From an uncultured Nitrosomonas sp. (GTDB taxonomy: Bacteria; Pseudomonadota; Gammaproteobacteria; Burkholderiales; Nitrosomonadaceae), in the NCBI GenBank assembly GCA_902826055.1, contig CADEDJ010000003.1, positions 1 through 64,000 on the forward strand: a stretch of DNA of 64,000 nucleotides, in the 5' to 3' direction. Made by a program: the position numbers and the translations under genes. A model generated the notes under the pieces. It was not told the origin of the DNA. It did not search any database and worked only from the letters and a program-made list of their open reading frames with translations. Position 1 is the stretch's first letter. Each line of letters starts with the position of its first letter. Below are positions 1-64,000 of the stretch, piece by piece.

Positions 1-226
1 TTAAGCAATCGTAGCGAGCCAAATGGGAGAGTGAGCATAATCTACCATCTCATATATGCTGCCTTGCAACTTCTTGAAATAGAAAGACCATTTTGCGTCG
101 TTGCGCCTTGCTCTGCACCCTTAAAAACCATACACTTTACCTCGTCCAACTGAGGTTTCCAGGTTAAATAAACTTTTGCTTCCCCAATTACTCTGCACCA
201 TCCTTAATAAAACAATATAAATCATT
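1..226. other. Left-edge intergenic stretch with possible 3' gene remnant
   Basis: No complete gene is visible. On the minus strand, positions 120 to 1 form an open frame of 39 codons ending in TAA at 1-3. It includes the peptide KWSFYFKKLQGSIYEM but has no upstream start, because a stop in the same frame lies at 121-123. It could be the tail of a decayed gene or chance. The 9-mer CTCTGCACC occurs at about 111 and again at about 191. No promoter was identified for the following plus-strand gene. Confidence 0.3.
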
Positions 227-2602
227 ATGTTAGATCTTATCCGTATTTCAGAAAAACTGGATAACCCCGTCATGATTAGATGGGCCTTGAATACTTTCGA
301 AGACTTACCCTCCACAGCTTCGTCTGAGCACACCCGATTTGCATCCGAATGGTTTCATGACTTGTTCTTGGTTCGCCAGATTGAAAATAACGACATCGAT
401 ATCCTGCGTCAGCTTTTCAGGAGCCTGCCTAGCGAGTGTTTTGCGAATCTAAGCGCCATGCTGCTGGATCGATGGCTGCAATGGCCCGGGGAATTGGCCT
501 TGGAAGCGACGCCTCATTTGGCCAAATTTCATCCAACTGAATTTCTGGCATTATTCGAGAAGCATCTAGGAAAAATCGCAAACGGCGAACCGCTTGATTT
601 CCACCGGATTGTCGCAATGGAACGCGCTGCGTTTCCAGATACTAAAAAATCATATGCGGCGCTGGCTGAAAAATTGTGTCAATTGATTCCGACTACACCT
701 TGCGATGAATTCTTCAAAGTACCCATGCGTTCTTCTGTTTTGCATTTCGCGGATGTTTTATCCTTAGCATCGCTGCAGTCGGTTCTTGATGCTTCCTTAC
801 GAGCTAAACAAGATGATCATAACGGTGATGATGATAATGAAAAAACAAGATTACTGAAACGATTATTTTCCGGCTTATTCGGTCATTCAGCTTACCTCGA
901 ACTCGCCCTGGGCAGGCGCCATGGAATATCTACACAGTGCATCGATGCAATGGCCGGTTTAATGCGAGCAGATACTCCCTTAAGCTTGTTCGATCAGTGC
1001 CTTGATAAAGGGAGCTCGCTCGCTGAACTCGTCACGATTCTGGAGCAGGCGCCTCAGCCGGCATGCAAAACTTTTCTTACCCTCATCGAGCCAGACGATG
1101 TTTTAGGGCGACACTTAAATAAGGAGATGCTGCATGACGCAACGATTGCGGTCTGTTTACATGCCTATGAGCTCGACGATTTCGATTCCTTGGACAAGGA
1201 TCTCGATCATACGCTGGCGCTGTTAGCCGTTGATTTGAATTGGCTGCCTCAATTCGATCAGCTCATTGCACGGCTTAAAGCCTTTCCACGCCAGGAAACG
1301 GTTACCCGCATGATCGAACTGCTGGCTGAAACAGCGATAACTTATGGCGGCGTGCATTTGGCAAAAGCGATGGGCAAGCTACAATATGAGGAATTTGTGC
1401 CCTGCTTGATTGGCTCAATTTCTGAAAAATCAGGAGATTTCTTGTGCGAAGCTGCCAACGATTCCCTGAAATCAATAGGTTCAAAGGCGCAGGAAGTGCT
1501 GATCGAAGAGTGGGACAAGCTGGATCCTTCGCAAAGAATCTATGGGCTATCCGCTATTAGCGAAATTGGCGGGAAGCATGCCGCCGATTTTGCAGTGGAG
1601 CGCTTCTCCAGCCTGTTTGAGGAAGACACCGAGCGTTGGTGCCAATTGGCCTTGGCAGCACCCGATAGCAGAATGCTCGATTTGCTTAAGCCCCATCTTA
1701 AGCGGCAACAACCCTGGATCGATCGCGCCTTCTATGTACTCAGCCGTTTGCTTGAACAAGATGATCCTTTGTTGGTAGCAATCGAAAAACGCGTACTGGA
1801 TGAAGACAAAATGAAGAAGCTCAGGTTGGAGTCATTCGAGCATGGTGACTTTTCCAAGGATTCCTTACCGCTAAAACTTCGTTGCCCCGAATGCGGTGCG
1901 AGCAATTTATATCATGTCAAAGGGGTGGTGGTTTCTCCTACTGCTGCTGAGCATAAAACCCCGACCACTCTCATTGCGGACGAAATACCTTGCCTGTCAT
2001 GCGGCAAAGATGTGGAATATGAACTTACCCCAGAAGCTCACATGAGCGTAACGGCGCAAATGATGCTTGCAGCAACAGACAAGCAATCCGATTGGCAGGA
2101 AAAATCATTGATTACATTTCATGATTGCAAAGTGGATGGTCAGGTCATGCCGATGGCCGAGGGACTGAGAATCACGCGCGAGCATATCCAGCGTAGCCCC
2201 GATGAGATAAAACATTGGTATGCGCTCGGCACCCTACTGTTACACCTGAGCCGGCCAAAAGCTGCGAAAGCTGCTTTTGAAAGGGTGCTGCAAATCGACC
2301 CCCATATATCCAATGTCCGCCTTAAATTGGCCAACCTGTTGATCGACCGGGGTGATGAAACCGACGCATTTGAAATGCTTGCACCCATAGTGGAGAATCC
2401 TTCCTTATGGAAAACGATCGGCAACATGCCTCATTTCAGTCAGGAACTCGCAGGTACTTTCAATCTGCTCCGCGCCAAGCTTGGACGAAACGATTTACCC
2501 ATGCTGCACCCATCTTCCCTGGCTGCACCCGCCAAAATCGGCAGAAATGATCCCTGTACTTGCGGTAGCGGAAAGAAATACAAGAAATGCTGTGGTGTTT
2601 AG
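227..2602 (+). CDS. SEC-C motif protein with HEAT-like and TPR-like repeats
   Basis: The 791-residue protein has no predicted signal peptide or membrane segment and is probably cytosolic. Residues 1-530 are alpha-helical and look like HEAT/ARM-type repeats. Residues 553-592 form a zinc-ribbon-like knuckle (CPEC at 553-556, CLSC at 589-592). A TPR-like segment follows at about 660-720. The extreme C-terminus is a textbook SEC-C zinc motif (GRNDPCTCGSGKKYKKCC), a domain found in SecA and in many accessory proteins. It is followed on the same strand by the DUF4062 and NB-ARC genes with a 57-bp gap, so it may belong to the same island. Its function is unknown; a scaffold or sensor role in a conflict system is only a guess. 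No clear Shine-Dalgarno precedes the ATG, so the start is the longest one available. Confidence 0.85.
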   Translation: MLDLIRISEKLDNPVMIRWALNTFEDLPSTASSEHTRFASEWFHDLFLVRQIENNDIDILRQLFRSLPSECFANLSAMLLDRWLQWPGELALEATPHLAKFHPTEFLALFEKHLGKIANGEPLDFHRIVAMERAAFPDTKKSYAALAEKLCQLIPTTPCDEFFKVPMRSSVLHFADVLSLASLQSVLDASLRAKQDDHNGDDDNEKTRLLKRLFSGLFGHSAYLELALGRRHGISTQCIDAMAGLMRADTPLSLFDQCLDKGSSLAELVTILEQAPQPACKTFLTLIEPDDVLGRHLNKEMLHDATIAVCLHAYELDDFDSLDKDLDHTLALLAVDLNWLPQFDQLIARLKAFPRQETVTRMIELLAETAITYGGVHLAKAMGKLQYEEFVPCLIGSISEKSGDFLCEAANDSLKSIGSKAQEVLIEEWDKLDPSQRIYGLSAISEIGGKHAADFAVERFSSLFEEDTERWCQLALAAPDSRMLDLLKPHLKRQQPWIDRAFYVLSRLLEQDDPLLVAIEKRVLDEDKMKKLRLESFEHGDFSKDSLPLKLRCPECGASNLYHVKGVVVSPTAAEHKTPTTLIADEIPCLSCGKDVEYELTPEAHMSVTAQMMLAATDKQSDWQEKSLITFHDCKVDGQVMPMAEGLRITREHIQRSPDEIKHWYALGTLLLHLSRPKAAKAAFERVLQIDPHISNVRLKLANLLIDRGDETDAFEMLAPIVENPSLWKTIGNMPHFSQELAGTFNLLRAKLGRNDLPMLHPSSLAAPAKIGRNDPCTCGSGKKYKKCCGV

Positions 2603-2659
2603 TGGGACAAGAAACACTCTGAAAGCCACGAATTCTTTTCAATCCACGATTTATTCCCA

Positions 2660-3238
2660 ATGAAAAAAATTAAAATCTTTCTCGCTTCTTCTAAAGAACT
2701 CCAATCCGAACGTGAACATTTCGAGCGGGAAATCTATCGCAAATGCAAGGCTTGGTTTGACCGGGAAATTTTTCTGCATCTCGATATCTGGGAAGACCTG
2801 TCCGCCCGCATGTCGCTTGAAGGTTCGCAGAGCGCGTACAATCAGTATGTCAAAGCGGCCGACCTGTTCGTGCTGCTGGTGTACAGCAAAGTAGGCATGT
2901 ATACCGCGGAAGAGTTTGATACCGCTTTCGGGCAGTTTCAAGCAACGAAGAAGCCATTCATTTTTACTTATTTCAAAACACCTGATGGCGTGATGACCGA
3001 TGCAAGTCTTGCTAAGTTCCACCAGAAACTCAAAGAGTTGCATCATTTCTACAGCCCTTTTAACGATGAAAATGACCTTTTGGTGCAGTTCAACAAGGAA
3101 CTGGACAGGCTGGAAACGGATGGGTTTACGCAATTCAAGCGCGAGGATAGGAACCAGGCTGGCCGCACCATTACGCAAGGCGACAAAAGTATTTATATTG
3201 AAAAAGCTGGTGACGGTACGACGATTAACATTCAATAA
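2660..3238 (+). CDS. DUF4062 / TIR-like effector-type protein
   Basis: The 192-residue protein begins with KKIKIFLASSKELQSEREHF, the signature opening of DUF4062 domains, which adopt a TIR/nucleotide-deoxyribosyltransferase-like fold and often sit next to STAND ATPases. Alternating hydrophobic strands (DLFVLLVYSKVG at about residue 73, KPFIFTYFKT at about 97) fit a Rossmann-like core through residue 150. The last 20 residues leave the fold and read QGDKSIYIEKAGDGTTINI. A very similar short segment (QGPKSIYAEQGDIYV) opens the next protein, whose gene starts 11 bp downstream. From known families I infer that this is the effector and the NB-ARC protein is its sensor/switch. Catalytic activity, for example on NAD, cannot be decided from sequence reading alone. 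Confidence 0.75.
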   Translation: MKKIKIFLASSKELQSEREHFEREIYRKCKAWFDREIFLHLDIWEDLSARMSLEGSQSAYNQYVKAADLFVLLVYSKVGMYTAEEFDTAFGQFQATKKPFIFTYFKTPDGVMTDASLAKFHQKLKELHHFYSPFNDENDLLVQFNKELDRLETDGFTQFKREDRNQAGRTITQGDKSIYIEKAGDGTTINIQ

Positions 3239-3249
3239 CCGCACCCATC

Positions 3250-3669
3250 ATGGATCAAAGCAATCGAGACATCCAGCAAGGCCCAAAATCCATCTATGCC
3301 GAACAAGGGGATATTTATGTGACCTATGCGGGAGAACGTCGCATCCCCCATGCCCTCACCCCGCCGCCTTTTCTCACGGAAATCTTCCTTGGACGCCAGG
3401 ATGATCTGCAACTTATTCATGACAAACTGTTCGCTCCGGGTGGCAATCTGTTGCTGCTCGTAAATGGCGAGGGCGGGATCGGAAAAACCACCCTCGCCGC
3501 CCAGTATTACCATACCTATCAACACGAATACATCCATGTCGCCTGGGTACTGAGCGAAAAGAGCATTGCCAATGCTTTGTTGCTGCTTGCTGTTCCACTC
3601 GGTTTGCAGTTTGATGAGCGGCAGGATACCGCGCAGCGACTTGAAGTACTACTCACCGCACCGCTCTGA
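3250..3669 (+). CDS. N-terminal part of a split NB-ARC STAND ATPase (Walker A)
   Basis: This 139-residue frame carries the KSIY-type segment at residues 9-22, then a FLGRQDDLQLIHDKL stretch typical of the region before an NB-ARC P-loop, and a Walker A at 73-81 (GEGGIGKTT). It ends in TGA at 3667-3669, before any Walker B. The next frame opens with ATG at 3669, sharing one base, and begins with the Walker B strand (CLLVIDNAN). Joining the two with one added base near 3662 gives a continuous NB-ARC sequence. This is therefore best read as one gene broken by a one-base deletion. Translational coupling of two halves through the TGATG overlap is the alternative. No slippery heptamer is present at the junction. 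Confidence 0.75.
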   Translation: MDQSNRDIQQGPKSIYAEQGDIYVTYAGERRIPHALTPPPFLTEIFLGRQDDLQLIHDKLFAPGGNLLLLVNGEGGIGKTTLAAQYYHTYQHEYIHVAWVLSEKSIANALLLLAVPLGLQFDERQDTAQRLEVLLTAPL

Positions 3670-5723
3670 TGAATCTCGAAAAGCCTTGCCTGCTGGTCAT
3701 CGACAACGCCAACGAATTGTCTGATCTTGATGCGAATTACCAGCGGTTGCGCCGTTGCAGCAATTTCCACCTGCTGCTCACCACGCGCATCACATATTTT
3801 GAGCGAGCTGAAGCATGCGCCATCAACGGACTACCCCCGGATGATGCCCTGACCCTCTTTGAAAAATACTATCGAGTCCTCGACGATGACGAAAAAGCAC
3901 TGTTCTTCCAAATCAGGGAGGCAGTGGGCGGCAATACGCTGGTGCTCGAACTGCTGGCTAAAAACCTGGCCGGGCAGAACGGTCTGCGGCAACGATATAG
4001 CCTAGCTGATCTGCTTGTCGATCTGCAAAGCCAGGGCTTACTGAAACTCAGCCACTCGCAGGCGGTGGGCACTGATTATCAGAGTAAGGGCGCGATGCGC
4101 CATGAGAAGCCTGAAGCTATTATTTCCGCAATGTATGATCTGAGCGGATTATCTGCGCAAGAAAGCGCGCTACTGTCGGTTTTTGCCGTACTGCCTGCCG
4201 AAAGCGTTGCGTTTTCGATACTCGAAACACTATTGCTCAATATATCTTGTCTGGATGATCACTTGCTTTCCCTAAATCAAAAAGGCTGGATTGAATTTAA
4301 CGAAGCAACCAAATCGTTCAAATGCAGCCCGGTAGTCCAGGAAGTAACGCAACAGAAAAATGCCGATCTGCGTAAGGATTGCACTCCACTGCTAGATGCT
4401 TTAACAGAAAAATTGGATTATGAAGGTAAACATATCATCGGTGCCTCCTACACTGATGCGTTGCTGTATGCACGTTATGGTGAATCGGTGCTATCAACAT
4501 TTCAGCATCAATTGGATTATGATTTGGCAATTCTAAGCGATCGAACTGGTAGCTATTACTACATTGTCGGCAACCTGGAAAAGAGTCAATATTTTTTTAA
4601 CACCTACCAGCGGCTTTGCAAAAATCTTCTTGTAGAGACTCCCGACGATCCGAATTTAAAATCTGAGCTTGCTATTTCGTTTGAAAGACTTGGCGATATA
4701 TATACCGTTTTAGGTAATTTAAAATCCGCAATAGCCTCTTTTGAGGAGCAAAACAGGTTAGCTCAAGAACTGCAAAATGACTATCCACAACACATTGAAT
4801 TCAAGAATAAATTGGCCATTTCATACCAAAAACTAGGCAACGTACACTACACTATTGGTGATTTGCAATTAGCCATGTTTTTTTTCAAAAAATTTAATCT
4901 GTTAGAAATAGAACTTTATTATGATTTTCCATTAAACTTTGAATTTAAAGCTGGTTTAGCCACTTCGTACTTAAAAATTGGCAGCATATATATTGCGCTG
5001 CGCAATTTAGTATCAGCATCAAGATTTTTTAAAAAATGTAACAGATATATGAAGAAACTCTACAAAGAGTCTCCCCAAAGTATAAGATTCAAAAATGGCT
5101 TGGCTGTTTCATACCAAAATCGCGGTAACATCTATTCCGAATTAGGTGATTTGTCGCTAGCATTAGTTTTTTTTGATCAGCATTACCAACTGGAAAAAGA
5201 ACTTTATCAGGATTTTCCAGATAATATCGAATTCAGAAGTGGTTTTGCTATTTCGTGTCAAAATCTTGCTAACACCTACCTCGCCCTAGGGGATTTAGAA
5301 CAGGCGTTTACTTTTTTTGAAAAGCATCACCAGTTAGTAGAAGAACTTCATCAAAATTATCCCAAAAACGTGGAATTCAAAAATAGTGTGGCTATTTCAT
5401 GTCAACATCTTGGTAATATTCATATCGCATTAGATAATTTAGCTTTAGGATTAACTTTTTTTAAAAAATTTAATCAGCTGGCAAAAGAACTTCACCAGGA
5501 TTTCCCGCAACATATTAATTTCAAACATAGTTTAGCTATTTCATACTTACGACTCGGTTTGTTTCATGAAGAAAAATTCCTAGATTTGAATCAAGCAAAA
5601 ATGTATTACCGTCAATCCAAAAACTTGATAATAGAACTGGTAAATCATCACCCAGACAATGGCTCGTTCAAACAAACCATGAACCGGGTGACGAGTAAAC
5701 TGCCTGATGAAGCCGATGAATAA
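3669..5723 (+). CDS. C-terminal part of split NB-ARC STAND protein with TPR sensor array
   Basis: The 684-residue frame starts at the Walker B strand (LLVIDNANE, residues about 8-16) and continues through a sensor-1-like TTRIT motif and a winged-helix-like region to about residue 270. The rest is a super-helical array: seven units of 48 residues (last one 49), each with the pattern FxNxLAISYQxLGNxYxxLGDLxxAxxFF, then a partial eighth. Such TPR arrays are the ligand-sensing part of STAND proteins. The array DNA is visibly richer in A+T (many T runs) than the NB-ARC part, suggesting a separate origin or relaxed constraint. Without Walker A this half alone should not bind ATP. It ends 10 bp before the convergent hydrolase gene. 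Confidence 0.75.
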   Translation: MNLEKPCLLVIDNANELSDLDANYQRLRRCSNFHLLLTTRITYFERAEACAINGLPPDDALTLFEKYYRVLDDDEKALFFQIREAVGGNTLVLELLAKNLAGQNGLRQRYSLADLLVDLQSQGLLKLSHSQAVGTDYQSKGAMRHEKPEAIISAMYDLSGLSAQESALLSVFAVLPAESVAFSILETLLLNISCLDDHLLSLNQKGWIEFNEATKSFKCSPVVQEVTQQKNADLRKDCTPLLDALTEKLDYEGKHIIGASYTDALLYARYGESVLSTFQHQLDYDLAILSDRTGSYYYIVGNLEKSQYFFNTYQRLCKNLLVETPDDPNLKSELAISFERLGDIYTVLGNLKSAIASFEEQNRLAQELQNDYPQHIEFKNKLAISYQKLGNVHYTIGDLQLAMFFFKKFNLLEIELYYDFPLNFEFKAGLATSYLKIGSIYIALRNLVSASRFFKKCNRYMKKLYKESPQSIRFKNGLAVSYQNRGNIYSELGDLSLALVFFDQHYQLEKELYQDFPDNIEFRSGFAISCQNLANTYLALGDLEQAFTFFEKHHQLVEELHQNYPKNVEFKNSVAISCQHLGNIHIALDNLALGLTFFKKFNQLAKELHQDFPQHINFKHSLAISYLRLGLFHEEKFLDLNQAKMYYRQSKNLIIELVNHHPDNGSFKQTMNRVTSKLPDEADE
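4638..5648 (+). repeat. Tandem 144-bp coding repeats (48-residue TPR units)
   Basis: Seven consecutive units begin at 4638, 4782, 4926, 5070, 5214, 5358 and 5502. Each is exactly 48 codons except the last, which has 49. Conserved positions include a proline at unit position 2, a phenylalanine (leucine in unit 1) at 7, the LAxSYQxLGN core at 11-20 and paired aromatics at about 34-35. Units differ considerably at the DNA level, so this is an old protein repeat and not a recent duplication or a CRISPR array. Confidence 0.8.
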
Positions 5724-5733
5724 CGTGATTATC

Positions 5734-6561
5734 TCATCGGGCTGCAGCGATATGTGCGTCCATAAACTCGCCCAACGATTTTATCCATTCTCGTTGCATA
5801 AAAATGAAGCCGCTATTGTGTCCGCCATGCAGGAACAAAAACTCCTTGGGTTCCGGAGCGGCTTCAAGCAACTGCTGACTCTGTTCAAACGGGATAATTT
5901 CATCGTCGGGGCTATGCGCAATGAAAATCGGGCAAGTCACCGATTGCAGTGATTCCAATGTGTTGTACTTAAAACGGGTAATCCAACGCACTGGCAGGAA
6001 GGGGTAAAGCTCAGCCGCCATGTCAGGCACCGATGTGAATGCGGAAGCCAGTACCAGCATGCCCGGTTTTTCACGTGCAGCCAACCAGGTGGCCACAGCG
6101 CCACCCAGCGATTCGCCAAATAATACGATCCGCTCAGCAGCAATGCCTTGGGTTTCAGTCACATAACGCCAAGCCGCCTGCGCATCCAGATAAGTGCCGG
6201 ATTCGGTTGGCGTTCCAGTGCTTTGGCCATAGCCACGATAATCAAATAGCAGTGTGTTATAGCCCAGCCGCTCAAACATTTTCAGATAATTGATGCGATG
6301 GGAAATATTTCCGGCATTGCCGTGAAAAAATAATACCGTGCCCTTGGCATCGGGCGCGGATACCCACCAGCCATGCAGTGCTTCACCATCAGTGGTGGCG
6401 ATATTGACCGGCGTATAATCAAGCCCGATGGCATCCGGCGTATAGCTGATTTTCTGCACCGGATAATAGATCAAACGCGATTGACCAAAATACACCAGTA
6501 AAACCACTGACAAGTAGGTCATCACAACAACCATTATGAGTAATTTCAATAACATAGGCAT
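5734..6561 (-). CDS. Membrane-anchored alpha/beta hydrolase (BEM46/S33-like)
   Basis: The 275-residue protein opens with a hydrophobic segment (residues 3-26) that can act as a signal anchor, followed by an alpha/beta hydrolase fold. Visible motifs are HGNAGN (oxyanion region, about residue 80), DYRGYGQS, the nucleophile elbow GESLGG at about 148-153, an acidic SPDDEIIP loop at about 217 and a catalytic His in the HGGHNSG motif near 246. This matches the BEM46/serine aminopeptidase S33 group of esterase- or peptidase-like hydrolases; the substrate is unknown. It converges with the NB-ARC gene and lies 19 bp upstream of the DUF2141 stop side, so the two minus-strand genes may be cotranscribed. 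Confidence 0.9.
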   Translation of the reverse strand: MPMLLKLLIMVVVMTYLSVVLLVYFGQSRLIYYPVQKISYTPDAIGLDYTPVNIATTDGEALHGWWVSAPDAKGTVLFFHGNAGNISHRINYLKMFERLGYNTLLFDYRGYGQSTGTPTESGTYLDAQAAWRYVTETQGIAAERIVLFGESLGGAVATWLAAREKPGMLVLASAFTSVPDMAAELYPFLPVRWITRFKYNTLESLQSVTCPIFIAHSPDDEIIPFEQSQQLLEAAPEPKEFLFLHGGHNSGFIFMQREWIKSLGEFMDAHIAAAR

Positions 6562-6580
6562 GGTTCAATGGATCCTTGGA

Positions 6581-7129
6581 TCAGGGTTGCTTAAGGTCAA
6601 TTACAATATCCGCACCCAGGCTGCCCGTGGTAAACGCAGAATCACTGAAATTCGGAAAGCCGTCCGGATTTTTCGGGTTGTTGGATAAGCCAAAAGGTTC
6701 GCGTGGCAACATATTCCAGTGTTTTTTTAATTTACGGTCTCCATCCTTATCGTGATAGACCGCCACGGCATAGGTACCAGGCTGGTCAAGATTCATGCAA
6801 ACCTTTTGCTGCCCCGCTGCCGCCGGAATACGAATCTTGCGCTTGCGCCCTTTTTTGAATAGAAAATTTTCCGGATCGTCGTACAATTCCACATTCAAAA
6901 CACCGCCTGAGCCAACGTTATTCACGGTCACGCGGATTTGCACTGCTTCCTCGTTGCAAGCATCCGGTGTTTCATGCGGCCTGATACTGAATGATTCGGA
7001 AGCGTGAAGTGAGGCGGAAACCGGCAAGCTCAGCAAAACTATCAGTATGGATTGAAAAAATCGTGAAAAAAATAAAGGCGTTATAGTGAATGATAGGGAT
7101 TTCATAAAAACAATAAATAGTGTGAACAC
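6581..7129 (-). CDS. DUF2141 domain secreted protein
   Basis: This 182-residue protein has an N-terminal signal sequence (hydrophobic run around residues 12-40, probable cleavage after SLHA). The mature part matches the DUF2141 beta-sandwich family: VRVTV-type strands, LYDDPENFL, GTYAVAVYHDKDGDRKL (about residue 123) and a C-terminal LPREPFGLSNNP block that is the family hallmark. The role is unknown; the protein is periplasmic or outer-membrane associated. A second Met at residue 9 (7105) would give a more compact signal peptide and may be the true start. It diverges from the DUF192 gene. Confidence 0.85.
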   Translation of the reverse strand: MFTLFIVFMKSLSFTITPLFFSRFFQSILIVLLSLPVSASLHASESFSIRPHETPDACNEEAVQIRVTVNNVGSGGVLNVELYDDPENFLFKKGRKRKIRIPAAAGQQKVCMNLDQPGTYAVAVYHDKDGDRKLKKHWNMLPREPFGLSNNPKNPDGFPNFSDSAFTTGSLGADIVIDLKQP

Positions 7130-7237
7130 AGACTTTATTTCAACATTATTTCATAATTCACGCGGTCAAAGCATCGGACGTGCAAAATCTCAGACATTAC
7201 CAGCGTATGATAAGATCCATTCGAGAAGTGACTCAAG

Positions 7238-7738
7238 ATGAGCATCAACCCCATGATTACTAGCCCCATTAAAAATTTTCCCGGATGGCAAAGTGTTGTA
7301 GTCCTCATAACGTTGCTGGTTTTTTCCAGCGCTACGGCACAACAAGGCCCGCAACCCCGTTTGCCGACCGTCGAGCTATTGGCCGGAATGCACGTCATTC
7401 AAGCCGAAGTGGCGCGAACCCACAACGAACACAGCCAAGGCTTGATGTATCGCCGCACACTGAGAAGCAACGAGGGCATGCTGTTCGTTTACGAAGACTC
7501 TCAAGTGCGATGCTTCTGGATGCATAATACCTACCTGCCCTTGACCATCGCATTTATCGCTGGCGACGGCAGCATCGTCAATTTCAAGGACATGCAACCG
7601 CAAACCGAGCAATCGCATTGCTCCACTCAGCCGGTAAGGTATGCGCTGGAAATGAATCAAGGCTGGTTCAGCGAACGCGGCTTGAAACCCGGATTTAAAT
7701 TGCAGGGCTTGCCATTCACACCGGCAAGCGCACAATAA
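7238..7738 (+). CDS. DUF192 family secreted protein
   Basis: The 166-residue protein has a signal peptide (hydrophobic core at about 18-32, cleavage near SATAQ) and a single DUF192 domain. Diagnostic features are VEVARTHxEHSQGLMYRR (about residue 55), EGMLFVYEDSQ, FWMHNTYLPLTIAFI (about 93) and a final YALEMNQGW with GLKPG. DUF192 proteins are small conserved beta-rich proteins of unknown biochemical role, commonly exported. The gene diverges from DUF2141 and converges with rhlE. Confidence 0.88.
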   Translation: MSINPMITSPIKNFPGWQSVVVLITLLVFSSATAQQGPQPRLPTVELLAGMHVIQAEVARTHNEHSQGLMYRRTLRSNEGMLFVYEDSQVRCFWMHNTYLPLTIAFIAGDGSIVNFKDMQPQTEQSHCSTQPVRYALEMNQGWFSERGLKPGFKLQGLPFTPASAQ

Positions 7739-7776
7739 TCAGGAAAATTTTGTTATAGCTGTACTTTCGGAATGGG

Positions 7777-9096
7777 CTAATGTCCCCGTCCTCTCGCATT
7801 GCGCGGCGCGGCGGCACGATTCGTTGTGGAACGCACCAGATGTGCAGGCGTTTTAATTGCCGGTCTTTTAGCGGTTGGTAATTCGCGTGAAAATGCTGCA
7901 CTGCGGGGCTCGCCGCCACGGCTGTTGTTTTTGGGTTCGGCTTTAATCTGCGGATCCGGTTCAAAACCGGCCACGACCCGACTTGTCAGTTCACACTTAA
8001 TCAGTTTCTCAATCCCAGTTAGCAATTTCGCTTCATCGACGCATACCAGCGACACGGCATCGCCTTCTGCACCGGCACGGCCGGTGCGGCCAATACGGTG
8101 CACGTAATCTTCGGGAACATTAGGCAGTTCAAAATTCACGACATGCGGCAACTCACTGATATCGATACCGCGTGCGGCGATATCGGTTGCAACCAGGACC
8201 TGCAGATCGCCCGCCTTAAATTTTGCCAATGCCTGCGTGCGCGCCGACTGGCTTTTGTTACCATGAATCGCAAGCGCCGGAATATCGCTTTTTATCAAAA
8301 ATTCTGCCAATTTATTGGCGCCATGTTTGGTGCGCGTAAATACCAATACCTGCGACCAGCGGTGTTGCTTAATCAAATGCGCCAGCAGCTCGCGCTTACG
8401 CTCACGATCCACGGGGTGAACCACATGCGTAACCTTATCGGCAATGGCATTACGGCGTGCCGCTTCGATCAATAGCGGCTGGTTGAGCAGATTGTCCGCC
8501 AGCGCCCGGATTTCATCTGAGAAAGTCGCCGAGAATAATAAATTCTGCCGCTGCTTGGGTAGTAACGCCAGTATTTTTTTAATATCCCGGATAAATCCCA
8601 TATCGAGCATGCGATCGGCTTCATCCAGCACGAGAATTTGAATCTGCGACAGGCTCAGCGTTTTTTGCTGCACATGGTCCAACAGCCGCCCGGGCGTAGC
8701 AACCAGAATATCCACCCGGCTTTTCAGGCGGGTGATTTGCGGATTGATATTCACGCCGCCGATCATCATCATCGAACTTAATTTCAAATACTTGCCATAA
8801 TCGCGCACGCTTTCTTCCACCTGCGCCGCAAGTTCGCGCGTGGGAACCAGAATCAAAGCCCGTATCGGTGGCCGTCCGCTGGAGGGTCCTTTGATACTTT
8901 TATCGGAAAGGCGATGCAGAATAGGCAGCGTAAAGCCAGCCGTTTTGCCCGTGCCGGTTTGTGCACCGGCCAATAAATCGCCGCCAGACAATACGGCCGG
9001 AATGGCTTGTGCTTGGATAGGTGTTGGTATGGTATAGCCACGCTCAGTAACGGCACGGATAATTTCATCGGACAAGCCGAAAGTAGAAAAAGACAT
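7777..9096 (-). CDS. rhlE: ATP-dependent RNA helicase RhlE
   Basis: This 439-residue DEAD-box RNA helicase has the Q motif ([10 protein letters not shown]), motif I AQTGTGKT (about residue 44), PTRELAAQ, motif II DEAD in [13 protein letters not shown] (about 153), SAT, and the C-terminal domain with ARGIDI and [10 protein letters not shown]. The basic, low-complexity tail is typical of RhlE, which acts in ribosome assembly and RNA turnover in the cytosol. A GGAG Shine-Dalgarno lies 6-8 bases before the ATG. Downstream it converges with the DUF192 gene. Confidence 0.95.
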
Positions 9097-9307
9097 AAAA
9101 CTCCAGGAAGGTTAATGGTCTGTCAGTCCGGTATGGCATAACAGGTAGAGGAAGCGGATGAAGGGTATTGCCATAAATCCAAATCTTGTAAAGAGTATAA
9201 TATGAGCGAACATTAAAATCTCAACAATAGCCGATAAATTTCTTTTACTTTCCTATGTGTTTATATTTCAATACTGCCGACCTGCTTAGCCCGTCACATC
9301 TTTCGCC

Positions 9308-10456
9308 ATGAGCGAACATCCCGTTATTCGTTGGAATGAAGCGGATGAAGAGAAATCCGCCCGCTGGCACTCGGAAAAAAGTTTGCCGCCCCCAACGCGC
9401 ATCGAAGTCATCGACGATCGCATGTCCGCCGATGTAGCCTATCATCTGGCGTGTGAAGGCACGGCACTGTTATGGCGCGGCGATTTTCAGAACGCCAAGC
9501 TGCTGCTGCAAGCCATTGCACGGCGCGCCGATAAAAAACGGCCCAAGCGCAAACCCAAACAAACAGCAATCACACTCGCGCAAGCCTTTCACCAGCACCG
9601 CCTGGCACAATCGCAACGCGCCCGTATTTTAGAAAAATTGCTAATCCCATTCGAGGCGGAGCACACCATTCCGCTGCGCCGCGCGCCGGATGTTAGCTCC
9701 GCGTGTCTGGAAGCCTATGGTCCAAGTAGCGAAGCGTATATTGCTTCATTGCGCGAATTGCTGGGATTGATCGGCGCGCACGAATGGCGCAAGAAAGGCA
9801 TCGAAATTACGGCCCTGAATGCGCGTATCCATCCGCATTACGGGGTTTTCGCACCGATCCGCAGCGAATATATCGAACTTGTCGCGCAAACACCCTTTCC
9901 CAAGCTCATCGAAACGCAATCGCTTGCATTCGACATTGGCACCGGCACTGGCGTGCTCGCAGCGGTACTGGCGCAGCGCGGCATTCAACGCATCGTCGCA
10001 ACCGATAACGACCCACGCGCGCTCGACTGCGCACGCGATAATTTATCGCGCTTAAACTTGAATGAAACGATTGAATTAGTACAAACCGATCTCTTTCCGC
10101 AAGAACAAGCGGCTTTGATCGTCTGCAATCCGCCGTGGATCCCGGCACGGCCCAGTTCGCCGCTGGAACAAGCGATTTTCGATCCGGATGGCCGCATGCT
10201 GCGGGGATTTCTACAAGGCTTGCGCGATCATCTGCTGCCAGGTGGCGAGGGCTGGCTTATTTTGTCTGATTTTGCCGAACATTTGGGATTGCGTACGCGG
10301 GAAGCATTGCTGCACATGATCGACACCGCGAGCTTACAGATATTGGGTAAATCCGATATCAAACCGCACCACCCGCGAGTTGCCGATACCGGCGATCCGC
10401 TGCACGCCGCCCGCGTATCGGAATTGACGTCATTGTGGCGGTTGGCAGCCAAGTAG
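9308..10456 (+). CDS. Class I SAM-dependent methyltransferase (HemK/PrmC-like)
   Basis: In the 382-residue protein, residues 1-190 form an N-terminal domain without a recognised name. A Rossmann methyltransferase follows: motif I FDIGTGTGVLAAVLA (about 203), acidic ATDNDPRALDCARDN after strand 2, and the catalytic-type motif NPPWIP (about 274), which is characteristic of N5-glutamine and N6-adenine methyltransferases of the MTS group. The N-terminal extension separates it from true PrmC. The target (protein or RNA) is unknown. It is convergent with the MazG-like gene, only 10 bp away. Confidence 0.85.
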   Translation: MSEHPVIRWNEADEEKSARWHSEKSLPPPTRIEVIDDRMSADVAYHLACEGTALLWRGDFQNAKLLLQAIARRADKKRPKRKPKQTAITLAQAFHQHRLAQSQRARILEKLLIPFEAEHTIPLRRAPDVSSACLEAYGPSSEAYIASLRELLGLIGAHEWRKKGIEITALNARIHPHYGVFAPIRSEYIELVAQTPFPKLIETQSLAFDIGTGTGVLAAVLAQRGIQRIVATDNDPRALDCARDNLSRLNLNETIELVQTDLFPQEQAALIVCNPPWIPARPSSPLEQAIFDPDGRMLRGFLQGLRDHLLPGGEGWLILSDFAEHLGLRTREALLHMIDTASLQILGKSDIKPHHPRVADTGDPLHAARVSELTSLWRLAAK

Positions 10457-10466
10457 CCGGGAAATG

Positions 10467-10847
10467 TTACAACTCGGTGTACTTTTTCGCGCTGCCCTTC
10501 GATTTCTCCACTGGATACTTGCGCGCGTTTTGTTCCATCTTCTCCAGCACGATCTGCTTCACATCCAGCCCGTATTTGTCGGCGAGTAGCAATGCAAACG
10601 TGATCACATCCGCCAGCTCTTCCTTCACGACTGCAACATCCGCTTGCTCGGAAGACTTCCACAAAAAAGCTTCCAACAACTCACCCGCTTCAATATTCAA
10701 CGCCAGCGCCAAGTCTTTGGCATTATGAAACTGCGCCCAATCACGCTCATCTCGGAAACGACGCAAAATTTCGGTGAGTTGTTGGATGTCGTTCAATTTT
10801 CTCGATCCATTATCGCGTAGCGCCTTTTCCAGCTTCCAATTCGGCAA
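10467..10847 (-). CDS. MazG-like nucleotide pyrophosphohydrolase
   Basis: The 126-residue protein matches the small MazG/RS21-C6 (dCTPase-like) all-alpha NTP pyrophosphatase family: FRDERDWAQFHNAKDLALAL (about 31), the metal-binding EAGELLEAFLW (EExxE-like, about 53) and KEELADVITFALLLADK (ExxD, about 76). It would hydrolyse noncanonical or free nucleoside triphosphates to monophosphates. Its start codon lies inside the 3' end of the upstream YefM-like antitoxin gene, a 38-bp overlap in a different frame, so the two are translationally linked. The first 15 residues look poorly conserved and a later non-ATG start cannot be excluded. Confidence 0.88.
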   Translation of the reverse strand: MPNWKLEKALRDNGSRKLNDIQQLTEILRRFRDERDWAQFHNAKDLALALNIEAGELLEAFLWKSSEQADVAVVKEELADVITFALLLADKYGLDVKQIVLEKMEQNARKYPVEKSKGSAKKYTEL

Positions 10848-11049
10848 TGGAATCCAAAAGCCGCCGTGCGTTTGCAGGCGAGCTGAGCAAATATAAGGTT
10901 TCTTCCAACGATTGATAATCTTTCAGCGATATCAACACAACCGGTGCTTGTCGCTTGCGCGTGATGATAACGGGCAAATGATCATTACAAACCTGTTCCA
11001 TTGTTTTGCCTAAATTGGCACGTGCGACTGTATAACTGATAGCATTCAT
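10810..11049 (-). CDS. YefM/Phd-type antitoxin without a YoeB partner
   Basis: The 79-residue protein begins MNAISYTVARANLGKTMEQV, the DNA-binding start of the Phd/YefM family. It continues with PVIITRKRQAPVVLISLKDY and the LYLLSSPANARRL segment that in YefM precedes the toxin-binding tail. In the usual module yoeB follows at once. Here the overlapping downstream gene is a MazG-like hydrolase, and no RelE/YoeB frame is visible within 400 bp on either side. Either the toxin gene was lost or the hydrolase has taken the partner position. Confidence 0.88.
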   Translation of the reverse strand: MNAISYTVARANLGKTMEQVCNDHLPVIITRKRQAPVVLISLKDYQSLEETLYLLSSPANARRLLDSIAELEAGKGATR

Positions 11050-11134
11050 AAAAATCTCATAATCGGTACAGAATTTAGTGCAGAAAATTTAACATGCGTA
11101 TTCAGCATCAACTTAAATCCAAGTATCTTCACTC

Positions 11135-11989
11135 TTAAGGCCGATTCCAAGGTTCTCTCTCTTCTGATATGTCTGCAGCTTCGATTTCACGATCCAAATA
11201 AACGATTTCTTTTTCGATCCACGATCTCACATGCACATCGAAATCTTTACCCAACCAATTACGGAACTGACTACGCATCGCTCTTAGATGCTGACTCCTC
11301 GGCCCATGCCAGCAACCTGAGTGAAAATTACAACGGATACCACTTACAACGCCATCAAGGTTTTGGTAATTCGCAAGTAATGCTCTTGTTAAAGCGCCAC
11401 CCAATTTGTCATCCAACGAACTGGATGCGCAGTGTGCAATCATAGAAGCTCGTTCCTCTGGATCTTGTTCGATCCAATTCAGAATTAACTGGGGTGAAAA
11501 TTCGGCAATCGGTGGCACTACGTGCTTTTCATCAAAACTGCCGAATCCACCTTTCAACCAATTTAATATGTCTACCCGCCATTCTGGAGCACTGCTTAGC
11601 AGATGAGAAGCAACGATCCCCCATGCTTCCGCTGGACTCATTCGACATAGTGATTTAGCCAATGGCTCCACATAACGGTCATAGCTCATGTTGTCCATTT
11701 GTTGCAAAAGCGTGCCAAGCAATGGCAGAGCCTTTGTTGAATCATGCGCTATCAATTTCTTGCAGACGTTATTCCAATGATAAGCGTGCATAGTATCTAA
11801 TCGCTCCCCAAAGTGAATCCGTGCTGCGACAACTCTAAACACAAAATCAGAGTCCACAGACCAAACATTTTTCATCAGAACTTGATCCAGAAGATCAACT
11901 AGGACATTAGCCGAAACCAGGTCTTCACGATTAGAAAGCAGAGTAAAAAGACGAACCAGTCCATCTTGGGATACCGCCTGCCAGCTCAT
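11135..11989 (-). CDS. C-terminal fragment of the split nuclease-STAND protein
   Basis: This 284-residue helical protein has no domain I recognise on its own. Reading the same frame backwards past its ATG gives an open stretch EPDYFRSLCYG that continues directly into the end of the upstream 961-residue frame if one base is added near 12013. The ATG at 11989 is therefore internal to an ancestral protein of about 1,257 residues, and this is the end of its sensor region. Whether it is translated separately is unknown; no good Shine-Dalgarno is seen before the ATG. Confidence 0.65.
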   Translation of the reverse strand: MSWQAVSQDGLVRLFTLLSNREDLVSANVLVDLLDQVLMKNVWSVDSDFVFRVVAARIHFGERLDTMHAYHWNNVCKKLIAHDSTKALPLLGTLLQQMDNMSYDRYVEPLAKSLCRMSPAEAWGIVASHLLSSAPEWRVDILNWLKGGFGSFDEKHVVPPIAEFSPQLILNWIEQDPEERASMIAHCASSSLDDKLGGALTRALLANYQNLDGVVSGIRCNFHSGCWHGPRSQHLRAMRSQFRNWLGKDFDVHVRSWIEKEIVYLDREIEAADISEEREPWNRP

Positions 11990-12021
11990 GCCATAACAAA
12001 GGCTGCGGAAGTAATCCGGCT

Positions 12022-14907
12022 CTATCCATCCACAGCCTCAAATGCATCTATACATGCACCCAGCACTTGATCGTCAAAACCGGAACACCGGACAAGATCG
12101 GCGCCACGATTGGCTGTTTCTTCGTTAACCAGCAATCCAAGCAAAACCTCGCTCCATTTGTTTGGATCTCGCTCCTTAAGTCCAGCAAGATAGCCTCCAA
12201 GGCATTGAGAATTTATCGAATTGCTTTTGGTTGAAAGTAAAGGCAAAAGACACTTGTTCTCTTTGTCCGCATTACCCAAAGCTTGACCAAAAGCAAACAA
12301 CGCTCCGGTCTCCGCGCTGCTGCTTACCAGTTTCGGTAGCAGGCCTTCAAATGCCTCATCGTTTCTAACTACACGTTCTGCTAACGTTCGCACAAGTTTT
12401 TTAGCTCGAGTACACTTACGAGCTTCATCTTCAGCACGATAATCTTCCCATTCATCCCAGGTTGTATCCAGGACATAACGCTGGAAACGTGATATCAAGT
12501 TACGCCTCGTAAGATGCCCTTCAAGACGTCGCAAGCGAAAATGCAAAGATGAATCTTCTTCATCACGATACCAAAGAAATCTCTTAATAAAAAAGTGATT
12601 TAACCTTTGAATATCGGTAGCCGGATCAACCGCAATTTGCTCAAGTTTGGAAAGAATTGTTTCCCTATGGGGGAGAATCCTCAACTGCTCACCCCCAGAC
12701 TCGATAATTACTGAATTCGCTTCCCGCCGTAAAATATCATTCCAATCTCGTGTCTCGTTGACCAAGCAATCCCAATAGCACAGATACTCTGACCACAACT
12801 CACCATAAGTCTGTGGACGCCAAAGAACAGCTCTTTCTTTAATACCTTGGTGCTCGGGGCCAATCCTCCGAAAATGCATTCCAGATGTTTGCAGTGCTGA
12901 TTCCGCTACTTTTAGTCCAATACGCTTTACTTCATCACCGTCTGAAGTAAGCATTTCTTTCAAGGCTGGCAACCGCTCGGCTGGGCTTGCTTCGGTAGCT
13001 GCGCATTCTGGACCGATCCGGAATAATGCCAATAAAGTACCTATTGAATTGTTACTGTTCGTCGCATTCTCTGCAACCGCCAACCGAGCGAGTATTCTGG
13101 CCGCACGAACAAATGTTGACCTCCATACGGCGATTTTCTCCAGCGTCCAAACGATGCTTTGGCGATTTTGCTCAAAGGCGTAAAGTTCTTCTCGCGACCA
13201 TATACCAAAAGTGCGCTCAATAAGCGCAAGCGTTGAAGCTGGATCAGCTTCTGCAAGAGTGGAAAGGAAAGATGTACCTTTGTCCGAACAGAGAAATTCG
13301 CAATTCGCATAAATACCATCCCGGCGAAGAATTTCTCGAACAACTGATGCAGCACCGGTGTCATGGGCGTAACGGAACATATCCATGAACCAGCCATGTA
13401 ACGATTCCGGCATATTCTCAAACGCATTGACGAAATCGAAGCCGTGACCATACCATCGCCAATATTCTCGCCACAAGTAGATGTGCAGTGCCCAAGGAAC
13501 AATGAATAAAGTTCGTGATCCCTGAAGAATTCGGCGTTCCCGTAATGATTGAACAATTTCCTGAAATCTCGACCAACTAACCGCCGAATCAGAACGTGCG
13601 ACAAGTTCTGCAATATACTTTGCTTCGGCACCCACTGGATCTTCAAAACCAAAACGGGAAAACAAAGCGATGTGCCTCATCACCAGTGCAACTTGGCGAG
13701 CTTCATCGCTCTGTTGTTGCGCATAACCAAAAAGAAAGCGATCCCAGATAGGTACCGTTGCAGGAGGTTTGAGAATATCATCCGGATTCGCTGCCAGATT
13801 CTCGCCGACTGCCTGAGCTACTCGAGGTGAACCTTCACATATCGTAACCCAGCGATCAAGATCCTTGTTTTTTCCAACGCAATTCTCAAGGATTAATTTA
13901 ATTGCTAGATCGGGAAGACGAGGGATTGAAACATATTCAATTTCCGAATCGCTACTTCTATTACGCTCGTGATCAAGGCTGATTAATTTTAATGACCCGC
14001 AACGATTTTTTAGATGTCCCCATATTTCTGACATTTCTCGTTCAGAAAGCTCGTCCAGAACTAAAGTAAGCGGATATTTTGGGTTTTCACGCAACAATTC
14101 GCGAAACAATTTTGTTTGTGAAAACTTGGAACCATGTTGAACATAGAGGACACTAGGCGCGATTTCTTCCGAGCGAACTGCTTCTAATACTAAGCGAGTT
14201 TTACCAATTCCTGGCTCACCCAATACCCGTATATGCTTTGTTTCACCCTGTAATTTCTCTCGAAGAGAATTGATAAGCTGGGATTGATCTTCCGAAAGCG
14301 CAATTTGATTGCTCATATGAGCATGTTGCGACCACTCGAATACTGACAAGAAGTCATCATCGCTGCCTCCCGTTAAGGAGAGACGTAACGATGGGTAGCG
14401 TTCAAAATAAGATGCAATTTGGGATTGCCCCAAAACTTCAATTCGTGCACCTACATTGGGAAAACCAGCCTCCTCGAATAATTTTGCAATCGATGATTGA
14501 CTATCGTTTCTTTGCTTAGGTGTGAGATCAAGACCAAAACAAATCAATAAATAATAGCCATCGAGCTCAAGAGTTCGCCTAACCTCGGATACCAAATCTC
14601 CTGATTTGGAGAGTAATTCTTTCTCCAATGAACTTTGCTGCCATGGTTTAAATGATGTACCAGTTTTAAGCTGAAATCCATTTCTACCAACTTTTAAGAA
14701 AGTATCCTGAGGCAAGCTATGAGTGGAATCTACTTGGGCATCAATCCCGCCGTCAGAAACATTGAGATTGGCAGAAATGGTAATAGCATCGGGCCTTAAG
14801 CCAGCATATCTTGCTTCACATTGAAGTAATTCTCGAAACCGTGTAACAGTAGCTTCAGCACTCAGATTGCTTAATATATTCGGATTAAATGAACCTACGA
14901 TGCTCAT
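12022..14907 (-). CDS. Nuclease-STAND NTPase (Avs-like), truncated by a frameshift
   Basis: The 961-residue frame has an N-terminal nuclease-like domain: GGIDAQVD at 53-60 and FQLKTG at 78-83 give the D...QxK arrangement of PD-(D/E)XK/Mrr-like restriction endonucleases. A P-loop GEPGIGKT follows at 230-237 and a Walker B (LTLVLDELSE) at about 283. From about 480 on the protein is a helical solenoid, expected to be the sensor. This order (nuclease, STAND NTPase, helical repeats) resembles Avs-type antiphage proteins. The frame stops at TAG 12024-12022 while the homologous sequence continues in another frame, so the C-terminal 284 residues are detached. It starts 26 bp after the DUF2442 stop, suggesting one transcription unit. 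Nuclease assignment rests on the motif only. Confidence 0.72.
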   Translation of the reverse strand: MSIVGSFNPNILSNLSAEATVTRFRELLQCEARYAGLRPDAITISANLNVSDGGIDAQVDSTHSLPQDTFLKVGRNGFQLKTGTSFKPWQQSSLEKELLSKSGDLVSEVRRTLELDGYYLLICFGLDLTPKQRNDSQSSIAKLFEEAGFPNVGARIEVLGQSQIASYFERYPSLRLSLTGGSDDDFLSVFEWSQHAHMSNQIALSEDQSQLINSLREKLQGETKHIRVLGEPGIGKTRLVLEAVRSEEIAPSVLYVQHGSKFSQTKLFRELLRENPKYPLTLVLDELSEREMSEIWGHLKNRCGSLKLISLDHERNRSSDSEIEYVSIPRLPDLAIKLILENCVGKNKDLDRWVTICEGSPRVAQAVGENLAANPDDILKPPATVPIWDRFLFGYAQQQSDEARQVALVMRHIALFSRFGFEDPVGAEAKYIAELVARSDSAVSWSRFQEIVQSLRERRILQGSRTLFIVPWALHIYLWREYWRWYGHGFDFVNAFENMPESLHGWFMDMFRYAHDTGAASVVREILRRDGIYANCEFLCSDKGTSFLSTLAEADPASTLALIERTFGIWSREELYAFEQNRQSIVWTLEKIAVWRSTFVRAARILARLAVAENATNSNNSIGTLLALFRIGPECAATEASPAERLPALKEMLTSDGDEVKRIGLKVAESALQTSGMHFRRIGPEHQGIKERAVLWRPQTYGELWSEYLCYWDCLVNETRDWNDILRREANSVIIESGGEQLRILPHRETILSKLEQIAVDPATDIQRLNHFFIKRFLWYRDEEDSSLHFRLRRLEGHLTRRNLISRFQRYVLDTTWDEWEDYRAEDEARKCTRAKKLVRTLAERVVRNDEAFEGLLPKLVSSSAETGALFAFGQALGNADKENKCLLPLLSTKSNSINSQCLGGYLAGLKERDPNKWSEVLLGLLVNEETANRGADLVRCSGFDDQVLGACIDAFEAVDG

Positions 14908-14933
14908 TTCAGGATTTCATTGATCCAATTTCA

Positions 14934-15263
14934 CTACCCCGGAACACACCAAGTTCCATTCTTTCCAATCTCCTCATGCAACCAAACAGGGTCGAGATCG
15001 GCACCATTCGGCCAAATGAGTGCGCCCAATTCGATACAAACTTGATTGAACAGTTTTACATCTTTCAGCGCGGCATAAATACCGGCATTTTCACTCGAAA
15101 TAAGTTGCGACATATCAACAATACCGGTCGTACCATCGTTACAGATTACAGAAAGACGATAGCCAAGCAGTACATTCACTGAATGAATACGCCATGGCGC
15201 TACAGCCGTTATTCCAGAGGAGCAATGCTCTTGGGTAACTGTTTTTGTTGACATAGATTCCAA
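14934..15263 (-). CDS. DUF2442 domain protein
   Basis: This protein of up to 109 residues has a core from about 20 (AVAPWRIHSVNVLLGYRLSV, NDGTTGIVDMSQL, LFNQVCIELGALIWPNGADL) that matches DUF2442, a small beta-rich family. The typical partner is DUF4160, and that gene overlaps upstream by 55 bp if the first ATG is used. The Met at residue 4 or a later start would reduce the overlap. Such pairs are suspected toxin-antitoxin or regulatory modules, without firm functional proof. It lies 26 bp before the nuclease-STAND gene, on the same strand. Confidence 0.82.
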   Translation of the reverse strand: MESMSTKTVTQEHCSSGITAVAPWRIHSVNVLLGYRLSVICNDGTTGIVDMSQLISSENAGIYAALKDVKLFNQVCIELGALIWPNGADLDPVWLHEEIGKNGTWCVPG

Positions 15264-15469
15264 TCCTCCATCAATTCAGTGCGATGTTGTACCGCCCATT
15301 CTAAAACCATAGCTAATGCGCGTTTTGGTAAACTCCCTTTGATGATCTCCAATGTTCTTATATCAATCAATACTTCATATTCGGCGTATAAAGCGTGGAA
15401 ATGCGGCGGTGCGTGTTCTCGCCAGAACATTTGAATCGCAATTCCAAAAAACTGACTGATCGTTGGCAT
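15209..15469 (-). CDS. DUF4160 domain protein
   Basis: The 86-residue protein has the complete DUF4160 signature: MPTISQFFGIAIQMFW, then the HAPPHFHALYAEYE metal-binding-like histidine motif (about residue 20), and a helical end with RALAMVLEWAVQHRTEL. It is the upstream member of the overlapping DUF4160/DUF2442 pair and lies 29 bp downstream of ettA on the same strand. Biochemical role unknown. Confidence 0.87.
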   Translation of the reverse strand: MPTISQFFGIAIQMFWREHAPPHFHALYAEYEVLIDIRTLEIIKGSLPKRALAMVLEWAVQHRTELMEDWNLCQQKQLPKSIAPLE

Positions 15470-15498
15470 CCCTTTTCTTCACCCAAGAAATTTTATAA

Positions 15499-17163
15499 TC
15501 ATCGACTAATCGGTTTATACCGAATCCGTTTCGGTTTGGCGCCTTCTTCGCCCAAGCGTTTTTTCTTGTCGGCTTCGTATTCCTGGTAGTTGCCGCTGAA
15601 GAATGTCCATTGCGAGTCGCCTTCGGCGGCGAGAATGTGGGTGGCGATACGGTCGAGGAACCAGCGGTCGTGCGAGATGACGAGTACGCACCCGGCGAAT
15701 TCCAGCAGGGCGTCTTCCAATGCGCGCAGCGTTTCGACGTCGAGGTCGTTGGACGGCTCATCCAGCAACAGCACATTGCCACCGGCGATCAAGGTTTGCG
15801 CGAGGTGCAAGCGGCCGCGTTCGCCGCCTGACAGTTGGCCGATGATTTTTTGCTGATCGCTGCCTTTGAAGTTGAAGCGGCCAAGATAAGCGCGCGCCGG
15901 GGTGGTGTATCTGCCGACCACGAGGTTGTCGTTACCGCCGGAAATGGCGTCAAATACGGTTTTGTCGTTTTCCAGAGAATCGCGCGCTTGGTCAACGTGT
16001 GCGATCTTGACCGTCGGGCCGATTTTGACTTCGCCGGAATCGGGTTGCTCTTTGCCGGTGATCAGTTTGAACAAGGTCGACTTACCCGCGCCGTTCGGGC
16101 CGATAATGCCGACAATCGCACCCGGTGGCACCTTGAAGCTGAGATTATCGATCAGCAAGCGATCACCGAACGATTTCGACACACCGTCAAACGCGATGAC
16201 TTCATTTCCCAGGCGCTCGCCGACGGGAATGAAAATTTCCTGCGTTTCATTGCGCTTCTGGTATTCCTGCGAATTGAGTTCTTCAAAACGCGCCAAACGC
16301 GCTTTCGATTTCGCCTGACGTCCTTTGGGATTTTGCCGCACCCATTCCAATTCCTGCTTCATCGATTTCATGTGCGCATCGATTTGTTTCTGTTCTTGCT
16401 CCAGGCGCGCTTCTTTTTGCTCCAACCAACTGGAATAATTGCCTTTCCACGGTATGCCGTGGCCGCGATCAAGCTCCAGAATCCATTCGGCGGCGTTGTC
16501 GAGGAAATAGCGGTCGTGCGTGACGGCTACGACGGTGCCGGGGAAGCGCACCAGGAATTGCTCCAGCCATTCCACCGATTCGGCGTCCAGATGGTTGGTC
16601 GGCTCATCGAGCAGCAGCATGTCGGGTTTTTCCAATAGCAGCTTGCACAACGCTACGCGGCGCTTTTCCCCGCCGGACAGGTTTTTGACCACCGCGTCCC
16701 ACGGCGGCAAACGCAATGCGTCGGCGGCAATTTCCATCTGGTGCTCGGTATCGCTGCCTGCGGTGGCGATGATCGCTTCCAGCCGCGCTTGTTCTTCCGC
16801 CAGCGCATCGAAATCGGCGCCCTCTTCAGCATACGCCGCGTACACTTCATCCAATCTTTTCTGTGCCTGCATCACTTCACCCATGCCTTCTTCGACTTCC
16901 TGGCGAACGGTGTGGTCGGGATTCAATTGCGGCTCTTGCGGCAGGTAACCAACACGGATATTCGGCAGCCGTTGCACTTCACCGTCAAACTCCTTGTCCA
17001 CCCCCGCCATGATGCGCAGCACGGTAGACTTACCGGAACCATTCAAGCCGAGCAGGCCGATTTTGGCGCCGGGAAAGAAACTGAGTGATATATCTTTAAT
17101 AATTTGACGTTTCGGTGGAACCATTTTGCTCACGCGGAGCATCGACATTACATATTGAGCCAT
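15499..17163 (-). CDS. ettA: Energy-dependent translational throttle protein EttA (ABC-F)
   Basis: This 554-residue protein is the normal length for EttA. It has two ABC ATPase domains: Walker A GLNGSGKST (about 38) with LSGGEKRRVALCKLL, and GPNGAGKST (about 358) with LSGGERGRLHLAQTL. Between them lies the charged P-site tRNA-interaction motif region (about 240-310). EttA binds the ribosomal E site and gates elongation according to ATP/ADP ratio. The C-terminus ends in a basic tail (KPKRIRYKPISR). It is upstream of the DUF4160 gene on the same strand. Confidence 0.95.
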   Translation of the reverse strand: MAQYVMSMLRVSKMVPPKRQIIKDISLSFFPGAKIGLLGLNGSGKSTVLRIMAGVDKEFDGEVQRLPNIRVGYLPQEPQLNPDHTVRQEVEEGMGEVMQAQKRLDEVYAAYAEEGADFDALAEEQARLEAIIATAGSDTEHQMEIAADALRLPPWDAVVKNLSGGEKRRVALCKLLLEKPDMLLLDEPTNHLDAESVEWLEQFLVRFPGTVVAVTHDRYFLDNAAEWILELDRGHGIPWKGNYSSWLEQKEARLEQEQKQIDAHMKSMKQELEWVRQNPKGRQAKSKARLARFEELNSQEYQKRNETQEIFIPVGERLGNEVIAFDGVSKSFGDRLLIDNLSFKVPPGAIVGIIGPNGAGKSTLFKLITGKEQPDSGEVKIGPTVKIAHVDQARDSLENDKTVFDAISGGNDNLVVGRYTTPARAYLGRFNFKGSDQQKIIGQLSGGERGRLHLAQTLIAGGNVLLLDEPSNDLDVETLRALEDALLEFAGCVLVISHDRWFLDRIATHILAAEGDSQWTFFSGNYQEYEADKKKRLGEEGAKPKRIRYKPISR

Positions 17164-17279
17164 GACTTTAATCTTTGTTTGGTTGGAAAAAATGAATAGA
17201 CCGAGAGTTTAGCGCACGTTATCTGGCAATGAAAGCCGCGATTGCCTAGCGGTATTTTTCAGCGATCGCTTGATTACCC

Positions 17280-17513
17280 TCAATCGTTCATGCGGCTGAT
17301 GGATACGAATTTGTTGCGCTCATCAAAAACCAGCTCGAATGTGCCATACACGCCATCGCTTTGCACCACGGAACGCAAAATGTTGGCTGGAAAATGAATA
17401 ATACGACCATCAGTCGTCCGAGCCGCCACGGTATCCACTTCGCCCTCGTAATAGTACAAAAGCTGATAGGCAGGAATTTTAAGGACGACACGCAGCCGTT
17501 GATACATGGGCAA
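17280..17513 (-). CDS. DUF2835 family protein
   Basis: The 77-residue protein has the whole pattern of the DUF2835 family: LLYYYEGEVDTVAARTTDGR, IHFPANILRSVVQSDGVYG and FELVFDERNKFVSISRM. The role is unknown. It sits 26 bp downstream of the pseudouridine synthase gene on the same strand and is probably cotranscribed. Confidence 0.8.
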   Translation of the reverse strand: MPMYQRLRVVLKIPAYQLLYYYEGEVDTVAARTTDGRIIHFPANILRSVVQSDGVYGTFELVFDERNKFVSISRMND

Positions 17514-17539
17514 ACCTCAGCCGTTATTGAAAAATCCCA

Positions 17540-18271
17540 TCAAAATTGCTCACCTGCTTCCAGATAGCGCCACTGACCTTCGGGTAAATTACCCAGTTTA
17601 ACTTTGCCGATGCGTACGCGCTTTAAACCCATCACTTCCAAATTGACCAGCTCGCACATACGGCGGATCTGGCGCTTTTTGCCTTCAACCAGAATAAAGC
17701 GTAGCTGATCCTGATTCAGCCATGTCACTTGTGCCGGTTTTAACAATTGACCATCGAGACTTAACCCATAATTCAGCAACGCCAATTTTTCCCGCGGCAA
17801 CACGCCTTCAACTCGCACCAGATATTCTTTTTCGATACGCGAATGCTCACCGATCAATTGCTTGGCAATACGTCCATCCTGCGTCAGCACCAGCAAACCT
17901 TGCGAATCGATATCGAGGCGCCCGGCCGGTGCCAGGTTTTTCAAATGATTGGGTTGAAAACGCTTGCTTGATCGTTGAGAAACAAATTGGTTTTCCGGCT
18001 TGATCAGCACCACAGCCGGTTGGTAACCTGGCTCCGGTTGCCCGGACACATAACCGACCGGTTTATTCAGCAGAATAGTCACCCGACTGGTTTGCTGCAC
18101 TTGCGCGGCTTTATTCAAAGTGATTTTTTGCGTGGGAGAGATTTTGGTGCCAAGCTCGGAAATCCGCTCGCCATCAACAAACACCCAACCCAACTCGATA
18201 TAGCGATCCGCTTCACGGCGCGAACACAGGCCTTGCTCAGACATCAGTTTAGATAGACGGACTTTTTCCAT
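17540..18271 (-). CDS. rRNA pseudouridine synthase (RsuA/RluB/E/F family)
   Basis: The 243-residue protein has an N-terminal S4 RNA-binding domain ([20 protein letters not shown]) and a catalytic domain with [10 protein letters not shown], the active-site motif [13 protein letters not shown] (catalytic Asp at about 133) and the C-terminal [11 protein letters not shown] motif. Overall layout is closest to RluF-type enzymes, but the exact target uridine cannot be assigned by eye. It diverges from the rhodanese gene. Confidence 0.88.
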
Positions 18272-18371
18272 GACGCGCTATAATGACATTCAAAATAATA
18301 AAAGATGCTGAGCATTATCCTATTGAATAGCATAATCAGTCGATCATTCTTAATACCAACGGAGAAATTTT

Positions 18372-18824
18372 ATGGAAACTACTGCAGAAATACTAAAAAA
18401 AGCGCACCAACGCGCTGAAGAAATGGAGCTTCCCTACAAAGGCGCATTGTTGCCGATGGAAGCTTACCGGATTTTACAAGAATCTATGCAAGCACAATTA
18501 GTAGACGTGCGTTCACGCGCTGAATTGGATTGGGTGGGCCGCATTCCCGGCGCGACGGAAATCGAATTGCGCTCGTACCCCGGCATGCAACCCAATCCAG
18601 CTTTTCTCGATCAACTTACGAACCAGGTCGACAAGTCATTACCCGTGCTGTTCATTTGCCGCAGCGGTTCGCGCTCGAATCAAGCCGCAATCATGGCTAC
18701 CCAGACCGGTTTTAGCGACTGTTACAACGTCCTCGAAGGTTTTGAAGGCGATCGGGATGAACAAGGTCAGCGCGGCAAAGACTCCGGCTGGAAGGCGGCG
18801 GGATTGCCGTGGGAACAAAGCTAG
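18372..18824 (+). CDS. Rhodanese-like domain protein
   Basis: The 150-residue protein is a single rhodanese module: LVDVRSRAELDWVGRIPGA (about 42), and the active loop CRSGSRSNQA with catalytic cysteine at residue 96. It may transfer sulfur or act as a persulfide carrier. A Shine-Dalgarno-like GGAG precedes the ATG at 8 bases. The stop codon TAG (18822-18824) coincides with the TA flank and first base of the repeat element that follows, so the element reaches the very end of this gene. Confidence 0.9.
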   Translation: METTAEILKKAHQRAEEMELPYKGALLPMEAYRILQESMQAQLVDVRSRAELDWVGRIPGATEIELRSYPGMQPNPAFLDQLTNQVDKSLPVLFICRSGSRSNQAAIMATQTGFSDCYNVLEGFEGDRDEQGQRGKDSGWKAAGLPWEQS

Positions 18825-18966
18825 GGAAGGCTGATTAATTACCTGTGCAAACAAATTGCTATGTTGGCTGGTACTCGAGAACTCGCCTATCCCTATGATA
18901 TGTCTCGTTTCCTGCGTTCCATCCGCCTTGCACTTTGCTTGCTCGATGAATTAATCAGCACTTCCC
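18824..18966. mobile_element. MITE-like element, copy A (143 bp)
   Basis: The 143 bp have terminal inverted repeats close to GGGAAGTGCTGATTAATT. The sequence matches, in reverse complement and over its whole length with scattered mismatches, the segment at 34953-35095. The left flank is TA; the right flank is CG, so the TA duplication is no longer intact on that side. It contains no open frame of note. This size and structure fit a non-autonomous mini-transposon of the TA-targeting (IS630/Tc1-mariner) kind. Confidence 0.8.
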
Positions 18967-19015
18967 CGAAGCAGGATCGATTCAGCGCGTTCACGACTAG
19001 GAAAACTATCAGCCA

Positions 19016-20044
19016 TCAGGATTTTCTATCCAGGCGTTCCATCAGATAGCACAGGCAATCCTGTCGGATGATGCGGATATCGCGCGTCAGCATCGCGGGC
19101 ATTACCTGCTGCCTGGTCAATAAATTGCCGTCGCGGTTTTCGAAGTAATGCTCGCTCATGTCACAGCCTAAGCCATTGCGCACTTGTAAAGGCTTGATAC
19201 AGCCAGGTGCTACCACCGCCAGACGTGTGCCGGGATCGAGCAAACGGAAATTGTAGTAATCGATGTTTTCTATCAAGCATAAATCCGTTGACGGATCGCC
19301 GACACTCAGGCTGACTGCTTGCGGCACGGTAACGACGGCAACCGATTGAAACAATTCCAGATCCTGGCTGGCTACAGGATGCTCCGGAAAAGCGGATAAA
19401 TGCAGAGCACCTTCGACAAAACAAGCAGCATGTTCAACCCCACCAATTCCGCCGGGTTTGCCGCACTCCAGCGTGACTGCCGGACAAAGCTGCGCAAAGG
19501 CTTCCGATTGCACACCCTTGGGATCGGTAAAATACACTACGATGCGCGAAAACATCGTCGCCAGGCGCAAAAATGCATCGTCCAGGCGGTTAACGCAAGC
19601 GTAATGCGGATTCAAGCCGGTATTGTTATGGATGTCGATGCTGGCAAACACATTGCGCTGCGCCATGATGCTGATCACTTGTTGCATCATGCGGTGCTCA
19701 TCGGCAATGATCGTGTCGGTTTCGAGCGACCACACGCGATTGTAGTCCAACTGTCCTTCCAGGCGGCGAACACCTGCGCGCGCGGCGGTAACGTTGCCGA
19801 CATACAGCGACAGGGCGCGCGGTAGGAGCTGGTTTTGATATTTCTTTAAAACTACCTGCATGGCTTTTAAGCCAGTATCTTCATTGCCATGCAGCAGGAT
19901 CGATACAAACAGCGGCGCTTCGCGCCTACCGGGCAAGTGAATCAAAGTAGGGCCGGACAGTATCGTGTGTAATTCTGTGGCTTCCACCTGCAAAAACCCA
20001 TCCGGCAGATCAGCTAATTCCGTCAGCATGCTTACAACGCCCAT
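19016..20044 (-). CDS. Succinylglutamate desuccinylase/aspartoacylase family protein
   Basis: This 342-residue M14-type zinc hydrolase has HGNEDTG (zinc ligands H and E, about residue 52), an Arg-containing DYNRVW (about 99) and the DIHNNTGLN motif (about 136). Family members cleave N-acyl amino acids or the amide bonds of small molecules. Its first 13 bases overlap the end of the carboxylate-amine ligase gene, so the two form a translationally linked pair (ligase then hydrolase). Met 6 is an alternative start. Confidence 0.87.
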   Translation of the reverse strand: MGVVSMLTELADLPDGFLQVEATELHTILSGPTLIHLPGRREAPLFVSILLHGNEDTGLKAMQVVLKKYQNQLLPRALSLYVGNVTAARAGVRRLEGQLDYNRVWSLETDTIIADEHRMMQQVISIMAQRNVFASIDIHNNTGLNPHYACVNRLDDAFLRLATMFSRIVVYFTDPKGVQSEAFAQLCPAVTLECGKPGGIGGVEHAACFVEGALHLSAFPEHPVASQDLELFQSVAVVTVPQAVSLSVGDPSTDLCLIENIDYYNFRLLDPGTRLAVVAPGCIKPLQVRNGLGCDMSEHYFENRDGNLLTRQQVMPAMLTRDIRIIRQDCLCYLMERLDRKS

Positions 20045-21456
20045 TCATGCACCGGCGCACCGCTGCGTTGCCGCTCCAAATAGGCGGCGACCAGATGCAA
20101 GCTGTCCGCGTGGTATTTCTCGCAGTAAGCACGTTGCCATGCCGAACCGGTCTGACCGCTTTTGATTCGGGATTCCAGGATGCCGAGATTGTGATCGATA
20201 TCGGCCTTATCAATGCCAAGTTCCACCAAACCCTGGCGCGCCATCGGCAGAATTTCTTCCAGTAACAAAGTATGCGCTTCAATTGTGCTGCCATCCAGCC
20301 AAGCAAGTTTGGCCTGAAGTCCATTGCGTGCGGCGGTATAAAAATTATCACGGGCTTGGTTAAAACTGAATGCAGCTTCCGGCGCCTCGTGCATACTCAT
20401 AAGAAAACGCGCCAAACCAAAAAACAAGGCGGCATTGGCGATCATATCGGCAATCGTAGGACCAGCGGGCAAAACGCGCTGCTCGATACGCAAATGCGGG
20501 GTGCCATCCGGATCAAAACCGATCAGCGGCCGGATCCAACGCCAGATCGTGCCATTATGCAATCTCAGGTGCGCAAACTGTTGTGGCGGACTATCCATTA
20601 AAATAGGCAGCAATACATCATGGCGGGCAAGATTTTCCGCAAAGCACTCAAACAGGGAGTCACGCGCATAACCGCAGCCAAAGCTGACGCGGCGGTTTTC
20701 CTGCTGCGGCTGGTCGCCAATTTCAACCGATTGCTCAAATAACGGGATACGTGTTTCGTCCCACAAATCCATATTAAATAGCAATGGCGAATTGCCTGAG
20801 GCGGCCACCAGCGGTCCGGCTGTGATAATTGATGCATTAAAATAGCGCACCGCATCGCGCTGCGCGCTCTGCAAATGCACCTGGAACGATGTAGTTGCGG
20901 CTTCCAGCATCACATCCGGATGAGCGATGTTCAAATGCTCCCGCCCATTGATGCGAATGCGCAATGGACGTCCGCAGCGCCGTTTCAGCACCTGTTCGTT
21001 TAACGCGCGGTAACGCATGAGTTCGGACATATTCGCCAAACATAAATCGGACTGCCGCACAGTTGGCAAGATGCCGATCATCATTAGCACGCTATCCATT
21101 TGGTGCGCAACTTCCTGGCATTCCTGCCAATTCTTATTCAGCTCAAAAGCCATAGCTGACAACGCATTGCCTTTCAGCAGCAGCGGTGCGCCATTGAGCT
21201 CGACATTGAAGCGCGAAAGTTCGTGTACCACCAATGGATTGTTAAGACGAGTTAGAAATTGTTGATTGATAGGCGAAGGAAAATAATTGTGGTCTACAAG
21301 CCAAGATTCAAGTTCATAACCGCCCATTTCACCAGTAGCGGAAAAAAGACCTTGTACGAGCTGCTCCTCTAATAGCGCAATTTCCCGCGATAAGCGATGC
21401 TGATATTCCTTGAAAATCTGATCATTAAACTGCGTTTGATTGATTTCCTGACCCAT
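20032..21456 (-). CDS. GCS2/YbdK-like carboxylate-amine ligase
   Basis: The 474-residue protein belongs to the glutamate-cysteine ligase family 2 superfamily. Visible family features are GGYELESWLVD near 46, SRFNVELNGAP (about 80), the nucleotide/metal-binding block LNIAHPDVMLEAATTSFQVHLQ (about 175), and HLRIEQRVLPAGPT (about 321). It should form an ATP-dependent amide or gamma-peptide bond; glutathione precursor synthesis is possible but not shown. It overlaps the aspartoacylase-like gene downstream and follows the macro-domain gene at 18 bp. Confidence 0.82.
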   Translation of the reverse strand: MGQEINQTQFNDQIFKEYQHRLSREIALLEEQLVQGLFSATGEMGGYELESWLVDHNYFPSPINQQFLTRLNNPLVVHELSRFNVELNGAPLLLKGNALSAMAFELNKNWQECQEVAHQMDSVLMMIGILPTVRQSDLCLANMSELMRYRALNEQVLKRRCGRPLRIRINGREHLNIAHPDVMLEAATTSFQVHLQSAQRDAVRYFNASIITAGPLVAASGNSPLLFNMDLWDETRIPLFEQSVEIGDQPQQENRRVSFGCGYARDSLFECFAENLARHDVLLPILMDSPPQQFAHLRLHNGTIWRWIRPLIGFDPDGTPHLRIEQRVLPAGPTIADMIANAALFFGLARFLMSMHEAPEAAFSFNQARDNFYTAARNGLQAKLAWLDGSTIEAHTLLLEEILPMARQGLVELGIDKADIDHNLGILESRIKSGQTGSAWQRAYCEKYHADSLHLVAAYLERQRSGAPVHEWAL

Positions 21457-21474
21457 CGCGATCGCTCAAACCCA

Positions 21475-21963
21475 TCATTCCGGCTCGCTGGCAGCGACGC
21501 CTTTGTGGAATGTGACGTACACGTAAATCGGAACTTGTAAATCACTCAGGTGCTTAGCGATTAATGGGCTGACTTCATCCCAATCCAATCCGCCAACCCC
21601 GGTAGCCAGACGGGGCAATGCAAGACTGCGAAATTTTTCTGCGTCCATCAACCGGCGCAGTTCGCGCAAGGCGTGATTCACATGCTCGATAGTCGCTTTC
21701 CCTGGCTTGGATGCATGATCAGGCGCAGCATCTTGCGTGAACAGATTAATAATGCGCGCCCCTTCCGCACCGCCCCATACCCAAGCACTTCCCGCTTTGG
21801 GGTGCGTGGTTTGGCAGAAATGCCGGAAATCCTTATACATGGCCGGCCACTGCTCTCTTAAGCTTAACGCCAAGCCAGTGGAAAACGGATCATTCGGTGC
21901 AACGCCGTGCGCAATGGCGTGCGCTTTAGAAAGAAGAATATCGCCGCTAACGTGATGGATCAT
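21475..21963 (-). CDS. Macro domain protein
   Basis: The 162-residue protein is a single macro domain: HHVSGDILLSKAHAIAHG at the start, GSAWVWGG (about 79) and LALPRLATGVGGLDWDEV (about 118). Macro domains bind ADP-ribose or hydrolyse ADP-ribosyl groups and O-acetyl-ADP-ribose. As first gene of a likely three-gene unit with the ligase and aspartoacylase-like hydrolase, it hints at a shared substrate or a repair role. Confidence 0.88.
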   Translation of the reverse strand: MIHHVSGDILLSKAHAIAHGVAPNDPFSTGLALSLREQWPAMYKDFRHFCQTTHPKAGSAWVWGGAEGARIINLFTQDAAPDHASKPGKATIEHVNHALRELRRLMDAEKFRSLALPRLATGVGGLDWDEVSPLIAKHLSDLQVPIYVYVTFHKGVAASEPE

Positions 21964-22122
21964 TTAATTTAAACAGTAAGTGGATAAGAAAAAAACTTGT
22001 TAACTTCAAAATGACTGTACAGAAAGATATAGCAAGCGTCAACCGCAAGGCTTATCTCTTCAGTAATCGATAAAAAAATCTAGGGTTGAGGAAACTACTA
22101 CGCTTGGTATCCAAGAAGAAAA

Positions 22123-22353
22123 TTAAAGCAATTTAACCAGTGTAGCTACAACGCCTATGGCAACAACAATCATCGTTCCCAATTTGATGATAAGCCGGTA
22201 TTCGAGTTCTCTAAGGTCAGTTTTTGTTGCAATCTCTGCTTCAAGATTAGCTTCACGAAAAGCCTCAGCAATCGCTTCCGCTTGCTCTTCTGAAATACCC
22301 GCCTCCTTTAGCCGGCGAATAAATTTATGAGTATCAAAGGTAATAGTAGGCAT
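22123..22353 (-). CDS. DUF1640/CCDC90-like coiled-coil membrane protein
   Basis: The 76-residue protein has FDTHKFIRRLKEAGISEEQAE at its N-terminus, an amphipathic helix, and a C-terminal transmembrane helix (about 56-76, ending TLVKLL). This is the short bacterial form of the CCDC90/DUF1640 family, tail-anchored in the inner membrane. Function unknown. It stands alone. Confidence 0.82.
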   Translation of the reverse strand: MPTITFDTHKFIRRLKEAGISEEQAEAIAEAFREANLEAEIATKTDLRELEYRLIIKLGTMIVVAIGVVATLVKLL

Positions 22354-22653
22354 AAACGAATTCTAACATGAATAATTCTATGAAAAAAATGAACAGGTTG
22401 TGATATCACTGACAACATCGCTACAAAAAAGGTTGCCAGTCATTTTTCCATTGACAATATAGCTGTCTGTACCGGCAGACAAGCCTTAGATAGACAAGGA
22501 AATCACTTTTTCAAATGGGGTTACGACAGGAAAACAGCCTTGAGAACCATCGCCTGGAACTGAGCTGGTCAAGAAAATTCCTGAACTTCGCAGGCTATAA
22601 AGAGCGGCGCTTCAGTGTCTTTGACCTAACAAGTAATCCTTGGTACATTCAAA
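22354..22653. other. 300-bp gap with a start-less reading frame remnant
   Basis: No complete gene. On the plus strand, a frame open from about 22395 to a TGA at about 22560 encodes roughly 55 residues (including KKVASHFSIDNIAVCTGRQA and HFFKWGYDRKTAL) but has no start and a stop right upstream. It may be the relic of a lost gene. I do not recognise it. Confidence 0.3.
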
Positions 22654-22668
22654 TTGTCTACCGCAATT

Positions 22669-24012
22669 ATGCATACCATGTACCCGACAATTGATACAGA
22701 CTTGACCAACTGGCTGCCCGACAACGATCCGCAACGCGTTATGTTGCACAATGAAGTGCATGCCCGCCTTAGCCAGCGCATCCAACTTCCGGCCTTGATT
22801 GTCTATGTCGTGGTCATCAATGAGGGTGTCACACGTGAGCAAGAGTGCGAGCATTTGCGCCGTTTGCCCGGACAACATGTACTGATGCTCGAGCAATTAC
22901 AGAATAATTTTTTGCGTTTACGTTTGCAGGGCTATACGTTGCGATGGGAACGCCATACCGAATTCACACGTTATTCGCTGGTGCAGCATTTACCCGAGGC
23001 TGCCCAATTAGGGGCGACCGATCCGGAACTGCTTGCTTACCTGTCTCTGCCTCGTGATTGGTTAGCGGAAATTCCGGGGCGCACGTTTGCCGCGGTAAAA
23101 GTTGCGATGATATACGGCGATCTAAACCGATCCAATGAATTGCTTGCCCAAGCCCACAAGTGGTTCGGTGGGAATCCGCTGGTAGCCTCGCTGATTGGCC
23201 GGCAGGCGCATTCGTTGGCGGTAACGGATTTTATGTTGCGTCCCAGCGGGTTTGAGCGCATGCTCATTATGATGTCGGCCGATGCGTCCGAGACGCGGGC
23301 TGGACGAGTTTCACAGCGCTTGCTGGAAATTGAAACATATCGATTGATGGCGTTGCGCAGTTTACCGATGGTCAAACGGCTTATGCCAGAATTAACCAAA
23401 GCCGAGCGGCAATTGGCCGAAATTACCGCGCAACTGGAAAATAAAGCCGCTTCGGATCAGGAACTGCTGGATACCCTCACATTGCTGGCTGCGCGTATCG
23501 AGCGTGCGACGGTTGAGCATGGCTACCGCTTTGCGGCAACGCAAGCGTATAACAAGCTGGTCGTGCAACGAATCGCCGATTTACATGAAAAAGCCATTCC
23601 CGGAACGCAAACAATCGGGGAATTCATGCAGCGGCGGCTTTCTCCGGCAATCGCCACAGTGGAAGCAACCGCACAACGCTTGAGCTATTTATCGGCGCGT
23701 GTCTCGCGCGCCAGCGCATTATTGCGCACCCGGGTTGACATTGTTGCGGAAACGCAGAACCAGCAGTTGCTGGAGAAATTGACGCGTGGCCAGGAACTGC
23801 AATTACGGCTGCAAAGCACCGTGGAAGGTTTATCCATTGCAGCAATATCCTATTACGTCATCAGCTTGCTGTTTTACGTGACCAAAGCAGGTAAAGCGGC
23901 CGGCTTACCGATTCATCCCGAATTGGTAACCGGCGCACTGATTCCAGTGGTGCTATGGATCGTGTGGCGAACGATACGGCGAATTCACGACAAGTTTTTC
24001 AAAACGCATTGA
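22669..24012 (+). CDS. DUF3422 family membrane protein
   Basis: About 447 residues from the ATG at 22669; a TTG at 22654 would add five. The N-terminal HNEVHARLSQRIQLPA block and the following IPGRTFAAVKV segment are the DUF3422 signature. Residues 270-390 are coiled-coil-rich, and the C-terminus has two hydrophobic segments (about 395-413 and 422-441), so the protein is anchored in the inner membrane. Function unknown. No clear Shine-Dalgarno is seen, which leaves the start open between 22654, 22669 and 22678. Confidence 0.85.
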   Translation: MHTMYPTIDTDLTNWLPDNDPQRVMLHNEVHARLSQRIQLPALIVYVVVINEGVTREQECEHLRRLPGQHVLMLEQLQNNFLRLRLQGYTLRWERHTEFTRYSLVQHLPEAAQLGATDPELLAYLSLPRDWLAEIPGRTFAAVKVAMIYGDLNRSNELLAQAHKWFGGNPLVASLIGRQAHSLAVTDFMLRPSGFERMLIMMSADASETRAGRVSQRLLEIETYRLMALRSLPMVKRLMPELTKAERQLAEITAQLENKAASDQELLDTLTLLAARIERATVEHGYRFAATQAYNKLVVQRIADLHEKAIPGTQTIGEFMQRRLSPAIATVEATAQRLSYLSARVSRASALLRTRVDIVAETQNQQLLEKLTRGQELQLRLQSTVEGLSIAAISYYVISLLFYVTKAGKAAGLPIHPELVTGALIPVVLWIVWRTIRRIHDKFFKTH

Positions 24013-24179
24013 TTTTGATGTGAAGAAAAGCTGATAGAAATTCTTAATCTTAAAGAATAAGCTCAGGAAAGCCATTGCAACCATATTTGCAAAAACATAA
24101 TGATGCAAATGCCGTCCTCTCTAAGCGGAACATGGAAATAACCTGTGATCTCGCTCCTGTGAATTTCGTTTACTTATCC

Positions 24180-25004
24180 TCACGCTTCCGACCAGGCAAT
24201 CACGCCGGTATACGCTGTCGCCAGAATAATGAGGCCGAACACGATGCGATACCATGCGAAAACGGTAAAATCATGCTGGCTGATGAAACGCAGCAGGCCG
24301 CGCACGGCCAGTAGTGCACTTAAGAAAGCCGAAACAAAACCGACTGCAAACATGCCGAGATCGTCCCATTGCAAAAACTCGCGGTGTTTGTAGACATCGT
24401 AGAAAGTCGCCGCGAACATGATCGGAATTGCCAGGAAAAATGAAAACTCGGTAGCGGCCTTGCGCGACAAGCCAAAAAACAAGCCACCGATGATCGTGGC
24501 ACCCGAGCGCGAAGTGCCCGGAATCAGCGCCAAGCATTGCGCCAGACCAACTTTCAATGCGTGCTTCCAATCCATGTCATCAACCTGCTCGACGTCGATG
24601 ACATGCTGCCTGCGCTCGGCCCATAAAATCAGCAATCCGCCGATAATCAACGCCAGCGCCACTGGCACTGGATGAAACAGATAAAGTTTGATGGTTTTGA
24701 TGAACAACAGCCCCAGAATCGCAGCCGGTAGGAATGCTATCAGCAGATTAATCACAAAACGATTCGCTGCCGGGCTGGTACCAATGCCGCGAATGACTTC
24801 CGCGATCTTGCCGCGATACTCCCAGCACACCGCCAGAATGGCGCCCAATTGGATCGCAATGGTAAACACCATACCGCGCTCATCATTGAAATCGAGCAAA
24901 TCACCGACCAGAATCAAATGGCCGGTGGAGGAAATGGGCAGAAACTCGGTTAAACCTTCAACAACGCCCAGGATCAGCGCTTTTAACAATACTATGAAAT
25001 CCAT
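24180..25004 (-). CDS. uppP: Undecaprenyl-diphosphatase UppP (BacA)
   Basis: The 274-residue integral membrane protein has the two hallmark motifs: [17 protein letters not shown] at 16-32 and [10 protein letters not shown] at about 163-172, with hydrophobic helices throughout. It dephosphorylates undecaprenyl pyrophosphate to recycle the lipid carrier of cell-wall synthesis; loss or overproduction alters bacitracin tolerance in other bacteria. It lies 44 bp downstream of thiC on the same strand. Confidence 0.96.
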
Positions 25005-25048
25005 GTCGCGTTGCTCAACTCCATAAATGAAATGATGTGAAGTAGAAA

Positions 25049-27097
<2,049 letters not shown>

Positions 27098-27157
27098 AAG
27101 CTAATGGAAATATGAAATAATTGCAAGTCTTACCTTAATAACACGTACGGAATAGAA

Positions 27158-27811
27158 ATGAATATCGAAGAAACCCGATCTAATATGGTGTCACAACAAA
27201 TTCGCACATGGTACGTGCTGGACGATAATGTCCTAGATTTGTTGTACAAAGTAAAACGTGAAGAATTTGTGCCAGATGAAAGTCAGGCAGCGGCATTTGT
27301 GGATATGGAAATTCCCCTAGGTTACGGTCAGGTGATGCTTGCGCCCAAAATGGAAGCACGTATTTTGCAGGAACTTCACGTCAAGAAAACGGACAAAATT
27401 CTCGAAGTTGGTAGCGGCAGCGGATACATGACAGCACTGCTGGCCCAACAAGGTGCGCATGTATACAGCGTTGAAATTATTCCTCAATTAAAAGCAATGG
27501 CAGAAAATAATCTTAAAGCCCATGGCATAACCAATGTAACCTTAGATCAAGGTGATGCAGCGCAAGGCTGGCCTAAACATGAACCCTACGATGTGATCGT
27601 TTTAACCGCATCTACACCTGTTTTGCCTGATGCTTTCCAGAACAGCTTGAATCCAGGCGGGCGATTATTTGCAATTATTGGAGAAGACCCGGTGATGGAA
27701 GCATCATTAATTACCTGCACGGCGCCCGGTGAATTCAACAAAACTGTCCTCTTTGAAACCTGTACAGTACCGCTTATTAATGCATTGCAGCCAACAAGGT
27801 TTAGCTTTTGA
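27158..27811 (+). CDS. pcm: Protein-L-isoaspartate O-methyltransferase
   Basis: The 217-residue protein has the N-terminal NMVSQQIRTWYVLDD segment, FVPDESQAAAFVDMEIPLGYGQ (substrate-binding region, about 37), SAM motif I VGSGSGYMTALLA (about 82) and DVIVLTAS (about 145). It methylates isoaspartyl residues for protein repair or turnover. It is followed by tolC on the same strand. Confidence 0.9.
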   Translation: MNIEETRSNMVSQQIRTWYVLDDNVLDLLYKVKREEFVPDESQAAAFVDMEIPLGYGQVMLAPKMEARILQELHVKKTDKILEVGSGSGYMTALLAQQGAHVYSVEIIPQLKAMAENNLKAHGITNVTLDQGDAAQGWPKHEPYDVIVLTASTPVLPDAFQNSLNPGGRLFAIIGEDPVMEASLITCTAPGEFNKTVLFETCTVPLINALQPTRFSF

Positions 27812-27899
27812 GTTCAAAAGAAATTACCGGCGTTATCACGCTCAAGAATCGTTGTATCGATAGAACCCGGACTATTCCGAATTATTTTCGGAAAATCCT

Positions 27900-29255
27900 A
27901 TGAAATTCTTGTACTTTTTTATCGCTGTTTCTATTGCCTTGATGGGACATTCCGCACTGCACGCGGCTAACCTCATGAGCGTTTACCATGAAGCCTTAGC
28001 CCAAGATGCGAAATATCGGTCGGCACGCGCTACCTATCAAGCCGCCCAAGAAAAATTGGTACAAGGTAGAGCCGGTTTTCTTCCGAATATCACCCTATCA
28101 GGATCGCGTACCATTCAACAAGTAGATGCAAACAATATTACCAGCACAATTGGCGGAAACAGTATTAGCCTTAATCCTCCGGAAACCACCATTCATGGCC
28201 GCGGTGTGATTATTGCCGCGACTCAGCCATTATTCCGCATGGAAAATATTGTCATTTATCAGCAATCTAAAATTGAAATCAGCCGTGCGGATGCGCAATT
28301 TGTGGTGGCTGCACAAGATTTGATCCTGCGTGTTGCCCAAGCATATTTCGATGTGCTCGATACGCAAATTGACGTCGAAGTTGCCGAAGCGCAAAAAAAA
28401 GCCATCTTGAGTCAACTGGAACAAGCCAAACGCAATTTTGAAGTGGGGGTATCCACCATTGTGGATACCAATGAAGCGCAAGCGCGTTATGATTTAACGA
28501 CTTCCCAAGAAATCGCTGCACAAAATGCACTGGAAATCAGAAAACGCGCCTTGCAAGGAATTATCGATCGATTCCCTGAAAATCTAGTTGGCGCAAAAGA
28601 AATTACTTCTGACTTATCCAAATTGCAATATAGCACCATGGATGAATGGGTTCATATCGCAGAAGAAAAAAATTTCACGCTCAAAATCCAGCAGGCCGCA
28701 TATGAAATAGCGCTACAGGATGTTAAAAAAGCCTGGGCACAGCATTACCCAACAGTGGACCTGGTAGCGCAATATAGCGATCAAACCGGTGTGGGTGGTG
28801 CTATTACCGGTCGTGGAATTGATCTTATTTCAAAATCCATTGGCATCCAGCTCAATGTACCACTATTCCAAGGCTTTGCTGTGCAATCCCGTGTACGCGA
28901 AGCACTGGCACTACAAGAACGCGCATTACACGATCTGGAAAGCACCCGTCGTGATATTGCCTTACAAATCCGTCAGCAGTATCTCAATGTTACGAATGGA
29001 ATTGCACAAGTAAAAGCACTCAAACAAGCATTGAAATCCAGTAAAAGCCAATTGGATTCGACCATCCTTGGACAACAAGTCGGTGTCAGAACCGAAGTTG
29101 ACGTATTAAATGCTCAGCAGCAAATGTATGCTGCCAAACGTGACTTATCCAAAGCGTATCACAGCTATCTAATGTCAAGATTGCGTTTAAGTGCTGAGGC
29201 TGGAGAACTCGATGAAGACACATTAATGCAAATCAATGCAATGCTAACCCAATAG
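27900..29255 (+). CDS. tolC: TolC family outer-membrane channel protein
   Basis: The 451-residue protein has a signal peptide (cleavage near LHAA, residue 23) and begins its mature part with ANLMSVYHEALAQDAKYRSA, typical of TolC of type I secretion and efflux systems. Two internal halves of long helices (QAYFDVLDTQIDVEVAEAQ, LEQAKRNFEVGVSTIVDTNE) form the trans-periplasmic tunnel. Trimer in the outer membrane. No periplasmic adaptor or inner-membrane pump gene is adjacent, so its partner is elsewhere. Confidence 0.92.
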   Translation: MKFLYFFIAVSIALMGHSALHAANLMSVYHEALAQDAKYRSARATYQAAQEKLVQGRAGFLPNITLSGSRTIQQVDANNITSTIGGNSISLNPPETTIHGRGVIIAATQPLFRMENIVIYQQSKIEISRADAQFVVAAQDLILRVAQAYFDVLDTQIDVEVAEAQKKAILSQLEQAKRNFEVGVSTIVDTNEAQARYDLTTSQEIAAQNALEIRKRALQGIIDRFPENLVGAKEITSDLSKLQYSTMDEWVHIAEEKNFTLKIQQAAYEIALQDVKKAWAQHYPTVDLVAQYSDQTGVGGAITGRGIDLISKSIGIQLNVPLFQGFAVQSRVREALALQERALHDLESTRRDIALQIRQQYLNVTNGIAQVKALKQALKSSKSQLDSTILGQQVGVRTEVDVLNAQQQMYAAKRDLSKAYHSYLMSRLRLSAEAGELDEDTLMQINAMLTQ

Positions 29256-29339
29256 CATCCATCGCTCAATTCACAAATATTTATCCCGGCAAGACATCCC
29301 TATCAAGACAATCAATGCCAGTTGCAATCAACCTGACTC

Positions 29340-29376
29340 TAAGTAAATACTTAGACAAATTAAGTAAATACTTAGA
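29340..29376. promoter_or_regulatory. Two identical palindromes 21 bp apart (candidate operator)
   Basis: TAAGTAAATACTTA is a perfect 6-bp dyad with a 2-bp spacer. The 16-mer TAAGTAAATACTTAGA occurs at 29340-29355 and again at 29361-29376. A period of 21 bp (two helical turns) would place two bound dimers on the same DNA face. It lies about 85 bp upstream of the promoter-like elements of the secreted-protein gene. Confidence 0.6.
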
Positions 29377-29460
29377 TGGCTCAGTAAAAACCTAATCAAA
29401 AATCAGCAAAATCCGACTTTACTCATAACGTCTGCAATCCTACCCTGACAAAGGGAGAAA

Positions 29461-29503
29461 TTGACACCAGCATTGATCATAAAATATAGATTAATCAATC
29501 TAT
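29461..29503 (+). promoter_or_regulatory. Sigma70-like promoter with overlapping dyad
   Basis: TTGACA at 29461-29466 and TATAGA at 29485-29490 with 18 bp spacing form a good sigma70-type promoter. The inverted repeat ATAGATT-AATC-AATCTAT (29486-29503) overlaps the -10 and the start region and could be a repressor site. Predicted leader is about 85 bases. Confidence 0.55.
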
Positions 29504-29581
29504 TGGATCATTCCATCCCGTGCAATATTGCAATAAATATTAACAAGAAATTATTTCCTAATAACTGGGGAGGGAAGTGAT

Positions 29582-30949
29582 ATGAAGTCGTTTAATCATA
29601 CTGAATTAGCTACAATTCTGAGCAAAAAATTTATCATTGGTACTGTACTTGCAATACTACTAAATGCTTTAAGCATACTACCGGCAACATCCGCTTTGAC
29701 CAATAAAGGCTTAATACATCCTGTTAATCATTTTCCTACTTGGTTTTCTGATGCCAATGGCATTACTTTACAGTTGTGTTTGGATGGTGATGGTGTCACT
29801 GGATTGTGTTTTTTTGACCCGGTGATACCAGGCAATCCTACTTCTGCAGCAACTGGCTTTGGTGCAGAAGCATTTTGGTGGTCGGCTGATGCTGCTTTGG
29901 ATTTGGCTGGGGGTGGGCGAGCTATTTTAGTACTGGCGTTGGAAGCAGCTTATGGTGCAGGGGATCCTGCACCGAACGATCAGTTTGCTTTTGGGCGTAT
30001 CCGTCTGCGGGTGGACATACCTGCCGATGGGGAATATAAGATTAGACACCCCTTCTTAAATGAAGCTGCCGGTTGTCCCGACGAAGTTTATACTGCAACC
30101 GCCGGGATTAAATCCATCAATGTAACACGCGATATCGGCGGTGGCGCACCGTTTGAAACCATGTTAAGCGGTGAAGTCGGACCTTTCTTGGTATGGGATC
30201 CGGCCGTTCCTCCTACCGCACCAGCAGGATATGTAGGTGATCCCAATATTGACCACGAAGTTGTTGGTGGCCATTGCGGTATCAATTATTTCCGCATCGA
30301 GGGCCCGGCTGATGTAGATTTGGATGGCAATGGCAATAATTTTGTGCAAACCAGTTTATTTTCAGTGCAAGGAAAAATTTTTGACGAGGCAAATACTCCA
30401 CCTGGAATTGAATCTGTTCGGGCAAGCTATTTCCGTTCCACCAATGCAACTGGCACTACTACCTCGCGCATCAATACATGGGTAAAAGCACCACCGCATT
30501 CAAGCGTTAAGCTCAACGATTTGCCTCAAGCCAATCAAAACGGCCCCATGGCATTCGATGGTGAAAGCACATTTTTCAGACGTGCCACGTTAAATGCAGC
30601 AAATAGCAACCCCATGCCCGCACAACTAACGGTTATTGCTACAAACACCAGTGGCATGAGCACCACGCAAGCCATCAATATTATCGATCAAGTGGATATC
30701 CAGTTAGCAACATGGGCAAAAGCAGCGCAAACATTAAGGGTTGTGGCTTTCTCAAGCGACAAAATAAGCTTAAGTTCAGGTGATACTCCCACACTTAATC
30801 TAAAAATAGGAACAAATACTTATTTAATGCCGCAGTCGGGTGTAGCTGGCCGCTATGAAATAATACTGAATGGCATTACCGTACCGCCAGCTCAAGTCAC
30901 CGTGACGTCTTCAAAAGGCGGTACAGCCACCCAGGGGGTAGCGGATTAA
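29582..30949 (+). CDS. Secreted protein of unknown function
   Basis: The 455-residue protein has a long signal peptide (hydrophobic core about 17-35, probable cleavage near TSALT). The mature region is beta-rich, with LCLDGDGVTGLCFFDP (about 65), a FGRIRLRVDIPADGEY block (about 137), a DVDLDGNGNN calcium-loop-like stretch (about 247) and C-terminal domains resembling Ig-like folds. I do not recognise a named family. A strong GGGAGGGAAG Shine-Dalgarno precedes the ATG. Its promoter region carries three dyads, which suggests tight control. Not in an obvious operon. Confidence 0.75.
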   Translation: MKSFNHTELATILSKKFIIGTVLAILLNALSILPATSALTNKGLIHPVNHFPTWFSDANGITLQLCLDGDGVTGLCFFDPVIPGNPTSAATGFGAEAFWWSADAALDLAGGGRAILVLALEAAYGAGDPAPNDQFAFGRIRLRVDIPADGEYKIRHPFLNEAAGCPDEVYTATAGIKSINVTRDIGGGAPFETMLSGEVGPFLVWDPAVPPTAPAGYVGDPNIDHEVVGGHCGINYFRIEGPADVDLDGNGNNFVQTSLFSVQGKIFDEANTPPGIESVRASYFRSTNATGTTTSRINTWVKAPPHSSVKLNDLPQANQNGPMAFDGESTFFRRATLNAANSNPMPAQLTVIATNTSGMSTTQAINIIDQVDIQLATWAKAAQTLRVVAFSSDKISLSSGDTPTLNLKIGTNTYLMPQSGVAGRYEIILNGITVPPAQVTVTSSKGGTATQGVAD

Positions 30950-30982
30950 TTTGCTGTTGCTATTAATAATATATAGTAGAGT

Positions 30983-31028
30983 GGCGCTTATTTACTTTGA
31001 GTAACATCCCATATAAGTAATAAGCGCC
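30983..31028. terminator. Stem-loop after the secreted-protein gene
   Basis: GGCGCTTATTTAC and GTAATAAGCGCC can pair (12 bp, one bulge) around a 21-base loop. It lies between two convergent genes and could end transcription from either side, although no long T tract follows. Confidence 0.5.
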
Positions 31029-31097
31029 TTCTCAATACTCAACGAACCAGAGGTTTTTCATCCTGCAAGCATAACAACCTATTGTTCATTCCGAATC

Positions 31098-34000
31098 TCA
31101 CGATTTATTAGGTTGAGGCACAATAAAATTTATATTTTCAGGAAGATTGCGCACATGCACATCTAGTTGCGGATAGGCTATCTCAATATGATGCTCAGCA
31201 AACAATGCCATGATTCGAGTATTCAGCGCATCCTGAATTTCAATCCGTTGGCTTAATACATTAACAAATACACGCAGCTCAAAATCAAGAGTACTCGCAC
31301 CAAAAGCCATGAATGAACAAGAGGGTTCCGGTTCTTTCAGTACACGCTCATCTTCCCTAGCGACCTGAAGTAACAATACGCGTACCTTATTGGCATCGGC
31401 GCCATAGGCCACCCCGATCCGAATCACAACGCGTGTGATCGTATCGGTCAATGTCCAATTGATCAATTGGCCGGTGATAAACGTTTTATTGGGAATGACA
31501 ATTTCCTTGTTATCGGCATCGAGGATAGTGGTCGCACGGGTGCGGATACGTGTAACCCGTCCGGTAAGATCACTAACCGTGATGACATCACCGACCCGGA
31601 ATGGCCGCTCAAATAATAAAATGATACCGGAAACAAAGTTGGCAAAAATCTCCTGCAGGCCAAATCCAAGTCCAACCGTTAAAGCTGCAGCCATCCATTG
31701 TAACTGCGACCAACGCACACCCAGAAGGCTTAATCCGACAAGCGTACCGCCAATTACAATCGCATAACGTAACACGCTCGTAATGGCATAGCGCGAAGCC
31801 GCATCAATACCAATTCGCGATAACAGACTGATTTCAATTAAGCCGGGCAGATTTCTGGCGCCAACTATGGTTAAAATCAAGGCAAAAACGCCTAGCAACA
31901 CCGCCATCAGCGTCACAGGTTGTTGAATGGTAGCCCCATCGGCTCCAATCTCGCCAATATGCCATAGTGCAATCTCATCTAGGCGTGTGGCTGCTGGTAA
32001 GAGGCTTGCCCAAACGATTATCAGTCCTGTTACGAGTAAGCTTATGCGTAATGCACGCAACAAACGCCGTGTCTGCGTGTTGACTTGTTCCAAGGTAATG
32101 TTTTCTTCCGGTTCAAGTACCGGTTCGCTGGTTTCCGTAGCAGCTTGAGCCGCCGCTAAACGGCGTTCCTCTATTCGATGTAACGCTAGGCGGCGCTCAC
32201 CAAGCAAAAACCATCGTGCCACCAAACCCATTACAATGGCAATAATAACAATGACATTAAAACTGGCTATTAGCGACTGTAGTATCATGCCCGCTGAAAA
32301 TACATAACCGGACAAAGCCAATATTGCAACAGTCACGAGCAGCAATGGCAGCGATACGCGCAATAACTTACGCATCATGGATGGCTCATTATTCATGCCA
32401 CGAACGACCCAGAGCCGGCCAACATCGAGTAATTTCCATAACACCCAAGCCAAAACCACACAACTCAGTATAATTGCCAAGCGCGCCTGCACATCGATGG
32501 CTAAGTCAAGCCTGCGAATAAATGCCAAAGCTCCGATAAAATATAACGGTAATACTATGAGAGCAATTCTTGACAACCAATCACGTAATGCAACACGCCG
32601 CTGACTCGTCCAGCGGAAATGTGCATGGCCCAACCCTCCCTCCATGCTGGTCCAACGTAACAACTGCACTGCCAATAACGGTAGAACCAATAACATGCAA
32701 GCTTGCCCTAATGAATGACTAAATCTTCCAGGACTGCCAATTGCCTGTAACAAATACCCTAACAAAGCAAATAATACTGGTGCCGGCAAAGCGGCTAATA
32801 ATGTCCACCCCAAAGCTTTGAGCGTTATCTGATAACTGTCTTTTTTAACCTGATACGTATTGGCTGCCAGTGCCTCGATATTTTTTGGGGCGCGGTGCCG
32901 CAACTTCAGCAACACTAACAATATCAGCAAGCTTGTTAGCCACGGCAGGGGATTCTGTTGAAAATCACGAAAAACCAACGTAATTGTTGTTGCATAGCGG
33001 GATAATTTGATCAAATCGTCCAATCCTTCCGGCAATCGCTGCAACCAGCCACTGTCAATCAAACTATGGCCAGGTATCCATAACAAATTACGATCCAGCA
33101 ACTGTTGCAATTCCATACTGGTTTGGATTTGTTCATGCAAAGCCTGCTCACTTTCTTCCAATGCCAGGATGCGGCGCTGAAATAGTGTCTCCAATGCTGA
33201 CAACAATTCGACACGTTTTTGCAGTAATGGCATGAGCAAATTTTTAGCATCTTTGTCGACCTGGCCGTTATCTTCAATCGATAGGCTCGTTTCCAATAAT
33301 GCTCGCGCAATGCCATTGATATCAAGCAAATCGCGTTGCTGTTCGCTGAGTACTACGCGCTCCATGCGTAAATCAGCCAAATCGTCACGAATTAATTTCA
33401 AGCGTTGCTGCAGACGCTCAGTAGACTTCAATCTGCGCCGTTCGCTCCACAACCAACGGCCAACACGCTCATTGCTCCCTCCCATATCAAGCCGCGCACG
33501 GCTATCTTGCAAATTAACCGCCATATGCGCGCGTGCTTGCTGAATGCTGGCCAGTGCTACGCGATCTTGCGCCAGATGTTCATTTTGCTGTAAAAGTTCC
33601 TCACCGATCACCCTATTCTCGGCAGCCGTGTCAGCTACAATCGTAATAGGGCTTTGCGCCAATTCCTGTTCACGTTTGATCAGTTGCTGCACCAGTGATT
33701 CCAGCTCACTTCTGCCGCGATGGGTGATACGTTGCTGCAAATATTCCAGGCGGCTTTCGTGAAAGCCCAGGCGGTAACGTAATTCACGCAGCGACAGTTC
33801 CTGCAGACTATGACGCTGTGTAGCCGTGCTTTGCTCCAGATTATGCAACTCCAATTCCGCTTGTAGCTTGCGCAACTCACTTTTACGGCGCAACCGCCGC
33901 GCTTCATGGAGCGCTGCAGGTTCATCTTTTGCCGCTGCCAGGGGTAGTGACAATTCATCAATACGGCGATGCAAAGTACTGATATCATCCGCTGCTTGTG

Positions 34001-34520
34001 TAGGACGCGATAACATCAACGCCAAGTTATCACCGGCCGCTTCGATCTGCGCACGCAAATCATTAATGACAGTACGCTCCCGTTCCAGGATTTGTTCAAG
34101 TGTCTCACCATCAGCATCAGCAGGTATACGCTTAGACCACGCCAGCAGTTCTTGCTCACGACTAACCGCCAATGCTTTTTGCAATTGCTCACTCCGCTTC
34201 GGCTGATCTAACGTCTCGGCACGCAATGCCGCCAATTGTTCTTTCAGTGCATCAACTTCTTTTTCATCTGCACGCGCAGCATCCAGATAATCAATCGCCG
34301 CTTGTCTCTGGCTTTCTTCCATTTTGCTGCGATCAATCGCTACACGCGCGGCATCAATGGTTTTAAGCACCGATGGTTCAGCTTTCGAATATGCATCGCC
34401 TGATGACACTATTGCCGTTAAAACACAAAAAAAGAAAAAAGAAAAAAGCAATTTAAAATTAAGCAACAGCATACGTAATTTGGGAAAAATTATTGTGATA
34501 AATGGCAAGCAATCATTCAA
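31098..34520 (-). CDS. Large mechanosensitive channel (MscK-like, MscS family)
   Basis: This protein of 1,140 residues or fewer has a signal peptide (hydrophobic run about 22-40), a long periplasmic coiled-coil region (about 45-520), a series of about ten membrane helices (about 540-930) and a C-terminal MscS pore and beta domain: VGLGFGLQEIFANFVSGIILLF (pore-lining TM3 region, about 957) and RPFRVGDVITVSDLTGRVTRI. This is the layout of MscK/YjeP-type channels that release solutes on osmotic downshock. Met 17 (34472) starts closer to the signal peptide and may be the real start. It converges with the secreted-protein gene. Confidence 0.88.
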   Translation of the reverse strand: MNDCLPFITIIFPKLRMLLLNFKLLFSFFFFCVLTAIVSSGDAYSKAEPSVLKTIDAARVAIDRSKMEESQRQAAIDYLDAARADEKEVDALKEQLAALRAETLDQPKRSEQLQKALAVSREQELLAWSKRIPADADGETLEQILERERTVINDLRAQIEAAGDNLALMLSRPTQAADDISTLHRRIDELSLPLAAAKDEPAALHEARRLRRKSELRKLQAELELHNLEQSTATQRHSLQELSLRELRYRLGFHESRLEYLQQRITHRGRSELESLVQQLIKREQELAQSPITIVADTAAENRVIGEELLQQNEHLAQDRVALASIQQARAHMAVNLQDSRARLDMGGSNERVGRWLWSERRRLKSTERLQQRLKLIRDDLADLRMERVVLSEQQRDLLDINGIARALLETSLSIEDNGQVDKDAKNLLMPLLQKRVELLSALETLFQRRILALEESEQALHEQIQTSMELQQLLDRNLLWIPGHSLIDSGWLQRLPEGLDDLIKLSRYATTITLVFRDFQQNPLPWLTSLLILLVLLKLRHRAPKNIEALAANTYQVKKDSYQITLKALGWTLLAALPAPVLFALLGYLLQAIGSPGRFSHSLGQACMLLVLPLLAVQLLRWTSMEGGLGHAHFRWTSQRRVALRDWLSRIALIVLPLYFIGALAFIRRLDLAIDVQARLAIILSCVVLAWVLWKLLDVGRLWVVRGMNNEPSMMRKLLRVSLPLLLVTVAILALSGYVFSAGMILQSLIASFNVIVIIAIVMGLVARWFLLGERRLALHRIEERRLAAAQAATETSEPVLEPEENITLEQVNTQTRRLLRALRISLLVTGLIIVWASLLPAATRLDEIALWHIGEIGADGATIQQPVTLMAVLLGVFALILTIVGARNLPGLIEISLLSRIGIDAASRYAITSVLRYAIVIGGTLVGLSLLGVRWSQLQWMAAALTVGLGFGLQEIFANFVSGIILLFERPFRVGDVITVSDLTGRVTRIRTRATTILDADNKEIVIPNKTFITGQLINWTLTDTITRVVIRIGVAYGADANKVRVLLLQVAREDERVLKEPEPSCSFMAFGASTLDFELRVFVNVLSQRIEIQDALNTRIMALFAEHHIEIAYPQLDVHVRNLPENINFIVPQPNKS

Positions 34521-34630
34521 AAGGAATTAACGAACACAGATTGCATGAGGCTTATTTGAAGACTGACTTTCAAGTCATTGCCAGATTATTTCCCTAACCG
34601 ATCACTTTTGCAAGTGATAAAATAGCCAGT

Positions 34631-34925
34631 GAAGTTAGCCAGACAGTCGCCGCTGCTGTTCGATTGAACAGCGGGGGAGGAAAGTCCGGGCTCCATAGAG
34701 CAGGATGGCGGCTAACGACCGCCCACCGCGAGGTGAGGAATAGGGCCACAGAGACGAGCGTATTAAGTTACGGTGAAACGCGGCAACCTCCATCCGGAGC
34801 AAGACCAAATAGGCAGGCGAAGATGCTGCTCGCAGAGCCTGCGGGTAGGTTGCTTGAATGCACAGGTAACTGTACATCTAGAGGAATGACTGTCCACGAC
34901 AGAACCCGGCTTACCGGCTAGCTTC
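34631..34925 (+). ncRNA. rnpB: RNase P RNA, class A
   Basis: The closing helix P1 pairs GAAGTTAGCC at 34631 with GGCTAGCTTC ending at 34925. Conserved blocks are present in order: GGAGGAAAGTCCGGGCTCC (CR-I), GAGGAATAGGGCCACAGAGACG, GGTGAAACGCGGCAACCTCC, the AGACCAAATAGG block and the 3' ACAGAACCCGGCTTA. These are the catalytic core regions of bacterial class A RNase P RNA, which with RnpA trims pre-tRNA 5' ends. Confidence 0.96.
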
Positions 34926-34952
34926 ACTCATTAATCTTATTAATTGCCGCTA

Positions 34953-35095
34953 AGGAAGTGCTGATTAATTCATCGAGCAGGGAAAGTGCAAAGCGGATGG
35001 AAAGCAGGAAATGATATAACTCATAGAGTTAGGCTAGTTTCGAGTACTGACCAACACTGGAATTTATTTGCGCAGGTAATTAATCAGCTTTTCCC
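34953..35095. mobile_element. MITE-like element, copy B (143 bp)
   Basis: Same length as copy A (18824-18966) and in the opposite orientation. Terminal inverted repeats AGGAAGTGCTGATTAATT and AATTAATCAGCTTTTCCC are flanked by TA on both sides (34951-34952 and 35096-35097), the expected target duplication of TA-specific transposons. It lies in the intergenic region between rnpB and pcnB. Confidence 0.85.
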
Positions 35096-35155
35096 TAGCA
35101 TAGAGGACGGATTCCCAATGTATAATTCATTGCTGGATACTTTCAATAATTCACA

Positions 35156-36541
35156 ATGATCCGTAAATTCCTACAAAAAGTATTCAGACGTAAGAATGCT
35201 GCTTCCGATTCGGCTGCAGCGTTGGTTATTATTCCATCAAAACGTCATGGCATCCAGCGCCAGCAAATTACCCCCTGTGCATTAAAAATAGCCACCCAGA
35301 TTCAACAAGCCGGATTCTCGGCATACATTGTCGGTGGTGCGGTACGCGACTTGTTATTGGGGTTGACACCGAAGGATTTTGACATAGCCACTAGTGCAAC
35401 ACCTGAAGAAGTTCGCAAAATTTTCCGCCGCTCACGTATCATTGGCCGCCGTTTTCGCTTGGTTCATGTGATGTGTGGCGCTGAAACCGTGGAAGTATCC
35501 ACTTTTCGCGGCCCTTTACCGGACAATGATGATTCCTTATCCATGCAATTAACCGATCAGCATGGCCGGTTATTACACGACAATGTTTTTGGTAGTCAGG
35601 AGGAAGATGCGATACGCCGGGATTTTACGATCAATGCGCTGTTTTATGATCCCGTTAAGCAAGAAATTCTTGATTACTTAAATGGTTATGATGACATAAA
35701 AACCAAAAGCCTGCGCATAATCGGTGATCCCATTCAGCGTTATCGCGAAGATCCCGTGCGCATGCTCCGCGCTGTGCGTCTGGCATCAAAACTCGAGTTG
35801 CAAATCGAAGACAAGACCGCCGCGCCGATTGGTGACTTGGCGCCTTTACTGCAAAATGTTCCACCATCGCGCTTGTTCGATGAAATGCTCAAACTGTTGT
35901 TATCGGGACATGCGCTTTCCTGCGTAGTTGAGTTGCGTGCGCGAGGGCTGCATCATGGCCTTTTGCCGATGCTCGATATCATTCTGGAACAGCCGCTGGG
36001 CGAGCGATTTATAACCCTTGCTCTAAAAAATACCGATGCACGGGTGTTAGAAAACAAGCCTGTTTCACCAAGCTTTTTATTTGCCATTTTGTTGTGGCAT
36101 GAAGTGCTGTCGTGCTGGAATGCCTTACAGGCTGCGGGAGAAAAGCCTTTACCCGCACTCTTTAATGCTAGCGATAAAATTTTATCGATACAAAACAAAA
36201 AACTGGCAATTCCACGCCGTTTTGATGCAATAATCCAAGAAATCTGGATGATGCAGCCGCGTTTTGAAGTACGTGCCGGACGTAAGCCCTTTCGCTTGCT
36301 GACGCATCCGCGGTTCCGTGCCGCTTACGATTTTATGCTGTTACGCTGTGAGAGTGGCGAACTGGATACAGAATTGGGTGAATGGTGGAGGGTTTTCCTT
36401 TCTGCAAATGATGACGAAAGGGAAAAAATGCTATCCAGCCAAATATCCCCTAAAAGAGGCAGAAGGCGGCGCTCTCGCAAAAAAGCTGCATCAAATCTCG
36501 TAGCCAGCCCCGAAAACGCACTTAACACGAGTAACAGTTAA
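35156..36541 (+). CDS. pcnB: Poly(A) polymerase I
   Basis: The 461-residue protein has the class II nucleotidyltransferase motif YIVGGAVRDLLLGLTPKDFD (about 57-76, catalytic DxD), then RDFTINALFYDP (about 157) and YREDPVRMLRAVRLASKL (about 191). The basic C-terminal tail (RGRRRRSRKKAA) is typical of PcnB and not of CCA-adding enzymes. It adds 3' poly(A) tails that promote mRNA decay. The next gene, folK, follows after 9 bp. Confidence 0.94.
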   Translation: MIRKFLQKVFRRKNAASDSAAALVIIPSKRHGIQRQQITPCALKIATQIQQAGFSAYIVGGAVRDLLLGLTPKDFDIATSATPEEVRKIFRRSRIIGRRFRLVHVMCGAETVEVSTFRGPLPDNDDSLSMQLTDQHGRLLHDNVFGSQEEDAIRRDFTINALFYDPVKQEILDYLNGYDDIKTKSLRIIGDPIQRYREDPVRMLRAVRLASKLELQIEDKTAAPIGDLAPLLQNVPPSRLFDEMLKLLLSGHALSCVVELRARGLHHGLLPMLDIILEQPLGERFITLALKNTDARVLENKPVSPSFLFAILLWHEVLSCWNALQAAGEKPLPALFNASDKILSIQNKKLAIPRRFDAIIQEIWMMQPRFEVRAGRKPFRLLTHPRFRAAYDFMLLRCESGELDTELGEWWRVFLSANDDEREKMLSSQISPKRGRRRRSRKKAASNLVASPENALNTSNS

Positions 36542-36550
36542 TTTATCTTT

Positions 36551-37045
36551 ATGAGCAATCAATCAAGCAAGGCATTTATCGCTTTGGGCAGCAATCTGGA
36601 AAATCCTGTTTTCCAAATACAGCATGCATTCGAAGAAATAAAACAAATCCCCGGTACATGCCTACTCTGTCATTCTTCATTGTATAAAACCGCCCCGATT
36701 GGGCGGCTCGACCAACCCGACTTTATTAATGCAGTTGCACTGATTGAAACACAGCTTGCACCGCATGATTTACTCGAGGCATTGCTAATGATTGAACACA
36801 ATCATGGACGTATGCGTAAATCCTTAAATGAACCACGTACATTAGACCTGGATATTCTGTTGTATGGTGAACTGCAATACCAGGACGAGGTTTTGACGAT
36901 ACCCCACCCGCGGATGGCACAACGTGCGTTTGTGCTAAAACCATTGATGGAAATTGCTCCGCATTGTCAAATCCCCGGCTACGGTCCCATTGCACCGCTG
37001 CTTGAATTGTGTCAGGCACAACAACTCGAGCGGATAAAAGTTTAA
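36551..37045 (+). CDS. folK: 2-amino-4-hydroxy-6-hydroxymethyldihydropteridine diphosphokinase
   Basis: The 164-residue HPPK transfers pyrophosphate from ATP to the pterin in folate synthesis. Motifs are FIALGSNLENP at the start, YKTAPIGRLDQPDFINAVA (about 38), and HGRMRKSLNEPRTLDLDILLY (about 81) with the catalytic Arg and Asp residues. It abuts panB (stop and ATG one base apart), so pcnB-folk-panB-panC looks like one operon. Confidence 0.95.
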   Translation: MSNQSSKAFIALGSNLENPVFQIQHAFEEIKQIPGTCLLCHSSLYKTAPIGRLDQPDFINAVALIETQLAPHDLLEALLMIEHNHGRMRKSLNEPRTLDLDILLYGELQYQDEVLTIPHPRMAQRAFVLKPLMEIAPHCQIPGYGPIAPLLELCQAQQLERIKV

Positions 37046-37046
37046 T

Positions 37047-37838
37047 ATGAGAACCACACTCACCACATTGCAAAAATTAGCCGAGAATAACGAGAAATTC
37101 ACGGTTTTAACATGCTATGACGCAATTTTCGCAGGCATATTGGAAAATGCAGGCGTGGATGCTTTGCTGGTAGGTGATTCACTCGGAAACGTATTACACG
37201 GCGAAAGCACGACTTTAGCAGTAACCTTGGATCATATGATTTACCATACCCGCTGTGTCGCGCATGGTTCCAGCAAAGCATTCATCATTACCGACATGCC
37301 ATTTGGCAGTTATCAAAATTCTCCCGAACAAGCCTTTGAGAATGCTTGCAAAATCATCGCCGCTGGCGCGCATATGGTTAAAATCGAGGGAGGTCTGATC
37401 ATGGCCGATACCCTTCAGTTTCTGACTCAACGCGGTATTCCTGTATGCGCGCATATTGGTCTGACGCCGCAGTTCATTCATCAATTGGGCGGCTATAAAT
37501 TACAGGGAAATTCGGAAAAATCGGCTAAACGATTGCTGGATGATGCAAAAATACTGGAAAAAGCAGGTGCCGGCTTAATGGTAATCGAAATGGTACCTGC
37601 CAAACTGGCGAAAAAGATCACCCAAACAATTTCTATTCCCACCATTGGAATTGGTGCAGGCGTTTACTGCTCGGCTCAGGTTTTGGTGCTGCATGATATG
37701 CTGGGACTTTATCGGAGTAAAAAACCGCGCTTTGTAAAAGATTTTATGGCCGGTACAAATAGTATTCAAGAAGCAGTCGCAAGCTACGTATCGGCTGTTA
37801 AGACTGGGCAGTTTCCAAGCAAAGAACATGAATTTTAA
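37047..37838 (+). CDS. panB: 3-methyl-2-oxobutanoate hydroxymethyltransferase
   Basis: The 263-residue protein makes ketopantoate for pantothenate. Signature elements are LTCYDAIFAGILENAGVDAL, VGDSLGNVLHG (metal-binding Asp, about 43), ITDMPFGSYQNSPEQA (about 81), KIEGG and GIGAGVYCSAQVLVLHDMLG (about 198). Complete length. It is followed 14 bp later by panC. Confidence 0.96.
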   Translation: MRTTLTTLQKLAENNEKFTVLTCYDAIFAGILENAGVDALLVGDSLGNVLHGESTTLAVTLDHMIYHTRCVAHGSSKAFIITDMPFGSYQNSPEQAFENACKIIAAGAHMVKIEGGLIMADTLQFLTQRGIPVCAHIGLTPQFIHQLGGYKLQGNSEKSAKRLLDDAKILEKAGAGLMVIEMVPAKLAKKITQTISIPTIGIGAGVYCSAQVLVLHDMLGLYRSKKPRFVKDFMAGTNSIQEAVASYVSAVKTGQFPSKEHEF

Positions 37839-37852
37839 CGAGCGGTTGTGAC

Positions 37853-38683
37853 GTGAAAATATTTGACGATATTACTGCATTGCGGGATAACCTAAGGTCA
37901 AAGCAAACCATTGTTTTTGTGCCAACCATGGGTAATTTACATGCCGGCCATCTTGCTTTGATCAAGCAAGCCAAACAGCTAGCGGATCATGTTGTCGTCA
38001 GTATTTTTGTTAATCGATTGCAATTCCTGCCGCATGAAGATTTTGATCGTTATCCCCGCACTTTTGAAAATGACTGCAAACTGCTTACTGGCCTTAATGT
38101 CAATACCCTTTTTGCTCCAAATGAAAAAATTCTTTTTCCTACAAGGCAAGAATTCTTGCTAGCATTACCACCTGTGGCAGATACTTTAGAGGGGGAATTT
38201 CGTCCGGGTTTTTTTCGTGGCGTTGCAACTATAGTACTGAAATTATTCAATATTATTAAACCCAATCTTGCAGTGTTCGGCAAAAAAGATTACCAGCAAT
38301 TGCATATCGTACGGGAAATGGTACAGCAATTGAATTTGCCTATTGAAATTGTCGCCGGCGAAACTGTGCGTGCACCAGATGGGTTAGCATTAAGTTCCCG
38401 TAATCAATATTTGAATAGTACGCAACGTGAAGAAGCTTGTAATTTGTATCAAACGCTTCTGCAAATCAAGCATGAAATTATCTCGGGGCGTAGAGATTAT
38501 CCAGTACTCCAAGAAACCGCTACCAAAACGCTCGTAAAACGTGGGTGGAAAGTTGACTATATTAGAATCCAAAAACGCAGCTCATTAACGCCTGCACATA
38601 TCGACGATACTGATTTAGTGATACTCGGCGCTGCCTGGTTGGACAAGACACGGCTGATCGACAATCTGGAAATAAACGGTTAA
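37853..38683 (+). CDS. panC: Pantothenate synthetase
   Basis: The 276-residue enzyme ligates pantoate and beta-alanine. The PTMGNLHAGHLALIKQA motif (HxGH, about 25-41), SIFVNRLQFLPHEDFDRYPRT (about 51; the second motif usually has NPTQF and here reads NRLQF), GKKDYQQLHIVREMV (about 144) and LALSSRNQYLN (about 181) are present. The NPTQF variant is a mild deviation from the family consensus. Last gene of the pan cluster, 69 bp before dnaA. Confidence 0.94.
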   Translation: MKIFDDITALRDNLRSKQTIVFVPTMGNLHAGHLALIKQAKQLADHVVVSIFVNRLQFLPHEDFDRYPRTFENDCKLLTGLNVNTLFAPNEKILFPTRQEFLLALPPVADTLEGEFRPGFFRGVATIVLKLFNIIKPNLAVFGKKDYQQLHIVREMVQQLNLPIEIVAGETVRAPDGLALSSRNQYLNSTQREEACNLYQTLLQIKHEIISGRRDYPVLQETATKTLVKRGWKVDYIRIQKRSSLTPAHIDDTDLVILGAAWLDKTRLIDNLEING

Positions 38684-38752
38684 ATCTTTTCGTACGTAAA
38701 CCTTTGCACTGTTGTTGCCTTTTTAAACCAGACCAATAAAGAACAAAGAATT

Positions 38753-40120
38753 ATGCAATCACTCAATACTTTCTGGTTATCTTGCCTTGATCATTTTAAA
38801 AATGAACTTAACGCACAACAATTTAATACCTGGATTAAACCCTTACAAATCGATCCGGCACTTAATAACGATAGTGAAGTAGTACTTATTGCGCCTAATC
38901 GTTTTGTCTCACAATGGGTGAAAGATAATTTTATTGTTCATATTGAAGCAATGGCGCAGGGGTATTTTGCTAAAAAAATCCAGTTTCATCTAAAGCTTGC
39001 AGAGCAGACTGAAGCTAAAAATATTTTGCCAAATCCTACGCTTGAACAAAGTGAATCGCAGGTTACATCGACTACGGCATATCCATCACTAAAGAAAAAT
39101 CCAAGCCGTTTGAATCCAAATTTCACATTTGACAATTTTGTTACTGGAAAAGCCAACCAGTTAGCACGTGCAGGTGCAATTCAAGTTGCAGAATCACCCG
39201 GTATTGCCTATAACCCCCTTTTTATCTATGGTGGCGTGGGTTTAGGAAAAACCCATCTGATTCAAGCGATTGGTAATCAAGTTTATGAAAATAACAAGAA
39301 TGCGAAGATTCGTTACGTGCATGCTGAAAAATATGTTTCCGACGTCGTAAGCGCTTATCAACATAAGGCTTTCGATAAATTTAAACTTTATTATCATTCA
39401 CTGGATCTGTTATTGGTCGATGATGTACAGTTTTTTGGCGGAAAAAGCCGCACCCAAGAAGAATTTTTCTATGCCTTCAATGCACTGGTAGAAACGCACA
39501 AGCAAGTCATCATCACCTGTGATTCCTATCCAAAGGAAATATCCGGACTGGAAGAAAGACTGGTATCACGTTTTGGATGGGGTTTGACTGTGGCAATAGA
39601 ACCCCCAGAATTAGAAATGCGCGTAGCGATTCTATTGAAGAAAGCTGAGTTGGAAAAAATTCGCTTGGATGAAAATGTTGCTTTTTTCATTGCCAAACAC
39701 ATCCGCTCGAATGTACGTGAATTAGAGGGCGGATTAAAACGGGTACTGGCATTCTCACGTTTTGTCGGCCAAGAAATAACATTGGATCTGGCAAAAGAAG
39801 CGCTAAAAGATCTGCTTGCGGTACAAAGCCGTCAGATCTCCATCGAGAATATTCAAAAAACCGTTGCCGATTATTACAAGATCAAAGTATCAGAAATGTA
39901 CTCAAAAAAACGCTCTCGCGTTGTTGCACGGCCCCGCCAAATGGCGATGGCAATAGCCAAAGAACTTACTTCACTGAGCTTACCTGATATCGGCGAAGCT
40001 TTTGGCGGAAGAGACCATACGACGGTACTTCATGGTTATAGGAAAATAAACGAATTGCGTATTTCTGATCCAACGGTGAGTAAAGATTTCAATGCCTTAA
40101 TTATGATTCTAAGAGGTTAA
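38753..40120 (+). CDS. dnaA: Chromosomal replication initiator DnaA
   Basis: The 455-residue protein has domain I ([22 protein letters not shown]), a short linker domain II (about 85-118), AAA+ domain III with Walker [11 protein letters not shown] (about 158) and Walker [11 protein letters not shown] (about 221), and domain IV with the DnaA signature [16 protein letters not shown] (about 421). Next comes a 181-bp spacer with DnaA boxes, then dnaN. Confidence 0.98.
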
Positions 40121-40301
40121 TAACTTGTGAATAACTTGTTTAAATAAAAATCTGTGTTTTTTATCCACAAATTATCCAACAGTAATACAGCGATCATACA
40201 AATCAATATAATTATCTATCTTTTTGATATTATTTAATTATTAAAAAATATACAAAAATATTGAAGACATTATTAAACTATTATTATTTTTTCTTATATA
40301 A
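40121..40301. other. Candidate chromosomal origin oriC
   Basis: The 181-bp spacer between dnaA and dnaN has a perfect DnaA box TTATCCACA at 40161-40169, a variant TTATCCAAC at 40172-40180 and an inverted TTATTCACA-type box at 40126-40134. From about 40190 to 40300 the DNA is almost pure A+T (runs of TTATTATTTTTTC and similar), a typical unwinding element. Box cluster next to an AT-rich tract beside dnaA is the classic bacterial origin layout. Confidence 0.72.
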
Positions 40302-41417
40302 ATGCTTTTAATAAAAACTGATAGGGATACTTTGCTAAAGCCCTTACAAACCGTAACTGGAATTGTAGAACGTCGACAAACATTACCCATCCTATCAAAT
40401 GTTTTGATTCAACAAGACGAGAAAAAGACGTCTTTTTTGACCACTGATTTGGAAATACAAATTAAAACAGTGACTGCAAATGAAAGCTCGAACAAGCAAA
40501 AATTTTCATTGACGGTCTCAGCAAAAAAACTCCAGGATATTCTTCGTTCACTGTTTACGGATGCAGATGTTTCATTAACCAGACGAGATGATCATCTACA
40601 AGTAAAATCGGGTAAAAGTACTTTTAATTTGCAAATACTTCCAGCAGAAGATTTTCCACAAATTGCTGAAGAGTCAGAATCTGATACCCTTATCACGTTA
40701 AAACAAAAAGAATTAAAAAAACTGTTACACCATGTGCAATTTGCTGTAGCGCAGCAGGATATTCGTTATTATCTCAATGGCCTTTTACTCCATATTGAAG
40801 ATAAATACTTGGTTGCTGTCGGTACAGATGGACATCGTTTAGCTTATTTTTCAATCCAATTGGATAAGAGTTATGGAAAACAGGAAGTTATTCTTCCCCG
40901 CAAAGCGGTTTTTGAATTGTCAAAATTACTCAGTGACGAAGAAGACTTCGTAAGTATCGAATATTTACCAAACAAAATACGGTTTTCTTTTTCAGAAATT
41001 ACGCTTACATCCAAAGTTATCGATGGCAAATTTCCTGATTACAATCGGGTTATTCCTACTAAAAACACTAAACTTTTTGAAATAAATCGCTTAATTTTTT
41101 TGCAGGCATTGCAACGAGTATCCATTCTTTCTAACCAAAATGAGAAATTTCGCGGCGTGCGTTTGATCATCAGCGAAAATAATCTATGTATCGTGTGTAA
41201 AAATAACGAACAAGAAGAGGCGCAAGAAGATTTAGAAATTAAATATGCTGAAGAATCAATTGATATCAGCCTCAATATTACTTATCTACTCGATTTATTA
41301 AATAATATCGACAGTGAGACGGTACAATGCGCGTTTGAAAACGCGAATAGCGGCGTTTTAATAACAATACCCGGTAATAACGAATTTAAATATATTGTTA
41401 TGCCCATGAGAATTTGA
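40302..41417 (+). CDS. dnaN: DNA polymerase III beta subunit (sliding clamp)
   Basis: The 371-residue protein is a three-domain clamp: LKPLQTVTGIVERRQTLPIL near the start, DGHRLAYFSIQ (about 176), GKFPDYNRVIP (about 243) and the C-terminal YIVMPMRI that closes the hydrophobic partner-binding cleft. Unusually A+T-rich compared with many core genes in the window, as is dnaA. Followed by gyrB after 60 bp; recF, which often sits between, is absent. Confidence 0.97.
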   Translation: MLLIKTDRDTLLKPLQTVTGIVERRQTLPILSNVLIQQDEKKTSFLTTDLEIQIKTVTANESSNKQKFSLTVSAKKLQDILRSLFTDADVSLTRRDDHLQVKSGKSTFNLQILPAEDFPQIAEESESDTLITLKQKELKKLLHHVQFAVAQQDIRYYLNGLLLHIEDKYLVAVGTDGHRLAYFSIQLDKSYGKQEVILPRKAVFELSKLLSDEEDFVSIEYLPNKIRFSFSEITLTSKVIDGKFPDYNRVIPTKNTKLFEINRLIFLQALQRVSILSNQNEKFRGVRLIISENNLCIVCKNNEQEEAQEDLEIKYAEESIDISLNITYLLDLLNNIDSETVQCAFENANSGVLITIPGNNEFKYIVMPMRI

Positions 41418-41462
41418 ATGAATCAATATTCTCACTACATTTTAACTCCTTCATAATCCTAA

Positions 41463-43898
<2,436 letters not shown>

Positions 43899-43993
43899 AT
43901 AAATGTAAAAATTAGACGCTGAAACCTAGTCTGTAAGGTGGAAAGTACTAAGGGGTGTAAGGCCGGTTTGAAGCGCTATCAAGGAGTTAAAAC

Positions 43994-44971
43994 ATGAGAA
44001 ATATAATTATCTTGACAGTTTTCAGTGTTATGGTGTTAACCGGTTGTGCTAAAAGTGGAGGCAGCGGCAGCGATGAGCCACGAGTGCAATGCAGCGATGT
44101 TGCCAGCCGTAATCACCTCAATATCCTATCGGTTAATCTGCTTTTTAAGGAAATTGATACACGCGACCAGCGTTTGGAAGCAGTCGCCGAATTTGCTGAA
44201 AAAACACCGGTTGATGTCATTTTACTGCAAGAAGTCGTAGGCGGTACATTGGTTCATACTGAAAATAGTGCGGAAGACTTGCAGAAGAAACTTCGTGCCC
44301 GCAAGCGTGATTATGATTTATACACAGCGTTTGAAATCGGATTGCCGGGCGTGATCGGTGTAGCCAATGCCATATTGAGTCGTTGCGAAATTGACTTCAG
44401 AACGACGAAGCGCTTGCCGCATGCGACCGAACTGAATTTCCGTGGACATGACATCAAACTGCCCAGAAATGTGATGATGGCACGGCTCGACATTCCTAAT
44501 TCCAGCAAACTGAATATTTACAACACCCATCTTTGCGCCGCATGTACAGCGGAGCAGCTAAACGCTCAAATGGATGTCTTACTGCCGTTTATTGGTGAGT
44601 TAGAAGCATCTTTTCCGAGCGGGAATTTGGCAATACTCGGGGGTGATTTCAATATCGACCGTTTTCGGACAGATCCCTTCGTTGAACGCCCTTTCTATGA
44701 CAGAATTATCAATGCCGGTTTTATCGATGCTTATGCGCAAAATAGGCCGCTGGACAATCTATGTACCAATACCAGACAAGCTGATGCCCATTGTACGATA
44801 GGGGTTTCGACGTTGGATGCCGGAGGATCTGCCAGACGGATAGACTATATTTTTATGAATCAGGCAAAGAACGTGCGTGAAAGCCGTGTGGTATTCAACA
44901 ATCTTGTTGATTCCAGTCAAACGGGCGTATCCGACCATGCCGGCGTATTTATTTCAGTGGCATTACCGTGA
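43994..44971 (+). CDS. Endonuclease/exonuclease/phosphatase family lipoprotein
   Basis: The 325-residue protein has a lipoprotein signal with lipobox LTGC (Cys at 18). The EEP domain is shown by ILLQEVVGG (metal-binding Glu, about 77), IYNTHLCA (about 175), LGGDFNIDR (about 214) and the catalytic SDHAGVFIS (about 315). Family members cleave phosphodiesters in nucleic acids or phospholipids. Outer-membrane anchoring suggests a nutrient-scavenging or surface role. AAGGAG precedes the ATG by 6-8 bases. Confidence 0.87.
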   Translation: MRNIIILTVFSVMVLTGCAKSGGSGSDEPRVQCSDVASRNHLNILSVNLLFKEIDTRDQRLEAVAEFAEKTPVDVILLQEVVGGTLVHTENSAEDLQKKLRARKRDYDLYTAFEIGLPGVIGVANAILSRCEIDFRTTKRLPHATELNFRGHDIKLPRNVMMARLDIPNSSKLNIYNTHLCAACTAEQLNAQMDVLLPFIGELEASFPSGNLAILGGDFNIDRFRTDPFVERPFYDRIINAGFIDAYAQNRPLDNLCTNTRQADAHCTIGVSTLDAGGSARRIDYIFMNQAKNVRESRVVFNNLVDSSQTGVSDHAGVFISVALP

Positions 44972-44973
44972 GA

Positions 44974-45008
44974 ATGATTGGAAGGTTTGTTAGAAAACCG
45001 CCAATCAT
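44974..45008 (+). terminator. Stem-loop after the EEP lipoprotein gene
   Basis: ATGATTGG (44974-44981) pairs with CCAATCAT (45001-45008), and an inner GGTTT/AAACC extends the helix. It starts two bases after the stop codon. No long T run follows, so strength is uncertain. Confidence 0.5.
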
Positions 45009-45120
45009 CCATATACCTCGCTCTGAGTGCAGGATGTAGAGGGAATTTCTTTATGATTAAATCGCAGAAAATCCTCTGACATGTTTCTGAGCCAATATGA
45101 CCAAAAAGAGATAGTGCTGG

Positions 45121-46677
45121 TTATTTTGTAACGATGATAGCTGTTTCTGCAATATTTGAGCGCAAGGTTGACGATAAATCCAGTGTGCCAGGGTTTGGAT
45201 CATTATGGATGGCATACAAACGATAAGTACCCGGTAGAATGCTCGGTGCGATGGTGATGTTTAAAATCTCATGTGACCTGTCGTTGGGGGTGACTTGACG
45301 TTTAAAGGGCTGTGGTTCGATACTCAATTGCGTATCCGCCTGGCCCGTCAGATACAGTAGCTGGCCATCCGGTGTGCTGATAGCCACCCAAAGATCTTGC
45401 GCGACGGTGCGCTGTGGCGATGTTTCGGTAACAGTAGCTTGAATCGTATCGCCAGGCTGGTAATTTGCCAGTAAGCCGGAAAATGTTAATTCGCTGTAGC
45501 GGACATTATCTTCGATGCGATACACGGTACCATTGATATCTGCAACATAAGCTTCTGCGTTTTCATCTTCGCCGAAACTACTGATAGAAAAATCGCTATC
45601 CGTTAGTAAGGTGGATTCGAAATTTGTATCGGAACGCCGCATCCCTCCAATGCGCCCCGAGACGAAATCAGCAAACAGATAAACGCCGTGCATGCGCGGG
45701 AAAATACTGCCGCGATAAACTACGCCGCCGGTAATGGAGTGATCACCATTAGCGTGATCATATTCCAAAACCGGATTAACCAAGCCCTGGTTACTGCAAG
45801 ATGGCTGTTGATAACAATGATTACCTTCGAGAATATTCCAGCCATAGTTTTCACCTCCCGGACTGCTGGCTGCTTGAAAGTTGATTTCTTCGTATTGATT
45901 CTGGCCAACATCCGCGATATAGAGATCACCACTTTCACGGTCAAACGAGAAACGCCAGGGATTGCGTAAGCCGCTGGCCCAAATTTCCGCGCGCACACTC
46001 GTGATAGATACGAATGGATTATTTGCTGGAATGGCATAAGGCTGAACACCTGATTCGACATCGATTCGCAACAACTTGCCCAGTAACGACGACAAATCCT
46101 GACCGGATCCCAGCGGATCGCCACCACTGCCGCCATCACCCATGCCGATATACAGCATGCCATCCGGTCCAAAAGCGATTTGTCCGCCGTTATGGTTGGG
46201 AAAAGGCTGATCCACAGTCAAAATGATGCTTTCACTGGCCGGATCGGCAGTGTCACCAGCAGTTGTAGAAAAGCGAGAAACAACGGTATTTCCTGCGGCA
46301 TTGGTGTAATTGACGTAGAAATAGCCTTTGGCTGCGAAATTCGGAGGAAAAGCCATGCTCAGCAAGCCCCGCTCACCACAGCAACTCACCCGGTCGCTAA
46401 TGTCGAGAAACGGTGAAGGTTGCAACGTACCATTGTTGAAAATCTTAATCCGTCCCGGCTGCTCAACAATAAAAAGCCGCCCTTTGCCATCTCCAGCATG
46501 CGTGATATGAAGCGGCCTTTCCAAGCCATTTGCAACAGGAACGAAATTAAGTTCCGGCCAGCTCGCAGCGAAGATTGGCTGTGCTGAAACGACTAGAATA
46601 AAGATTATTGCGATGTAGAATTGTTTGAGTAGTAAGTTATGTTTCGAATATAGTTTTAGACGCGTATAAGTAGTCAT
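45121..46677 (-). CDS. PQQ-dependent sugar dehydrogenase family protein
   Basis: The 518-residue protein has a signal peptide (cleavage near IFAA, residue 38). The six-bladed propeller of the soluble aldose sugar dehydrogenase family is evident from ERPLHITHAGDGKGRLFIVE, RGLLSMAFPPNF, NHNGGQIAFGPDGMLYIGMG (catalytic-type His at about 164) and SGLRNPWRFSFDRESG (about 236). The last 110 residues form an added beta domain seen in secreted members. Probably a periplasmic PQQ-linked oxidoreductase; PQQ dependence is by family only. Confidence 0.87.
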   Translation of the reverse strand: MTTYTRLKLYSKHNLLLKQFYIAIIFILVVSAQPIFAASWPELNFVPVANGLERPLHITHAGDGKGRLFIVEQPGRIKIFNNGTLQPSPFLDISDRVSCCGERGLLSMAFPPNFAAKGYFYVNYTNAAGNTVVSRFSTTAGDTADPASESIILTVDQPFPNHNGGQIAFGPDGMLYIGMGDGGSGGDPLGSGQDLSSLLGKLLRIDVESGVQPYAIPANNPFVSITSVRAEIWASGLRNPWRFSFDRESGDLYIADVGQNQYEEINFQAASSPGGENYGWNILEGNHCYQQPSCSNQGLVNPVLEYDHANGDHSITGGVVYRGSIFPRMHGVYLFADFVSGRIGGMRRSDTNFESTLLTDSDFSISSFGEDENAEAYVADINGTVYRIEDNVRYSELTFSGLLANYQPGDTIQATVTETSPQRTVAQDLWVAISTPDGQLLYLTGQADTQLSIEPQPFKRQVTPNDRSHEILNITIAPSILPGTYRLYAIHNDPNPGTLDLSSTLRSNIAETAIIVTK

Positions 46678-46804
46678 AGGTTATTACCCTTTTCTGATGA
46701 TCAGTAAATTTATGATACGCTAAATAAAAGGATGTGTAGTAGATGTGATTTAATGTCACTGTCATGTGATTTGAGCTGCTGATTAATCTTCCGGAGATTT
46801 ATAT

Positions 46805-48450
46805 ATGAAATCAGGTCATAACGCCATGAAAATACAAATGAAGTATTGGATACGGCAATTATTCCTTATGAGCTGCATTTTAATTTCTCTTGGCAACGTC
46901 AGTTTAGCTTCTGCGGATACCACCAGAGAAACCGAAATATTGCTTAATTGGGCGGAGAATAATTATCCACAGTATTTTCCTTCTCATCAGCCGACGCAAC
47001 AGATTGATTCCTGGTTATTCCGTTTTTATCCGGAAACTAACATTTATGCCGGCGTTAACACGAGTGATAATGGCGTTTACACACTGGGGGGACCTTGGGG
47101 CAATGACAATCCGGCATACATTGATAATCTGCCTAATTTTCTGCAGACGGTAGGAAATGGAAAACTCACGGATGTTATTGCTATTGTCACCAATGGGAGT
47201 AATTTCAGCACTGCGCTTAAATCCGACGGATCAGTCTGGGAATGGGGCAACCGTGCGGGTCTAGAAGCTATAACGATACCGCTTCAAGTCGGTGGATTGA
47301 CCGATGTATCAAAGTTAGTGAGTGGAGAATTGGCTACGATTGCGCTTAAAAATGATGGAACCGTCTGGGCGTGGGGGGATAATTCTCGGGGTGATCTTGG
47401 TAATGGAACAAAAATCAATCGTCAAACTTCTGTCGATCTTGTTGCAATAAGTGGACTGACAGATGTCATTGCAATTGGAGAAAGTGGCGCTTTTTCTCCT
47501 AGTTATTCTTCTTCTGGCTTGTATGCCATTACCCAAGATGGCAAGCTATGGGTATGGGGGTGCTTGGCCAACGAAATTTTGGATGATTCGACGATCTATC
47601 CCCCTTCTTGTCCTGACTCTCCTCGTCTTCCGGCGATAATTGAAGGACTAACCGATGTGATCAACTTTAAATCCAGGCGTTCCTCTTCAGCAAATAATTA
47701 TTATGTGCTGAAACGTGATGGAACCGTCTGGGCATGGGGGGATAATTCTTATGGTCAGCTTGGGGACGGAACGACAACAGCTCGCAAAACGCCTACTCAA
47801 GCAGTTGAGCTATCGGATGTCATCGATATTGCTATTGATCAAGGCATTTTCGAGAAAGCTGATGTGCCATTGAAAATCTCTGTATTTGTATTAAGGCAGG
47901 ATGGAACGGTTTGGGCATGGGGAAATAATGATGATAATCCGCTAGGCGTCGGGTCAACTGCATCGTATGTCAGTGTACCAACCCTAATCGCTGGCCTGAC
48001 CGGTATTAAGAAGCTTGCTATTGGACCTTATCATAAACTTGCACTTAGGAACGAGGCACAGTTTGGGCATGGGGATATAACGATGGTCAACTTGGAGATG
48101 GCACAACAATAAACCGTGATACGCCTGTTCAAGTGATTGGTTTGACTGATGTCATTAATATCAAGACAACTTACCGTTCATCTTATGCAATTAAGGCAGA
48201 TGGCACAGTGTGGGCATGGGGCGATAACATTGAGGGCCAACTTGGGAACGGAACGAATATTCAGCAGCTTATTCCTATTCGAGTGGTAATGACTGGCATT
48301 GCGGATATTATCAGCAATCGATCAGGGACTTTTACGCATGCACTTCGAAATGATAGTACGGTATGGTCCTGGGGTATCAATACCAGGGGCAGTTTAGGCA
48401 ACGGAACGTTCATAAACAGTAATATACCCCTTCAAGTAATCAGCCCTTAA
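46805..48450 (+). pseudogene. RCC1-repeat protein, frameshifted
   Basis: The gene has a signal peptide, then a domain LLNWAENNYPQYFPSHQPTQ (about 39) with YPETNIYAGV that often heads surface proteins, then RCC1-type propeller repeats built on DGTVWAWGDNxxGQLGNGT. The first frame ends at 48112 after 435 residues. Just before, at about 48052, the repeat pattern moves to another frame (GTVWAWGYNDGQLGDGTT) and continues to a stop at 48450. Restoring one base in AACGA(n)GGCACA gives a continuous protein of about 548 residues. Probably secreted or surface-exposed. Sequencing error or real decay both fit. Confidence 0.8.
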
Positions 48451-48474
48451 GGAGACTCTGAATAACGCGCATTT

Positions 48475-48544
48475 GTCATTCCGAGCGTAAAGAGGAATCT
48501 TTAATAATCCATGCAATAGATTTCTCGCTCTTGCTCGAAATGAT
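48475..48544. repeat. Dispersed palindromic repeat (REP-like)
   Basis: GTCATTCCGAGCG...GAGGAATCT at the left pairs with AGATTTCTCGCT...CTCGAAATGAT at the right, an imperfect 70-bp hairpin. Half-copies lie at 49016-49041 and 57109-57172. It is placed between two convergent genes, so it could also end transcription. Confidence 0.65.
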
Positions 48545-48563
48545 ACTTGTTATAACGCGATGC

Positions 48564-48947
48564 TCAGTGACCCGGCATCTCATAATCAACCGTCAGTATT
48601 TCCAGTAAATGTCCATTGGGATCCCGAAAATAAACACCACGGCCGCCATAATTGTGGTTGATTGCCATATCGCCGGATGTCATGGGCCCGCTACCATATT
48701 GGATACTTTCCGCTTGCAATCGTCCGAATATCTCATCAAATTCCTGTTCGGAAACCTTGAAGGCGTAATGATTGGTGTCAAACCGCTCGCGATTATCAAA
48801 ATCCAAACATAGCGTGTCATTCACCCGCACCACAATGAAATGGGAAAACGCGCCGACATATTCAAACCCGAAAATCCGGCTATAGAATTGTGCCGATTCT
48901 TCTTTGTTTAAGCATGGCACGATGGTATGGTTGAGCGTGATGGCCAT
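48564..48947 (-). CDS. VOC family (glyoxalase/dioxygenase-like) protein
   Basis: The 127-residue protein shows the paired beta-alpha-beta-beta-beta units of the VOC fold: LNHTIVPCLNKEESAQFYSR with a first metal-site His, FIVVRVNDTLCLDF, TNHYAFKV (second His) and VYFRDPNGHLLEILTVDY (C-terminal Glu). It could be a small metal-dependent lyase or resistance-type enzyme; the substrate is unknown. AGGAG lies before the ATG. Confidence 0.88.
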   Translation of the reverse strand: MAITLNHTIVPCLNKEESAQFYSRIFGFEYVGAFSHFIVVRVNDTLCLDFDNRERFDTNHYAFKVSEQEFDEIFGRLQAESIQYGSGPMTSGDMAINHNYGGRGVYFRDPNGHLLEILTVDYEMPGH

Positions 48948-49015
48948 GATTTTCTCCTGCGTTTGAATGTTATGGTTTGAGCAGAATTGGTGAGTAATAG
49001 TTTAATCTGCAACAT

Positions 49016-49041
49016 AGATTTCTCGCTATACTCGAAATGAC
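49016..49041. repeat. Half-copy of the REP-like repeat
   Basis: AGATTTCTCGCTATACTCGAAATGAC matches the right arm of the palindromic repeat at 48475-48544 with two or three changes. The left arm is not found nearby. It lies in the 207-bp gap between the VOC and EAL-like genes. Confidence 0.5.
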
Positions 49042-49108
49042 AGGCATGCAGAGCTTCCAAGTGTGCGGTTTTAACCGCATAGCGAAAATCTCAGGGGCTT
49101 GCTCCTCG

Positions 49109-49155
49109 AACGGGATAGTCTACAATAGCCTATCGCCATTGTAGACTATCCCGTT
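49109..49155 (-). terminator. Perfect 18-bp hairpin at the end of the sulfate operon
   Basis: AACGGGATAGTCTACAAT (49109-49126) and ATTGTAGACTATCCCGTT (49138-49155) pair without mismatch around an 11-base loop. The foot touches the stop codon of the last operon gene. No U tract follows on the minus strand, so it may act with Rho or protect the mRNA 3' end instead of being a classic intrinsic terminator. Confidence 0.6.
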
Positions 49156-50015
49156 TATAAGCACCGCAAATGGTCGGTAGCCAATCTGTCATAATAGCCA
49201 CCTTGCACCAATTCAATGTTAGCAATAGCTGCAATATTCGCCTGTTCCGCGTTGTCCACTTGCTGAAAAATCGTTTGCCCACCGTTAAGCTTTTGCAATT
49301 TTACTAATGTTTTGGTAGCCGATTGCCAGATAGTATTCGATTCCCCAATAGTTTCGCTAACAAGTGCACTCATGCGCAGATAATCGGGCGCCAATTTATC
49401 GATTAACTCCCGCAAACCGTCCGTCGCATACAATGAACCGATATTGAGCGCAATTTGATAGCCGCGCTGGCGATAATTGTTTAAACCTTCGACTAACTGG
49501 GTATGGTGCAAAACATAAAAATTATTAACAGCCAACGAAATGACTACGTTTTTAGTGGTTAGTCCGCACTGGTTAATAAATTCCTCAAAATAAGCGCCAT
49601 GATCCTGCTGGACACCCAATATATGCCGCGGATCCACATCAAGAAAAAGCACACCGCCATTGCCTGCATACGCCAGATAATTCAGCATGTGAACGGTACG
49701 GCGCAGGCGATCGAGATTGATAATCGATTGAAAATCGGTAGGCTGCGTAATGACGTTTGTGAACAGCGTGTCGATCTCTGTGCATTGTTCACTCACCAAT
49801 TCGTGGTCATAAGGCATAACCGAGAGTTGCGTGATATGACCGATAAGTTGCTCGTAATTATTTGTTTGCCATACCGGCGCAAAAACGCTACTGATACGGA
49901 TTGGACCGAAAATACCGCTGACCAAGCCTTTTTCTAGCAGGAAAGGGTGAAAATTGGCATGATGCTCGAACGCAAAGCGATCGTTAAAATGTTGAACTAA
50001 TTGTTGTAAGGACAT
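49155..50015 (-). CDS. Degenerate EAL-domain protein (last gene of sulfate operon)
   Basis: The 286-residue protein has the EAL fold outline (SSVFAPVWQ, LFLDVDPRHIL, IALNIGSLY, DYLRMSALV, IELVQGGYY at about 270). The catalytic glutamate motif EAL is replaced (the segment reads IGHITQLS), the ExTE strand reads VVISLAVN, and the DDFG loop is absent. It should not hydrolyse c-di-GMP and might bind a nucleotide or a partner. A GAGGAG Shine-Dalgarno precedes the ATG. It is paralogous to the EAL-like gene 52916-53752 in the same operon. Confidence 0.75.
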   Translation of the reverse strand: MSLQQLVQHFNDRFAFEHHANFHPFLLEKGLVSGIFGPIRISSVFAPVWQTNNYEQLIGHITQLSVMPYDHELVSEQCTEIDTLFTNVITQPTDFQSIINLDRLRRTVHMLNYLAYAGNGGVLFLDVDPRHILGVQQDHGAYFEEFINQCGLTTKNVVISLAVNNFYVLHHTQLVEGLNNYRQRGYQIALNIGSLYATDGLRELIDKLAPDYLRMSALVSETIGESNTIWQSATKTLVKLQKLNGGQTIFQQVDNAEQANIAAIANIELVQGGYYDRLATDHLRCL

Positions 50016-50073
50016 GTTTTCTCCTCATTCATAAAATTTACTGGAATCTAGAAGGCTAACTGTTCAATCTCCA

Positions 50074-51174
50074 TCAACAGGCTTGCGCAGTTTCATTCCC
50101 TTTATTCTGGTGATTGGGAAATAGACTCAAGCGACGCGGCTTGATGAATACTTCATCGCCTTTCACCAGTTGTAATTCACGAAAACGCTCTTTACTGATT
50201 TCAACCTGGATCGGTGTGATATCGATATCATTTTTGCGCACCAGCTCTAAGCGGACAATCGGTCCCACCGAAAGCACGTGAACGACCAGTGCCGCCAGTG
50301 CCGCATCGCCGTTTTGCTTGCGTTCAACTTCGATCTCATGCGGGCGCACGTAAGCAATGGCGGCAACTTCTTCAGCTTCGGCATGTTCCGGCGCTTCCAC
50401 TTCGATCGCGCCAATCCAGGCACGGCCGCGGTGCAACCGGCTATGGAATAGATTCACATTACCGAGAAACTCATAAACAAATGGACTGGCAGGATTTTCA
50501 TACACTTCATCCGGCGTGCCGATTTGCTCAATACGGCCTTCATTCATGACAACCACTCGGTCGGCAACTTCCAACGCTTCTTCCTGATCATGTGTTACGA
50601 ATACACTGGTGATATGCATGTCGTCATGCAATCTGCGCAACCATGAGCGCAATTCCTTGCGCACCTTGGCATCCAGCGCGCCAAATGGCTCGTCCAGCAA
50701 TAACACTTTCGGCTCCACTGCTAGTGCCCGCGCCAGAGCAATACGCTGACGCTGGCCGCCTGAAAGTTGATGCGGGTAACGATCCGCCAGCCAATCCAAT
50801 TGCACCAGGTGCAGCAATTTCATGACACGTTCGCGGATTTCCGTATTGGAAGGGCGGAATTTTTTGGGCCGCACGCGCAAACCGAATGCCACATTCTCGA
50901 AAATCGTCATATTGCGGAATAATGCATAATGCTGGAACACAAAACCGACTTGGCGTTCGCGCACATGTTGATCGGTAGCATCTTCGCCGTGAAACAATAC
51001 TTGCCCGCTGTCGGTGGTTTCCAGTCCTGCGATCACGCGCAGTAAGGTCGTTTTCCCCGAGCCGGAAGGACCTAGCAATGCCAGCAATTCGCCCGAATGT
51101 ACTTGCAAGCTGACGTCATGCAACGCGGTAAACGTGCCAAACTGTTTAGAAAGATTCAAAACTTCGATACTCAT
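50074..51174 (-). CDS. cysA: Sulfate/thiosulfate import ATPase CysA
   Basis: This 366-residue ABC ATPase has Walker [12 protein letters not shown] (about 36), the signature [16 protein letters not shown] (about 135), Walker [12 protein letters not shown] and the C-terminal TOBE-like regulatory domain that ends at the last residues. It powers the CysT/CysW permease. Its start overlaps the cysW stop by 4 bp (ATGA), a standard coupling. Confidence 0.95.
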
Positions 51175-52049
51175 TCGTGCCCCCTTTGTTGGTGTTGTTG
51201 GTTGCGAAATTCAATCAGTGTTTTTAACGCCAGCGTCACTAATGCCAGCAAAGCCAGCAATGAAGCCACGGCAAAGGCGGCTGCAAAGTTATATTCGTTG
51301 TAGAGAATTTCGACGTGCAGCGGCATGGTGTTAGTACTGCCGCGAATGTGGCCGGATACTACCGATACCGCGCCAAACTCCCCCATTGCTCGGGCATTAC
51401 ATAAAATCGCGCCGTACAGCAATCCCCATTTGATATTGGGCAGTGTCACTTGATAGAACGTCTGCCAGCCGCTGGCACCGAGAACCACCGCTGCTTCCTC
51501 TTCTTCGGTACCTTGCTCTTGCATGAGTGGAATAAGCTCGCGCGCAATAAATGGCACCGTTACAAACACGGTCGCCAGCACAATCCCGGGTACCGCAAAA
51601 ATGATTTTCATGTCATGTTCAGCCAGCCATGATCCAAACCATCCTTGCAAACCAAAGACAAGCACATAAATCAGTCCGGAAACTACCGGTGACACCGAAA
51701 ATGGCAAATCAATCAGTGTAATCAGCAGATTTTTGCCGCGGAATTCAAACTTGGCGATCGCCCAAGCTGCAGCAACACCGAACAGCAAATTCAAAGGTAC
51801 CGCAATTGCAGCAATAGTTAATGTCAGCTTGATTGCTGCAACAGCATCCGGGTCGGTAATAGCCGCCAGGTATACATCCGCACCTTTCTTAAACGCTTCA
51901 TAAAAAACCGATATCAGCGGGATGAACAAAAACAGTGTTAAAAATATTAGTGTCAATCCGATCAGAAACATCCGTATCCATGCAGGTTCTTGCATGGCTT
52001 GCTGTTTTTGCACATCGGCGGACAAGGGATATGTCATTGCAGTCATCAA
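51171..52049 (-). CDS. cysW: Sulfate ABC transporter permease CysW
   Basis: The 292-residue protein has six hydrophobic helices and the permease EAA-type loop ([24 protein letters not shown], about 191-214). The sequence [20 protein letters not shown] is characteristic of CysW. It forms the membrane channel with CysT. cysT ends 7 bp upstream. Confidence 0.95.
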
Positions 52050-52055
52050 ATCACC

Positions 52056-52889
52056 TTAGGTTGTACTATTGCGCCGCCGACTCCACCATTGCAGCAGGTT
52101 GATGATCAGCAGCAAAAAAAATGAGATTACGAGCATTACCACGGATAGCGCAGTAGCGCCCGCGTAGTCGTATTGTTCCAGTTTGGTTACGATCAACAGC
52201 GGTGTAATTTCCGAAACCATCGGCATATTTCCGGCAATGAAAATCACTGAGCCGTATTCTCCGATCGCGCGTGCGAAAGCCAGCGCGAATCCGGTCATTA
52301 GTGCGGGGAAAATTGCCGGAAAAATTATCCGTGTGAAGGTTTGCCAACGATTAGCACCAAGAGTGGCGGCCGCCTCTTCCAGCTCGGTTTCGATATCTTC
52401 CAGCACGGGCTGAACCGTACGCACTACGAACGGTAAGCCGATGAAAGTCAGCGCCACAAAAATACCCAGCGGGGTAAACGCGACCTTGATGCCAAGCGGT
52501 TCGAGAAATTGCCCGATCCAACCATTGCCGGCATACAACGCAGTCAATGCAATACCCGCCACCGCAGTTGGCAACGCGAAGGGAAGATCCACCAGTGCAT
52601 CGACTATTTTCTTGCCGGGAAAATGGTAGCGCACCAGCACCCAAGCCACTAGCAAACCAAATACCGCATTCACGCAAGCCGCGGCAAACGAGGCGCCGAA
52701 CGTTAAACGGTATGAAGCCAGCACGCGCGGCGTTGTGACCGTAGCCCAGAATTCCGGCCAGGTCAGCTCGGCGGTGCGGATAAATGCGGCTGACAGCGGA
52801 ATCAGAACGATCAGGCTGAGATACAGCAGGGTAAATCCGAGCGCCAGATTGAAACCGGGCAAAATGCTATGTTGTTTAAATGTATACAA
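52056..52889 (-). CDS. cysT: Sulfate ABC transporter permease CysT
   Basis: The 277-residue integral membrane protein has six helices, [20 protein letters not shown] (about 93), and the cytoplasmic loop [20 protein letters not shown] (about 170). [15 protein letters not shown] marks it as CysT (CysU). It lies 27 bp after the first EAL-like gene. Confidence 0.95.
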
Positions 52890-52915
52890 ATCGCACTCCT
52901 GATAACTGCATTAAG

Positions 52916-53752
52916 TTAGAAATTTCTTGATGGCTCTGAAACGGACAAGCGATCAATCACGCTGATTGTATGCGTGGATTTACCCAGTAAATTACCCTGC
53001 AGATAATCCGCGCCTGAACGGATGGCGGCCGCCAATTGTCCGGATGTTTCAATATCCCGTACCAATAGGTTGGCGCCAAAGCTATGGATATTATCCACCA
53101 GCGCTGTAATGGCTTCGTGTCGCATCAAATCGCTTGCTTCAATGCGTACGATATTCGGATATAAGCTTCTGAGCTCCACCATCCAGTCGCTGCAATTGCC
53201 GCTGTAATCCGCAGCGATTTGATAGCCACGGGAACGATAGTTGGTAATGACATGCTGCAATAATTTCCAATTGCGATTGACGATAGCCGGAATTTCAATG
53301 ACTACTTGCGAAGTCTTCATGCCAATCAAATCAAGAAAATTTTCAAATGCCCGGCCGTGATCGTCTTTAACACTTTCCAACAACCGTGGGTGAACATCGA
53401 CAAATAAGTGATCCGTTTTGGAAGTGTGATTGAAATGATAATTGAGCGCATGAATGGCGCGGCACAACCGATCCAAATCGACCAATTGTTCGTCTTTTGC
53501 CGCCAATGAGAAAACTTGCCAAGGCCAAAGCGCCACATCGTCGTCTACCGTCGAACGGATATAGGCTGCGTGCCCGATGGTTTTTCCCGGCACGATACCG
53601 AAAACAGGCTGAAATACACTGGTAATTTCGCACTGATAAAAATATCCGCTGATCCAGCCGTTGTCGGCACGTTTCAAAGAATAGTCCGTGGCTGATTGGA
53701 TGAGCTCAAATTCATCCTTGACAGTAAAAATAGGATTGGTTGATGTATTCAT
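52916..53752 (-). CDS. Degenerate EAL-domain protein inside the sulfate operon
   Basis: The 278-residue protein runs from the ATG at 53752, which has AGGAG 7-8 bases upstream; an ATG at 53776 would add eight residues but lacks a site. The EAL outline is clear: SVFQPVFGI, LFVDVHPRLL, VVIEIPAIV, IAADYSGNC, IVRIEASDL and DYLQGNLLGK. However the catalytic EALxR reads HAAYIR, so glutamate is His, the DDFG aspartate pair is reduced to one Asp, and the Lys of KID is Arg. It is probably inactive as a phosphodiesterase and may be a c-di-GMP or protein-interaction module tied to sulfate status. Confidence 0.75.
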   Translation of the reverse strand: MNTSTNPIFTVKDEFELIQSATDYSLKRADNGWISGYFYQCEITSVFQPVFGIVPGKTIGHAAYIRSTVDDDVALWPWQVFSLAAKDEQLVDLDRLCRAIHALNYHFNHTSKTDHLFVDVHPRLLESVKDDHGRAFENFLDLIGMKTSQVVIEIPAIVNRNWKLLQHVITNYRSRGYQIAADYSGNCSDWMVELRSLYPNIVRIEASDLMRHEAITALVDNIHSFGANLLVRDIETSGQLAAAIRSGADYLQGNLLGKSTHTISVIDRLSVSEPSRNF

Positions 53753-53822
53753 GGAATGGCTCCTGTCGGCAATCAAAAAAACGCTTTATGGACGAGAGCG
53801 CGCCGCAGCACGCTACCTTGTC

Positions 53823-54824
53823 TCATTTCAGATAAATCTGATCGAATGTGCCGCCATCGGCAAAATGAATTTTGTGGGCATTTTTCCAGCCACCAAACGC
53901 ATCGTCGATTTTGAACAATTCAATCTGAGGAAACTTCCCGGCATACTTTTCGGTAACTTTCGCATGGGTTGGGCGATAGAAATGCTTGGCTACAATTTCT
54001 TGGCCTTCTTCCGAGTACAAGTATTGCAGATAGGCTTCCGCAATTTGACGCGTGCTTCTTTTGTCGACCACTTTATCGACGACTGCTACCGGTGGTTCGG
54101 CAAGAATGCTGAGCGATGGAATTACAATTTCGAATTTATCCGAACCATATTCCTTGAGTGCCAGAAAGGCTTCGTTTTCCCAGGAAATGAAAACATCGCC
54201 GACACCTCGCTCTACAAACGTGGTGGTTGAACCGCGTGCGCCGGAATCCAGCACCGGGACATTTTTGTAAATATTGCCGACGAATTCCTGTACTTTACCC
54301 TCGCCAAAGCGCCGCTTGCCATATTCCCATGCCGCCAGATAATTCCACTGCGCGCCGCCGGATGTTTTCGGGTTTGGTGTAATCACGCTTACACCCGGGC
54401 GGGCCAGATCATCCCAATCTTTAATGCCTTTGGGATTACCTTTGTGCACCAGGAAAATGATCGTTGAGGTATACGGCGTACTGTTGAGTGCTAATCGTTT
54501 CTGCCAATCTTCCGGTAGTAATTTGGCTTTCTCTGCAATAGCGTTGATATCGTTCGCCAACGCTAATGTCACAACATCGGCTTCCAATCCGTCAATGACG
54601 GAGCGTGCTTGTTTGCCGGAGCCGCCGTGAGATTGTCGCACGGTGACTTTTTCGTTATTTTTTTCCTGCCAATGCTTGGCAAAAGCGGCATTAAATTCCT
54701 GATACAGTTCACGGGTTGGATCGTAAGAAACATTCAGCAAAGTTTTTTCAGCCAATACGTTACTGCCTATAAATAAGCTTGTTACCAAAAGGCTTGTTGC
54801 TAGCCATATTTTTTTAATAGCCAT
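53823..54824 (-). CDS. sbp: Sulfate ABC transporter substrate-binding protein
   Basis: The 333-residue protein has a signal peptide (cleavage near VLAE, residue 25). Family features are [20 protein letters not shown] (about 29), [27 protein letters not shown] (about 64), [18 protein letters not shown] (about 149) and [13 protein letters not shown] (about 269). It captures sulfate or thiosulfate in the periplasm for CysTWA. It follows the porin by 32 bp. Confidence 0.95.
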
Positions 54825-54856
54825 GATTTTTCTCCAATTAAAAAATTTAAGATTGT

Positions 54857-56545
54857 TTATAAAAGACTGATTAATACTTCAAAGTACAGAAAGTCGGTGT
54901 CACCTGAACGTTGATCGACACAGGGATGTACGTTACTGCTATCGCAATGCGGGGCTGCTGCGATACGGCTTTTTACGAATTCTCCCGCGGTAAAATGGGT
55001 GTAGCCTAGGATGGTGTTTACGCGAGGAATGGGTTGGTAGCGAATACGCCCTTCAAACGCATGGCCCGCGAAATCACCGCTTTGTCCGGTACGGTCGCGG
55101 TTGAATCCCGGATCGCGGACCGTATTACTGATGTTGCCATCGAGAATATCGAACATGCGGTCGGTTTTGCTGGCCAACCAGTATCCGCCATAACCGAGTT
55201 CAAATCCCAATTTCTGCGTTGGACTGAATTCCATTCTGACTTTAGGTGCTTTAAGGTTTTCATAAATCACATAGTGATCCGCCGACCAAGGCCGGGCAAA
55301 CCCAAAAAAGCGGTCAAAACGATTGTCGACATTGTCAGTTGGATCCTTGTCACCTGTGGCATAACCGTAAAATAAGCCGATACGCGGTTTCCAAGCATGG
55401 TCAAAAGTTTTTCCCACTTCGATGGTATAACCATGTGCATCGACGCGATTAGGACCGGTAAACCCGAGCTGATGGTTGTAGCTGACATCAAAATCAAGAA
55501 TGTTGCCGGCCTTGCCGTAAACGCGGAATCCTGGCATATGAATTTGCCGATCGAGTCGATTGGTAGCAGTGAAACCACTGGGATCAGCCGTTTGTTTTTG
55601 GCCCATGTAGTACGTCTGGAAGGTAGCGATGTCTGACCACTTGCGCCACGTTCCAATCGCACCGAAGAACCACAAATGATCATTCGCTTCGTCAAATTTG
55701 GTTTGCAAGCGCCGTACCGGTTGCATGCCAAACAGATCCAGTTCCCAATCGTTGGCTTCACGCCCCAGATTTAGGCGGAAACCTTCAAAGGTATTGGTGG
55801 TATTGCGCCATTCGTTACGGGCAATAAAACGCCGGTCGGTTGTTTCGTAAGCCATGCGGCCCACGCGGAATCGAATCGGACGATCATTTCCCCGGTCATC
55901 AACGCCAATTGCTTTTTTGAAATACAATTCACCATAAGCATTGAGCAGATCGAATTCGTTTCTTTCCTGATCTGTAATGGCGTGTTTATTGTTATAGACA
56001 CGGGAGTCCTGAAATTCCACGGCAAAACGGAAGGGATCCAGGATGTTTTTTATGCCAATCCAAGCACGATTACGTAAAAAGAACGGATTATCTTCCCCGC
56101 CTTCTATACGCCGTATGTCATTATTGCGCCATTCATAACGTGTGCGATGTTCCAAACCGATATCCAGCCAAGTAACATCTTTAAACCGCTCAATACCGAT
56201 ATCACTTAGCTGGCGGACATATCGCGGTGGATCAGAATCCGGATTGGTGGCATAACTATTTGATCGCTGATGATAGCTGGCCGGCTTTGCTGCTTCCGGC
56301 GCTTTTTTCTCCGGAACAATGGCAGGAAGTTTTTCTTCCAGCTTAGATGGCTTATTATCCTGGTCGGATGATTTGTTGATTAATGGTTTACCCATGTCAA
56401 CAGCAATTTGCTGTGCAACTTGCACAACTTGTTGCTGCAAGGCTTGGAAATCCACGCCTGATTTTTCTTCAGGCGATGCCTGAATGGACTGAGTTGTAAA
56501 TATGCTCAACGCAACAATGCGTAAGAAACCCCAAAGAAGCTTCAC
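54857..56545 (-). CDS. Alginate-export-type outer-membrane porin
   Basis: About 562 residues from a GTG start at 56545, which has an ideal AAGGAG six bases upstream; an ATG at 56575 is possible but has no site. After the signal peptide comes a low-complexity periplasmic stretch (coiled [14 protein letters not shown], then proline/lysine-rich) and a beta-barrel of the alginate_exp family ([52 protein letters not shown] terminal strand). Its place between the YezD-like gene and sbp suggests it passes sulfur compounds across the outer membrane. Confidence 0.85.
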
Positions 56546-56673
56546 TTCATTCTCCTTATGTGAGCTCTCCGGCATTCCGGTTGAGTCACTGATACTGTCT
56601 TGCTGTTTACCTCCGATGTTGGTGGTCGGTGTTATCTTGTTTGTAGAATCGAGGCAGTCTTAATTCATTATTT

Positions 56674-56877
56674 TTATGCCTTCTTTTCATTAGGTTTATT
56701 TTGATTCAAGCGAATTTTTTCCCGGCATTCGATCTGTACCACTCTACCGTCATGGATAACGATTTCAACGGATCCATATTCGATACTGGCAACCGCACGA
56801 AGAATTTCCTGAGTAATGCTTGTAGGTAGCTTTTTAGGCGGTTCTACAACAGTTTTTGCATCATAATCGGTAGTCAT
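56674..56877 (-). CDS. YezD-like (DUF2292) small protein, first gene of the sulfate operon
   Basis: The 67-residue protein has the DUF2292 core: ITQEILRAVASIEYGSVEIVIHDGRVVQIECREKIRL, about residues 21-57. YezD-type proteins are tied to sulfur-limitation genes in other bacteria. It leads the minus-strand sulfate operon, and a dyad operator lies 37 bp upstream. Confidence 0.85.
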   Translation of the reverse strand: MTTDYDAKTVVEPPKKLPTSITQEILRAVASIEYGSVEIVIHDGRVVQIECREKIRLNQNKPNEKKA

Positions 56878-56913
56878 TTACATCACTTTTTGAACAAAAA
56901 TATCAATGGAGGC

Positions 56914-56930
56914 GAACGATATCATCGTTC
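56914..56930. promoter_or_regulatory. Perfect dyad upstream of the sulfate operon
   Basis: GAACGATATCATCGTTC has two 7-bp arms with a 3-bp centre. It lies 37 bp before the ATG of the YezD-like gene, in the position of an operator. The binding protein is unknown; a sulfur regulator is a guess. Confidence 0.5.
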
Positions 56931-57108
56931 CTATATAAACAGAAATATTGTTTGGTTAAAATGATATTGCTAAATGTTATATAAAATATTTTATGATGCT
57001 TACTGATAAGCTATTACGTCGCGCGAAATTTGATAAGCCTGGAGCTTATTTATGGGATTGCAGGTGTAACGGATAGCGACTAAAGACCGCCTCAACAATT
57101 TACAGAGG

Positions 57109-57172
57109 TCATGCGGAATGTAGCGAGGAATCTGAATTAATCAATGGTAGAGTTTTTTGTACCCGAAATGAC
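57109..57172. repeat. Degenerate copy of the REP-like repeat
   Basis: GTCATGCGGAATGTAGCGAGGAATCT at the left and CCCGAAATGAC at the right correspond to the arms of the repeat at 48475-48544, with more changes. It lies in the gap before the 445-residue lipoprotein gene's end. The remainder of 56878-57243 holds the dyad and otherwise A+T-rich DNA. Confidence 0.45.
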
Positions 57173-57243
57173 ACCTATTCGGGAATTGCTTAATTGCTTG
57201 TTTTTGATTGGCCACCAGCTTTGCCGGTGGCCTTGAGGATGGT

Positions 57244-58521
57244 TTATTGGCGCTGTAATCTCAGCATCATCGGTTGCATACGCTTGATTGTTTGCGGAGC
57301 GATGAAGCCTTTTATTTCCAGTGATTTGACCGCGGATGCCGGCGCGCAATTGGCGACTTCCACCAACTTGACGACGAGTGGATTAAAGTAAACATCCATG
57401 CCGGTGTAACTTCCGGCATCATCACCGTCGTAATCACCGCGAAATTTGAATTCTTTCACCGGACCGTTCGGGCCACCACCTTGAGGATCTTCGTTATGAT
57501 CGGTATCGATGTAATGCGCTGAGCTTTCCATGTTGCCTTGAATGCTATCAATGCGCCAGCCGGATGGAGCTGTGTAATAAGAAACGATATGTTCTCCTTC
57601 TGCCGTGGTCCAGTCGCTGCGCGTTTCTTTGGCTTTCATCCAAAGCCGCACATTAACATGCGTACCTTCATTGATCCAGCGTGCGGTTGCCCATACTTCG
57701 GGGCCATGGCCGGAGAATTCCTTATCGCCTCGGGTGTGGGGCGGGTTATAGGTGACAAAAGTACTGCGCGAATAAGTTTCTGTTTTTTCCCGGCATATGG
57801 GTGTAGCTGGCTGGATGATGGCAATACTGGAAATGACACGATCTTGCCACTCCAGGGTAAGGCGGTCACTGTCACTGGATACGGGGACGCCATTGGCACC
57901 GAGATTGAGCGTCATATGATAATGCGTCGGACGGTCTAGGTATGAAGATACATTCGACGTATGGGATTTTTCTTTTAGCGTGACTTTAATCGGTGTGGTG
58001 TCAAAATCATAACCGAAAAATTCCAGTTTATTGCGTCGGCTCGTATCCAACGCCATGTCCACTGCCGCTGGTACCACATGACACAGTGCCGGTTCAACCG
58101 GAGGTACCTCTTGATGCAGTAGGCGGGCGCGAATTCTGACCAAGGCTTGGCGCACACGTGAACCGATGAAATCCATATTACAGCGCAGTTCCGTACCGGT
58201 AGCGGCAACGCTGCGATTAAGTAAATCAGATATTTCATTGCGGATGGTCGATTGAGCGTCAGCGGTCAATTTATCGGTAGTTTGCTGCAACACCGATTGC
58301 CAAGCGGATGAGTTACGATCCAACGCATCAATGGCGCCATCCAATGCCGTAACGGTATCGCCGGTAACATCGCTTACGGTATCGGCGACGCGATCAATTT
58401 TATCGCCGATACTGCAAGCGGAAATCGAGATCGATAGAATTATTAGCAAGCATAATGGCAATAAGTGCAATGTAAAACATGTTTGAAGGCGGTGTGACAG
58501 AAATGATGGAGTTGCTTTCAT
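57244..58521 (-). CDS. Lipoprotein of unknown function
   Basis: About 425 residues from the ATG at 58521, which has AGGAG nearby; the longer frame from 58581 adds 20 residues with no signal. The lipobox SISAC (Cys about residue 36) predicts a lipid-anchored protein. A helical segment (DKIDRVADTVSDVTGDTV to QALVRIRARLL, about 40-135) is followed by a beta-rich domain with SNVSSYLDRPTHYHMTLNLG and AIIQPATPIC. I do not recognise a family. It stands alone between the sulfate operon and the beta-propeller gene. Confidence 0.7.
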   Translation of the reverse strand: MKATPSFLSHRLQTCFTLHLLPLCLLIILSISISACSIGDKIDRVADTVSDVTGDTVTALDGAIDALDRNSSAWQSVLQQTTDKLTADAQSTIRNEISDLLNRSVAATGTELRCNMDFIGSRVRQALVRIRARLLHQEVPPVEPALCHVVPAAVDMALDTSRRNKLEFFGYDFDTTPIKVTLKEKSHTSNVSSYLDRPTHYHMTLNLGANGVPVSSDSDRLTLEWQDRVISSIAIIQPATPICREKTETYSRSTFVTYNPPHTRGDKEFSGHGPEVWATARWINEGTHVNVRLWMKAKETRSDWTTAEGEHIVSYYTAPSGWRIDSIQGNMESSAHYIDTDHNEDPQGGGPNGPVKEFKFRGDYDGDDAGSYTGMDVYFNPLVVKLVEVANCAPASAVKSLEIKGFIAPQTIKRMQPMMLRLQRQ

Positions 58522-58803
58522 GCTGTTGATCTCCTGGTTGATAAGAGGAAAACCCGCATTTACGCTGCACTGTGCAGGCACTGAAAAAAACTTTCTTGGC
58601 AGCTAATATAAATAATGCTAAGTGCCGAGTCAAACTTGTTCTTAGGATTTTAGCAGCCGTTTCACCCGATACAGTGAAGAGTTTCGGATATTTAAGCACA
58701 GCATAAAATATACACTTGCAGAACAAAGATCATAGGCCTATCCTGATAACCGTATATCTATAGGATTAATAAATCCTATTGATTTTAAAAAGGAGAGCAA
58801 TCT

Positions 58804-59865
58804 ATGAAAGAAAAATTCTTTGTTACAAAGTGTTGGTTGCTTGCGCTACCTGCGTTTATGCTGACATTAAATGTTTCCTATGCCATGCCGGGTATGCATG
58901 GCTCGGGCGGTGACGCTGTCACGGAGCACCCACGGATTTCTAACAGTATCGCCGGGAAAATCAACTCATCCGGCTCAGAGATGGAGATTACTTACAGCGC
59001 CGATGGCAAAACCGCGATTTTTGTGTCAACCCGTGAAGGCAGCATTCAATCACCCGGAGGTAATTACAGTTTCGATATTTGGATATCGTATCTGGTCGAT
59101 GGTGAATGGCAAGAACCGCTTCACCTTGGGCCTGGGATCGATCCAAAGGTGGGGCCGAACATCAATACAACGGCATGGGAATTGGAGCCGAGTTTCTCGG
59201 ATGATGGCAATGTCATTTATTTCACCCGTTACGAGCCGGGTAATATGTTGTCCGGCGATTTATATGTGGTACAAAAAGTCGATGGTGTCTGGCAATCGGC
59301 CAGAAATTGGAACGACGTGCCCGAGCTGCCAAATATCAATACGCCGACTGGCGAGGAGCATTGTCCGATTATCGCTTCCGATAGCCTGATTTATTTCAGC
59401 TACCATCAGCCCGGCGTGACGCAAGACAGCGACATCTGGAAAGTCGAAAAGAAGGACGGCGTGTGGCAAAAACCCGAGAGTCTGGGAGCGAAAATCAATT
59501 CGCCGCATCGCGATCATATGCATTGGACCGGGTTATCCAAAGATGGCAAAAGCCTGATCATAACAAGCATGCGAACCGATTTAGGCTCGCGCGGCGGTCA
59601 TGACGAGTGGATTTCGCATCAGAACGCCGGTGGCGAATGGCAGGAACCGGTCAATCTCGGTGATGCGGTTAATACCAGCGGGGAAGATATGTGCTGGACA
59701 TTTACCCCGGATGGCAAGAAATTCACCGGCAGTTGGGGGCCGCACGGCACTTACGATATGGATATCCGTTCGATTAATAAAGACGATGTGCCGCTGTTGA
59801 AAAATTTCGAGCCAATCGGCCCGCCACCGAATTTGCTCATCAACAGTCAGTCGAAATCGAAATAA
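58804..59865 (+). CDS. Secreted PD40-type beta-propeller protein
   Basis: The 353-residue protein has a signal peptide (cleavage near SYAMP, residue 27). Repeated blades carry the TolB/PD40 pattern: ITYSADGKTAIFVSTREG, PSFSDDGNVIYFTRYEPG, WTGLSKDGKSLIITSMRT and WTFTPDGKKFTGSWGPHG, each followed by a DIWxxxxxDGxWQxPxxLG stretch. This repeat family is common in secreted proteins of unknown ligand. AGGAG precedes the ATG. Confidence 0.85.
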   Translation: MKEKFFVTKCWLLALPAFMLTLNVSYAMPGMHGSGGDAVTEHPRISNSIAGKINSSGSEMEITYSADGKTAIFVSTREGSIQSPGGNYSFDIWISYLVDGEWQEPLHLGPGIDPKVGPNINTTAWELEPSFSDDGNVIYFTRYEPGNMLSGDLYVVQKVDGVWQSARNWNDVPELPNINTPTGEEHCPIIASDSLIYFSYHQPGVTQDSDIWKVEKKDGVWQKPESLGAKINSPHRDHMHWTGLSKDGKSLIITSMRTDLGSRGGHDEWISHQNAGGEWQEPVNLGDAVNTSGEDMCWTFTPDGKKFTGSWGPHGTYDMDIRSINKDDVPLLKNFEPIGPPPNLLINSQSKSK

Positions 59866-60109
59866 AATTAAGGATTCTCTGAAAAACTGCTGCGCACAAG
59901 CTGTGCCGCGTTGAAATCAGGCTCAAAATACCGAATGGCCATTCGGATGATTCGGCCTGATTCTCTGCCTGGCCTGACCGCTGATTTTTGCTATTTCGGA
60001 GCTTTCTTAGCGGTCTGGTTCATTATTATTCAGCCTCCTATTACAGAGTTTTTTCAAAATTTTTGTCAAGACTTGATAAAATCAGAAACCGGTTTAGGCT
60101 TGAAATCAA
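59866..60109. other. Gap with possible insertion-sequence remnant
   Basis: No gene is complete. On the minus strand, GGAGG lies shortly before an ATG at about 60028 that starts MNQTAKKAPK and stops at once, and the following DNA keeps a start-less frame of about 50 codons. The arms TCTCTGAAAAACT and AGTTTTTTCA-type sequence near the ends are only weakly inverted. A worn insertion-sequence fragment is possible but unproven. Confidence 0.35.
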
Positions 60110-63014
60110 ATGCAAAGAGAATCATCGTTGATTACGAAACCGCAATTAACACCGCATCAAAGTCAGTATTTTGCTTGACTGCTCACGCGCCGGGCTGCGA
60201 GCGACTCGGTCGAATTATTGGCTTCAACGCTGGTCGATTCACAAGTTGACCTCAATCCCCATCAAGTGGAGGCAGCGTTGTTTGCTTGCCGCAATCCGCT
60301 GTCTCGCGGCGTAATCCTTGCTGATGAGGTAGGGCTGGGTAAAACCATTGAAGCAGGTTTGGTGATTTCACAACGCTGGGCCGAGCGCCGCCGCCGCATT
60401 CTGATCATTGTTCCAGCTAACCTGCGCAAGCAGTGGTATCAGGAATTACAGGATAAATTCAGTTTGCAAAGCCTAATCCTGGAAACCAAAAGTTTTAACG
60501 CCATCCGCAAGCAGATACATCAAAATCCATTTGAGTATGATTCCGGCCCGCTGATTTGCTCTTATCAGTTTGCCAAAGCCAAAGCGGACAATATCAAAAC
60601 CATCGAATGGGATCTGGTCGTGCTCGATGAAGCCCATCGGTTGCGCAACGTCTACAAAACCAGCAATGTCATCGCCAAAGCACTGAAGGAAGCGCTGGCG
60701 CGCGTCCATTCCAAGGTGCTGCTGACAGCAACCCCGCTACAGAATTCTTTACTGGAGCTTTACGGACTTACCAGCATGATCGATGACCGCATTTTTGGCG
60801 ACATCGACAGTTTGCGCAGCCAATTCACTACTGCTGGAAAAGATCAAAACTTCGCCGGCTTGCGTCATCGCCTGGCACCGGTCTGTAAGCGTACTTTGCG
60901 CAAAGAAGTGCAGCCCTATATCTCGTATACCTCTCGCAAAGCGATTGTTGAGGAATTTACGCCGTCAAGGCGAAGAGCAAGAACTGTCACGGCTTGTGTC
61001 GGACTACCTGCGCCGTCCAAACCTCAAGGCATTACCGGAAGGCCAACACCAACTGATTTCTCTGGTGCTGTGGAAATTGCTGGCATCGTCGACACACGCG
61101 ATCGCTGGCGCGCTGGATACTATGGCTAATCGTCTTCAAGGAATGCTGGATGATGCGACCAATCATCTTGATCTGGCTGAGGAATTGGATGAAGACTATG
61201 AGTCGCTGGATGAAACCGCCGGCGAATGGAACGATCAAGCCCTTGATGCCTCATCCTCCACACGCAGCGAATGCGAAGCCATTTCACAGGAAATCGCCGA
61301 TCTGCGCCATTTCAAAACACTGGCAGCCAGTATTCGCGACAACGCCAAAGGCAAAGCCTTGCTTATTGCACTGGATCGCGCTTTCGTCGAACTGGATCGG
61401 CTAGGCGCAGCCAGGAAAGCGATTATCTTTACCGAATCGAAACGGACGCAGGATTATCTGCTTTCTTTATTAGAGCAAACCCGATATGGCGAGAACATCG
61501 TGCTCTTCAACGGCACCAACAGCGATGCACGGGCGCAGACTATCTACAAAGATTGGTTGAAGCGCCACCAAGGCAGCGACCGCGTGACTGGCTCCAAGAC
61601 CGCCGATACGCGAGCGGCGCTGGTCGAACACTTTAAGGAATATGGCAAGATCATGATCGCCACCGAGGCAGGCGCTGAAGGCATCAACCTACAATTCTGC
61701 TCGCTGGTGATTAATTATGACCTGCCTTGGAATCCGCAACGTATCGAACAGCGCATCGGGCGCTGTCATCGCTACGGGCAAAAGTTCGACGTGGTGGTGG
61801 TGAATTTCGTGGATCGCAGCAACGAAGCCGATGCGCGGGTATACGAACTGCTGGCGCAGAAATTCCAGCTTTTCGAGGGCGTGTTCGGCGCCAGCGATGA
61901 AGTGTTGGGTGCGATCGGTTCGGGGATCGACTTCGAGCGCCGCATTGCCGGGATTTATCAAAATTGCCGCGAGTCCGAGCAAATCAGAGCCAATTTCGAG
62001 CAACTCCAGCGCGACCTTTCCGGCGAAATTAACGAGGCAATGGTCAAGACGCGCCGGATTATAATGGAAAACTTCGACGAGGAAGTGCAAGAAAAGCTGC
62101 GAGTTCGCGCCGATGAAAGCAAATCCGCCCGAAGCCGCTTCGAGCGCATGCTGATGGACTTGACCCAAACGGAACTGATCGATTGCGCTGCCTTCAATGA
62201 TGGCGGATTCGAGCTTCATCGCACTCCGGCTGACATAGAGAACGGTGGATTGGCAGGTATCGAACTTGGACGTTACGAACTGCCGCGCCGCTCCGGCGAT
62301 GCGCATCTGTACCGCATCGGTCATCCGCTGGCTGAATGGGTCATCCAGCAAGCGAAAACCCGCGATCTTCCCGCAGCGCAGCTGGTGTTCGACTATGAGG
62401 CCTACGGCTCGAAGATCAGTACTCTCGAACCGTATCGCGGCAAAACCGGATGGCTCACCTTAAGACTCATTACCGTCATGACGCTAGGGCAACATGAACA
62501 GCACCTGCTGGTTGCCGCCAGCACCGCCGAAGGTGAAGTTTTGACTGAAATTGATCCTGAAAAACTGCTGCGCCTGCCCGCGGTCATGCAAGTGGCAGAA
62601 CCGTTTAATGCAACGGACACCGCCTTGCAGGCCGATATCGAAACCCGCAAAGCTACACTGCTTCGTGACATCAATCAGCGTAACCTCGGTTACTTCGAGC
62701 AGGAAGTCCAGAAGCTGGACGCCTGGGCGGACGATCTGAAACTGGGATTGGAACAGGAAATCAAGGCCATCGATGTCGAAATTAAGGAAGTACGCCGCAT
62801 GGCTGCGGTTTCTGCCACATTGGAAGAGAAATTAGCGCAGCAAAAGCATCAGCGCGAGCTGGAAAGCAAACGTAGTAAGCTGCGCCGCGAATTATTTATC
62901 CGGCAAGATGAAGTCGAAGCACAGCGCAACGACTTGATCAACCAGTTGGAAGTGCAGCTCCAGCAGGAGGTTCAGGCACATACTTTGTTCACCGTGGCGT
63001 GGGAATTGCTATGA
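60110..63014 (+). pseudogene. SNF2/DEAD-type helicase with an early stop and a frameshift
   Basis: The start ATG at 60110 gives MQRESSLITKPQLTPHQSQY before an in-frame TGA at 60176-60178; the frame then resumes with LLTRRAASDSVELLASTL. Walker A GVILADEVGLGKTIEAG, Walker B LVVLDEAHRLRN and SLTATPL-like TATPLQNSLLEL follow. Near 60970 the frame changes by one base (FTPS to QGEEQELSRL). The second part carries the helicase C-terminal domain, TEAGAEGINLQFCSL and RIEQRIGRCHRYGQ, then a long coiled coil to 63014. Intact relatives are about 950 residues and occur in restriction or other phage-defence clusters. Two separate lesions make activity unlikely. Confidence 0.8.
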
Positions 63015-63070
63015 AATTCGAGGAATTCCAGGCGGACCGATGGCAGCTACGCTATCAGTACAGAATATAA
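63011..63070 (+). pseudogene. Truncated second gene after the helicase
   Basis: An ATG at 63011 overlaps the helicase stop as ATGA. The 19-residue product (MKFEEFQADRWQLRYQYRI) ends at 63070. The EFQAxRWxxRYQY start suggests the beginning of a longer protein, perhaps of Fic type, cut by a deletion or stop. The coupling shows a former operon with the helicase. Confidence 0.5.
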
Positions 63071-63284
63071 GGTAAAGGAAACCTATTTTGTTTACCTTAG
63101 TACTCAATTAAAGAAAAGTTGAAACGCTGCTGATGAGCAATTAAAAACTCGAACCCAAAACTGCCATCGGTTTGCCGGCATCGGCAAACCGATCAATGCG
63201 AAAGTGATGAGTAACTAGCTTGCTTTACACCCATGAGGTTGTGATAATTCAGTTTAACGCTACTTTTCACGATCCAAAAACAAC

Positions 63285-64000
63285 ATGAAATCAGAATCTG
63301 TGCTTGGCATACAGCAGGAAATACTACGCTGGGCAAGAACGACGGTTGGCATGTCAATCTCTGAAGTTGCGGATTCACTCAAGCGTAAGCCGGAAGAAAT
63401 TGAAGCATGGGAAGCAGGACATAGTGCGCCGACTTATTCACAACTGGAAAAATTAGCATACCAGCTTTACAAACGGCCGCTTGCGGTTTTTTTTCTTCCC
63501 GAACCACCGGAGGAAACCACGCCACAGCGCGAATTCAGAACATTGCCAACAGCCGATTTGCAAACTCTCGCAAGAGATACTTATCTGCAAATCCGGCGCG
63601 CGCATGCATATCAAATTGCTCTAAAGGATCTTTTTGGCGGCCATAACCCTGCGAGCCGGTGTATTTGGAAATCTTTGTCCTTATCAATCAGAGGTGATCT
63701 AGCCGGACAGGCGCAGCAAATCCGGCAATTTCTTGGTATTACGCTTGAGGAACAGATTGCATGGAAAAGCGATGACATTGCGCTCAAGCAGTGGCGGCAA
63801 GCTGTTGAGGATTGCGGTGTATTTGTATTCAAAGCGGCTTTCAAGCAAAAAGACGTTTCCGGTTTTTGCCTGATGGACGAGAATCTGCCGGTTATTTACT
63901 TGAATAACAGCACCACCAAGACACGCCAGATTTTCAGCTTGTTGCATGAGCTTGCACATTTGCTGCTCAGCATTAACGGTTTAAGTAAGTTCGACACCGA
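63285..64000 (+). CDS. XRE-ImmA/IrrE family metallopeptidase, cut by the window edge
   Basis: At least 238 residues; no stop before position 64000. An N-terminal XRE-type helix-turn-helix (TVGMSISEVADSLKRKPEEI, about 18-37) is followed by RPLAVFFLPEPPEE, typical of HigA/COG2856-type proteins, and the zinc-protease motif FSLLHELAHLLL (HExxH, about 221). Related genes act as antitoxin-like or phage-repressor proteases, often beside a toxin gene downstream. The downstream neighbour is outside the window. The ATG at 63285 has no strong Shine-Dalgarno. Confidence 0.87.
   Translation, partial: MKSESVLGIQQEILRWARTTVGMSISEVADSLKRKPEEIEAWEAGHSAPTYSQLEKLAYQLYKRPLAVFFLPEPPEETTPQREFRTLPTADLQTLARDTYLQIRRAHAYQIALKDLFGGHNPASRCIWKSLSLSIRGDLAGQAQQIRQFLGITLEEQIAWKSDDIALKQWRQAVEDCGVFVFKAAFKQKDVSGFCLMDENLPVIYLNNSTTKTRQIFSLLHELAHLLLSINGLSKFDT

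Follow-up and report, generated by a model that had tools for sequence, protein, structure and literature searches.

Dyads and probable promoter upstream of the window gene

The window, by which we mean the whole stretch of 64,000 nucleotides of Nitrosomonas DNA analysed here, contains a gene for a 455-aa protein that is preceded by an array of inverted repeats and by promoter-like hexamers. The features discussed in the following are these:

29340..29355, + strand: distal perfect dyad TAAGTAAATACTTAGA, an extra upstream copy that is present in L025 too
29361..29376, + strand: second perfect dyad, 21 bp 3' of the first, read from the sequence
29381..29394, + strand: third dyad TCAGTAAAAACCTA, decayed, 20 bp further on and part of a match to promoter model R2
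29403..29417, + strand: possible dyad 2, decayed, TCAGCAAAATCCGAC (TAAGCATTTTGCTTA in other species), placed by its position in the 37-promoter alignment
29418..29423, + strand: probable -35 element TTTACT, which recurs at an equal distance in 8 of 16 gene copies
29441..29446, + strand: probable -10 element TACCCT, separated from the -35 element by 17 bp
29461..29490, + strand: TTGACA...TATAGA pair of the sequence-only reading, TATAGA not conserved
29481..29504, no strand assigned: third inverted repeat of the sequence-only reading, one arm broken in L025
29582..30949, + strand: target gene, encoding the 455-aa protein with a signal-peptide-like start and no Pfam family

The sequence-only reading of this DNA had pointed out two identical 16-mers TAAGTAAATACTTAGA, 21 bp apart from start to start and each holding a perfect palindrome. 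Both are indeed present, at 29340-29355 and 29361-29376, and their core TAAGTA-NN-TACTTA is fully palindromic. A third dyad at 29381-29394 had been missed; it matches at 9 of 12 positions, lies in register with the pair and occupies the canonical place of dyad 1, exactly 23 bp 5' of TTTACT. Model R2, which was built from 37 promoters, nine of this genome among them, matches at 29380-29453 with 43.9 bits (E 1.2e-12 in the window), the site having belonged to the R2 training set. The perfect pair are extra copies, spaced by 21 and 20 bp, which the window and L025 have in common. The possible dyad 2 (29403-29417) is located directly 5' of the -35 element, where symmetry is weak about an axis 22.5 bp downstream of dyad 1. 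When up to two mismatches are allowed, the 14-mer matches four times on both strands, at two places only in the window, compared with 0.26 expected matches, and none of 100 shuffles reached as many.

Further downstream, a strong promoter TTGACA/TATAGA with a third inverted repeat across its -10 region had been proposed. The two hexamers are readable (29461-29466 and 29485-29490, spacer 18) and an imperfect repeat does overlap TATAGA (29481-29504), but TATAGA as well as one arm of the repeat are lost in the nearest relative L025. Because of these losses, and because no sigma-70-like pair was found in 29250-29600 at the threshold of the promoter scan, we reject this pair as the promoter and the third repeat as an operator. 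Judged from the sequences compared, the likelier promoter is TTTACT-N17-TACCCT (29418-29446), about 44 bp 5' of the pair named earlier. In 8 of the 16 copies of the window gene that were counted (the window and 15 loci), namely in the window, L025, L026, L027, L028, L032, L037 and L038, TTTACT is preceded, at exactly 23 bp, by a dyad that matches in 8 or more of 12 positions, and is followed after 17 bp by a -10-like hexamer; the dyad-TTTACT pair, with no -10 element required, arose in 7 of 20000 Markov-1 shuffles of the window upstream region. L029 combines a perfect dyad with a different -35 hexamer and TATTAT at the -10 place, and L036 shows a weak partial match only. In L030, L034, L035 and L039 the gene directly follows a SCO1-like gene and is without the site; in the multicopper oxidase-SCO1-window-gene clusters of L034 and L035 no site at E <= 0.1 was found before either gene. 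The sequences of L031 and L033 begin at the gene.

The window protein has its nearest relative at L025 (98% protein identity), and the closest named relative of the gene, with 98% identity, is from Nitrosomonas sp. isolate JAMMSM_AOB_3. The next 14 loci share 63-77% identity (13 labelled Nitrosomonas, one uncultured beta-proteobacterium, two from one strain), and seven further loci at 34-41% identity belong to other phyla or classes. In some other Nitrosomonas, relatives sit behind multicopper oxidase-SCO1 genes; a relative of 34% identity in Candidatus Thiodiazotropha (L042 2100-6160) comes after two SCO1-like genes. A structure model of the window protein (mean pLDDT 69, pTM 0.49) says that the fold would be beta-rich, and no more; the best 50 PDB matches listed, many of them Ig-like or adhesin repeats, have query TM-scores of at most 0.22.

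Dyad-marked promoters in the genome and across Nitrosomonas

The sequence-only reading had proposed a search of the genome for the motif. In the 3.02-Mb genome to which the window belongs (G000; 3,021,283 bases on 116 contigs), the exact dyad TAAGTANNTACTTA occurs eight times, where Markov models (orders 1-4) built on 156 kb of this DNA predict 0.07-0.11 occurrences, and the reversed-pattern control occurs once. Two of the exact sites are in the window, the others at C8:16063, C8:18888, C8:21053, C24:30729, C32:15583 and C101:3753. They fall at seven promoters, three of which belong to multicopper oxidases; the other four are those of the window gene, of an RTX haem peroxidase, of a galactose-oxidase-like protein and of a gene lost beyond a contig end. 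On contig C8 the genes for an RTX animal-haem peroxidase and a multicopper oxidase are divergent, and a SCO1/SenC gene and two more multicopper oxidases are also present; C32 provides a second RTX peroxidase, and C24 the galactose-oxidase-like protein. On C101 the contig ends 208 bp after the site, and the sequence downstream of the site resembles the promoter of the window-gene relative in L029 (genome G005). Downstream of the C8 peroxidase, two almost identical tandem proteins with a PEP-CTERM-like end are encoded (L008 1097-1624 and 1923-2447).

Model R1, built from 22 promoters, added sites outside its training set, at C8:15735 before the first peroxidase (E 8.5e-12), at C33:1050 upstream of a contig-terminal gene for a cadherin-like protein (E 1.3e-9), at C52:5692 before an FG-GAP/RTX protein (E 0.001), and twice on C60 as variant sites before tandem small proteins with signal-like starts (E 2e-4 and 0.004). 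The genes on C60 are near-identical and share the variant promoter CTTA...CCAGGGTTTCCCCAATATACT (10961-11021 and 11605-11665; L164), and paired matches of this type are also seen in some other genomes. No R1 site was found at the multicopper oxidase operon on C23. R2 yielded 11 matches at E <= 0.001, nine of which match by construction. Not all promoters conform equally: downstream of dyad 1, C32 deviates from the layout, and C24 fits R1 poorly (E 0.14) despite its membership in the training set. In this genome the dyad marks about ten promoters, most of which belong to exported oxidases and RTX-type proteins. The earlier suggestion of a dedicated regulator has, as an idea, good support in the rarity of the dyad, the relatedness of the genes and the conserved, fixed distance to the -35-like element, but the site is not specific to one secreted protein.

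The promoters have a common layout in which dyad 1 is followed after 8 bp by the weaker dyad 2 and then by TTTACT-like and TACTAT-like hexamers. Symmetry in the 37-promoter alignment peaks at dyad 1 (3.78 versus a mean of 0.23, sd 0.60). The dyad 2 axis, 22.5 bp downstream, stands about 2 sd above the mean, nearly equalled by axes at 18.5 and 37.0, and dyad 2 takes the form of a clear TAAGC-N5-GCTTA in single promoters of several species. Several species have the site, at a constant geometry, in front of genes that are functionally related, as a shared regulon would have it.

Strong R1 matches (E <= 1e-8) number 39 and are distributed over 13 of 61 Nitrosomonas genomes, our own included; 18 of them were in the training set and 21 outside it, and weaker matches were left out of this count. 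At E <= 0.1, 48 of the 61 genomes have an R1 match and 13 have none. The 21 targets outside the training set comprise eight RTX peroxidases, six multicopper oxidases, four cadherin/RTX proteins, one window gene, a PEP-CTERM protein and a probable outer-membrane protein, classes that were assigned by BLASTP or by N-terminal letters in comparison with members scanned against Pfam. The Pfam scan covered two peroxidases and two clustered multicopper oxidases (own genome and G079), and the remaining peroxidases and multicopper oxidases were placed by BLASTP to references from our own genome or by reading; L137 and L140 count as cadherin/RTX because of N-terminal letters common to the scanned L141 and L163. 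By reading, the orientation of all 21 matches is right. Seven of them (three on C21, one on C12 and one on C3 of G064, two in G079) are near-identical orthologues of training promoters and therefore not independent.

Many of the weaker R1 matches listed cover the second half of the model only and stand before small exported or PEP-CTERM-like proteins; others are found before glmS-like genes and near lon- and hsp20-like genes, names that come from sequence reading. At L148, L155, L157, L166 and L167, matches mostly of the dyad-2 type lie by a gene for a lon-like protease and small genes, several of these loci with an Hsp20-like gene nearby. Two genomes (L145 and L165) have matches that point towards a glmS-like gene, which may connect the sites with the supply of exopolysaccharide.

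Among the genomes sampled, the sites are nearly restricted to the genus. In a sample of 150 genomes of the order, searched with R2 under stricter filters, three had a match at E <= 0.001: our own, a second Nitrosomonas genome and a genome from another genus, where the match was partial. No fewer than three further Nitrosomonas in this sample were without a match. The exact dyad was present in 11 of 61 genomes (our own, 36 others of the genus and 24 of the order), several with single copies lacking the context.

Putative activation through tandem dyads

We consider it probable, on the strength of sequence comparison, that the dyads are activator sites of a Nitrosomonas regulon of exported oxidases and adhesins, arranged in tandem by a weak -35 element. 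As we picture it, a transcription activator, probably dimeric, would bind the dyads and switch on the family of the window protein, large surface proteins of the cadherin/RTX type, RTX animal-haem peroxidases, and multicopper oxidases together with their SCO1 partners. One dimer would occupy dyad 1 (TAAGTANNTACTTA), the centre of which lies 30 bp upstream of the -35 element at about -65, and a second one the weaker dyad 2 (TAAGC-N5-GCTTA where clear), centred two helical turns on at about -43, both positions being counted from a start placed 7 bp downstream of the -10 hexamer. From there, the dyad-2 dimer could touch the poor -35 element (TTTACT) and help RNA polymerase. At the window gene both promoter-proximal dyads have decayed, and two perfect dyads stand upstream of them on the same face of the helix; dimers occupying these would probably load the weak proximal sites co-operatively. 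Protein binding, activation and co-operative loading are all inferred from sequence.

It is unlikely, in our estimate, that the dyads serve instead as operators of a repressor, although palindromic operators are typical of repressors also and the multiplied sites in the window may be read as an arrangement for co-operative repression. In the aligned promoters dyad 1 is situated upstream of the assigned -35 element and not on the -10 element or the start, an assignment that is uncertain in a few promoters (C24, C32, C101), and the -35 elements seem too weak to work unaided. A site position upstream of the -35 element suggests activation; it is not proof. Isolated exact dyads without extended context in G010, G013 (contig C8), G016, G020, G036, G046 and G056 would fit functionless AT-rich palindromes that arose by chance or as a local repeat, but such an origin of the sites is extremely improbable given the genome-wide excess, the fixed spacing, the target set and the near-restriction to the genus; for the set as a whole it is refuted by the counts.

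Candidate regulators and related systems

A single dyad looks like an RcsAB box and the pair looks like the site of a LysR tetramer, neither membership being established. The RcsAB box, which controls capsule and surface genes in enterobacteria, has the consensus TAAG-N6-CTTA. The eight exact TAAGTANNTACTTA sites conform to this inverted repeat of 14 bp. In the flhDC box, RcsB is reported to contact G and A bases in the half-sites TTAGGAA and TCTAAGA (PMC5829831). Nitrosomonas differs in having a second dyad before a fixed -35 element and exported oxidases and RTX proteins as targets. OxyR-type sites consist of two dyads about 22 bp apart that end at the -35 element and have the half-site ATAG. 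The Nitrosomonas sites share with those of OxyR-type LysR tetramers the centre spacing of 22.5 bp, the distal and proximal dyad and peroxidases as targets, whereas the half-site is TAAG and not ATAG. The CRP/FNR consensus sequences TTGAT-N4-ATCAA and TGTGA-N6-TCACA are not represented by the dyad, which reads TAAGTANNTACTTA.

Two families of regulators, LysR and GerE, were searched for in the genome. The GerE search gave 14 matches, 12 of them over the cut-off, and it is conceivable, if rather doubtful, that a NarL/LuxR-type protein acts on the TAAG-N6-CTTA box in the way RcsB does. Candidates are a double-receiver orphan (G000:C18:552-1733) and tandem orphans at G000:C23, which adjoin a gene with Pfam multicopper oxidase domains. 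Orthologs of the C18 and C23 proteins are each present in 12 of the 13 genomes with strong sites; among the 13 genomes without an R1 match, the C23 protein (E 1e-42) occurs in none and the C18 protein (E 1e-110, hand count) in one. Over all 61 genomes the C23 protein is found in 29, the C18 protein in 30 at E <= 1e-110 (33 at the default threshold), and R1 scores are higher where the C23 protein is present (Mann-Whitney p 9e-8, phylogeny ignored). The two profiles are nearly alike, however, and look clade-wise, so that co-occurrence is weak evidence and does not decide the matter. G005 (91% complete) has strong sites and neither gene. A perfect TAAGCATTTTGCTTA 85 bp before the C18 ortholog of G020 (L218 5942-5956) speaks for the double-receiver protein, but among the 27 orthologs that could be evaluated out of 30 (two were missed and the start of one was read wrongly) it was the single one with an upstream dyad; autoregulation of the gene was rejected on that account, and the G020 dyad counts as a lead and not as evidence. 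R1 detected no site around the C18 gene (8 loci, E <= 10) or around the C23 genes (12 loci).

The multicopper oxidase gene beside the C23 genes, too, is without an R1 site and has a block of its own, ACAAATGACATCTATTT and variants, in 7 of 8 loci, with a full dyad GACAAAT-N7-ATTTGTC in 2 of the 8 promoters. This block may be the likelier target of the C23 proteins. In the 8 loci listed (G000:C23:38814-44491, i.e. L205, and L206-L209, L211, L213 and L214), one or two orphan LuxR-type genes come first, followed by the gene with multicopper oxidase domains, which Pfam assigned in our own genome, and a second gene for about 920 aa. When two of the 14 GerE proteins were scanned against NCBIfam, the best models were MctR and NarL, below cut-off, and no RcsB model was among the matches of these two.

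A regulator of the LysR type, with dyad 1 as recognition site near -65 and dyad 2 as activation site near -43, is more improbable still. LysR-type regulators usually have a strong distal and a weak proximal site, and their tetramers tolerate a difference of one base in arm spacing. The spacing of 22.5 bp and the strong-distal/weak-proximal pair fit this layout, as does the difference of one base in spacing between the arms of the dyads. By direct reading, on the other hand, both dyads lack the T-N11-A core that is the rule for a LysR recognition dyad, and no LysR gene was noted beside the targets among the loci listed. The genome contains four LysR-type HTH matches, the best NCBIfam models of which are CysB (over cut-off), CbbR, MetR and YafC (below); OxyR was the best model of none of the four. 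A fifth LysR-like gene, G000:C86:1-753, is cut at the contig start and was therefore missed by the HTH search. The orphan LysR L172, the sole LysR protein profiled, correlates weakly with the sites over all 61 genomes (p 4e-4); it was set aside as a candidate, having no close ortholog in 4 of the 13 strong-site genomes, two of them 100% complete.

Significance of the proposed regulon

Tandem palindromic activator sites are known from other regulons, and the operator is of a familiar kind. In the open-access literature no paper was found for the dyad sequence in three spellings or for Nitrosomonas together with a LuxR regulator and a palindrome, and among the matches listed for Nitrosomonas multicopper oxidases, haem peroxidases, RTX proteins and binding motifs, nothing concerned the regulon. 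Its description would unite exported oxidases that are poorly understood, from a genus important among ammonia oxidisers, in one regulon whose operator is defined and open to testing, and give the unnamed family of the 455-aa window protein a functional neighbourhood. The operator could furthermore be used as a bait sequence for fishing out the regulator and the signal.

The exported oxidases suggest possible functions, for example in the oxidation of metals or halides or in biofilm defence. It would be a bold guess, and one we hold unlikely to be right in full, that in a genus-specific circuit the double-receiver orphan LuxR-type regulator turns on giant adhesins and an oxidant arsenal of RTX haem peroxidases, multicopper oxidases with SCO1 and the galactose-oxidase-like enzyme, by which metals, halides or the molecules of competitors are oxidised in the biofilm on demand. 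MnxR, a proposed regulator of Pseudomonas putida GB-1, is sigma-54 dependent, whereas the Nitrosomonas promoter reads sigma-70-like, and nothing in the sequences analysed here points to manganese oxidation. The likeness to strain GB-1 is that the same organism has both multicopper oxidases and a haem peroxidase, under specific regulators; in GB-1 the Mn(II) oxidases are MnxG, McoA and MopA and the proposed regulators MnxS1/S2 and MnxR (PMC11930936). The iox cluster of the iodide-oxidising Iodidimonas consists of the multicopper oxidase IoxA, the SCO1/SenC proteins IoxB/D/F and proteins of unknown function (PMC9415286). The Nitrosomonas targets resemble it in combining multicopper oxidases, SCO1/SenC and proteins of unknown function, a likeness by gene content.
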